Origin: Marinitenerispora sediminis
Lineage (GTDB): Bacteria > Actinomycetota > Actinomycetes > Streptosporangiales > Streptosporangiaceae
Length of the DNA: 37,710 nucleotides
Direction of reading: 5' to 3'
NCBI RefSeq assembly: GCF_003336425.1
Contig: NZ_QEIO01000045.1
Location: forward strand, 1-37,710
Numbering within the stretch: position 1 is the first letter of the stretch; each line of letters begins with the position of its first letter. The notes below the pieces were generated by a model that did no database searches, had not been told where the DNA came from, and saw only the letters and a list, made by a program, of their open reading frames with translations. Below are positions 1-37,710 of the stretch, in pieces. The position numbers were made by a program, and so were the translations under genes.

Positions 1-126
1 CCGCCCCCGCCGAACTCGCGGGCCCGGCGGCCGGCGCCCGTGCGATGCCGCTCGCCTGACCTGTCGGCGGGGGGTCCGCCGCCCACGGGCGGGGGCCTGC
101 GGGGCTCCTGGGCCGCCGGCCCCTGG

Positions 127-240
127 TCACCGGGCCTCCCCGTGGCCGGCGCCCCGGTCGCGCGCCGCGGCTCGGCGGGCGCGGTGGTTGGCGACGTTGA
201 CGCGGTTGCCGCACAGGCCGGGCATGCCGACCACCGGCCA
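127..240 (-). pseudogene. Remnant of a CGNR zinc-finger protein C-terminus
   Basis: Read on the minus strand this stretch gives GMPGLCGNRVNVANHRARR followed by a short basic tail and a TGA stop at 127-129. The CGNR signature followed by a basic, K/N-V-A-x-H-R-A-R-R-like tail is the hallmark of the C-terminal zinc finger of CGNR-family DNA-binding regulators, which are normally around 180-200 residues. Here no N-terminal ABATE-like domain is present: the same reading frame meets the TAG stop of the neighbouring suppressor-of-fused-like gene at 265-267. It is therefore best read as a decayed gene end. It could be a chance match, since only about 15 residues carry the signal. Confidence 0.35.
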
Positions 241-264
241 GCACCCCCGGCCCCCGCCAGCGCG

Positions 265-1362
265 CTAGCGCAGGATCCAGCTCCGCCCCTCGGCCGCGAG
301 CTTGGCGATGAGGGTGGTGGCGTCGTGCTCCTTGGCGAACAGGTGCTCGGGGCGGGTGATGGGGACCACCCACAGCCAGTTCACCGGGTCGCCGTGGAAG
401 CTGAGCCCGGAAGTGTCGGGCGGCGGCGGGTCGCCGGGGCCGACGAGCGGGCCGGGGTCGGCGACGAGCAGCACCGCGGCGTGGTCGCCGCGGACGGCCG
501 CGTCCTCGGTGGTGGGCAGCCACTTGACGCTGTGCCCGGGACCGAACCAGGTGACGGCCCGCCACGGGAAGGTGCCCAGCCAGCGGAACATGCGTGCCGC
601 CAGGTGGGCCGGGGTCGTGGTGGCCAGTGCCAGCTCCACCCGCGCGTAGGCCGAGGTGTCGGCCATGTAGCGGTCGAGGGTCGGCATCCGCTGCCCCGAC
701 ATCCCCACCGTGCTCAGCACCGTGTAGGGGCGGTCGGCGGTCGGCGGGCGCTCCGACACCCGGATCAGCGGGTCGTGGCCGTCGGAGACGTCCCAGTAGT
801 GGCCGGGCGGCCCCACCGTCCGGCCCAGGTGGCCGAACACCGTGCGCTGCACACTGCGCCACGCGTTGGGCGCCTCGCGCCACGCCCAGTACGCCTCGGC
901 GTGCACCACCCGGGGCCACAGCTGCGCGGCGACGTCGTCCAGCGCCCAGGCGTAGGGGCTGCGGCCGATCGCGTCGCGCGCGTAGCCCGGCAGGCCGCGG
1001 TCGGCCTCGGCCCAGCCGGGGATGATGGCGAGCAGGCCGTCGTCGTCCAGCAGCGCGACCCCGTCGCCCTCCTCGAACCAGACGACGCGCAGCCGGTCGG
1101 CATCGAGCGGGGAGCGGCCGTGGGGGTGCTTGGTGTGCGCGGCGGGCATCAGCGGCGCGCGGCCGGCGGCGGCCTCCTCCGGCTCCGGGCCGTCCGGGGC
1201 GAGCTCGTGGTTGGCCAGCCAGACCGGGACCCGCACCTCGCCGCGCGGATCGAGGAGGTAGGCGGCTGTGGTCCGGGAGTCGTACTCGACGACGACGCGG
1301 CGGCTGCGGTAGGGGCTGAGCCGATCGAGGAGAACGCGCGTACCGGTCACCGGCCCGACCAC
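265..1362 (-). CDS. Suppressor-of-fused-like domain protein
   Basis: Cytoplasmic protein of about 365 residues with no signal peptide or membrane segment. The C-terminal half has the look of bacterial SUFU-domain proteins: an aromatic stretch around [20 protein letters not shown], and near the end [17 protein letters not shown], resembling the family's hydrophobic PI..E motif, followed by a terminal helix. Bacterial SUFU proteins have no settled biochemical role; many occur as immunity proteins beside toxins, but no toxin is visible here. The first half is not recognised. The GTG at 1362 sits directly against a GGGAGG sequence with no spacer, so the in-frame GTG at 1350 is an alternative start. 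It is divergent from rlmN, so the roughly 160 bp between them carries both promoters. The gene is certain; the family call is moderate. Confidence 0.6.
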
Positions 1363-1523
1363 CCTCCCTCGTCGTAACGCGACCCGTCCAGGCGGCGCAT
1401 ACTATGGACGCCGTGCCGGTGGCGCCGCACGCTGACCCGCGACAGGCCGTTCGGGCCCTAAACTACCGCGAAGCACCGGTGCGCCGCCGCCCCTCAGCCG
1501 CCTCCGCGATCGGGATCCGAAAC

Positions 1524-2621
1524 ATGCCTGCCGAGCTCACCTTCGCCGCGCCGCGCCGTGCCAAGCCGCCCCGGCACCTCGCCGACCTCACCCCGGACGA
1601 GCGCCGCGCCGCGGTGACGGAGCTCGGCGAGAAGCCGTTCCGCGCGAAGCAGCTCGCCCAGCACTACTTCGGCCACCTGGAGTCCGACACCGCCAAGATG
1701 ACCGACCTGCCGGCCGAGTCGCGGGAGCGGCTGGGCGAGGCGCTGCTGCCGCCGCTGCTCACCCCGGTGCGCCACATCACCTGCGACGACGGTATGACCC
1801 GCAAGACCCTGTGGCGGGCGTTCGACGGCGTGCTGTTCGAGTCGGTGCTCATGCGCTACCCCGACCGGGTCACGCTGTGCGTCTCCTCACAGGCCGGATG
1901 CGGCATGAACTGCCCGTTCTGCGCCACCGGCCAGAACGGGTTGACCCGCAACCTGTCCACGGGCGAGATCGTTGACCAGGTCGTGTCGGTCGCCCGCGAC
2001 CTGGCGCGGGGCGAGGTCGCCGGCGGCCCCGGCCGGATCAGCAACATCGTGTTCATGGGCATGGGCGAGCCGCTGGCGAACTACCGCCGCGTGCTCGACT
2101 CGGTGCGCCGCATCACCGACCCCGTCCCCGGCGGGCTCGGCATCTCCCAGCGCGGCGTGACCGTCTCCACGGTCGGGCTGGTGCCGGCCATCGACAAGCT
2201 GATCGCCGAGCGGCTGCAGGTGCGGCTCGCGGTCTCGCTGCACGCACCCGACGACGAACTCCGCGACGAGCTGGTGCCGGTCAACACCCGCTGGAAGGTG
2301 GCCGAGGTGCTCGACGCCGCGTGGCGCTACGCCGGCACCACCGGCCGGCGGGTGTCGATCGAGTACGCGCTGATCCGCGACATCAATGACCAGGCGTGGC
2401 GCGCCGACCTGCTCGGCGAACTGCTGGCCGGGCACCTCGTGCACGTCAACCTGATCCCGCTCAACCCCACCCCCGGGTCGAAGTGGACCGCCTCGCGCCC
2501 CGAGGACGAGCGCGAGTTCGTCCGCCGGCTGCAGGCCCACGGCGTCTCCGTGACCATCCGCGACACCCGCGGGCAGGAGATCGACGGCGCCTGCGGCCAG
2601 CTCGCCGCGGCCGAGCAGTAG
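1524..2621 (+). CDS. rlmN: Dual-specificity 23S rRNA A2503 / tRNA A37 C2-methyltransferase RlmN
   Basis: Radical SAM enzyme that methylates C2 of A2503 in 23S rRNA and of A37 in certain tRNAs, tuning translational fidelity. The protein is 365 residues, the usual length. The 4Fe-4S ligands are visible as CGMNCPFC (C126, C130, C133). [10 protein letters not shown] matches the SAM-binding GGEP-like motif, and the conserved C-terminal Cys of the mechanism lies in IDGACGQL. The reading frame is open 40 codons further upstream, but that extension is P/R-rich and unlike the family; the ATG at 1524 fits the usual N-terminus. In many actinomycetes rlmN sits with frr, cdsA and dxr; here none of these is in view and a membrane-protein gene follows 28 bp downstream. 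Confidence 0.96.
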
Positions 2622-2649
2622 CGGGGTCGGCGGGGAGCCGGGAGCCGCG

Positions 2650-3123
2650 GTGGGCGAGACGGCCCTCGCCTTCGGTATCGCGCTGACCTCAGCGCTGCTG
2701 CCGTTCGTGAACATCGAGCTGTACCTCGTCGGCGCCGCCGCGCTGCTCGATGACGGCGCGCTGGTGGCCATGGCGGTGGCCGCCGGTGCGGGGCAGACCA
2801 TCGGCAAGATCGTCTACTACTACCTGGGCCGCGGTGCGCTGGACGTCCCGTGGCTGCGCCGCAGGGCCGAGCGCCCGAACCGCTGGACCCGGCGGATCGC
2901 GGCCTGGCGGGAGCGGGCGGAGCGCCGGCCGGTGTGGGCGGCCGGGCTGGTCGCGGTCAGCTCGTTCTCCAGCGTGCCGCCGTTCATGGTCGTGTCGGTG
3001 CTGGCCGGGACCATCCGGATGCCGCTGGCCTGGTTCGTCGTGATCACCATGGTGACCCGGACGGCGCGGTTCGTGCTGCTCGTCTACGTCCCCGACCTGG
3101 CCGGCGAGCTGGTGCCGGCCTGA
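2650..3123 (+). CDS. Small VTT/DedA-like integral membrane protein
   Basis: Protein of 157 residues. It has a hydrophobic N-terminal segment (about residues 5-25), a second one with glycine-rich turns (35-55), a basic cytosolic stretch (65-90) and two further hydrophobic segments (about 93-120 and 122-148). The pattern ALLPFVNIELYLVGAA, with GQTIGKIVYYYLGRGA following, resembles VTT (SNARE-associated, YqaA/DedA) membrane proteins, which are linked to lipid scrambling or undecaprenyl-phosphate recycling in other families. It is shorter than typical DedA proteins, so the exact function is open. The GTG start at 2650 has a GGGAG sequence at a suitable distance. It lies 28 bp after rlmN in the same direction and is probably cotranscribed. 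The strong hairpin at 3158-3195 ends the unit. Confidence 0.7.
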   Translation: MGETALAFGIALTSALLPFVNIELYLVGAAALLDDGALVAMAVAAGAGQTIGKIVYYYLGRGALDVPWLRRRAERPNRWTRRIAAWRERAERRPVWAAGLVAVSSFSSVPPFMVVSVLAGTIRMPLAWFVVITMVTRTARFVLLVYVPDLAGELVPA

Positions 3124-3157
3124 GACGGCAGCGGCCCGCCATACGTGGAACGTGGAA

Positions 3158-3195
3158 CGGCGGCCGTGCCCCTCGGGGGCGAGGCACGGCCGCCG
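3158..3195. terminator. Bidirectional terminator hairpin
   Basis: A perfect 13-bp GC stem, CGGCGGCCGTGCC paired with GGCACGGCCGCCG, with a 12-nt loop, lies between the convergent membrane-protein and dehydrogenase genes. No U tract follows, as is common in actinomycetes. It can serve both strands. Confidence 0.75.
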
Positions 3196-3277
3196 TCGTT
3201 CGGTAGGACGCCGGGGCGGGGCAGCGGGTTTACCGGGCCGCCCGCAATCTTTTCGGCCGCCGGCCGCCGGCCCCGGA

Positions 3278-4066
3278 TCAGGCGGTCTTGATCGTGCCGC
3301 CGTCGACGACGAAGTCGGCGCCGGAGACGCTGGCCGCGTGCGGAGACGCGAGGTGGACGACCAGCGCGGCGACCTCCTCGGGCTCGATCCAGCGCCCCGT
3401 GGTCATCCCCGTCTGGGCGGGCAGCCCGTCGAGCAGCTGGTCGAGGCCGACCCCCATCGAGGCCGCCAGCGCGGCGCCGTACCCCTTCGCCCCCTCCCAC
3501 AGGGAGGTGCGGACCGCGCCGGGGGACACGGTGTTGACCCGCAGGCCCTGCGGGCCGTACTCCTCGGCCAGGGCCTTGCCGAGCGCGGTGAGCGCGGCCT
3601 TGGCCGTGGTGTAGGGGACAGGGCCGGAGTGCGGCATCCGGGCGCTGGCGGACGAGACGTTCACGATGGTGCCGCGGCGGCGCAGCAGCGCGGGCACGGC
3701 CGCGCGGACGGCGCGCACGGCGCTGAGGAAGTTGAGGTCGTACGTCGCCTGCCACACGCCGTCGTCGAAGGCGAGGAACCCGCCGACCTGCTCGGCGCCC
3801 CCGTCACCACCGCCCACGTTGTTGACCAGGAGGTCGAGCTCGCCGAGCTCCGCCAGAGCGGCGTCCACGAGCTGGCGCGGGCCGTCGGACGTGGCGAGGT
3901 CCACCTGGATGGCCACCGCTCCGGTGTCGCGCAGTTCCGGGGTGACCGTGCGCGCGCCGGCCACCACCCGCACGCCTTCGCCGACCAGGGCGCGGACGAT
4001 GGCGAGGCCGATCCCGCGGCTCGCCCCGGTGACGAGGGCGGTCGTTCCGGTGAGCTGCATGTCCAT
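3278..4066 (-). CDS. Short-chain dehydrogenase/reductase (SDR)
   Basis: Classical SDR of 262 residues, NAD(P)-dependent oxidoreductase of unknown substrate. Cofactor motif TGASRGIG lies at residues 13-20. The NNAG motif appears as NNVG. The catalytic Ser lies in NVSSAS, and the Tyr/Lys pair is in VPYTTAKAAL (YxxxK). The C-terminal GADFVVDGG closes the fold as in FabG-like enzymes. The start at 4066 (MDMQL) is supported by GGAGG nine bases upstream; an upstream in-frame extension to 4123 would run through the divergent promoter and is unlikely. The gene is divergent from a TetR regulator 107 bp away, the standard arrangement for a repressor controlling an adjacent oxidoreductase. Confidence 0.92.
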   Translation of the reverse strand: MDMQLTGTTALVTGASRGIGLAIVRALVGEGVRVVAGARTVTPELRDTGAVAIQVDLATSDGPRQLVDAALAELGELDLLVNNVGGGDGGAEQVGGFLAFDDGVWQATYDLNFLSAVRAVRAAVPALLRRRGTIVNVSSASARMPHSGPVPYTTAKAALTALGKALAEEYGPQGLRVNTVSPGAVRTSLWEGAKGYGAALAASMGVGLDQLLDGLPAQTGMTTGRWIEPEEVAALVVHLASPHAASVSGADFVVDGGTIKTA

Positions 4067-4083
4067 GGGGACTCCTCCGTAAG

Positions 4084-4133
4084 TGCAACGTTGGTGACGC
4101 ATGAAAGATAGTACTAGCGACATTAATGTTGCA
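4084..4133. promoter_or_regulatory. Divergent SDR/TetR control region with inverted repeats
   Basis: TGCAACGTT at 4084-4092 is repeated in inverted form as AATGTTGCA at 4125-4133 (one mismatch in nine). A separate perfect 8-bp palindrome TAGTACTA lies at 4109-4116. The stretch is AT-richer than its surroundings. These are candidate operators for the TetR protein at 4174. Which of the two it binds is not decided by sequence. Confidence 0.5.
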
Positions 4134-4173
4134 AGTGTCGGCGAAACAGCGTCTCTCGTGTAGTGTTTTCCCT

Positions 4174-4770
4174 ATGGAGCGAGAGGTGGCCGTGCCAGGC
4201 GGACCAGGTGGGCGGGCGCTGCGGTCGGACGCGGAACGCACGGTGCGGCGGATCCTGGAGGCGGCCGAACGCGTGCTCCGCGACGATCCCACCGCGACCA
4301 TGGAGCGCATCGCCGAGGCCGCCGGGGTCGCGCGCACCACGATCCACCGGCGGTTCACCTCGCGAGAGGCCCTGATCGACGCGATGACCCTCTGGGCGGC
4401 CCAGCAGTTCGACGCCGCCGTCCGGGCCGGCCGGCCGGACACCCTGCCGCCGCTAGTGGCGCTCTACCAGGTGACGGCGAACGTGCTGCGGGTGAAGAGC
4501 GGGTGGGGGTTCGCCATGAGCCGGCCCGGATCGGCGGACCCCGAGGTGGAGCGGATCCACGCCCGCGTGCTCGCCGAGTGCGACCGGCTGTTCCTCCGGG
4601 CGCGCGACGCCGGGGACATCCGGGCCGACGTGGACCTCGTATGGGCCCGCCGGGTGTACTACGCGCTCATCCACGAGGCCACTCGGAGCATCCCGGCCGA
4701 CGGCGACACCGACGCGCTGGCGAGCCGGGTGGTGGACACCCTGCTGCGGGGGATCGGCTCCGCGACGTGA
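4174..4770 (+). CDS. TetR/AcrR family transcriptional regulator
   Basis: Regulator of 198 residues. The N-terminal TetR helix-turn-helix is clear: RILEAAERVLRDDP followed by RIAEAAGVARTTIHRRF, then SREALIDAM as the linker helix (about residues 25-75). The C-terminal ligand domain is helical and not assignable. The ATG at 4174 was chosen over the ATG at 4126, which would place the start inside the inverted repeat. There is no good ribosome-binding site, but a TAGTGT box at 4161-4166, seven bases before the ATG, suggests a leaderless transcript. Divergent from the SDR gene, which it most likely represses together with itself. Confidence 0.9.
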   Translation: MEREVAVPGGPGGRALRSDAERTVRRILEAAERVLRDDPTATMERIAEAAGVARTTIHRRFTSREALIDAMTLWAAQQFDAAVRAGRPDTLPPLVALYQVTANVLRVKSGWGFAMSRPGSADPEVERIHARVLAECDRLFLRARDAGDIRADVDLVWARRVYYALIHEATRSIPADGDTDALASRVVDTLLRGIGSAT

Positions 4771-4782
4771 CCGGTCCCGCCT

Positions 4783-4800
4783 CCGGCCGCCTGCGGCCGG
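4783..4800 (+). terminator. Possible terminator after the TetR gene
   Basis: CCGGCCGC and GCGGCCGG form an 8-bp inverted repeat with a 2-base centre, 12 bp after the TGA of the regulator gene. The loop must open by one or two pairs to fold. No U tract. Confidence 0.4.
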
Positions 4801-5413
4801 CCCGGCGCGCGCCAGGCGGCGCCGCGCCGCGGAGGAGGAGCGGCCAGCGCGTCGGTCACGAGGCCCGGAACGTCTCGGTGCCCCCGCTGTGCGGGGCGCG
4901 CGGACGCGGCCGGGGCCGGCCTCTCGTGCTCGTCCGCGGTCACCGGCCCGATCAGCGGGCCGGGCGGTCCCGTGTTGGCGGTTAAGTAGCCAACGCGGTT
5001 GAGCGGCGTGCGGTCGTCGGCACCGCTCGCAGGGCCGCCGTCGTACCGCACGCCGGCCATCGCCGCCGCGGAAGCCGGGCCGCGGCGAACCCGTGGCCCC
5101 GACGCCCGGGCGACCGTCCCCCCAGGAGCCGCTGGACGCGCTGCCGCGCGGCGGTCCCCGGCCGCCCGGCCGCGGTGCGGATGGCGGCGGAGGAGCCCCG
5201 GCCGACCTGCCGCGGCCGTTCCGCGGTGCGCTGGGCGGCCGCGTCCCGGCGGCCCTGTCCAGGGGGACGCCGCCGGTTCTCCGTGCGTCGGCTCGGTGCC
5301 CCGTCGGCCCGCTCCGCCACGCGCTCGCGCCGGGCGCGGCCCGGTGTCCGCGGGGCGGGACCCGGCCCGCGCCGTGCGGCGGGCGGCGGCTGGCCGCGCC
5401 CCGCCGCGGCGGT
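4801..5413. other. Intergenic, no gene seen
   Basis: About 610 bp of very GC-rich sequence between the TetR gene and the convergent PucR gene. Reading frames here are low-complexity A/P/R/G strings with no start plus ribosome-binding site and no recognisable motif on either strand. Likely non-coding or decayed DNA. Confidence 0.5.
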
Positions 5414-7024
5414 TCAGGGGTGCAGCCGCTCGCGGACCGAGTCGAGTGACAGCAGCGCGACGTGCAGGGACAGGCACGTCTCCACCGAGTCGAGGTCGGC
5501 GTTCAGCACCCGCGAGATCCGGCGCAGCCGCTCGTAGAACGCCGGCCGCGACAGATGCGCCCGGGTGGCCGCGAGCGCCTTGTTCCGCCCGGCCGCCAGG
5601 TAGCAGCGCAGCATGTCGGTGAGGTCGCTGCCGTGCCGGGCGTCGTAGGCGAGCAGCGGGCCGAGTTCGCGCTCGACGTAGGTCTGCACCCGCTCGTCGT
5701 CGCGGAAGAGGTGCAGCAGCCCGCGCAGGTGCAGGTCCGGCAGCCGGTAGTACGGCCGCTCGTCGCTCTGCCGCAGGGCCACGTCGCCGACCTGCCGCGC
5801 CTCCAGGAAGGAGCGGCGCACCTCGCGGATGCTCTCGGCACGCGAGCCCACGGCGAGCACCGAGCCGTCGCCGACCCGTTCGCGGATCCGTTCGGCGAGC
5901 CGGGTGAGGCAGGACTCCAGCGGCTCGCGGTCGGGTAGCGCGAGGAGGATGCCGACCCGGAGGTCGTCCAGGGAACCGACGAGCACCTGGAGCCGCAGGT
6001 CGCGGCAGGCCCGGGCGGCTCCCTCGGCGGTGTCGGCCAGCCGGGCCTGGGCGGCCAGGCCGGTGCCGTTCTCCCGCAGCCGCAGCACGAGGCCGACGAG
6101 GTTGCGCCCGCTCAGCGGCACGCCCACCGCGCGGGCCCGGACCAGCGCCTCCTCCGGGTCGGAGTAGGCGCGGTCCACGATGCCGGCGATGATGGTGCGG
6201 TGCGTCTGGCGTTCCAGGCCCTCCTCGTGGCGCTCCAGCAGCCGGCCGAGGGCCAGCGTGCTGGCCGCGCGCTCCACGAGCATCGTCTGCCGCGCCGTGG
6301 GCGGGCCGCCGCACACCAGGATGAGCCGTCCCCAGTCCTGGCCGCGCGCGCCGACCATGGTGACCAGCCATCCGGTGGCCGGGTCGTGCGTGGTCCGGGG
6401 CGGGGTGGACACCCGGCGGGACCGGCTCTCCCAGGCGGCCAGCAGTGCGCCGGGGTCCTCGCCGCCGGGCTCGCAGGCGAGCACCTGGTGGGTGAGGTTC
6501 TCCAGCACGACGGGGCACCCGGACAGCCGCTGCACCTCGCGTAGCACCTGCCCGGGCTGCGCGCCCTCGACGGACAGCTGCGTGAAGACGTCATGCAGCC
6601 GCTCGGACTCGCGCAGCTCCGCGAGCTGCTCGTTGACCACGCGGACGTGCACGGCCTCGGTGATCTCGACGAACCTGGCCTCGCGGTCCAGTGAGATGAC
6701 CGGCATCCGCGCCTCGCGTGCGGCGTCCAGCAGTGCCGCGGGGAGCTCGGAGTGGTACTTGCGCCCCAGTTCCACCGCGATGCCGGCGACGCCGACCTCC
6801 GCCAGCTCGGCGACATAGCGGCGCAGTGCCCCGGGGTCGTCGGGCATGGCGATGCCGGTGGTCAGGACGAGCTCGCCGCCGCGGAGCAGGTGGGCGAGGT
6901 CGGTGACCTCGGCGATGTGCACCCACCGCACGGGGATGTCGAGGTGTTCGGCGCCGACGACCACCCGTGCCCGGGCCCGGCGCAGGGCGGGCAGCCGGAG
7001 CACGTCGGCGAGGGAGGGCAGCAC
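5414..7024 (-). CDS. PucR family transcriptional regulator (upstream copy)
   Basis: Protein of 536 residues with the PucR architecture. The N-terminal PucR sensor domain spans about residues 1-125, with the typical PVRWVHIAEVTDLAHLLRGG and ELVLTTGIAMP. A central GAF/GGDEF-like part follows. The C-terminal helix-turn-helix is at about 470-530, where MLRCYLAAGRNKALAATRAH leads into RPAFYERLRRI. PucR proteins activate purine, amine or amino-acid catabolism genes in response to substrate. The GTG start at 7024 has no ribosome-binding site; a TAGACT box seven bases upstream suggests a leaderless mRNA. It is divergent from the aminotransferase gene, with two perfect inverted repeats in the shared 255-bp region, so it most likely controls that gene and itself. 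Confidence 0.92.
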   Translation of the reverse strand: MLPSLADVLRLPALRRARARVVVGAEHLDIPVRWVHIAEVTDLAHLLRGGELVLTTGIAMPDDPGALRRYVAELAEVGVAGIAVELGRKYHSELPAALLDAAREARMPVISLDREARFVEITEAVHVRVVNEQLAELRESERLHDVFTQLSVEGAQPGQVLREVQRLSGCPVVLENLTHQVLACEPGGEDPGALLAAWESRSRRVSTPPRTTHDPATGWLVTMVGARGQDWGRLILVCGGPPTARQTMLVERAASTLALGRLLERHEEGLERQTHRTIIAGIVDRAYSDPEEALVRARAVGVPLSGRNLVGLVLRLRENGTGLAAQARLADTAEGAARACRDLRLQVLVGSLDDLRVGILLALPDREPLESCLTRLAERIRERVGDGSVLAVGSRAESIREVRRSFLEARQVGDVALRQSDERPYYRLPDLHLRGLLHLFRDDERVQTYVERELGPLLAYDARHGSDLTDMLRCYLAAGRNKALAATRAHLSRPAFYERLRRISRVLNADLDSVETCLSLHVALLSLDSVRERLHP

Positions 7025-7145
7025 GTGACCGAGTCTAGCCAGCGCAGTGTCAGCGTGCGGCGGAACCCGTTTACAGCCTGGAACCGGGCCGGGCCTGACC
7101 TGGCCGGACGCGACCGGTCCCCCGGAGCGCGCCCTGTCACTCCGT

Positions 7146-7168
7146 CATTACGTAGCGTGACCGTAATG
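7146..7168. promoter_or_regulatory. Inverted repeat in the PucR/aminotransferase control region (IR-1)
   Basis: CATTACG at 7146-7152 and CGTAATG at 7162-7168 form a perfect 7-9-7 inverted repeat. It is a candidate binding site for the divergent PucR protein. It lies about 120 bp from the PucR start and about 110 bp from the aminotransferase start. Confidence 0.55.
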
Positions 7169-7184
7169 GGGGGAACGGTTACTA

Positions 7185-7202
7185 CATGACCGATTCGTCA
7201 TG
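7185..7202. promoter_or_regulatory. Inverted repeat in the PucR/aminotransferase control region (IR-2)
   Basis: CATGAC at 7185-7190 and GTCATG at 7197-7202 form a perfect 6-6-6 inverted repeat. It is 17 bp from IR-1 and closer to the aminotransferase gene. The half-sites of the two repeats differ, so they may bind different proteins, such as the two PucR regulators of this locus. Confidence 0.5.
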
Positions 7203-7279
7203 ACATGTTGTTAATTCTATGGATGGGAAACGCCGGGGCGGCGCTGGCGGCCGGCCGCGCGTGCCGTGAGACTTGGAGC

Positions 7280-8578
7280 ATGTCGGATCTGCTCGCTCGT
7301 CATCGCGCGGTCATGCCCTCGTGGCTGACCCTGTACTACGACACGCCCATCGAGATCGCCGCCGGCAAGGGCAACCGCGTCACCGACTCCGAGGGTCGGA
7401 GCTACCTCGACTTCTTCGCCGGCATCGTCACCAACATGCTCGGCTACGACGTGCCCGAGGTCAGAGAGGCCGTGGAACGGCAGCTGGCCCGGGGCGTGGT
7501 GCACACCTCCACCCTCTACCTGCTCCGCGGCCAGGTGGAGCTGGCCGAGAAGATCGCGCGGCTCTCCGGGATCCCCGACGCCAAGGTGTTCTTCACGAAC
7601 TCCGGAACGGAGGCCAACGAGACCGCGCTGCTGCTGGCCACCTGCGCCCGGGGCAGTGACCAGGTGCTGGCCATGCGCAGCAGCTACCACGGCCGGTCCT
7701 ACGGAACGGTCGCGGTCACCGGGAACCGGGTGTGGAAGAACTCCGCGCTGTCACCGCTGAACGTGCACTACCTGCACGGCACCGACCGCGGCCACCCCGC
7801 GTTCCGCGGGATGTCCGACGCCGACTACGTCGCTGCCTGCGTCGCCGACCTGCGCGACGTGCTGGCCACCGCGACCGCGCCGGACGTGGCGTGCCTCATC
7901 GCCGAGCCGGTCCAGGGGGTCGGCGGGGTCGCCATGGCCCCGGACAGGCTGTTCGCCGCCTACAAGGAGGTCCTTGACGAGCACGGCATCCTGTTCGTCT
8001 CCGACGAGGTGCAGACCGGGTGGGGGCGCACCGGAAGCAGCTTCTGGGGAATCGGCAACCACGGCGTCACCCCGGACGCACTGACCTTCGCCAAGGGGCT
8101 CGGCAACGGGTTCGCGATCGGCGGGGTGGTGGCGCGCGGCGACCTCATGGACGGCCTGCCGGCCAACAGCCTGTCCACCTTCGGCGGCAACCCCGTGGCG
8201 ACGGCCGCCGCCAACGCCGTGCTGGACTACGTGCTCGACCACGACCTGCAGGCCAACGCGGCCCGGCTCGGCCCGGTGATCCTGGACGGCCTGCGCCCGC
8301 TGGCCGACTCGCTGGCCACCGTGGGCGCGGTGCGCGGCCGGGGGCTGATGGCCGGGGTGGACATGGTCGACCCCGGCACCGGTGCGCCCAGCCCGGAACT
8401 CGCCGCCGCGGTCCTGGAGGAGACGCGGCGGCGCGGCCTGCTGGTCGGCAAGGGCGGCGTGCGCGGCAACGTGCTGCGTATCGCGCCGCCGCTGACCCTG
8501 ACCGAGGACGAGGCCCGTGAGGGGCGCGACATCCTCGTCGAGGCGCTCACCGAGGTCGACGCGCGCGCGAGCGACTGA
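7280..8578 (+). CDS. Class III pyridoxal-phosphate aminotransferase
   Basis: Enzyme of 432 residues, fold type I, class III (omega-aminotransferase). The PLP lysine is K272 in LTFAKGLGNG and the pyridine-N aspartate is D242 in FVSDEVQTGWGRTG. FFTNSGTEANE binds the phosphate. The sequence is closest in feel to the AGXT2 / beta-alanine or 3-aminoisobutyrate:pyruvate and GABA group (YLDFFAGIVTNMLGY, THSTFGGNP-type LSTFGGNPVA), so the likely reaction is transfer of an amino group from an omega- or beta-amino acid to pyruvate or 2-oxoglutarate. Substrate is not decided. The start MSDLLARH was chosen because upstream codons do not look like the family; GGAG lies only one base before the ATG. It is flanked by two PucR regulators. 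No semialdehyde dehydrogenase is in view. Confidence 0.93.
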   Translation: MSDLLARHRAVMPSWLTLYYDTPIEIAAGKGNRVTDSEGRSYLDFFAGIVTNMLGYDVPEVREAVERQLARGVVHTSTLYLLRGQVELAEKIARLSGIPDAKVFFTNSGTEANETALLLATCARGSDQVLAMRSSYHGRSYGTVAVTGNRVWKNSALSPLNVHYLHGTDRGHPAFRGMSDADYVAACVADLRDVLATATAPDVACLIAEPVQGVGGVAMAPDRLFAAYKEVLDEHGILFVSDEVQTGWGRTGSSFWGIGNHGVTPDALTFAKGLGNGFAIGGVVARGDLMDGLPANSLSTFGGNPVATAAANAVLDYVLDHDLQANAARLGPVILDGLRPLADSLATVGAVRGRGLMAGVDMVDPGTGAPSPELAAAVLEETRRRGLLVGKGGVRGNVLRIAPPLTLTEDEAREGRDILVEALTEVDARASD

Positions 8579-8611
8579 GGCGCGCCCGCGCCGCCGGCGG
8601 GCGGCGCACCG

Positions 8612-8663
8612 CGGCGGAGGCGGTCCGGGGCTGACTCCCCCGGAGCCCGGAACGCCTCCGCCG
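8612..8663 (+). terminator. Terminator after the aminotransferase gene
   Basis: An outer perfect 11-bp stem (CGGCGGAGGCG with CGCCTCCGCCG) encloses an inner 7-bp stem (TCCGGGG with CCCCGGA). It starts 33 bp after the stop codon. It also lies 100 bp downstream of the convergent small gene and can act for both. Confidence 0.75.
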
Positions 8664-8764
8664 TGTGCTGCCCGCCTGCGGCGTGGAAGTGGCCTGGTGC
8701 GCCGTACCGGGATATGCTCACTCCGGACGGTGCCGGAGGCTTCCCGCCTACTGCCGTCCGCGGC

Positions 8765-9031
8765 TCAGTGTGCCGCCAGGGCGTGTGCGCGCACGGTCCG
8801 TGCGTTGTGCGCCACCACGATCCCGGCGCACTCGTCGCAGCCGAACACCTCGGAGCCGTCAGGCAGCTCGCCCAGCGGCTGACGCGGCCGAGGCCACTTG
8901 GCGTGGCAGATGGCGCAGGCGTCGCCTGTCAGCTGCGCCGGGGTGAGTGACCCCGGGTCGAACACGTAGATGCTGCCGCTCGAGTCCGCATTCGCTGTGC
9001 TTCGCTCGCACATGATGCTCAGACCGCTCAA
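8765..9031 (-). CDS. Small CxxC...CxxC zinc-binding-type protein, function unknown
   Basis: Protein of 88 residues with two cysteine pairs, C39-x2-C42 (CAICHAKW) and C65-x2-C68 (FGCDECAG), spaced as in a zinc ribbon. The N-terminal part contains IYVFDPGSLTPAQLTGDAC. Similar short proteins are, from memory, widespread in Streptomyces and relatives with no known role. The TTG start at 9031 is preceded by AAGGA at a short spacing; the in-frame ATG at 9013 has no such site. Upstream is an unusually AT-rich stretch that should hold the promoter. It is convergent with the aminotransferase. A DNA-, RNA- or protein-binding role is only inferred from the cysteine pattern. Confidence 0.75.
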   Translation of the reverse strand: MSGLSIMCERSTANADSSGSIYVFDPGSLTPAQLTGDACAICHAKWPRPRQPLGELPDGSEVFGCDECAGIVVAHNARTVRAHALAAH

Positions 9032-9794
9032 CGTCCTTGCTCCCCCCGTGGTTTAGGACAGTCTGGCGGGCCAATAGTTACCGGCTCTTTATTGAACCAG
9101 AAACGCTGGAGCACCGGAATAGCCCAGGCCGATTTTCGTAACACAGAGCGTTGCCATACTAACGCTAAGTAGCAACAAGCCGAACATCTCGGCGCACTGT
9201 TTCGCTGCCGGGGCGACATAGTGGACGAAAGCCGTCAGAGGTGTCGGTGGTCGGCCGCCGGTTGCGATGCCTTCATCGCCCGTCCAGCGGGGTCTCCGAG
9301 GATTCGCGTGCCCGAAACCCCAGCCGTTCGCGGCCGACGCGCCGAGCATCCGAGGGTGGCCGTAACCCCCGCCGCGAAGCGGGGTGAACCCGGCACTCGC
9401 CATGCGCCGGACGGCCGGGCGCGTCGCGGGACCGCCGGCGGTGCGGCGCGCCGCGCGTGGAGCGGTAGGCGCACGGTGGGGGGACGCCGCGGGCGCGACC
9501 TCCGTGCCGGTGGCAGCCGGGGGCTCCCCGCCCTCGGGAGTTGGCGGACCGCCCTTCCGGGCGGGCGCCGAGCGGCGGTCGGCCAGGGCGGAGACCTGCT
9601 GGTGGCCCCGGCTCTGGACGTCAGGCATTGCGGAGGTTATCTCCATGGTGGATAAGATCGCTGAAGGCAATTGGCCAATCTGGTTGGCGAGTCGTGTGAG
9701 GCAACGGTGCCCACCGGCCGGTGCTCATGCTGGGCGCCGGCCTGTGCCCGCCCTCCTGTGACCACCCCCCTGTCCGCTGACCGAGGAGCCCGCT
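9032..9794. other. Long intergenic region with promoters, no gene seen
   Basis: About 760 bp between divergent genes. Positions 9060-9180 are comparatively AT-rich and contain AGCGTT/AACGCT as an 8-base-spaced inverted repeat (9147-9152, 9161-9166), probably promoter DNA of the small zinc-type gene. The middle is GC-rich with low-complexity frames. Near the second PucR gene lie a perfect palindrome ATTGGCCAAT (9670-9679) and TTATC/GATAA about 20-35 bp before it, which are candidate operator sites for that gene. Confidence 0.5.
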
Positions 9795-11255
9795 GTGCCG
9801 CCCACTCTCGGCGCTGTACTTCGCACCCCCAGATTCCGGCTGCGGCTGCTCACCGACGGTGCCCGGCTCGACCGGCCCGTGCGGTGGGTCGCCGTCAGCG
9901 AGCTGACCGACCCGACCCCGTACCTGGAGGGCGGCGAGCTCCTCCTGACCACCGGGATCAGGTGGGCCGAGCGGGCGGGCACGGCGCGCGACTACGTCCA
10001 CCGCCTGGTCGAGCGGGGCGTCGCCGGGCTCGGGTTCGGTGTCGGGGTGGCCCACGACAAGGTGCCCGCGGACCTGGTGGAGGCCGCTACCGAGCTCGGC
10101 CTGCCGCTTGTCGAGGTGCCCGCGTCCACCGCGTTCGTGGCCATCGGCAAGGAGGTGTCGCGGCTGCTGGCCAAGGAGGAGTACGAGGGGCTCACCCGCG
10201 CCTTCGTGGCGCAGCGGCAGCTCACCCAGGCCGCACTCCGCGGGTCCGACGCGGTGGTCGACCGCCTCGGGGCCGAACTGGGCGGATGGGTCCTGCTCTT
10301 CGGACCCGGCGGCGCGCTGCGGCACGCCTTCCCGGCTGAGGCCGCGGCTCGCGGGCCGGCACTCGACACGGAGGTGCGGCGGCTGCGCGGCTCCCCGCAC
10401 CGCGCCAGCGTGTCGGTGTCCAGCGGCGGCGAGAACGTGGCCATCCAGCCGCTGGGGGTCGGGGGACGGCTGCGCGGCTTCCTCGCGGTCGGCTCGACGC
10501 ACCGGCTCGGCCCCGACGAGCGGACGCTGGTCAACGCCGCGATCTCACTGCTGTCCCTCGAACTCGAACGCAGCACCCCCGGCAGCGGCGCGGAACTGCG
10601 GGTCGGGCTGCTGACCGCCCTGCTCGACGGCGCCGTGGACGTCGGCAGCCGTGCGGCCCGGGGCCTGCGCGCCGTACTCCCGGCCGAACCCGTCGTCGTG
10701 GCCGTCGCCGCGACCGACCCCGAGGGCAGCGTGGTGGCCGACCCGCAGTTGGAGGGGCATCTGGCCGCGGAGCTGGCCGGCCGGGTGGTGGTCCTCGGCA
10801 GCGTGGCCGACGATCCGGGGGAGACCCTGGCCCGCGTCACCGGCGGGCCGGTCGGCGTCGGCGAGCCCACCGGGTACGCCGACCTGTCCACGAGCCGCAC
10901 CCAGGCCGAACGCGCCCTCGAATCGGCCCAGCGCGGTGCGGCCCGCCTCGTGCGCCACTCCGACCTGCCCGGGGGCTTCCTGGGCCTTGTCGACACCCCG
11001 TCCGGGACCCGCATGGCCGACGACCTCCTGGCCCCGCTCCGCGACCAGCGCGCCGCGAACGACCTGCTCGCGTCGCTGCGGGCCTTCCTCGCGACAGCGG
11101 GCCGCTGGGACGCGGCGGCGGAGTCCCTGGGCATCCACCGCCACACGCTGCGGTACCGGATCACCCGCATCCGGGAGCTGCTCCCGGGAGACCTAGACGA
11201 TCCGGACTACCGCACGGAGCTGTGGCTGGCGCTGCGGGTGCTGGAGAAGTCGTAG
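9795..11255 (+). CDS. PucR family transcriptional regulator (downstream copy)
   Basis: Protein of 486 residues with PucR architecture. The N-terminal domain spans about residues 1-120 (PVRWVAVSELTDPTPYLEGG, ELLLTTGIRW). A middle domain follows, and the C-terminal HTH_30 is at about 415-480 (LRAFLATAGRWDAAAESLGI leading into HRHTLRYRITRIRELL). The GTG start at 9795 has GAGGAG seven bases upstream. It is not a close copy of the PucR protein at 5414-7024: only the domain plan and short motifs agree. It points away from the aminotransferase and small zinc-type gene. PucR proteins usually act on adjacent genes, but downstream there is only non-coding DNA, so its target may be itself or the aminotransferase 1.2 kb away. 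Confidence 0.92.
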   Translation: MPPTLGAVLRTPRFRLRLLTDGARLDRPVRWVAVSELTDPTPYLEGGELLLTTGIRWAERAGTARDYVHRLVERGVAGLGFGVGVAHDKVPADLVEAATELGLPLVEVPASTAFVAIGKEVSRLLAKEEYEGLTRAFVAQRQLTQAALRGSDAVVDRLGAELGGWVLLFGPGGALRHAFPAEAAARGPALDTEVRRLRGSPHRASVSVSSGGENVAIQPLGVGGRLRGFLAVGSTHRLGPDERTLVNAAISLLSLELERSTPGSGAELRVGLLTALLDGAVDVGSRAARGLRAVLPAEPVVVAVAATDPEGSVVADPQLEGHLAAELAGRVVVLGSVADDPGETLARVTGGPVGVGEPTGYADLSTSRTQAERALESAQRGAARLVRHSDLPGGFLGLVDTPSGTRMADDLLAPLRDQRAANDLLASLRAFLATAGRWDAAAESLGIHRHTLRYRITRIRELLPGDLDDPDYRTELWLALRVLEKS

Positions 11256-11292
11256 CGGCGCGGACGCCCGGGCCCGGATTGGCGCCGCACGC

Positions 11293-11321
11293 GGTGCCCG
11301 CCGCGCCGGGCCGCGGGCACC
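11293..11321 (+). terminator. Terminator after the second PucR gene
   Basis: GGTGCCCGC and GCGGGCACC form a perfect 9-bp stem with an 11-nt loop, 38 bp after the stop codon. No U tract. Confidence 0.55.
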
Positions 11322-12223
11322 AGCGGGCGGCGGGGGTGCGGCCTGCGGCCGGTCCGGTGCGCCGGGCCGGGCGCTGTGCGGGTGGTCGGCGTGCGGGCGG
11401 TTCCGGTCCGTCCGGGCCGGTCATGGCGGGTGGGCGCCATCCCGGTGCGGACGCGGTGCCCCGGCTGCCGGGACGCGGTCGCCGTGCCGTGGCGCGGCTG
11501 CGATGATCCGGCCTCATGAGGGCGGGTCCGCTGTCGCGGGACGGGCGGTGCTCGTGGGCGTTCCAGGAGCTCGGGCGCTCCGGCCAGGATGACGGCAGGG
11601 GCCGCACAGCGGCACCGGCCTCCTTCGGGGGGACCACCCCGTCCGGTTGGCCGCCATGGCGGCCAACCGGCGGCTCGGGCGCTGGCCCGGCGGAGCCTCG
11701 CGGCCGCTGACCTGGTCGCCTCCTGTGGGAGCGTCGACGGCGTGACACGGGAGACACGGCGGCTTCGCGGCGCCCGTGGCGGACGTCCCGCGCCGACGCG
11801 CGGAGTACGACGCCGTCCGTCTCGATGTGAGCCGAAACCGTGCGGGCTGGCCGGATCAGCGGGCGGTGGTCGGCCTGCGTCACCAGCCCGGCGATCAGTG
11901 CCGCGGGCGAGCCGAGGCGCTGGGGCTCGCGGCCGGGGCACCGCGGGGAGCAGGTGCCGGGAGCCTGCTCCAGTGGCCGACATCAGCCCCGTTCACCGGC
12001 CGGGCAGGTTCCGCGTGCGTGGGGCGGAGCGTGTGGTCAGACACCCGGCTACGCGGGTTCGGTTCCTCCTCGCGCGCTGGTACCCCACCCGTCTGCGGGC
12101 GACGCCGCCCACCGTGTCGGGACAGCCCCCCGCAGGACGGCCACAGGAGCCGACCCGCGGGGTTGCGGGGCGCTGCCGACACGCGGTCCGATGAACGCCC
12201 CGCTTTCCGCGGCACCGTTCTCG
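11322..12223. other. Intergenic, no gene seen
   Basis: About 900 bp between the second PucR gene and the convergent ABC transporter genes. Frames on both strands are A/G/P/R-rich strings with no motif and no start with a ribosome-binding site. The only structured element is the 28-bp palindrome at 11643-11670. Confidence 0.5.
11643..11670. repeat. Perfect 28-bp palindrome
   Basis: The half-site CCGGTTGGCCGCCA at 11643-11656 is followed immediately by its exact reverse complement to 11670, with no spacer. It contains NcoI-like CCATGG at the centre. It lies far from any gene start (about 390 bp after the PucR stop and 550 bp past the ABC stop), so it is not an ordinary promoter operator. Possible roles are a protein-binding site or a fold-back structure; none can be shown here. 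Confidence 0.8.
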
Positions 12224-14050
12224 CTACTCCCCGTGCCACGTGCGCCACAGCGCCGCGTACGTGCCGCCCTCGGCCAGCAGGTCGTCGTGCGTCCCCAGTT
12301 CCGTGACGCGCCCGTCCTCCACCACCGCGATGCGGTCGGCGTCGCAGGCCGTCTGCAGCCGGTGCGCGATCGCGATGACCGTGCGGTCGGCGAGGACCGC
12401 CGACAGCGACCGCTCCAGGTCGCGGGCCGCGCGGGGGTCGAGGAGGGAGGTCGCCTCGTCGAGGATGAGGACGCGCGGGTCGGCGAGGACCAGGCGGGCG
12501 AGGGCCAGCTGCTGGGACCGGGCCGGGTCGAGGGTGCGGCCGCCGGAGCCGACCTCGGTGTCGAGGCCGTCGGGGAGCTCCCGCACCCAGCCGTCCGCGC
12601 CGACCGCGGTGAGGGCGGCCAGGATCGCCTCCGGGGTGGCGGCGCCCTCGCGGACCATCGCGACGTTGTCGCCCACCGTGCCTTTGAAGACGTGCGCCTC
12701 CTGGGTGACGAGCGCGACTCTGCTGCGCTGCTCCTCGGGGGACAGGCCGGTGAGCGGACGGCCGCCGACCAGGATGGAGCCGGTGCGCGGCGGGTGCACC
12801 CCGGCGATGAGCCGGCCGAGTGTGGACTTGCCGGCGCCGCTCGGGCCGACGATGGCGAGGCGTTCACCGCTCCGCAGTTCGAGGTCGACGTCGCGCACGA
12901 CGTCCTCCTCCGGCCGGTACCCGAAGCTCACTCCGCGCAGCACCACGCTCCCGTCGGCGCTCGTCCGGCCGCCCGCCCGGGCCGGGTCCGCCGGGGCCGC
13001 GGCGGGTGCGGCGGCCGCAGGTTCTCCGGCCCGCGGGCCGGATCCGGCCGTCTCCTCGGCCAGCCGCACGCCGAGCAGCCGGCGCAGCGCCGCGTAGCTC
13101 TGCATGGTGGGATCGACCTGCTCGAACAGCTGCTGGACCGGTCCGACGAGCTGCTGGACGTACAGCGTCGCCGCGGTCACCTCGCCCAGCGAGGCGTGCC
13201 CGTTCATGAGCAGCCAGCCGCCCGTGAGCAGGGTTGCCGCGATGGGCAGGATGTGGCTGATCTCCACGGTCGGGAACCACACGGTGCGCAGCCACAGCAG
13301 GTAGCGCTCCGTGGCGTAGGACCTGGCGATGTCGGCGTCGGTCCGCTGATCGCGCTGCCGTTCCCGGCGCAGCGCCTCGACGGTGTGCGCGCCCTCGACC
13401 GTGTCGCTGAGACCCTGCAGCATGGTGCTGTAGCTGGCGAGGTCGGCGACGTAGCCCTGCGGCGCGCGGCGCAGGTACCAGCGGGTGCCCGCCCACAGGA
13501 GCGGCAGCGCGGTGAGCGCCGGCAGCACCAGGAGCGGGTTGACCAGCGCGATGCCGACGGCGGTGAGCAGGAAGGTCACGAGGGAGATCGCGATCTCCGG
13601 CAGCCCCTCCCGCACCGTCGAGGACAGGTGGTCGATGTCCCGGCCCGTGCGCGCGACGAGATCGCCGGTGCCGGCGCGCTCGACGGTGGCCAGGCGCAGC
13701 CGCAGCACCCGGTCGATGAAGTCCTCGCGCAGCTCGGCCAGCACCCGCTCGCCGAGCCGGATCGACGCGGTCACCGACAGGTAGCTCAGCAGGGCGTGCA
13801 GCAGTAGGCACCCGGCGATGCCCGCCGTGGCGAGATCGATCCGACCGGTGCTGCCGGTGCCGCCGACCACGTCGTCCACGACCGTCCCGAGCAGCCACGG
13901 GGCGGCCAGACCGGCGGTCGAGGCGGCACCGTGCAGCACCAGGACCCCCAGCGCCGGCCGGCGGTGGCGGGCCAGTGTGGCGCGGGCGAACGCCCGGACC
14001 TCGCGCCCGTCGGCGACGGGAAGTCCGCGCGTGGGCGTCTCGACGGTCAT
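12224..14050 (-). CDS. ABC exporter half-transporter, subunit with the catalytic Walker motifs
   Basis: Type IV ABC exporter half of 608 residues: an N-terminal six-helix membrane domain (about residues 30-320) and a C-terminal nucleotide-binding domain. Walker A GPSGAGKST is intact (K408), Walker B VLILDEATS and the switch histidine in IAHR are intact. The signature motif is degenerate: LDPARSQQ (507-514) in place of LSGGQ. This is complementary to the upstream partner, so the pair should make one working and one dead ATP site, as in TM287/288 or TmrAB. ATG 14050 has GAGGAG upstream; a GTG directly before it is too close to that site. Substrate unknown; such pairs export lipids, peptides or drugs. 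It is second in a two-gene operon. Confidence 0.93.
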   Translation of the reverse strand: MTVETPTRGLPVADGREVRAFARATLARHRRPALGVLVLHGAASTAGLAAPWLLGTVVDDVVGGTGSTGRIDLATAGIAGCLLLHALLSYLSVTASIRLGERVLAELREDFIDRVLRLRLATVERAGTGDLVARTGRDIDHLSSTVREGLPEIAISLVTFLLTAVGIALVNPLLVLPALTALPLLWAGTRWYLRRAPQGYVADLASYSTMLQGLSDTVEGAHTVEALRRERQRDQRTDADIARSYATERYLLWLRTVWFPTVEISHILPIAATLLTGGWLLMNGHASLGEVTAATLYVQQLVGPVQQLFEQVDPTMQSYAALRRLLGVRLAEETAGSGPRAGEPAAAAPAAAPADPARAGGRTSADGSVVLRGVSFGYRPEEDVVRDVDLELRSGERLAIVGPSGAGKSTLGRLIAGVHPPRTGSILVGGRPLTGLSPEEQRSRVALVTQEAHVFKGTVGDNVAMVREGAATPEAILAALTAVGADGWVRELPDGLDTEVGSGGRTLDPARSQQLALARLVLADPRVLILDEATSLLDPRAARDLERSLSAVLADRTVIAIAHRLQTACDADRIAVVEDGRVTELGTHDDLLAEGGTYAALWRTWHGE

Positions 14051-14163
14051 CACAACTCCTCGCGTGCGATCCCCCGGCCCCCACCGGGCGGGGTGCGGCG
14101 GTCCTCGATCGGGGCCGGGGCGGGCAGGTGCGCTCGTGGAGTGCGCCGGGGCGGGGGCCGTTC

Positions 14164-14215
14164 CGGCTCCGGGAGGCCTGGGCGGACCGAACGGCCGCCC
14201 GGAGGCCCGGAGCCG
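14164..14215 (-). promoter_or_regulatory. Hairpin between the two ABC exporter genes
   Basis: The 199-bp spacer holds CGGCTCCGGG (14164-14173) paired with CCCGGAGCCG (14206-14215), with an inner GGGCGG/CCGCCC stem. Such a stable structure between cotranscribed genes may cause partial termination or protect the mRNA end, changing the subunit ratio. There is no direct evidence for either. Confidence 0.5.
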
Positions 14216-14249
14216 CCCGCCCGCTCGCGCCGGCCGGCCCGGAGAGCGC

Positions 14250-16007
14250 TCATGCGCCGTCCCCGCGCCGGACCGTGCGGGCGTAGCCGGGATCGTCGCG
14301 CAGCAGCTCCCGGTGGCCTCCCTCGGCCATCAGGCGGCCGTCGGCGACGTGGCAGACCCGGTCGGCGCGGTCCAGCAGCAGCGGGCTCGTGGTCACCAGC
14401 ACGGTGGTGCGCCCGGACCGGTACTTGGCGAGTCGTTCGCCGATGGCCGCCTCGGTGTGGGCGTCCACGGCGGAGGTCGGTTCCACCAGGATCAGCACCT
14501 CGGGCTCCACCAGCAGCGCCCGCGCGAGCTTGAGCCGCTGCTGCTGCCCGCCGGAGAACTCCCGGCCGCGGTCGGTGACCAGGCCGTCGAGCCCGCCCGG
14601 CAGCGCGGCCACGATGTCGGTGGCGCTCGCGGCGTGCAGCGCCGCCGCCAGCCGCTCGTCGGAGGCACCGTCCGGGGCGAGTTCGCTCCGCAGCGGTCCG
14701 GGGAACAGCCAGGCGTCATTGTCGCTCACCAGGATCCGGCCGCGCACCTCCGCCAGCGCCATGTCGGGCAGGGCGACCACGTCCGCGGTGTCCGCCCGGG
14801 CGGGCTCGGGCGCCGCGGAGGGCACCGCGCCGAACAGCACCGGCGGGTCGCTGTCGCGCAGCCGGGCGAGGCGCTCGGCGAGGGCGGTGCCGTCGGCCGG
14901 CCGGGCGCACGCGACCGCCGTGAGCGCGCCCGGCCGCACTGTCACGCCGCTCACCGGGTCGTACAGCGCGCCGCCCGGTGCGGGGCCGGGGACCGGAGCG
15001 GCGGGGTCGGTGACATCGCGCCGAAGGGAGAGCACGCGCACGATCCGGGTCGCGGCGACGTGCCCGGCGACCGCCACCCCGAGGACGGCGGTCAGCGACT
15101 GCACCGGCACGACGAGGTAGGCGGCGTACCCGTAGAAGGCCACCAGCTGGCCGGTCGTGATCTCGCCGGCGAGCGCCGCACGGGCGCCGAACCACACCAC
15201 GGCCGCGACCAGCAGGCCCGGCAGCAGGACCTCGGCGGCGCGCAGCAGCGCGTCGAACCGGCCGACGCGGACCCCGGCCCGGCGGGTCTCCTGCGAGGCG
15301 GCCCGGTAGCGCCGGGCGAACATCCGCTCGCCGCCGATTCCGCGCAGGACCCGCAGCCCCGCCACGATGTCCCCCGCCTGGTCGGCGAGTTCGGCCAGGC
15401 GCTCGCGGTGCGTGGTGGTGCGGCGGTGGTACGGGCGGATCAGCGGCCCCAGGGCCAGGACGATGGCCGGTACGCCGATGACCACCAGCAGCCCCAGTGT
15501 GAGGGAGGACGAGAGCAGGTAGACGCTGATCCCGGCCACGGTCACGAGCGAGCCGACCAGCATTCCGGTGTACTCGGTGAGCTCGCCCAGCTCCTCGATG
15601 TCGGAGGACCCGACCGACACGACCTCGCCAGAGGAGACCCGGCGCCGCAGGGTGACCCCGAGCCGGCCGGCCCGCCGGGCGACGACCTGCATCGTGCGGT
15701 ACGCGGCGTGGAACCAGTTGTAGACGTCGGCGCGGTGCGCGGCCGCGGCCAGTACCGCCTGCACCGTACCGGTGCCGAGCAGCACCGCCACCCACATGAG
15801 CAGCGCCCGCGGGTCGCGCTCCGTCAGCCCGGCGTCGATGACGCGCCCGATGATGGCGGGCGGCAGCGCCTGCACTCCCATGAACAGGGTGCTCATGGCG
15901 CTGGCCAGGACGAGCGACGGCCACTGCCGGCGCGCCGTCCAGGCCACGTAGCGCCACGGCGAGCGGTGGTCCGGCATGCCGGGCTCGGGGGCTGGGATGG
16001 GATACAT
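14250..16007 (-). CDS. ABC exporter half-transporter, subunit with degenerate ATP site
   Basis: Half-transporter of 585 residues with an N-terminal exporter membrane domain (about 25-310) and a C-terminal nucleotide-binding domain. The P-loop is lost: in the position of GxxGxGKST the sequence reads ACARPADGT, with D372 where the lysine should be. Walker B is LILVEPTS, with V508 in place of Asp while E509 remains, and the switch histidine is T540. The signature FSGGQQQR is intact (S485-Q488). This subunit therefore supplies its signature to the partner's Walker motifs. Start ATG 16007 has no clear ribosome-binding site; TAGTGT (16017-16022, minus strand) nine bases before it may be the -10 box of a leaderless promoter. 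First gene of the pair. Confidence 0.92.
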   Translation of the reverse strand: MYPIPAPEPGMPDHRSPWRYVAWTARRQWPSLVLASAMSTLFMGVQALPPAIIGRVIDAGLTERDPRALLMWVAVLLGTGTVQAVLAAAAHRADVYNWFHAAYRTMQVVARRAGRLGVTLRRRVSSGEVVSVGSSDIEELGELTEYTGMLVGSLVTVAGISVYLLSSSLTLGLLVVIGVPAIVLALGPLIRPYHRRTTTHRERLAELADQAGDIVAGLRVLRGIGGERMFARRYRAASQETRRAGVRVGRFDALLRAAEVLLPGLLVAAVVWFGARAALAGEITTGQLVAFYGYAAYLVVPVQSLTAVLGVAVAGHVAATRIVRVLSLRRDVTDPAAPVPGPAPGGALYDPVSGVTVRPGALTAVACARPADGTALAERLARLRDSDPPVLFGAVPSAAPEPARADTADVVALPDMALAEVRGRILVSDNDAWLFPGPLRSELAPDGASDERLAAALHAASATDIVAALPGGLDGLVTDRGREFSGGQQQRLKLARALLVEPEVLILVEPTSAVDAHTEAAIGERLAKYRSGRTTVLVTTSPLLLDRADRVCHVADGRLMAEGGHRELLRDDPGYARTVRRGDGA

Positions 16008-16967
16008 AGCCCAGTGACACTAGCTCGAATGTGTGTATCACAGCCACTTGTTTTCCCAGGTGGGCCGGATCGGGCGGGGGATCGGGCAGGACGGGGGCCG
16101 GCAATACGCCCGAAAAGCGATCTTCGCGACGGCGAATTCCCTCGCCCCAATTCCCTCATGTGTACTTTTGTCACCTTTTTCACCCAGGTATTACCGCGAC
16201 GTCGATGGTGGGGCGGATGGCGGCCGGTTTCCGGATGGGAAAAGGGTGGGCTTCGTGAAGTCGCCGGAGTTTATGCCGCTCTCCGGTGCGTGCCGGCGGG
16301 CGTCCGAGGAGCCGCGGCCCCCGGTCTCGGGCGCGCGCGTCCGGATCCCCCCGGCGCGGCGGCGATCGGCGTCGGGTGGCTGGCCGCCCGGTCGGGGAGG
16401 GGGAACCCGGTCGTCGCCGAGGACGGCGGTTTGGCGGTGCGGCGGGAAGCGTCGCGGGGCGAGTGCGCCCTCCCGGCTGACCGCCGGCCCTGCTGGGCGG
16501 GCGACGTGGGCGTTGGCTGATCGGCGGCGGTGCGGCGCGTGAGCAGGCGGCCGACCGGATCCAGGCGCGAGCCGCCGCCCGAAGAGCGTGGTCCGGGCCC
16601 TGGACCGGCCCGGACCGGAGAGCGGGCGCCGGCGGCCCGGCGCTGGCGGCGACCGGTGCGCCCGACCGCGGCGGCGGGGCCCCGACATTCGGCCTGAATT
16701 CGCGGGACTTTCGACCCGTTCCCTTCTGGTGCGGGTGCGGTGGCCCCCTGGGGGAAGGCGGCCTGTTCTCGGATTATGGACAGAGAATTCCCCGGGCTCG
16801 CGATGCTCCTTCGTGGATGATCACTTGTCCAAAATGTGAATTCCGCCAGAAATGCTGCATCGAGGGCCGATCGCGAATACGCTCGCTAGTTGACCCGGAG
16901 TATCGGCAATTCACGGTGGACCGGCTCGGTGGCCGGACCCCGCCGTCCGAACCCGTGAAGGAACGCA
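16008..16967. other. Long divergent intergenic region, no gene seen
   Basis: About 960 bp between the ABC operon and the Roadblock genes, which diverge from here. Two stretches, 16020-16200 and 16730-16920, are markedly less GC-rich and should hold the promoters. The first contains a direct repeat AATTCCCTC (16135-16143, 16149-16157). The frame from 16817 reads MITCPKCEFRQKCC, which looks zinc-ribbon-like, but it has no ribosome-binding site and runs on through both following genes, so it is not called. The middle is GC-rich and featureless. Confidence 0.5.
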
Positions 16968-17630
16968 GTGCTCGCGATCGACGACCACATGAAGGAGCTA
17001 CTGGCGATCCCGGGTGCGCGCAGCGTGTCCCTCGTGGACCACACCAACGACCGCGTCATGGCCCGGCGCGGCCACGACCCCGCGGCGGTGCCGGGCGAGG
17101 CCGCGGGCACGGCGGCCGTCATCCGCGTGATCCTCGAAACCGAGCCGTTCGCCCACCGCGGTCGCGAGGCCGACCTGGAGGACGTCGTGCTCACCACCCG
17201 CTCCGGCTACGTCCTGGTCGCGGTCGTCCGCGGGAGTCCGGGGCCGAGGACCCGCTGCCACATCCAACTGCGGCTCGACCGGACCACCGGCAACCTCGCG
17301 CTCGCCCGGCGGGCGATCAGGCGGCTCGCCCGGCGGCTCGCCGCGGAGTCCACCGCCGAGCTCCTCGCGCTCGGACGCGCCCCCTCGGTCCCCATGCAGC
17401 GCCGCCGCGGCCACGGGCCGGACACGGGCGGCGCGCCGAGCACCCGCACCACCGCCGGGCTGCCGGTGCGGCAGCGCGACCCGGACCGCCCCGCGCGGGG
17501 GGCGGACGGCGTCAGGTGGACGCCGCCGGACCGCGCCACGCTGGAGCGCGTGCTGGGCGCCCTCCGGGGGCTGTACGCCTCTTCGCCGCGGGCCGGCGTC
17601 TCCGTCCTGCAGGCGGGGGTCGGGTCCTGA
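16968..17630 (+). CDS. Roadblock/LC7-type protein with a C-terminal extension
   Basis: Protein of 220 residues. Residues 1-125 parallel the whole of the next gene product at matching positions: SVSLVDHTNDRVMA versus ASLVDYGSGMALG, DLEDVVLTTRSGYVL versus SIEDILITLANQYHL, and LRLDRTTGNLALARRAIRRL versus LALDRHRSNLALARHRLRGI. The pair are thus divergent tandem paralogues. The fold pattern is that of Roadblock/LC7 (MglB-like) dimers, which regulate small Ras-like GTPases. Residues 130-220 form a P/R-rich linker and a short helix (RATLERVLGALRGLYAS). GTG 16968 has AAGGA upstream. No GTPase, DUF742 or sensor kinase gene (the actinomycete conservon set) is in view. The partner is unknown. Confidence 0.75.
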   Translation: MLAIDDHMKELLAIPGARSVSLVDHTNDRVMARRGHDPAAVPGEAAGTAAVIRVILETEPFAHRGREADLEDVVLTTRSGYVLVAVVRGSPGPRTRCHIQLRLDRTTGNLALARRAIRRLARRLAAESTAELLALGRAPSVPMQRRRGHGPDTGGAPSTRTTAGLPVRQRDPDRPARGADGVRWTPPDRATLERVLGALRGLYASSPRAGVSVLQAGVGS

Positions 17631-17740
17631 TGGCTCGATCCTCCCGAGGCCGCGGCGGCGGGCTGCTCCGGGCATGGTGGCGCGCGTGGCGCGCGCCCGA
17701 TGACCTTCCCGCACCACCACAGATGAATGGAGGGTTGGCA

Positions 17741-18112
17741 ATGGCCGACATCGACACCGGGCTGAAAGAGATGATGTCCATCGACGGGGCCATCGGGGCG
17801 TCGCTGGTCGACTACGGCAGCGGCATGGCGCTGGGGTCGCTGGGCACGTCCAAGGACCTCGACCTCATGGTCGCCTCGGCCGGGAACACCGAGGTGGTCC
17901 GCGCGAAGCTGCGCACGATGGACCAGTTGGGCATCAAGGACAGCATCGAGGACATCCTCATCACGCTGGCGAACCAGTACCACCTGATCCGGCCGCTCAC
18001 CAGCCGCAAGGGCAGCGGCCTCTTCCTGTACCTCGCCCTGGACCGCCACCGCTCCAACCTGGCGCTGGCCCGGCACCGGCTGCGGGGGATCGAGGCGACC
18101 CTGGACGTCTAA
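17741..18112 (+). CDS. Roadblock/LC7-type protein
   Basis: Cytoplasmic protein of 123 residues, a single compact domain with alternating helix and strand. GLKEMMSIDGAIGASLVDYG begins it, a hydrophobic strand GLFLYLALD sits near the end, and a closing helix NLALARHRLRGIEATL follows. This matches Roadblock/LC7 proteins such as MglB and the actinomycete conservon B proteins. ATG 17741 is chosen because GGAGGG lies six bases upstream. The frame is open to an ATG at 17630 overlapping the previous stop, but that 37-codon stretch has poor codon use at its end and no family likeness. Cotranscribed with the preceding paralogue; the hairpin at 18125-18164 ends the unit. A hetero- or homodimer with its neighbour is plausible. 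Confidence 0.82.
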   Translation: MADIDTGLKEMMSIDGAIGASLVDYGSGMALGSLGTSKDLDLMVASAGNTEVVRAKLRTMDQLGIKDSIEDILITLANQYHLIRPLTSRKGSGLFLYLALDRHRSNLALARHRLRGIEATLDV

Positions 18113-18124
18113 CCGCCCGGCCGA

Positions 18125-18164
18125 CGCGGTGACCGGGAGTACTGGAGAGGGACCGGTCACCGCG
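18125..18164 (+). terminator. Terminator of the Roadblock gene pair
   Basis: CGCGGTGACCGG and CCGGTCACCGCG form a perfect 12-bp stem with a 16-nt loop, starting 13 bp after the TAA of the second Roadblock gene. Confidence 0.75.
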
Positions 18165-18257
18165 CTGACCGTCGCGCGGGGCCTGGCTGCCGGGCGCCGC
18201 CTCGCAGCCGGGGCGCGGAGCAAGCCCAGGGAACGAAGCCCGTACCGCGGCGGCGCG

Positions 18258-18473
18258 ATGACGGAGTCGGCCGACAGCGGGTCGGCCACGGTCGAGGTCC
18301 CCTGCGAGTCCGCTTACGCCGAGTACAGGGTCGTCCTCCAGCATTACTGGGGGTCGGACTCGACCGGCCCCAGCGACCCGAGCGAGAGCTGCGAGGACAG
18401 CGACAACGTGAGGGATTGGGACCGCGTGATAGAGACCCCGAGGTACAACCTCTGCCTGGTACGCGTCCCCTGA
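18258..18473 (+). CDS. Possible small acidic protein, unknown
   Basis: Frame of 71 codons from ATG 18258, with GC-rich third positions throughout and a non-repetitive sequence. It has three cysteines and an acidic, serine-rich centre (SDSTGPSDPSESCEDSDN), followed by DWDRVIETPRYNLCLV. No family recognised. No convincing ribosome-binding site precedes the ATG. An upstream GTG at 18129 lies inside the terminator of the Roadblock pair and is rejected as start. It may be a real small gene or the end of a decayed one. It lies between the Roadblock pair and the large pseudo-caspase gene. Confidence 0.4.
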   Translation: MTESADSGSATVEVPCESAYAEYRVVLQHYWGSDSTGPSDPSESCEDSDNVRDWDRVIETPRYNLCLVRVP

Positions 18474-19092
18474 CCCTTCAGCCTTCGGCCCCGGACCAGC
18501 CCTGCTCAGGTAGGCCTTCGCCGAGACCACCGCGCCTACTCCCATACGGACCGGTGCGCGGCTGACGGCTTCCACGGCGGCCGGGACGCGCTGCCGCGGG
18601 GGCGGGGAGGCGTCGCCGAGAACGGTCAGCCCACGGACGAGCGGCCCATGATCCCGTGGCCGGTCGGTTCCCACTGAGCGGCACGCCCGCCAGCAGGACC
18701 GGCCGCTGCCGCACGGTCGCGGATCAGCCCATTGCCCCTCGCGGTCCTCTCCTGGCTGCTACCCCGTGCCACCCGCGCGGTGCTCTTCGCCGGAGGCCGG
18801 CGGAGCGGGAACAGCGGCCCGCTTCGGCGTCCCGGGCCGAGTCGGTGGCGGGCTTCTCTATCACATGGGCGGCGGTTTTCTTGGGCGATGGCCGAAGTCG
18901 GCCACGAGTCGAGTAATCCGCGCTGTTTCCCCGGTACGCAGTCGCGAGCTGCCGTAACAATGATCGTGATCGCAATGTGTGACGACTTCGTCACGTAGCG
19001 GTCGCTGTCCGGACGGCCGGAAACAACATGAGGTGCGACGTGCCGGTAGCTCCAGCTGGGCTCTCCAGGAACGGTGACGCGGGGCCGCCGAC
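18474..19092. other. Intergenic, upstream region of the pseudo-caspase/helicase gene
   Basis: About 620 bp. The first 400 bp are GC-rich with no gene seen. Positions 18890-19030 are less GC-rich, and contain a direct repeat TGATCG TGATCG (18961-18972) and the inverted repeat at 18979-18994. The promoter of the large gene should lie here. Confidence 0.5.
18979..18994. promoter_or_regulatory. Inverted repeat upstream of the pseudo-caspase/helicase gene
   Basis: GTGACGA and TCGTCAC flank a central CT, a perfect 7-2-7 palindrome 98 bp before the start codon of the 1259-residue gene. It is a candidate operator, or a short hairpin in the leader. Confidence 0.5.
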
Positions 19093-22000
19093 ATGAGCAT
19101 CGGCCGCCGCCGGGCGCTGCTGATCGCCGCCACGTCCCACACCGATCCCGTTCTCGCCGACCTGCCGGTGGCGCGTGCCGGGGCGCGGTCGCTGGACGCC
19201 GTGCTGCGCGCACACGGCCGGTTCGACGAGACGACGCTGCTGCTCGACCCCGACCGCGGTCGCGTGCAGGCGGCGGTGCGCTCCTTCCTGGCCGACTCCC
19301 GGCCCGACGACCTCCTGCTGCTCTTCTTCACGGGGTACGGGCTCGTGACCGGGGACGGCCGGCTCTTCCTCGCCGCCCGCGACACGGTGTCCCGGCGCCC
19401 CCGGCGCACCGCTGTCCCCGTCGGCCTGCTCGGCGACCTGCTGCGCGCCGCGCCCACCCCGACCGCCGCGGTGCTGCTCGACTGCCGCCATCGGACCGCC
19501 GGCGACCCCTCGGCGGCCGGCGCCCGGGCGGGATTGCCGGAGGTGGAACTGCGCCGTGAACTCCACGGCGTCGGCGTGGTCGTGTCGGCGGCGGAGCGTG
19601 ATGCCACCACCGGCCGGCCGGACCCGCACCTGCCCGGCCGGCCGGACCCGCTCGGCCACGCGGACTGCGGCGTGCTCACCCTCGCGGCCGCCGCGGCACT
19701 GGCCGGAGCGGCCGAGGACCGCGACGGGGACGGCTGGATCGACGCCCGCGACCTCGTCGAGCACCTGTGTGCCGACCTCGGCCGGATCACCGGCCTGGGG
19801 CAGCCGGTGGCCCTGCGCTTCGGCGAGCACGACGGAGGGGCGGTCCGCCTGGTCCGCGGCCGGGGCGCGGGGGGACCGGAACGCGCCGGGACCGGCGCCC
19901 TCGTCGGCCACCTCGGTCCCGGGCGCGGCCCCAGCGCGCTCCCCGGACCGCCCGACGATGATCCCGCCCTACCCCTGGACGCCGCCCGCTGGCGCGCGCT
20001 GCTCGACTACCACGCGTGCTGCGTCCGCCGGGCGGCGGTGGTCCGGTCCTTCGCCGACCTGGACCGCGCGGGCGGGCATGTCTGCTGGCCGGCCGGTCCC
20101 GAGCCGCTGTTCAGCGGCGCCGACCCGCGGCCGGCGCTGGGGAGCGCCGCCGCCGACCTCGTCCGGGCGGCGGTGGAACGCGGCGAGACCGTCCGCTACG
20201 GATACCCCACGGTGCTGCTGGACCCGGCCGACCTGCCGGGGCTGCCCGATGCGGAGCTCCCGGCCGCCGGCCTCCTGGCGGCCCCGCTGTTCGTCGTGGA
20301 CGTCGATGCCGACGCGGCCATCACGGGTCCGCGGCTGCGGGCGCTCTCCGCCCCCGTCGTCAACCCCGCGGTGCTGCGCGCGCTCGGCCACCCGGGGCGC
20401 ACCGACTCCGTCGAACTGCGCGAGTGGCTGGCCGACGGAGCGGACGGCCCCGTGATAGCCGACCTCGCGTGCCGGACCCGGCGGCTGCTCGACGATCTCG
20501 GGATCGAGCCCGTCGACACGATCGACCCCGCGCGCCTGCGGGGCGGACTCGCCCGGTTGCCGCCCCGGCCCGGGGCCCGCAACGTCGCCCTGCTCTACCG
20601 TGCGGCGCCGCCGGCGGTCGCCGTCTCCGGTGTCCTCGCCGACCTGGCCTGCGACGAGGAGACGGGGCTTCGGGTGCAGCGCATCGGCGACACCGCGCTG
20701 GCCGCCCTCGCCGGTCCGCGCCCGGGGGGCGCCGACCCCGGAGCGCCCGTCGACACCCGCGGGCTCGGCGAGCCGCAGCGCGACGCGCTGCGGTCAGCGA
20801 TGGCCGAAACCCTCACCGTGGTCGCCGGTCCGCCCGGCACCGCGGTGACCGGCCTGGCCGCGGCCGCCGTGCAGTCCGCCGTCGTCGCGGGGCAGAGCGT
20901 GCTCGTCGCCGCCCCGGACGCCTCGACCGTCGAGAGCGTCGCCCGCTCCGCCGACGTCGACGCGCGTCCGCTCGTGGTGCGCACCGGCGGGCCGCGGTAC
21001 CGCGCCGCCGAGCCGCAGGTGCTCGCCGAACTCCTCGGACGCGAGCACGGCGGCGGCGATCCGGCGGTGCGCTACGCCAGCCTCCGCGAGGACTGGACCA
21101 GCTTGCGCACGGCCGAGCGGACCGTCGACGCGGTTGCCGCCCAGGAGCACGAACTCGCGCTGCTCGCGCGGGCGCGGTCCCGGCTGGCCGCCGCCGGATG
21201 GGATCCCGCGGCCGTGTTCGGCTCCACCCGGCGCTCTCCCGAGGAGTGGGCTCGCCGGGCCGGGCGCGCGTTCGGCCGCGGCGTGGCGGGCGCCCTGCGG
21301 CGCGCGGCCATCCGCCGCGGACTGGGCGTGCCGGCCGACCCGGCGAGTCTGGCGATGCTCGGCCGCGCCGCCCGCGCGGAGCACGACTGGCGGACGGCGA
21401 TGGACCGCTGGCGCCGCAGCGCGGTGCCCGCGGATCCCGCCGCCAACCTCGACGCCGCCGCCGGCTGCCACCGGCTGTCCAGCCTGGACTGCCTGAAGGC
21501 CGCGGTGGCCAGCAGGATCGAGGGCGGCCGGCAGGCCATCGCCAACCGGCTGCACAGCCTGAACTGGCACGGGGCGAGGAGCTGGGCCGGGTTCCCGTGG
21601 CTGCTGACAGCCGTCCCTGCGTGGGCGACCACCACCGCAGGGGCCCGAGCCCTCCCACCGGAGGCCGGGCTGTTCGACCTGGTCGTCCTGGTGGACGCCG
21701 GAAACTGCCCGGTGGCCGAGGCGCTGCCGCTGCTGTACCGGGCCAAGCGCGCGCTGGTCGTCGGCGATCCGCGCCGGGGGACGTCGCCAGCCGGCCCCGA
21801 ACCCGAGGAAGAACTGCGGTACCGCCAGGCCGCCCGGCTCGGCGAGCGCTGGCTGACCGAGCGGGCGCTGCGCGGTACCGGCGACTCCGGTTACCACGCC
21901 TGCGCCGCCGCCCTGGCCGCCACCGGGCGGCCCGTGCTGTGGCTGGACGAGCACGACGGCCGGCACCCCCGGCTCGCCGCGCTCGCCGACCGGCACTTCT

Positions 22001-22872
22001 ACGGCGGGCGCTCCACCGCCCCGGCCGCTCGCACCCACCACCCGGCCCCGCGCGGCCGGGTGGTGGAGTGGCGCGATGTCGTGGGCGGCTGCGCGCGCAC
22101 CGTCGGCCGGTCCTGCGTCAACCCGGAAGAGGCCCATGAGGTCGCCGCGGCGGTGCGGGCCCTCGACGCCGCTCTGCCGGCCGGTGCCGCCATCGGTGTG
22201 GTGGCGCCGTACCGTTCGCAGCGGACGCTGCTGAGCCGGCTCGTCGAGCACGCGGGCCGCCGCCGGGAGGTCCGGGTGGGCGCGGCCGAGGCGTTCCGCG
22301 GCGAGTGGGACGTCATGGTGCTCTCGCCCACCATCTGCGCCGGCGCGCCGGCCGACCTGGCGCGTCGCGCGACCGAGTGCGCCGACGCGTGGCACGCCGT
22401 GCTCACGCGGGCGAGCCGGCGGGTGGTCGTGGTGGGCGACGCCGCGTTCTGGTCGGCGTGCGGGGGCCTGCCCGCCGAACTCTGCGCCGAGGGGCTGATC
22501 GGCGGGACCGCTCCCGGCCGGGGAGCGGTGGCCGGCGCACCGGCCTGGCCGCCGGCCGACCGCGGGGCCGCCCGGCGGCGGCGCGATCCCGCACGGCAGT
22601 CGCTGCTGGACGCGCTGCGCAGCATGTCCGACGAGGTGACGGAGGACGTGTCGGCGGGCGGCCACCACGCCGACCTTCGGGTGCGCACCCCGCACGGGAC
22701 CACGCTGGTCGTGGTGGACCGGTCCGGCTCCGGCCGCGAACTCCGCCGGCTGCTCGGCCGGTGCGTCCAGCTCCACCGGTCGGCGGGCGAGCCCGTCGTC
22801 CGCGCCCCCGCCTGGCGCTGCCTGCACGATCCGGACGGTATGGCCAAGGAGATCCTGAACGCGGGCGCGTGA
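19093..22872 (+). CDS. Pseudo-caspase / SF1 pseudo-helicase / Vsr-like fusion protein
   Basis: Protein of 1259 residues. Residues 5-165 match caspase-like (peptidase C14, EACC1-type) domains: RRALLIAATSHTDP, then DDLLLLFFTGYGLV and AVLLDCRHRTAG. The family pattern is SGHG and DCCxSG; here Y82 replaces the catalytic His and R132 the catalytic Cys. Residues about 320-1130 follow DNA2/NAM7-type SF1 helicases (AAA_11/AAA_12): QRDALRSAM, P-loop GPPGTAVTG with V585 for the lysine, FDLVVLVDAGNC with A869 for the Walker B Glu, VVGDPRRG with R895 for the motif III Gln, VVAPYRSQ, and FRGE for FQGE. Residues 1170-1259 resemble Vsr/MTES_1575 nucleases, with V1208 and R1210 at the expected acidic positions (tentative). 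Intact frame and normal codon use argue against decay. ATG 19093 lacks a strong ribosome-binding site. Function unknown; relatives with active domains are conflict-system-like. Confidence 0.8.
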   Translation: MSIGRRRALLIAATSHTDPVLADLPVARAGARSLDAVLRAHGRFDETTLLLDPDRGRVQAAVRSFLADSRPDDLLLLFFTGYGLVTGDGRLFLAARDTVSRRPRRTAVPVGLLGDLLRAAPTPTAAVLLDCRHRTAGDPSAAGARAGLPEVELRRELHGVGVVVSAAERDATTGRPDPHLPGRPDPLGHADCGVLTLAAAAALAGAAEDRDGDGWIDARDLVEHLCADLGRITGLGQPVALRFGEHDGGAVRLVRGRGAGGPERAGTGALVGHLGPGRGPSALPGPPDDDPALPLDAARWRALLDYHACCVRRAAVVRSFADLDRAGGHVCWPAGPEPLFSGADPRPALGSAAADLVRAAVERGETVRYGYPTVLLDPADLPGLPDAELPAAGLLAAPLFVVDVDADAAITGPRLRALSAPVVNPAVLRALGHPGRTDSVELREWLADGADGPVIADLACRTRRLLDDLGIEPVDTIDPARLRGGLARLPPRPGARNVALLYRAAPPAVAVSGVLADLACDEETGLRVQRIGDTALAALAGPRPGGADPGAPVDTRGLGEPQRDALRSAMAETLTVVAGPPGTAVTGLAAAAVQSAVVAGQSVLVAAPDASTVESVARSADVDARPLVVRTGGPRYRAAEPQVLAELLGREHGGGDPAVRYASLREDWTSLRTAERTVDAVAAQEHELALLARARSRLAAAGWDPAAVFGSTRRSPEEWARRAGRAFGRGVAGALRRAAIRRGLGVPADPASLAMLGRAARAEHDWRTAMDRWRRSAVPADPAANLDAAAGCHRLSSLDCLKAAVASRIEGGRQAIANRLHSLNWHGARSWAGFPWLLTAVPAWATTTAGARALPPEAGLFDLVVLVDAGNCPVAEALPLLYRAKRALVVGDPRRGTSPAGPEPEEELRYRQAARLGERWLTERALRGTGDSGYHACAAALAATGRPVLWLDEHDGRHPRLAALADRHFYGGRSTAPAARTHHPAPRGRVVEWRDVVGGCARTVGRSCVNPEEAHEVAAAVRALDAALPAGAAIGVVAPYRSQRTLLSRLVEHAGRRREVRVGAAEAFRGEWDVMVLSPTICAGAPADLARRATECADAWHAVLTRASRRVVVVGDAAFWSACGGLPAELCAEGLIGGTAPGRGAVAGAPAWPPADRGAARRRRDPARQSLLDALRSMSDEVTEDVSAGGHHADLRVRTPHGTTLVVVDRSGSGRELRRLLGRCVQLHRSAGEPVVRAPAWRCLHDPDGMAKEILNAGA

Positions 22873-23099
22873 GGCCGTCACGCACCGCGAGTGGGCCCGA
22901 CCGCGGGGGCGGCGGCCGCCGTGACCGCATCGAGCGGCGGGCTGGGGGCCCTGCCGGGGCCGGCGCCGGGTCCGTCCCGGGGGCCGTCACTGCGGGTGCT
23001 GGTCGGAGCCGCCGGAGGCGTTGCGCGCGGGAGCGGCCGCCGTCGCTCGGTGCCGTGCCGGCGCGCCGCGCCCGCTCTGCCACTAGGCCCGGGAGGCCC
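22873..23099. other. Intergenic, nothing seen
   Basis: GC-rich 230 bp between the large fusion gene and the transposase remnant. No gene or clear hairpin recognised. Confidence 0.4.
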
Positions 23100-23640
23100 G
23101 TCTCCGAGCCGCCGGTGTTGCGGGTCGTCGGTCCGATGAAGATCGGCGGGGATGGAGCGCGGATGGAAACCCGTGTGGGCCAGCGCCCGTTCCCCGATGA
23201 CCGGCGCCTCGTGCGTTCCGTAGTTGTCCAGCACTGGATGCACACCAAGCCCAGGCGGTGTCCTCGGTCGATCCGGTTCATGGATTTCCGGAACTCGCCG
23301 TCGCGGTGCTCGCGGTGGTGGGAGGAGATCACCGTGCCCGATGCCATATCCAGGGCCGCGAACAGGGCGGTCGCCTTCAGCCCGGATGTCGTCTCGGCGG
23401 CCCGGCGCCGCGTGCGTCATCGGCAGGACCGGCGCGGGCCGGTTCAGGGCCTGGACACGGGATTCGTCGTCCACGCACAGCACCAGCGCCGTATCGGGGG
23501 ATCCGGGTACCGGCCGGTGACAGCGTGGACCTTCTCGACGAAGAACGGATCCGTGGAGATTTCCATCCATCGACGAGATGCAGTCTGAGTCCGAGGGCAA
23601 CGCCAGCCGCGTGGGATGGCGGTCTGGCTGGGCACGTTCC
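23100..23640 (-). pseudogene. Frameshifted, truncated IS630-type transposase
   Basis: Read on the minus strand, pieces of an IS630-family DDE transposase appear in order but in different frames. They are GVALGLRLHLVDGWK (about 23605-23560), STDPFFVEKVHAVTGRYPDPP in part (23558-23496), LVLCVDDESRVQALNRP and VLPM (to about 23417), ASGTVISSHHREHR with EFRKSMNRID (23345-23270), and HPVLDNYGTHEAP (about 23240-23205). The first and second catalytic Asp (VDDES, LDNYG) remain; the third (Glu, usually in a NxVERWF motif) is lost because the sequence breaks off after HTGFHP. At least three frameshifts plus 3' truncation make it dead. The ends of the element were not identified. Confidence 0.85.
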
Positions 23641-24127
23641 TCGGGGCCCGGATCCGCCATGCGGGGCACCATATTCGGATTGCCATCGAATTAACGACTC
23701 AGAACACTGGATCGTTGATGCGGGTCGGGCTGCGGGGCGGTGGCTGTCGGGGGTCACCGGTCGGTTGTCGGCGGAACGCGGTGTCTGGTCCCCGGACCCG
23801 CTGGTGGGTGCGGGCGGCCGTCCTTCGCTCGTGCGGGCGGCACGGCGGGCCGGGCCCGGCGGGTTCGGCGACGTCCAGAGGGACGCGGCGCTCGCCCCGA
23901 AAAACGCCAGGAGAGATCCGCGCGCACCAGCGGCCGGCGGATCGCGGCTGCCGGGCCGGGATGGGACGCGGCGTGCCCGGCCGCGTGCGGGGCGCGGCGA
24001 AGGGCCGCTGGGAGGTGCGCCGGCTCCGGGCGGGGGCGGCTGGAGGGCAGCCGCCGCCCGCCGTGCCGTGCGCCCGTCCGCGATGGCGGGGCGCGGCGTC
24101 GCGGGGCAGCGCTCGATGGGCCGGGCG
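23641..24127. other. Intergenic, decayed DNA beside the IS remnant
   Basis: About 490 bp. Positions 23665-23725 are clearly AT-richer than the surroundings, with no coding signal, and may be the 5' part or flank of the IS630-type element. GATCGTTGATG at 23710-23720 recurs at 37616-37626. The rest is GC-rich low-complexity sequence without a gene. Confidence 0.4.
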
Positions 24128-24142
24128 CCGCCCCGCGGGCGG
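24128..24142 (-). terminator. Terminator of the fructose PTS operon
   Basis: CCGCCC and GGGCGG form a 6-bp stem with a 3-nt loop, three bases beyond the stop codon of the HPr gene. Confidence 0.45.
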
Positions 24143-24145
24143 AGG

Positions 24146-24415
24146 TCAGGCCGCGTCGAGGTCGGTCTCCAGCAGGGTGGCCAGTTCGTCCAGCTTCGCC
24201 TGGGCGTTCTCGCCCTCGGCCTCCAGGACGACCTTGTCGCCGTTGACGGCGCCGAGGCTCATCACGGTGAGCAGGCTGCGGGCGTCGACCGGGGTGCCGC
24301 CCGACTTGGCGATGGTCACCGCCAGGCCGGTCGCGGTCGCGGCCTGCACGAAGAGGGCGGCCGGGCGGGCGTGCAGACCGACGGAGGAGCCGATCGTGGC
24401 GGTGCGCTGGGGCAT
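24146..24415 (-). CDS. ptsH: Phosphocarrier protein HPr of the PTS
   Basis: HPr of 89 residues. It accepts phosphate from PEP via enzyme I on the active-site histidine H15 (SSVGLHARPAALF) and passes it to EIIA. The region around S47 (DARSLLTVMSLGA) corresponds to the regulatory Ser46 site of Gram-positive HPr, but no HPr kinase is visible here. ATG 24415 has AAGGAG five bases upstream; a longer frame to 24463 is not family-like. It is the last gene of the fructose operon, 64 bp after EIIBC. Enzyme I is not in the window. Confidence 0.96.
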   Translation of the reverse strand: MPQRTATIGSSVGLHARPAALFVQAATATGLAVTIAKSGGTPVDARSLLTVMSLGAVNGDKVVLEAEGENAQAKLDELATLLETDLDAA

Positions 24416-24479
24416 GGGATCTCCTTGTTCTCTGGACGAGCGCATGCTCGGTGACGTGGTCACAGGGGGGAGGGAACGG

Positions 24480-26006
24480 TCACACCCCGGCCGGGGTGGT
24501 GGCGTCGCTCCGTGCGTCGGCGGCCGTGGAGCGGCGGCCGAGACTCTTGAGGAGGCACACGCCCAGGGCCGTCACGGCGGTGCCGGCCAGTAGGGCGAGT
24601 AGGAACAGCAGCGGGTGGCCGATCAGGGGGGTCACCCAGATGCCGCCGTGCGGGGCGCGCAGTGTCGCTCCGAACACGGCGACCAGGCCACCCGTGACGC
24701 CGGAGCCCACCATCAGCGCGGGGATCACCCGCAGGGGGTCGGCCGCGGCGAACGGGATCGCGCCCTCGGTGATGAACGAGGCGCCGAGCAGCCACGCCGC
24801 CTTGCCGTTCTGGATCTCTCCCGGCGTGAACAGCCGCGCGCGCAGGAGGGTGGCGAGCGCGAGGCCGAGCGGCGGCGTCATGCCGGCCGCCATCGCGGCG
24901 GCCATGACCGTGAACTCCACGGCGTCGGGGTTCGCCGACGCGCCGGCCGCTGCCAGGCCGGCGGTGGCGAAGGTGTAGGCGACCTTGTTGACCGGGCCGC
25001 CCATGTCGACGGCCATCATGAGCCCGATGAGGGTGCCCAGCAGCACCAGGCTGCCGCCCGACAGGGACCCCAGCCAGCCGTTGAGGCCGTCCATGAGGGC
25101 CGCCAGCGGCCGGCCGAGCACGACGAACATCGCCAGGCCGGTCCCGAACGAGGCGACCAGCGGCGTGACCACCACGGGCATGACGCCGCGGACCGCGGCC
25201 GGTACCGGCAGCCGGGTCAGGCCCAGGGCGAGGAAGCCGGCGAGGAAACCGGCGACCAGGCCGCCGAGGAAGCCCGCGCCGACCGTCACCGACACCGCCC
25301 CGCCGAGGAAGCCCGGCACCAGCCCGGGCCGGTCGGCGATGGCGAACGCGATGAATCCGGCCAGCACCGGGACCAGGAAGGCGAAGACGGCCGAACCGGT
25401 GAGGAAGAGCAGCGCGCCCCAGTCGTGCGCCGAGGCGGCGTTGAAGCCGCTGACGATATCGTCCGGCTGCGCCTCGTTGATCTGGTAGCCGCCCACCATG
25501 AAACCGAGCGCGATGAGGATGCCGCCGGCGGCCACGAACGGGATCATGTAGGAGACGCCGGTCATCAGCCACTGGCGGACCCGGGTCCCGGCTCCGCCGC
25601 GCGCCGTGACCTTGGTGGCCGGTGCCGGCGGGCCATCGGCAGCGGCGGCGGTCGCGCCGCCGTCCGGCTCACCGCCCGCGACGGGAGCGCCTTCGGCGGC
25701 GTCGCGCGCCGCCTCCTCCGCCGCGGCGAGCACCGCGGCGGCGTCGTTGATCGGGGCCTTCACACCGACGTCCACGAACGGCTTGCCGGCGAACCGCTCC
25801 CGGCCGCGTACCTCCAGGTCCGCGGCGTAGACGACGGCGTCGGCCGCCGCGATGACGTCCGGTTCCAGCGGGGTCGAGCCGGCCGCGCCCTGCGTCTCCA
25901 CGTGCATCTCGTGTCCAGCCGCCCGGGCCGCCTGCTCCAGGGCCTCGGCCGCCATGTAGGTGTGCGCGATGCCGGTGGGACACGACGTGATCGCCACGAA
26001 TTTCAC
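24480..26006 (-). CDS. fruA: PTS fructose transporter, fused EIIBC
   Basis: Membrane permease of 508 residues that imports and phosphorylates fructose to fructose 1-phosphate. The EIIB domain covers residues 1-100, with the phosphocysteine C9 in AITSCPTGIAHTYMAAEAL. An A/G/P-rich linker (about 105-145) leads to the EIIC domain (about 146-495), with many membrane segments, opening with WLMTGVSYMIPFVAAGGILIA as in FruA proteins (read in two halves). The GTG start at 26006 overlaps the EIIA stop by 4 bp (GTGA), giving translational coupling. EIIA is a separate protein here, so the A and BC parts are split, unlike the EIIABC fusion found in some bacteria. Confidence 0.95.
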   Translation of the reverse strand: MKFVAITSCPTGIAHTYMAAEALEQAARAAGHEMHVETQGAAGSTPLEPDVIAAADAVVYAADLEVRGRERFAGKPFVDVGVKAPINDAAAVLAAAEEAARDAAEGAPVAGGEPDGGATAAAADGPPAPATKVTARGGAGTRVRQWLMTGVSYMIPFVAAGGILIALGFMVGGYQINEAQPDDIVSGFNAASAHDWGALLFLTGSAVFAFLVPVLAGFIAFAIADRPGLVPGFLGGAVSVTVGAGFLGGLVAGFLAGFLALGLTRLPVPAAVRGVMPVVVTPLVASFGTGLAMFVVLGRPLAALMDGLNGWLGSLSGGSLVLLGTLIGLMMAVDMGGPVNKVAYTFATAGLAAAGASANPDAVEFTVMAAAMAAGMTPPLGLALATLLRARLFTPGEIQNGKAAWLLGASFITEGAIPFAAADPLRVIPALMVGSGVTGGLVAVFGATLRAPHGGIWVTPLIGHPLLFLLALLAGTAVTALGVCLLKSLGRRSTAADARSDATTPAGV

Positions 26007-26467
26007 GACACCACCACCTCCCGCGTGACGGTGTCGGCGATCTCGGCGGCGTCGCGGGCATCGAGCAGCGCGGAGCGGAACTCGGCGTGCACGAGTCTGC
26101 GGGCCAGCGCGGCGAGGATGCGCATGTGGTCGGCATCGCCGCCGGTCGGGGCGGCGATGAGGAAGACCAGCGTCGCGGTGCCGTCCGGGCCCTGGAAGTC
26201 CACTCCGGCGGGGCAGCGGCCGACCGCCAGGCTGGGAACGGTGACATGGGCGGAGCGGGCGTGCGGCAGGCCGACCCGTCCGGGCAGCCCCGTGGGCATC
26301 TGCGACTCGCGGGCGCGCACGTCGGCGAGGAAGCCGTCCAGGTCGGTGACGCGGCCGGCCTTGTGCAGCAGCGCCGCGAGCTGCCGGGTGGCGTCCTCGC
26401 GGTCGGCGGCGGCGAGGCCGGGGAGGACGAGGTCGGCGGTGATCAGACGCGGAGTCGACTCGCTCAC
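26003..26467 (-). CDS. PTS fructose-type EIIA protein
   Basis: Soluble EIIA (PTS_EIIA type 2, mannitol/fructose family) of 154 residues. The phosphorylated histidine is H69 in GRVGLPHARSAHV, and TLVFLIAAP is the following core strand. It takes phosphate from HPr and hands it to C9 of EIIBC. GTG 26467 is preceded by AAGGAG with seven bases between; a longer frame reaching 26509 lacks such a site. It is 177 bp after fruK, an unusually long gap in this operon that might hold an internal promoter, though none is obvious. Confidence 0.93.
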   Translation of the reverse strand: MSESTPRLITADLVLPGLAAADREDATRQLAALLHKAGRVTDLDGFLADVRARESQMPTGLPGRVGLPHARSAHVTVPSLAVGRCPAGVDFQGPDGTATLVFLIAAPTGGDADHMRILAALARRLVHAEFRSALLDARDAAEIADTVTREVVVS

Positions 26468-26644
26468 GTCAGTGCTCCTTCGAAAAGCGCTCTCGGCGGT
26501 GCGGTGCACGCCGCGACCGGCCTCCGCCGCCGGGACGGGGCCGCGTGCGGGTGGGAGCCGGGGCAGGCCGGGCCGGCCCCGCCGGATCGCGCCGCGGACA
26601 GCTGGTCGGCGGCCGGGTGGCGGGGCGGACGGCCGGTCACGGGG

Positions 26645-27592
26645 TCACAGTTCCTTGATGACGAGTGCCGGGTCGGGCTCGGCGACCACCTCGACGGCCG
26701 ACTCGTCGATGTCGTCGGGCCCGGGGACGGTGGTGCCGGGCAGCGCGACCGCCGCCGTGCCCCACGCGACCGCGCGGCGCAGCCGCTCGGGCGCTTCCGA
26801 GTCCGCGTACAGGTAGCCCGCGAGTGTGCAGTCGCCCGCCCCCACGGTGCTGCGCGGCGTCACTCTCGGACTGCCGGCCCACCAGCTGTGCTGGCGGTCC
26901 ACCAGCAGGGCTCCGTGTCCGCCGAGGGTGACGAGCACGGTCTCGTTCCCCCAGGACAGCACCTCGCGGGCGCCGCCGATGACGTCTCCGATGGTGGGCA
27001 GCTCCCGGCCCAGCAGTTCCGCGAGCTCCTCGTGGTTCGGCTTGAGCAGCGCGAAGGAGCCGGCGAGCGCGGCCACCTCCAGGGGCGCGCCCGAGGTGTC
27101 CAGCGCCACCGGCACGCCGAGCGCGCTCGCACGCGCGGCGATCCGCACGTAGAAGTCGCCGGGCGCACCCACCGGCAGGCTGCCGCTCGCGACCAGCCAG
27201 GAGGGCTGGCAGGCCAGGGCGGCGTCAGTGGCGGCGAGCAGGGCGTCGACCTCGGCTTCGCTGAGGCTGGGGCCGGCGAGGTTGAGCTTGGTGGTGGTGC
27301 CGTCGGCCTCGGCGACGGTCAGGTTGGAGCGGGTGGTCGCGGCGACCGGAACGGTGACCGCGTTGACGTCGTGCTCACGGAGCAGGGCGAGCAGCTGGTC
27401 GCCGTCGGCGCCGCCGGTGGGCAGGACGGCGGTGGTGGCGGAGCCGTGGCTGCGCAGGGCGCGGGAGACGTTGACGCCCTTGCCGCCCGCCTGGGAGTGG
27501 GAGGCGAGGACGCGTAGCACCTCGCCCCGGGTGAGGGCGGAGATCTCCAGGGTGCGGTCGACGCTGGGATTGGGGGTGATGGTGACGATCAT
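26645..27592 (-). CDS. fruK: 1-phosphofructokinase
   Basis: PfkB-family sugar kinase of 315 residues that converts fructose 1-phosphate and ATP to fructose 1,6-bisphosphate. The N-terminus TPNPSVDRTLEI and SQAGGKGVNVSRAL are family signatures for substrate binding. LLKPNHEELAELLG leads to the ATP site, and STVGAGDCTLAGYL holds the catalytic Asp and anion hole. ATG 27592 overlaps the TGA of the regulator gene by 4 bp (ATGA). It is the second gene of the fructose operon, and fits exactly the product of the EIIBC permease. Confidence 0.96.
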   Translation of the reverse strand: MIVTITPNPSVDRTLEISALTRGEVLRVLASHSQAGGKGVNVSRALRSHGSATTAVLPTGGADGDQLLALLREHDVNAVTVPVAATTRSNLTVAEADGTTTKLNLAGPSLSEAEVDALLAATDAALACQPSWLVASGSLPVGAPGDFYVRIAARASALGVPVALDTSGAPLEVAALAGSFALLKPNHEELAELLGRELPTIGDVIGGAREVLSWGNETVLVTLGGHGALLVDRQHSWWAGSPRVTPRSTVGAGDCTLAGYLYADSEAPERLRRAVAWGTAAVALPGTTVPGPDDIDESAVEVVAEPDPALVIKEL

Positions 27593-28359
27593 GCAAGCTC
27601 AATCCGGGGTCCGGCCGCGGTGATCGCCTCGGCCAACTCGCTGTCCAGTTCCGTGTCGGAGATGACGGTGTCGACGGCGTCCAGCGCGGCCACGTGCGCG
27701 GACGCCTCCCGGCCGAACCCGCCGTGCTCGGCGAGGACGACGGTGCGGCGTGCCGCAGCGAGCAGGCAGCGCTTGACCTGTGCCTCCTCGGGGTCGGCGG
27801 AGGTCAGGCCGAGGTCCGGCGTGATGCCGTCGACCTCCAGGAACGCCACGTCCACGAGCATGTCGTCGACGTCGCGGGCGGCCCACGGCCCGACCGTGGC
27901 GGGTGAGCGGCCGAGGACCCGGCCGCCGAGGACGTGCAGGTGGATCCCGGGCCGCGTCGCCACCACCAGGGCGACCCGCAGGGAGGGGGTGACGACGGTG
28001 AGGTCGCGGTCCTGGGGGAGCAGTTCGGCCAGTCGCACCGTGGTGGCGCCCGCGCCCAGGATGACCGCTCCGGTGGCGGGGAGTTCGGCCAGCGCGGCGC
28101 GGGCGATGCGCTCCCGCGACGCGGAGGACGCGTCCCGCTCGTCACCCGGTGCGGTGCCGGCGGGCGACGGCCACGTCCGCTCCACCGGCATGGCGCCGCC
28201 GTGCACCCGGCGCAGTACGCCGTGGCGTTCCAGCGTCGCCAGATCGCGGCGGATGGTCTCCGGGGTCACTTCCAGGGCCTGGGCGAGCCGCCGCACATTG
28301 ATGCGGCCGCGTTCCCGTGCCCGCGTCAGGATCTCCTGGTGTCGCTCGGGCGCGTACAA
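27589..28359 (-). CDS. fruR: DeoR-family regulator of the fructose operon
   Basis: DeoR-type regulator of about 256 residues. The N-terminal helix-turn-helix is plain (YAPERHQEILTRARERGRIN, then VTPETIRRDLATLERHGVLRR). The C-terminal sugar-phosphate-sensing domain includes VILGAGATTVRLAELLPQ, VDVAFLEVDGI and TVVLAEHGGFG. The TTG at 28359 (MYAPERHQ) was chosen since this is the usual family N-terminus. GGAGG lies 11 bases upstream; a GTG four codons earlier overlaps that site. First gene of fruR-fruK-EIIA-fruA-ptsH. The expected role is repression relieved by fructose 1-phosphate, acting at the repeat over its own promoter. Confidence 0.93.
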   Translation of the reverse strand: MYAPERHQEILTRARERGRINVRRLAQALEVTPETIRRDLATLERHGVLRRVHGGAMPVERTWPSPAGTAPGDERDASSASRERIARAALAELPATGAVILGAGATTVRLAELLPQDRDLTVVTPSLRVALVVATRPGIHLHVLGGRVLGRSPATVGPWAARDVDDMLVDVAFLEVDGITPDLGLTSADPEEAQVKRCLLAAARRTVVLAEHGGFGREASAHVAALDAVDTVISDTELDSELAEAITAAGPRIELA

Positions 28360-28407
28360 CTCCGCGTTCACCTCCGTTCGCTGTCCGGTTGGCTGGTGAT
28401 TAAAGTC

Positions 28408-28446
28408 CGTATGTATCTGAATACGTTTGTTTGTGTGATATGTCAA
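28408..28446 (-). promoter_or_regulatory. Promoter and operator-like repeat of the fructose operon
   Basis: On the minus strand, a consensus -35 TTGACA (28446-28441) is followed after exactly 17 bp by TATTCA (28423-28418) as -10. An inverted repeat CGTAT-N8-ATACG (28408-28412, 28421-28425) overlaps the -10, as a repressor site would. The stretch is strongly AT-rich for this genome. The leader to the TTG start is about 50 nt. The rest of the region up to the DNA glycosylase gene (28447-28691) shows nothing further. Confidence 0.75.
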
Positions 28447-28691
28447 CAGAACCGGGCAAGATAGACGAGTTTTCTCGCTTCCGGAGACAGGTTTCCGGCG
28501 TCGGCGCACCGCTTCGGAGGGGGACCGCCCTTTCGGTGGAGAACCGGCCCGGTTCGCCGGTTGGCCCCGGATCCGCGCTCCTGGCCGGCGCCGGACCGGC
28601 CGCCCGCTCGACCCGCATCCGCCGATAGAGTTCGGTGCGGCCCGGTGGGCACGAAACACCGCCGCGGCCGGGAAAGCGCGGGGAGGGATCG

Positions 28692-29573
28692 GTGCCCGAG
28701 GGCCACACGCTGCATCGGCTGGCGGCGTACTTCGCCGAGAACTACGGCGGTCGGCGGCTGCGGGTCTCCAGCCCCCAGGGGCGCTTCGCTGACGGCGCAC
28801 GCCTGCTCGACCGGCGTGCGCTCGTCGAGAGCGAGGCGCACGGCAAGCAGCTTTTCCTCGGGTTCGACTCCGGCTCCTGGCTGCGGGTGCACCTCGGCCT
28901 GTACGGCGCGTGGACCTTCGGAGACGCGGCGGGCGAGCGCAGCCTGGGCGCGCCGAGGGCCGAGGGCGCCGGTGAACGCGCGCTGGAGCGGGACGAGGAG
29001 GGCTTCGTCGTGCCGCCCGCGCCGGCCGGCGCGGTGCGCGCCCGCTTCGTCAGCTCCACGGGGTGGGCCGACCTGCGCGGGCCGTCCGCCTGCGTGGTGC
29101 TGACCGCGGCGGAGAAGGAGGCCGCGCAGGCCGCGCTCGGTGACGACCCGCTGCGCGCCGACGCCGACCCCGACCGGCCGTGGCGCACGATCCAGCGCTC
29201 CCGGACCACGATCGCGGCCCTGCTGATGCGCCAGGACGTCATCGCCGGTGTCGGCAACATCTACCGGGCGGAGTCGCTGTTCCGCGCCGGCATCGACCCC
29301 TACCGCCCGGGCCGCGACCTCACCCGCGAGCAGTGGGACGCCCTCTGGGCCGATCTGGCCGGACTGCTGCGGGACGGGGTGCGGGACGGCCGCATCATCA
29401 CCACCCGTCCGGCGGACCGCTCGGACCCCGGCCCGGGGCCGGTGCCGCGTTCGGAGGCGTTCTACGTCTGCTACCGGACCGGCGAGCCCTGCCGGGTGTG
29501 CCAGGCGGAGATCCGCTCCGCCGAGCTGGCGGGCCGGACCCTCTACTGGTGCCCCAAGTGCCAGCCGTCCTGA
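28692..29573 (+). CDS. Fpg/Nei family DNA glycosylase / AP lyase (Nei2-like)
   Basis: Base-excision repair enzyme of 293 residues. After Met removal it begins PEGHTLHRLA, giving the catalytic N-terminal proline and the following glutamate. LRVHLGLYGAW is in the N-terminal beta-sandwich, MRQDVIAGVGNIYRAESLF is the helix-two-turn-helix, and the C-terminal zinc finger is built by C-x5-C-x2-C... and CPKC (CYRTGEPCRVC, YWCPKC). The PEGHTLHR start is typical of actinobacterial Nei2-type enzymes rather than Fpg (PELPEVE). GTG 28692 has GGGAGG upstream. Stands alone, divergent from the fructose operon. Confidence 0.94.
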   Translation: MPEGHTLHRLAAYFAENYGGRRLRVSSPQGRFADGARLLDRRALVESEAHGKQLFLGFDSGSWLRVHLGLYGAWTFGDAAGERSLGAPRAEGAGERALERDEEGFVVPPAPAGAVRARFVSSTGWADLRGPSACVVLTAAEKEAAQAALGDDPLRADADPDRPWRTIQRSRTTIAALLMRQDVIAGVGNIYRAESLFRAGIDPYRPGRDLTREQWDALWADLAGLLRDGVRDGRIITTRPADRSDPGPGPVPRSEAFYVCYRTGEPCRVCQAEIRSAELAGRTLYWCPKCQPS

Positions 29574-29589
29574 CTCCCGCGCCCGGGAG
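29574..29589 (+). terminator. Terminator after the DNA glycosylase gene
   Basis: CTCCCG and CGGGAG form a 6-bp stem with a 4-nt loop directly after the stop codon. Confidence 0.5.
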
Positions 29590-29753
29590 ACGTCCCGAGC
29601 CACGTTCCGATTGCGGATCACTATCTCTTCCGTGAACCTCCGTGGCACTTCCCGCCGCACCGGGCGTGGCCGCTCACGGTCCCGTCTAGCGTGATCACCG
29701 GACGACGACCGGACCCGGCGCTGCGCCGGGCGGCCCGACCAGGGGAGCAGGCG

Positions 29754-30425
29754 ATGGACAGCGGTGGCGGAGAGTTCGGGCGGCTGTACGTCGTCCGCGA
29801 CGGCGACCCGCGGGCGAGGACCGTGCGCATCCCGAGGGCCGACACCTGGTACGTGGACCCGGTGCACTCGACGATCGGGTTCGCGGCCGGGATGCAGGAC
29901 CTGGTGCGGATCCGCGGCCGGTTCGGCAAGGTGTCCGGCGTCGTGTGGATCGCGGACAACCCCGAGCGAAGCTCGGCCAGCGTGACCGTGGAGACGGCGA
30001 GTATCGACACCGGCATCGAGCGCCGGGACAACCACCTCAGATCTCCGGACTTCCTGGACGCGGCGCGCTTCCCCACGATGACGTGGCAGGGCCACCGGGC
30101 CGAACCCACCGAAGACCCCGAGGTGTGGGTGTTCCACGGCGACCTCACCCTGAAGGAGGTCACCCGGCCGGTACCGCTGGTCGGGCGCTTCCTCGGCGAG
30201 CGGCCGTACCCCTTCGGTGACGCGGCGCTCGCCAGTTTCACCGGATCGGGGCGGCTGGACCGGTTCGACTTCGGCATCGACACCTTCCCGCCACTGCCCG
30301 GGATGAAGCTGTTCGTGGGACGGCACATCGAGATCGAGCTCGACGTCGCCCTGATCAACACCGACATCCGGTTCTTCACCGAGCGCTTCCTGGCCGGCAA
30401 GCGCTCGACCATCGACCAGCGCTGA
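29754..30425 (+). CDS. YceI family protein
   Basis: Protein of 223 residues with a YceI lipocalin-like beta-barrel from about residue 28. The family opening TWYVDPVHSTIGFAAGM is followed by FGKVSGVVWI, SASVTVETASIDTGIERRDNH (family S(I)xTxxxxRDxHLRSxxF motif), LRSPDFLDAARFPTMTW and DLTLKEVTRPVPL. YceI proteins bind isoprenoid-like lipids in a hydrophobic tunnel; their cell role is not settled. There is no signal peptide, so this one is probably cytoplasmic, as are many actinomycete members. ATG 29754 has GGGGAG six bases upstream; the earlier in-frame ATG at 29691 does not. Confidence 0.92.
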   Translation: MDSGGGEFGRLYVVRDGDPRARTVRIPRADTWYVDPVHSTIGFAAGMQDLVRIRGRFGKVSGVVWIADNPERSSASVTVETASIDTGIERRDNHLRSPDFLDAARFPTMTWQGHRAEPTEDPEVWVFHGDLTLKEVTRPVPLVGRFLGERPYPFGDAALASFTGSGRLDRFDFGIDTFPPLPGMKLFVGRHIEIELDVALINTDIRFFTERFLAGKRSTIDQR

Positions 30426-30428
30426 GCG

Positions 30429-30464
30429 GCCCCCGCGGCCGGGACCGGTCCCCGCCGCGGGGGC
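30429..30464. terminator. Bidirectional terminator hairpin
   Basis: GCCCCCGCGGC and GCCGCGGGGGC form a perfect 11-bp stem with a 14-nt loop, lying exactly between the convergent YceI and phospholipase genes. Confidence 0.75.
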
Positions 30465-30469
30465 ACGGG

Positions 30470-31000
30470 TCACTCGGCCGCGCTGCGCGCGACCAGCAGT
30501 TCCGCCTTCTCGATGGCGTTGGCCCTGGTCAGCGCCTCGGCCGTGCTGGTGCTGGAGCCGCCGAACTGCCGGACCGCCGCGTAGTAGATGTTCGCGACGC
30601 CGCGGCACGTCGAGCTGCTGCCGCAGACGGAGTACATGTCGTCGCGGAAGTTGTTGTCGATGCGCAGGCGGTTCTCCTCGGTGAACCGCGACTGGAGCTT
30701 GTAGTTGCGGTACCCGAAGTCGTGCCGGTGGCAGCTGCTGGTGAAGTCGTAGCCGATCGGCTGGTCGGGTGACCAGCTGCAGGCGTCGGAACTCCAGTCG
30801 AGCTGGTCGGCGTAGGGCTGCTGGGCGCGTATGGAGCTGAACTCCGCCAGCGACCGGCTGTACAGGTAGTCGTCGGTCACGGCCTGGAGCTGAGCGGGCG
30901 GCAGCGCGGCGTGCGCCACGCCGGTTCCCAGCAGCGAGAGCAGGCCGACCAGCGTGACCGCGAAGAAGGAGCGGACGAGGCGTCGAGCGGGGGGACGCAT
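30470..31000 (-). CDS. Secreted phospholipase A2
   Basis: Exported protein of 176 residues. Residues 1-31 form a Sec signal peptide (basic start, hydrophobic VTLVGLLSLLGTG, cleavage after AHA). The mature part matches prokaryotic phospholipase A2 (group XIV, as in Streptomyces violaceoruber): SSCHRHDFGYRNYKL holds the catalytic H93-D94 pair, and DWSSDACSW the calcium loop side. Four cysteines (C74, C90 and the two in SVCGSSSTC) fit the two disulfides of that group. It hydrolyses the sn-2 ester of phospholipids outside the cell, Ca-dependent. ATG 31000 has AAGGGA about ten bases upstream. Stands alone. Confidence 0.94.
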   Translation of the reverse strand: MRPPARRLVRSFFAVTLVGLLSLLGTGVAHAALPPAQLQAVTDDYLYSRSLAEFSSIRAQQPYADQLDWSSDACSWSPDQPIGYDFTSSCHRHDFGYRNYKLQSRFTEENRLRIDNNFRDDMYSVCGSSSTCRGVANIYYAAVRQFGGSSTSTAEALTRANAIEKAELLVARSAAE

Positions 31001-31589
31001 CCGGGGGGATCCCTTCGTGCCAATGAGATGTGACCCCTGAGTAATACGCCAAGAACGTAGCGTACGGAAGGGGGAGCCGTCGAACCGCGGGCTGCCGGAA
31101 CGGGGCGGGGCGGCGAACCCGGAGTAACGCCGCCGTGCGGCCCGCGAGCGCGCCGCGGCGGCGGGGCCGCCACCCACCAGGCACACGGGTCCGCCGACCC
31201 GCTGGCCCACCCCCGCCGCGACCGGCGCGGACCGGCGGTGCGCCGAGCACGGGGACAGCGTCTTGTGGCCGGCAGGACACATCCCGCGGTGCGCTGGAGA
31301 CCTCGGCCGATACGGGGAGCGGCCCGCCCCTGGGCGCCCGACGCGCGCGCCTCCCTGTCCCGCCGGCGGGCAGGCGCCGCGCAGTCGGTCCCCTGGCGGG
31401 GCAATGCCGTTCACCGGCCGCCGCGGCCCGCACCAGCAGGTGCGCGGTCCGTGGCGGAGGGGGCGGCGGCGACTGGCGCGGATCGGCGCAGGGGGAGGGA
31501 CCGCGAGTGGCCGGGTGCGCGTGCGGCCGCGGGACCGGGCCGGCCGTCGCGGGCTGGAGGAGCGCTGCCGGGGCTCGTAGGATGCCCGC
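31001..31589. other. Intergenic, no gene seen
   Basis: About 590 bp between the divergent phospholipase and dehydrogenase genes. Positions 31010-31075 are AT-richer and contain CGTAGCGTACG (31056-31066), probably promoter DNA for the phospholipase. The rest is GC-rich low-complexity sequence on both strands. Confidence 0.45.
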
Positions 31590-32543
31590 GTGACGATCCG
31601 GATCGCGGTTCTCGACGACTACCAGGACATCGCCCGCCGCTTCGGCGACTGGCACCGGCTGCCCGACGGGGTCGAACTCACGGTGTTCACCGACCATGTT
31701 GATGACCCCGAGGCCCTGGTGGCCCGGCTGGCACCGTTCACGGTGGTGTGCGCGATGCGGGAGCGCAGCCCGTTCCCGCGTGCCGTGCTGGAGCGGCTGC
31801 CCGAACTCCGGCTGCTGGTGACCACCGGGATGGCGAACGCCTCCATCGACATGGCCGCCGCCCGTGAACTGGGTGTCACCGTGAGCGGGACCGGCGGTGC
31901 CCCCGCCGCGACCGCGGAGTTGACGTGGGCGCTCATCCTCGCCCTGCTGCGCCGGGTGCCGGCTGAGGACCGGGCCGTCCGCGCGGGCGGCTGGCAGCAC
32001 ACGGTGGGTGTCGACCTCGCCGGCCGGACGCTCGGGATCGTCGGCCTGGGCCGCCTCGGCTCCCGGGTGGGCCGGGTGGGGGCGGCGTTCGGCATGACGG
32101 TGCTCGCCTGGAGCGCCAATCTCACCGCCGAACGCGCGGAGCGGGAGGGCGCGCGGCCGGTGGGCCGGGAGGAACTGCTGCGCGCCTCCGACGTGGTCAC
32201 CCTGCACCTCAAACTGAGCGACCGCACCCGAGGGCTGATCGGGCGGCGGGAGCTGGAGCTGATCGGCCCGGACGGCTACCTGGTCAACACCTCGCGCGGC
32301 CCCATCGTGGACGAGGGCGCGCTGCTCGACGCCCTCACCTCCGGCGGAATCGCCGGGGCGGCGCTCGACGTGTACGCGACCGAGCCGCTCCCCCCGGACC
32401 ACCCGCTGCGCACCGCGCCGAACACGGTGCTCACCCCCCACATCGGCTACGGCACGCAGGACACCTACGACATCTTCTTCCGGGAGACCGTGGCAGACGT
32501 GCTGGCGTTCCTCGGCGGCGCGCCGGTGCGGGTCCTCAACTGA
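31590..32543 (+). CDS. D-2-hydroxyacid dehydrogenase family protein
   Basis: NAD-dependent oxidoreductase of 317 residues, interconverting a 2-oxo acid and its D-2-hydroxy acid; substrate unknown. The nucleotide-binding loop is GIVGLGRLGSRVG (about residues 150-162). The catalytic triad is present: Arg in LVNTSRGPIVDE, Glu in DVYATEPLPPDHP and His in LTPHIGYGT. The N-terminal AVLDDYQDIARRFGDW is typical of a subgroup often annotated as phosphoglycerate dehydrogenase-like. GTG 31590 has no ribosome-binding site; a TAGGAT box six bases before it (31577-31582) suggests a leaderless transcript. Confidence 0.92.
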   Translation: MTIRIAVLDDYQDIARRFGDWHRLPDGVELTVFTDHVDDPEALVARLAPFTVVCAMRERSPFPRAVLERLPELRLLVTTGMANASIDMAAARELGVTVSGTGGAPAATAELTWALILALLRRVPAEDRAVRAGGWQHTVGVDLAGRTLGIVGLGRLGSRVGRVGAAFGMTVLAWSANLTAERAEREGARPVGREELLRASDVVTLHLKLSDRTRGLIGRRELELIGPDGYLVNTSRGPIVDEGALLDALTSGGIAGAALDVYATEPLPPDHPLRTAPNTVLTPHIGYGTQDTYDIFFRETVADVLAFLGGAPVRVLN

Positions 32544-32579
32544 GCCTGCTCCTGCCGCCCGCCGGTGCCCGGGCGTGAC

Positions 32580-32606
32580 CGGGCGGGCCGGCCCGGCACC
32601 CGCCCG
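32580..32606 (+). terminator. Possible terminator after the dehydrogenase gene
   Basis: CGGGCGGG and CCCGCCCG form an 8-bp stem with an 11-nt loop, 36 bp after the stop codon. Confidence 0.5.
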
Positions 32607-32684
32607 CGCCAGGGTGCCAGCGCCGCGCCCGCGCCAGCGCGCGGACCAGTGGAACAGGCGGACCGCGAGTGCGGGAGACGGCAG

Positions 32685-33971
32685 ATGGCACGTGCGGAGC
32701 TGAGCAGGCGCGGGTCCGGCAGAGCTCTGGGGGCCGCCGGGCTCGGCGCGGTCCTCGGCGGGGCCGCCGGGGGAGCGACCGCGCGGGCCGACGAGCGCAC
32801 CTGGCGCACCACGGGAACGGCGGTGTCGGCGCTGCGCGGCTTCGACGACGCGATGCGCACGTTCATGCGGGAGCGGGGAATCACGGCGGGCCAGCTCGCG
32901 GTCACCTGGCGGGGGCGGCTGGTACTCGCGCGCGGCTACAGCTGGAGCACCGGCCCGGGCCTGGACGTGCAGCCCACCTCGCTGTTCCGGATCGTCAGCG
33001 TCTCCAAGCCGGTGACGGCCGCCGCGCTGGTCCGGCTGGTCCAGGACGGCGAGCTCGACCTGTCCGCGCCGATCACGTCGGTCCTCGACCTCGCGCCGCC
33101 GCCGGAAGGCACCGCCGGCCCGCGGCTGCCGGAGGTCACGCTGCGCCGGCTGCTCCGGCACACCGGGGGCTGGGACCGCGACGCGTCCGGCGACGTGATG
33201 TTCGCCGACGCCTCGATCGCCCGCGCGCTGGGGACCTCCCTGCCGGTGGAGCGCCCCGACATCATGAGCTACGCCACGGGCCGCCGGCTGGACCACGCCC
33301 CCGGAACCACCTACGCCTACAGCAACTACGGCTACCTCCTGGCCGGCCGGGCGATCGAGCAGGCCAGCGGGAAGAGCTACGCCGACCACGTCCAGGAGGC
33401 GGTCCGCGGTCCGGTGGGCATCACCCGGACGCGGCTGGGCCGCATGGCCGAGGAGCACCGCGCCGCCACCGAGGTGCCCTACGTGTCGCGGTACACCGGG
33501 ACGACCGTGCTGGACTCCTCCGGTGCCACGGTGGCCGCCCCCTACGGGCGGTGGAACCTGGAGAACATGGACGCCCACGGCGGCTGGCTGGCCTCGGCGG
33601 TGGACCTGGTGCGGTTCGCCACGATCTTCGACGGCTCCGGCACCGGCGTGCTCGACGCGACGTCGGTCGCGCGGACGTTCGCCGAGCCGGAGACCGTGAT
33701 CAACGGCAACGGCTCGTACCACGGCCTGGGCTGGAGCGTGCGGGCGACCTCGGGCGGCACCGGGCGCAACACCTGGCACACCGGGAGCCTGGACGGCACC
33801 TACACGATCCGGGTGCGCACCTACCACGAAATGAGCTGGGCCGCGCTGTTCAACCAGCGCGACGACGCGTCCGGCCTGAGCTACCCGAGTATCGACGGCG
33901 CCCTGTGGACCGCCGCCGGCGAGGTCACCTCGTGGCCGGACCGGGACGAGTCCCCCCAGCACCTCGGCTGA
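32685..33971 (+). CDS. Exported serine beta-lactamase-like hydrolase
   Basis: Protein of 428 residues of the class C beta-lactamase / DD-peptidase / esterase superfamily. Residues 1-35 form a signal peptide with a twin-arginine-like start (ELSRRGSGR) and an A/G-rich core ending TARA. The catalytic S105-x-x-K108 lies in FRIVSVSKPVTA, Y212-S-N214 in YAYSNYGYLLAG, and HTG (as KTG box) in TWHTGSLDGTYT. Such proteins may be peptidases, esterases or beta-lactamases; the substrate cannot be told. ATG 32685 has GGGAG seven bases upstream. Follows the dehydrogenase but probably has its own transcript because of the hairpin between them. Confidence 0.92.
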   Translation: MARAELSRRGSGRALGAAGLGAVLGGAAGGATARADERTWRTTGTAVSALRGFDDAMRTFMRERGITAGQLAVTWRGRLVLARGYSWSTGPGLDVQPTSLFRIVSVSKPVTAAALVRLVQDGELDLSAPITSVLDLAPPPEGTAGPRLPEVTLRRLLRHTGGWDRDASGDVMFADASIARALGTSLPVERPDIMSYATGRRLDHAPGTTYAYSNYGYLLAGRAIEQASGKSYADHVQEAVRGPVGITRTRLGRMAEEHRAATEVPYVSRYTGTTVLDSSGATVAAPYGRWNLENMDAHGGWLASAVDLVRFATIFDGSGTGVLDATSVARTFAEPETVINGNGSYHGLGWSVRATSGGTGRNTWHTGSLDGTYTIRVRTYHEMSWAALFNQRDDASGLSYPSIDGALWTAAGEVTSWPDRDESPQHLG

Positions 33972-34003
33972 TCCGGCGCGGCCGCCCGCCGCCGAACGCC
34001 CGC

Positions 34004-34585
34004 TCACGGCAGCACCACGATGCCCTGGGCGATGCCGACCGGGGTGAGGTCGTCGGGGACGTCGGACTCGACGACCACCGCGACCGGCCCGGGGACGGGC
34101 GCCAGTTCCGCGCCGGCCGGCTCGAAGGCCACCCGGCCGGCGGCGACCCGCGCCCGGCGGCCGTCCAGCAGGACCGGCCGGCCGGCCTCGAAGCCGCCGT
34201 GCTCGGCCACGGCGTTCTCCAGCGTGGGCGGCACCGCGCCGCCCTCGTAGACGGTGATGCGGACACGGGCGCCGTCGGCGAAGTCGTAGCCGCGCCGCAC
34301 GCCCCACAGACGTCCGGTGTCGAACAGCGACTCGCGGCGGACCCGGGGCACGAGGCCCTCGCGGACCATCTGGACGCAGTAGGAACGCACATGGCCGCGG
34401 ACGGCCCCGCCGTCGCATTCGATGCCGGCCGTGCCGGAGGGCGGGCCGCCGTCGGCGTGCGCGGGTTGGGCGGGTCCGCCCGCGGTGATGAGGACGAGGG
34501 CGACCGTCGGGAGGACGCACCCCAGCACGCGGACGGGGCTGGACGACGGCGGCGACGGCGGGCGGCGACGGCGTACGGGGGGCAT
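34004..34585 (-). CDS. Secreted protein of unknown function
   Basis: Protein of 193 residues. It starts with a basic P/R-rich stretch, then a hydrophobic segment (VLGCVLPTVALVLITAGG) and a likely cleavage after AHA, so it is probably exported. The mature part has two cysteines (IECDGG, SYCVQM) which could form a disulfide, and otherwise beta-rich sequence with no recognised domain (RGYDFADGARVRITVYEGG, LTPVGIAQGIVVLP). ATG 34585 is preceded by AAGGAG five bases upstream. It is convergent with the beta-lactamase-like gene, 32 bp away, with no hairpin between. Confidence 0.8.
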   Translation of the reverse strand: MPPVRRRRPPSPPSSSPVRVLGCVLPTVALVLITAGGPAQPAHADGGPPSGTAGIECDGGAVRGHVRSYCVQMVREGLVPRVRRESLFDTGRLWGVRRGYDFADGARVRITVYEGGAVPPTLENAVAEHGGFEAGRPVLLDGRRARVAAGRVAFEPAGAELAPVPGPVAVVVESDVPDDLTPVGIAQGIVVLP

Positions 34586-34895
34586 GGCGGCTCCTTGCTC
34601 GGCGATGGGACCCGGGGCTGCGGGCGGTCCGCCGCGGACGGCGGGCCGGTGCTGGAGGCCGTTCGGAGACGGTGGCCGGACTGGGGCTCTCGGGCACGGG
34701 GGCGCTACGGCCGATCCAACTCCTCCAGTCTCGATTCGGGGTGGAGACGGGGAAAAGCGGAGTTCCGCGGCTGTGGACAACGCTTGTCCGACCGGAGCCG
34801 GCGGTGCCGGGGCGGAGGGACCGGCATGGAAAGCCTACTTATTTGGTATGTTTCACGGGTTAAGTCGGAAAAGAGGTGTAAGGAGGTGTGTGAAG
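34586..34895. other. Divergent intergenic region before the NitT/TauT importer
   Basis: 310 bp shared by the secreted-protein gene and the importer operon. Positions 34820-34880 are AT-richer and include TATTTGG and TATGTT, which could be -10 elements for the importer, without a clear -35. No riboswitch consensus, such as the TPP element, was recognised. Confidence 0.4.
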
Positions 34896-35732
34896 GTGCA
34901 AGCGGTACCTCCGGCGGCCGACGCGGCCGCCGACTCCGCGGTACCGGGCGGGGCCGGCCGGCCGCTGCTCACCGTGGAGCGGGTGGCCATCGGCTACCAC
35001 CAGCCGCAGGGGTACGTGCCCGCTGTGGGCGAGGCCGACTTCGCGGTCCGGCAGGGGGAGAAGGTCATCCTGCTCGGCCCGTCCGGCTGCGGCAAGTCCA
35101 CCCTGCTCAAGGCGGTCGCCGGCTTCCTGCGGCCGGACTCCGGCCGCATCGTGTTCGACGGCCGCGACGACCTGGAGCCCGGTCCGGACCGCGCCGTCGT
35201 CTTCCAGGAGCTCGACCAGCTCCTCCCGTGGCGCACGGTCGTGGGCAACGTCGCCTACGCGCTGCGCGCCACCGGCACACCCCGCGCCGCCGCCCGGCGG
35301 CAGGCTGAGGAGCAGTTGGCGCTCATGGGGCTGGACCACGCCCTCGACCGCTACCCGCACCAGCTCTCCGGGGGGATGAAGCAGCGGGTGGCCATCGCGC
35401 GCGCGTTCGCGCTGGCGCCCCGGATGCTGCTCATGGACGAGCCGTTCGGCGCGCTGGACGCGCAGACCCGCGGTCGGCTGCAGCACGAACTCGCCGCCCT
35501 CGCCCGCCGCACCCGGGCCAGTCTGCTGTTCGTCACGCACAGCATCGACGAGGCGATCCTGCTCGGCGACCGGGTGATCGTGCTCGGCGGACGGCCCTCC
35601 GGCGTCCGCGACGACGTCGACGTGTCGGGGCTGGAGCAGCCGGACGCGGAGGGCTTCGCCGAGGCCCGGCGGCACCTGCGCGGACTGCTCGCCTCGGAGG
35701 AGGAGGGATCCGAGCATGGCGTCTTCGACTAG
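34896..35732 (+). CDS. NitT/TauT-type ABC importer, ATPase
   Basis: ATP-binding subunit of 278 residues. Walker A GPSGCGKST, Q-loop in FQELDQLLPW, signature LSGGMKQRVAIARAF, Walker B MLLMDEPFGALD and the switch histidine in FVTHSIDEAILL are all intact. The sequence is typical of nitrate/sulfonate/taurine (SsuB/TauB) importers. AGGAGG at 34881-34886 serves either GTG 34890 (three-base spacer) or GTG 34896 (nine-base spacer); the latter is preferred. The end overlaps the permease start by 17 bp. First gene of a three-gene operon. Confidence 0.94.
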   Translation: MQAVPPAADAAADSAVPGGAGRPLLTVERVAIGYHQPQGYVPAVGEADFAVRQGEKVILLGPSGCGKSTLLKAVAGFLRPDSGRIVFDGRDDLEPGPDRAVVFQELDQLLPWRTVVGNVAYALRATGTPRAAARRQAEEQLALMGLDHALDRYPHQLSGGMKQRVAIARAFALAPRMLLMDEPFGALDAQTRGRLQHELAALARRTRASLLFVTHSIDEAILLGDRVIVLGGRPSGVRDDVDVSGLEQPDAEGFAEARRHLRGLLASEEEGSEHGVFD

Positions 35733-36615
35733 CCCGCCCCGCACGGCGCGGGGGAGCGGCGGCCCCGAAGCCCGCGGTCCCGCCGGGCGGGCGCCCGCCC
35801 GGCGCGACCGCCGTCGCGGCGCGGGCCCGTGGTCCCGACTGCCCACCGTGCTCCGCCGCGCCCTGCTCTTCGCGGCCCTGGTGGGCGTCTGGCAGCTCTA
35901 CGTGGTCGTCGCCGACGTCAGCCCGCTGGTGTTCTCCTCCCCGTGGGAGGTCGCCGTCGCGCTCGCCGAGGGGTGGGGCAGCGGCGCGCTCGTGGGACCG
36001 ACGCTGACCACGCTGCGCATCCTTGGGCTGGGCATGGCGATCGGCATGGCCCTGGCCCTCGCCCTCACCGCCCTCGCGGTCGCGACGAAGGCCGGCGACG
36101 ACGTGCTGTCGCTGCTCACCGCCATGATCAACCCGCTGCCGTCCGTCGCGGTGCTGCCGCTCGCCATGCTCTGGTTCGGCCTCAACGAGACCGCGCTGGT
36201 GTTCGTGGTCGCCAACGCGGTGCTCTGGCCGCTCGCCGTCAACCTGGGCACCGGGTTCCGCACCGTGCCGCAGACCACGCTGATGGTCGGGCGCTCCCTC
36301 GGGCTGCGCGGCTGGCGGCTGATCCGCGACGTGCACCTGCCCTCCGCCCTGCCCGCCACGGTCGCCGGAATCAAGACCGGCTGGGCGTTCGGCTGGCGGA
36401 CCATCATCGCCGCGGAGCTCGTGTTCGGCGTCGCGGGCGCCCAGGGCGGTCTCGGCTTCTTCATCAACAACGCCAGGTTCTACCTCGACATCCCCGACGT
36501 CTTCGCCGGACTGGTCACGATCGCCGTCATCGGGATCGCCCTCGACCTGCTGTTCTCGGTCCTCGAACGGCAGACCGTCGTCCGGTGGGGCATGAAGCAA
36601 GGAGCAACGACATGA
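35716..36615 (+). CDS. NitT/TauT-type ABC importer, permease
   Basis: Permease of 299 residues. A P/R-rich N-terminal tail (1-45) is followed by about six membrane segments. The EAA loop that docks the ATPase is visible as VGRSLGLRGWRLIRDVHLPS followed by ALP. SPLVFSSPWEVAVAL and PLPSVAVLPLAMLWFGL are typical of the SsuC/TauC group. ATG 35716 has AGGAGG nine bases upstream, inside the end of the ATPase gene. The stop overlaps the next start by 4 bp (ATGA). Confidence 0.94.
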   Translation: MASSTSPPRTARGSGGPEARGPAGRAPARRDRRRGAGPWSRLPTVLRRALLFAALVGVWQLYVVVADVSPLVFSSPWEVAVALAEGWGSGALVGPTLTTLRILGLGMAIGMALALALTALAVATKAGDDVLSLLTAMINPLPSVAVLPLAMLWFGLNETALVFVVANAVLWPLAVNLGTGFRTVPQTTLMVGRSLGLRGWRLIRDVHLPSALPATVAGIKTGWAFGWRTIIAAELVFGVAGAQGGLGFFINNARFYLDIPDVFAGLVTIAVIGIALDLLFSVLERQTVVRWGMKQGATT

Positions 36616-37616
36616 GCCGTGGTCCCGGACGCCGCGACGTCCTCCGCAGCGGGCTGGGCGTGCTGCTCGGCGCCGCGGTCGTCGGCCCGCTCTCGGCGTG
36701 CGGCGGGTCCGGCGGCGCGGGCGGCGACCGGCGGATCGCCATCGCCTCCGGCTACGGCCTGAGCTTCGCGCCACTGATCATCATCCAGAGCCAGGGCTGG
36801 CTGGAGGAGGAGCTTCCCGACCACACGGTCGAGTGGAAGGTCCTCAGCGGCGGTTCGGCCAGCCGGGACGGGCTGCTCGGCGGCAGCCTCGAACTGGGCA
36901 CCAGCGGCCAGGCCCCCTTCCTCCAGGCGTGGGCGAGCGGGGTGCCGTGGCGGGTGGTCACGGCGCTGAACAACATGCCGCTGTGGATGGTGGCGCTGGA
37001 CGACCGGATCCAGAGCCTGGACGACATCACCGAGTCCGACCGGATCTCCTCGCCGCAGCCCGGCTCCATCCAGGCCATGGTGCTGGCCAAGGCGGCGCAG
37101 GACCGGTACGGCGACCCCGGCCGGTTCACGCGGAACATGGTCGCGATGCCGCATCCCGACGCGCTCCAGGCCCTGCTGAGCGGCCAGATCGCCGCGGCCG
37201 TGACCGCGCCGCCGTCGCAGTACCAGGCGGTCGAGCAGGGTGCGCGGATCCTGCTGGACAGCTACGAGGTGTTCGGCGCCCCGCACGGCTTCAACGTCGT
37301 CACGGCGCTGGAGGACTACGCCGAGGACAACCCCGACGTCATCGCGGCCGTGCACGCCAACGTGGCCCGTGCCAACGAACTCATCAACAGCGACCCGGCC
37401 CGGGCGGCCGGCATTCTCGCCGAGGCGGAGGACGGCGACGTCACCGCCGAACAGTACGAGGACTACCTGACCCGCGAGGGGACCGAGTTCACCACCACCC
37501 CGCAGGGGCTGGAGGCCCTGAGCTCCTTCATGAGCGAGATCGGCGAGATCGACACCACCCCCGGCGGCTGGACGGACCTCGTCTTCGACACGGTGGCGGA
37601 GGAGGCGGGCAGCTAG
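36612..37616 (+). CDS. NitT/TauT-type ABC importer, substrate-binding lipoprotein
   Basis: Periplasmic-type binding protein of 334 residues, anchored as a lipoprotein: RRDVLRSG at the start (twin-arginine-like), a hydrophobic stretch, and a lipobox GPLSAC at about residues 29-34. The mature part fits the SsuA/THI5-like family (IAIASGYGLSFAPLIIIQSQ, GGSASRDGLLGGSLELGTSG). Substrate could be a sulfonate, nitrate, taurine or a pyrimidine precursor; there are no catabolic neighbours to decide. ATG 36612 has AAGGAG upstream and overlaps the permease stop. An IS982-type element begins immediately after the stop codon. Confidence 0.94.
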   Translation: MSRGPGRRDVLRSGLGVLLGAAVVGPLSACGGSGGAGGDRRIAIASGYGLSFAPLIIIQSQGWLEEELPDHTVEWKVLSGGSASRDGLLGGSLELGTSGQAPFLQAWASGVPWRVVTALNNMPLWMVALDDRIQSLDDITESDRISSPQPGSIQAMVLAKAAQDRYGDPGRFTRNMVAMPHPDALQALLSGQIAAAVTAPPSQYQAVEQGARILLDSYEVFGAPHGFNVVTALEDYAEDNPDVIAAVHANVARANELINSDPARAAGILAEAEDGDVTAEQYEDYLTREGTEFTTTPQGLEALSSFMSEIGEIDTTPGGWTDLVFDTVAEEAGS

Positions 37617-37678
37617 ATCGTTGATGGGATTTTGTTGAACCGGCTGCGGGCATGGCGAAGGGCGCCCACGATCGATGT

Positions 37679-37710
37679 GTGACCAACAACCTGGACGCCC
37701 TTCTCACCGC
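37679..37710 (+). mobile_element. 5' end of an IS982-type transposase gene (cut by the window end)
   Basis: From GTG 37679 the frame reads MTNNLDALLTA up to the window edge. This closely resembles, from memory, the start of actinomycete IS982-family transposases (MTNNLDALLTALYVKID). The 60 bp before it (37617-37678), comparatively AT-rich at its left end, should contain the left inverted repeat, starting right after the importer operon stop. Only ten residues are visible, so the call rests on that short match. Confidence 0.6.

What the first reader, a model, noticed from the sequence alone, without database searches (positions are those of the whole stretch)
19093..22872. Intact 1259-residue gene for a caspase-like plus SF1 helicase fusion in which both enzymes look dead
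Seen: a caspase-like domain has Tyr82 at the usual His (TGYG for SGHG) and Arg132 at the usual Cys (DCRH for DCCxSG or DSCHSG). The helicase P-loop reads GPPGTAVTG (Val585 for Lys), Walker B lacks its Glu (Ala869) and motif III lacks its Gln (Arg895). Known: caspase-like domains fused to NTPases are characteristic of bacterial conflict and programmed-death systems. Inference: since the frame is open over 3.8 kb and codon use is normal, the protein is probably kept as a non-enzymatic scaffold, sensor or decoy, perhaps a regulator of an active paralogue elsewhere in the genome.
Basis: partly seen in the sequence, partly recalled or inferred. Interest (0 to 1): 0.88.

Follow-up and report, generated by a model that had tools for sequence, protein, structure and literature searches.

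The report
Conserved dead caspase–helicase, probably a scaffold
An actinobacterial protein descended from a caspase–helicase of the bacterial self-defence kind appears to have lost both enzyme activities yet its family is still maintained by selection, with its clearest new conservation in a helical arm, so it probably works by binding something rather than by cutting or unwinding.

Summary
The 1259-residue frame is open, and the caspase dyad (Tyr82, Arg132), P-loop Lys (Val585) and motif III Gln (Arg895) are missing. One correction: Walker B Asp/Glu align to Val867/Asp868, not Ala869. It is not a lone oddity. Seventeen sequences from at least nine genera form one clade (100/100); 17 of 17 lack the P-loop Lys. 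Four keep a caspase domain, each without both catalytic residues; 13 have lost it. The clade sits at one chromosomal place and lacks the EACC1-like gene found beside 9 of 9 active caspase-bearing relatives. dN/dS in relatives (0.29–0.41) is close to that of flanking genes (0.25–0.32). Helicase motifs drop from 0.89 to 0.51 mean identity, while a helical insertion rises from 0.30 to 0.50. Most likely a domesticated, non-catalytic scaffold whose helical insertion binds an unknown partner. Ancestry: EACC1-type caspase fused to an Upf1/Mokosh-like SF1 helicase. New variant of a known kind.

The parts
19093..22872 (+). Pseudoenzyme gene, 1259 aa
   Evidence: Open frame; clade of 17
19028..19096 (+). 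22-codon leader frame whose stop overlaps the gene's start as ATGA; its first 15 bases match a start-site motif shared with caspase-less relatives
   Evidence: regex found at 9 of 13 caspase-less members; pattern once in window, 0 in 100 shuffles (pattern drawn up after seeing the sites). Translation not shown
19093..19872 (+). Inactive EACC1-type caspase domain (residues 1-260)
   Evidence: NF047832 E 2.7e-22 over residues 6-169; model matches MALT1
19336..19338 (+). Tyr82 at the catalytic His position
19486..19488 (+). Arg132 at the catalytic Cys position
19990..20697 (+). Domain before the motor (residues 300-535)
   Evidence: Alignment and model
20740..22452 (+). Upf1-like SF1 pseudohelicase motor (residues 550-1120)
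20845..20847 (+). Val585 at the P-loop Lys position
21073..21597 (+). Helical insertion (residues 661-835), the part whose conservation rose most in the dead clade
21598..21807 (+). Residues 836-905 around motifs II and III: the most conserved stretch of the dead clade (0.58), though less than in active relatives (0.67)
21691..21696 (+). Val867-Asp868 at the Walker B Asp-Glu
21775..21777 (+). Arg895 at motif III Gln
22594..22863 (+). C-terminal alpha-beta domain (residues 1168-1257), topology like a restriction-endonuclease fold, no E/D-x-K seen in dead or active relatives
   Evidence: Secondary structure of model, alignment; fold assignment is inference
16968..17630 (+). Conserved upstream small gene 1
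   Evidence: Also at the locus in G076 (Actinorugispora), G087 and G021; a hit in G065
17741..18112 (+). Conserved upstream small gene 2, paralogue of gene 1 (start inferred)
   Evidence: Also in G076 and G087
28635..29573 (+). Fpg/Nei-type DNA glycosylase, the commonest conserved downstream neighbour
   Evidence: Pfam H2TH and zf-FPG; synteny

Best explanation
The gene is a domesticated pseudoenzyme. Its ancestor was the 3' gene of an EACC1-caspase conflict system whose effector was an Upf1/Mokosh-like SF1 helicase. In an ancestor of this actinobacterial group it lost the EACC1 partner, the protease dyad and the ATPase P-loop and became fixed at one chromosomal place (read from comparison). 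It is kept because it still folds and binds: the helical insertion within RecA domain 1, with the stretch that follows it and the C-terminal domain, forms the working surface, and the other dead parts hold it in place (inferred). The partner, protein or nucleic acid, is unknown; the neighbouring glycosylase and the two small upstream proteins are first candidates (speculation). In most relatives the caspase was dispensable and is gone, which suggests that the helicase half carries the function.
For: One clade, 17 of 17 without P-loop Lys, support 100/100. Four of 4 retained caspases lack both His and Cys, with four different residue pairs. EACC1-like gene beside 9 of 9 active relatives that have a caspase domain, none found at the dead loci. 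Same place: glycosylase downstream on the same strand in 14 of 16 genomes with context. NG86 dN/dS 0.29-0.41 in 7 pairs; in the same three species pairs the dead gene gives 0.31, 0.34, 0.29 and Fpg 0.31, 0.25, 0.29; PLA2 0.32 in one pair. Constraint shift: motifs 0.51 versus 0.89 in active relatives, insertion 0.50 versus 0.30; as strong in 9-13 of 919-930 circular shifts over six choices of rows; 10 of 15 clade-specific near-invariant positions (13 or 14 of 14 rows) fall in 18% of positions, binomial p 5e-5.
Against: No expression, binding or phenotype data. The gene is dispensable: 4 of 6 genomes of genus g31 gave no match to it, three of them with part of the flanking order kept. The window's own copy has no close relative, so its dN/dS could not be measured and it could be at an early stage of decay. 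The one active pair had a lower dN/dS, 0.21. Loss is uneven: Walker B Asp-Glu is intact in 1 of 17 (G087), motif III Gln in 6 of 17, motif VI Arg in 14 of 17. Motifs I and III are still well conserved in the dead set (97th and 94th percentile), and residues 836-905 around motifs II-III are its most conserved region and have the lowest dN/dS in 4 of 6 pairs, so a remaining role near the nucleotide site is possible. Against the five closest active rows the insertion's rise is smaller (0.42 to 0.50). The insertion's borders were set after I had seen the alignment, and the binomial test treats columns as independent.
Confidence: 0.6

Rival explanations
1. Dominant-negative regulator of an active caspase-helicase paralogue.
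For: G021 encodes both forms about 22 kb apart; G062, G064 and G079 encode both.
Against: No paralogue detected in the window's genome. In genus g9 the dead gene is in 6 of 6 genomes and an intact active one in 2 of 6. The helicase half, not the caspase, is what most members retain.
Confidence: 0.08
2. Decoy or nucleic-acid receptor in defence, as proposed for other inactive domains of bacterial conflict systems.
For: Ancestry in a conflict system; PMC7159879 passages propose decoy roles for inactive enzymes and PMC8195603 passages propose nucleic-acid receptor roles for inactive STAND NTPases; patchy loss.
Against: Fixed chromosomal place and dN/dS near that of flanking genes; motifs Ia and V, which contact nucleic acid in SF1 helicases (recalled), are the least kept (percentiles 0 and 35). 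These do not exclude it.
Confidence: 0.2
3. A gene in slow decay, kept open by chance.
For: Domains lost in many members; gene absent in some relatives; the window's copy itself could not be tested.
Against: dN/dS 0.29-0.41 in relatives, 117 invariant columns in 13 members, shared start-site DNA, normal codon pattern.
Confidence: 0.05
4. Still catalytic, or at least nucleotide-binding, with unusual residues.
For: PPGTG is exact in 13 of 17, motif VI Arg kept in 14 of 17, Walker B Asp-Glu in G087; residues 836-905 around motifs II-III are the most conserved region.
Against: The Lys position holds Ala, Val, Leu or Gly across the clade; no replacement residue is conserved there.
Confidence: 0.07

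Closest known systems
EACC1-associated caspase two-gene system (Kaur et al. 2020, PMC7159879; section 33 read, passages)
   Same: N-terminal caspase of the NF047832 type with a variable C-terminal effector
   Different: Catalytic dyad gone, no EACC1-like gene found, fixed chromosomal place; caspase wholly lost in 13 of 17 members
Mokosh MkoA/MkoC helicases (PADLOC models) and Upf1/IGHMBP2/senataxin SF1 helicases
   Same: Motor fold: Upf1 Z 25.0; the active relative L024 matches MkoC at 1.1e-63 and the window protein at 7.7e-13
   Different: P-loop Lys, Walker B and other motifs degenerate; Mokosh operon partners were not looked for
Bacterial pseudo-orthocaspases (PMC6426788, abstract and passages)
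   Same: Caspase p20 without His-Cys; His to Tyr is part of the commonest change there too
   Different: That paper reports 3 of 636 in Actinobacteria and its main text has no 'helicase'; here an SF1 pseudohelicase is fused and Cys is Arg
Pseudohelicases, e.g. Deinococcus PriA and Utp25 (search listing)
   Same: Helicase fold reported as a pseudohelicase
   Different: Different helicase families (recalled); no caspase ancestry

Membership tests
EACC1-caspase conflict system | EACC1-type caspase domain at the N-terminus of the 3' gene | tested here: met
   NF047832 E 2.7e-22, 79 bits, under the 140-bit cut-off
EACC1-caspase conflict system | Catalytic His-Cys | tested here: not met
   Tyr82 and Arg132
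EACC1-caspase conflict system | EACC1 gene directly 5' | tested here: not met
   tblastn (E 1e-3) with four EACC1-like proteins finds none in the window. That these proteins are EACC1 rests on position, on hits beside other EACC1-type caspases and on the published description; no Pfam or NCBIfam model named them
EACC1-caspase conflict system | Variable C-terminal effector | tested here: met
   SF1 helicase part
Upf1-like SF1 helicase | Fold of the helicase core | tested here: met
   Upf1 Z 25.0, rmsd 3.7, 456 aligned; AAA_12 E 1.1e-12
Upf1-like SF1 helicase | P-loop Lys and Walker B Asp-Glu | tested here: not met
   Val585; Val867-Asp868
Upf1-like SF1 helicase | ATP-driven unwinding | not testable with these tools
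   Needs purified protein
Restriction-endonuclease fold, C-terminal domain | Alpha-beta topology and E/D-x-K catalytic residues | tested here: inconclusive
Mokosh | MkoA/MkoC-like helicase model | tested here: inconclusive
   Partial match of residues 945-1081, E 7.7e-13
Mokosh | Operon partners | not tested
   Not looked for
Pseudo-orthocaspase | Caspase p20 fold without the His-Cys dyad | tested here: met

The most novel reading that the evidence does not exclude
A bacterial cell-death/immune effector has been converted into a vertically inherited, non-catalytic adaptor with a newly evolved binding arm, perhaps coupled to the neighbouring Fpg/Nei DNA glycosylase, a bacterial parallel to animal pseudocaspases such as cFLIP (recalled).
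Probability: 0.3. Interest if true: 0.78.

Novelty: new variant of a known kind. Interest (0 to 1): 0.62.

Why it matters
Inactive enzymes are proposed to be common in bacterial conflict systems (PMC7159879, passages), but what they do is mostly conjecture. Here active cousins, caspase-bearing dead forms and caspase-less dead forms can all be compared, so one can watch constraint leave most catalytic motifs and settle on a helical arm. That makes the question 'what do dead defence enzymes do?' testable: 15 clade-specific near-invariant residues, 10 of them in the arm, tell where to look for the partner.

Tried and rejected
Paralogue in the own genome: searched with the protein, with NF047832 and with PF13087. 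Two other AAA_12 proteins appeared; I read the frame of one (C122; it runs off the contig's start), an SF1 helicase with no caspase part that I could see. The other (C1:85568) I fetched but did not read.

Independent dead case: L084 (genome G125, another family) has a dead P-loop and Tyr for His but keeps the Cys. Joining it to the clade is weakly rejected (AU p 0.04; long branch), so I left it out of the 17.

Whether the window is sister to the caspase-less group is unresolved (72/35 for the other placement; AU p 0.32); the shared start-site DNA favours it.

The leader frame as a relic of EACC1: only position and the ATGA overlap fit; no sequence case.

C-terminal nuclease as a third dead enzyme: the active relatives also lack E/D-x-K, so any loss is older.

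dN/dS controls: 4 of 8 planned neighbour pairs were computed; the script stopped on an ambiguous base. YN00 gave values for 5 of 7 dead pairs (0.08-0.14) and failed for 2; NG86 for the one active pair was 0.21, YN00 0.12, one member being split.

EACC1 check: 2 further relatives with an intact P-loop, L008 and L088, have no caspase part and gave no EACC1-like hit; they are outside the '9 of 9'. Upstream sequence held at the dead loci varies (about 450 bases in some contigs), so a more distant EACC1 gene is not excluded there.

Left out before counts: the tree dropped L081 (same gene as L034) and L044 (split). One search used 13 dead rows and 8 active; one search used 14 or 9 dead and 8, 5 or 6 active rows.

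Literature: searches listed no paper that I recognised as describing this fusion as inactive; I read abstracts, passages or one section of three papers only, and only CC-licensed PMC is held.

Full report
What is there. Window 19093-22872 (+) encodes a 1259-aa protein with an N-terminal EACC1-type caspase domain (NF047832, E 2.7e-22, below cut-off), a middle domain, an SF1 helicase part (AAA_12 E 1.1e-12) with a helical insertion at residues 661-835, and a C-terminal alpha-beta domain. AlphaFold2 models are confident for the caspase part (pLDDT 80.5) and for residues 296-1259 (87.2). They match MALT1 (Foldseek E 1.9e-9) and Upf1/IGHMBP2 (Z 25.0 and 24.3). Profile searches of PDB sequences agree: MALT1 at 7.9e-8, senataxin-like and SMUBP-2 helicases at 5.8e-32 and 1.1e-31.

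Is it dead? Against intact relatives, Tyr82 and Arg132 replace the caspase His and Cys, Val585 the P-loop Lys, Val867-Asp868 the Walker B Asp-Glu, Arg895 the motif III Gln. Lack of activity is inferred from sequence, not measured.

A clade, not a single case. A search of 60 relatives, the own genome included, gave matches in 23 of 60 at E<=1e-3, many to the caspase or helicase part alone; a search of 120 with an active homologue gave 20 of 120 at E<=1e-30. Genus searches gave 6 of 6 (g9), 2 of 2 (g22) and 3 of 6 (g31; two of these carry the dead helicase form, the third only a caspase match). The named-genome scan gave six loci, five Nocardiopsis and Actinorugispora endophytica. In a tree of 28 proteins, 17 dead sequences form one group (100/100) and the 13 without a caspase form one group (100/99). 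They come from at least nine genera (g1, g9, g22, g31, g62, g64, g67, g75, g77). All 17 lack the P-loop Lys; Walker B Asp-Glu is intact in 1 (G087), motif III Gln in 6, motif VI Arg in 14, and PPGTG is exact in 13. The four members with a caspase show Tyr/Arg, Gly/His, Arg/Gln and Val/Gly in place of His/Cys.

Place and partner. In 16 genomes with enough context, an Fpg/Nei-type glycosylase lies downstream on the same strand in 14: with no other called or queried gene between in 11, with a pfkB gene or the fructose PTS operon between in 3 (the window, Actinorugispora/G076, G087). It is missing there in 2 (G030, G066). PucR-type regulators, a class III aminotransferase and a phospholipase A2-like gene recur nearby. 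In three genomes of g31 without a match to the gene, aminotransferase and phospholipase genes still frame the place, and the helicase profile finds nothing at E<=1 in the frames between; in the fourth (G067) only the phospholipase gene was found in the stretch. A small EACC1-like gene lies next to 9 of 9 active relatives that have a caspase domain and was found at none of the dead loci. Two further relatives with an intact P-loop but no caspase part (L008, L088) gave no EACC1-like hit. Pfam and NCBIfam models did not name these small proteins, so the name EACC1 rests on position, on hits beside other EACC1-type caspases and on the description in PMC7159879 (section 33).

Selection. NG86 dN/dS for seven dead pairs is 0.31, 0.34, 0.29, 0.35, 0.41, 0.32 and 0.34. 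In the same three Nocardiopsis pairs the dead gene gives 0.31, 0.34, 0.29 and Fpg 0.31, 0.25, 0.29; PLA2 gives 0.32 in one pair. The one active pair gives 0.21. High GC probably biases NG86 upwards in all alike; YN00 gives 0.08-0.14 where it ran. The window's own copy could not be measured.

Shift of constraint. Across the part shared by all, dead and active sets have similar mean pairwise identity (0.46 and 0.44). In the active set all seven helicase motifs lie at the 100th percentile of conservation; in the dead set motif Ia falls to 0, V to 35, II to 54, VI to 58 and IV to 79, while I and III stay at 97 and 94. The helical insertion rises from 0.30 to 0.50 (0.42 to 0.50 against the five closest active rows, whose overall mean is higher, 0.58 versus 0.47); 9-13 of 919-930 circular shifts give as large a contrast across six choices of rows. 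The C-terminal domain goes from 0.38 to 0.48. Ten of 15 dead-specific near-invariant positions lie in the insertion, 175 of 962 positions (binomial 5e-5). Regional dN/dS in the insertion is 0.04-0.34 in six pairs: lowest of six regions in 2, second lowest in 3, fourth in 1. Residues 836-905, around motifs II and III, have the lowest dN/dS in the other 4 pairs and are the most conserved region of the dead set (0.58; 0.67 in active relatives). So the insertion shows the largest gain, but it is not the only constrained part. This is the main positive evidence that the protein has a function and that the function is not simply the ancestral one.

How the caspase may have gone. A start-site motif is found by regex at 9 of 13 caspase-less members, where it opens the protein in frame, and not at the three other caspase-bearing loci. 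It occurs once in the window, at 19028, 65 bases before the gene's start, in a 22-codon frame that ends in an ATGA overlap with that start. A deletion between this leader and the linker would give today's caspase-less proteins; this is inference.

Mechanism. I propose a binding scaffold whose working surface is the helical insertion (the place of domain 1C or 'prong' in Upf1-like helicases, recalled) with residues 836-905 and the C-terminal domain. Shown by comparison: inactivation signatures, common ancestry, fixed place, constraint and its shift. Inferred: lack of activity in vitro, binding, partner. A defence decoy or receptor, as proposed for other inactive domains (PMC7159879 passages; PMC8195603 passages), is not excluded.

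Novelty. Dead caspases (PMC6426788, abstract and passages), pseudohelicases (listing) and inactive effector domains in conflict systems are known. A clade-wide doubly dead caspase-helicase, fixed in place and with relocated constraint, I did not find in searches.

Noticed in passing
window 14250-16007 (-): ABC exporter half with ABC signature (SGGQQQRL) but no Walker A that I could see; Pfam ABC_tran matches only profile positions 56-137. Its neighbour 12224-14053 (-) matches the full domain, so this looks like a heterodimer with one degenerate ATP site.
   Followed up: partly
window 16968-17630 and 17741-18112 (+): Two paralogous small proteins (29% identical over 158 aa by tblastn) conserved upstream of the dead gene in G076 (Actinorugispora) and G087, one in G021 and G065; no Pfam match. 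They look roadblock/LC7-like to me (recalled).
   Followed up: partly
window 22878-23672 (-): Frame that reads like a decayed IS630-type transposase (recalled) directly downstream of the gene; no Pfam match.
   Followed up: partly
upstream of dead genes, window about 18955-18990: Short DNA elements (ACAATG, and AGTGAC-like) recur upstream of the start in several lineages; possible shared promoter.
   Followed up: no
L084 (G125, another family): Apparently independent dead caspase-helicase with P-loop PPGTGAD and Tyr for His but Cys kept.
   Followed up: partly
L026 (G008) and L044/L046 (G060): Active-type relatives reduced to a 219-aa piece or split into two frames while the dead gene in the same genomes stays open.
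   Followed up: partly
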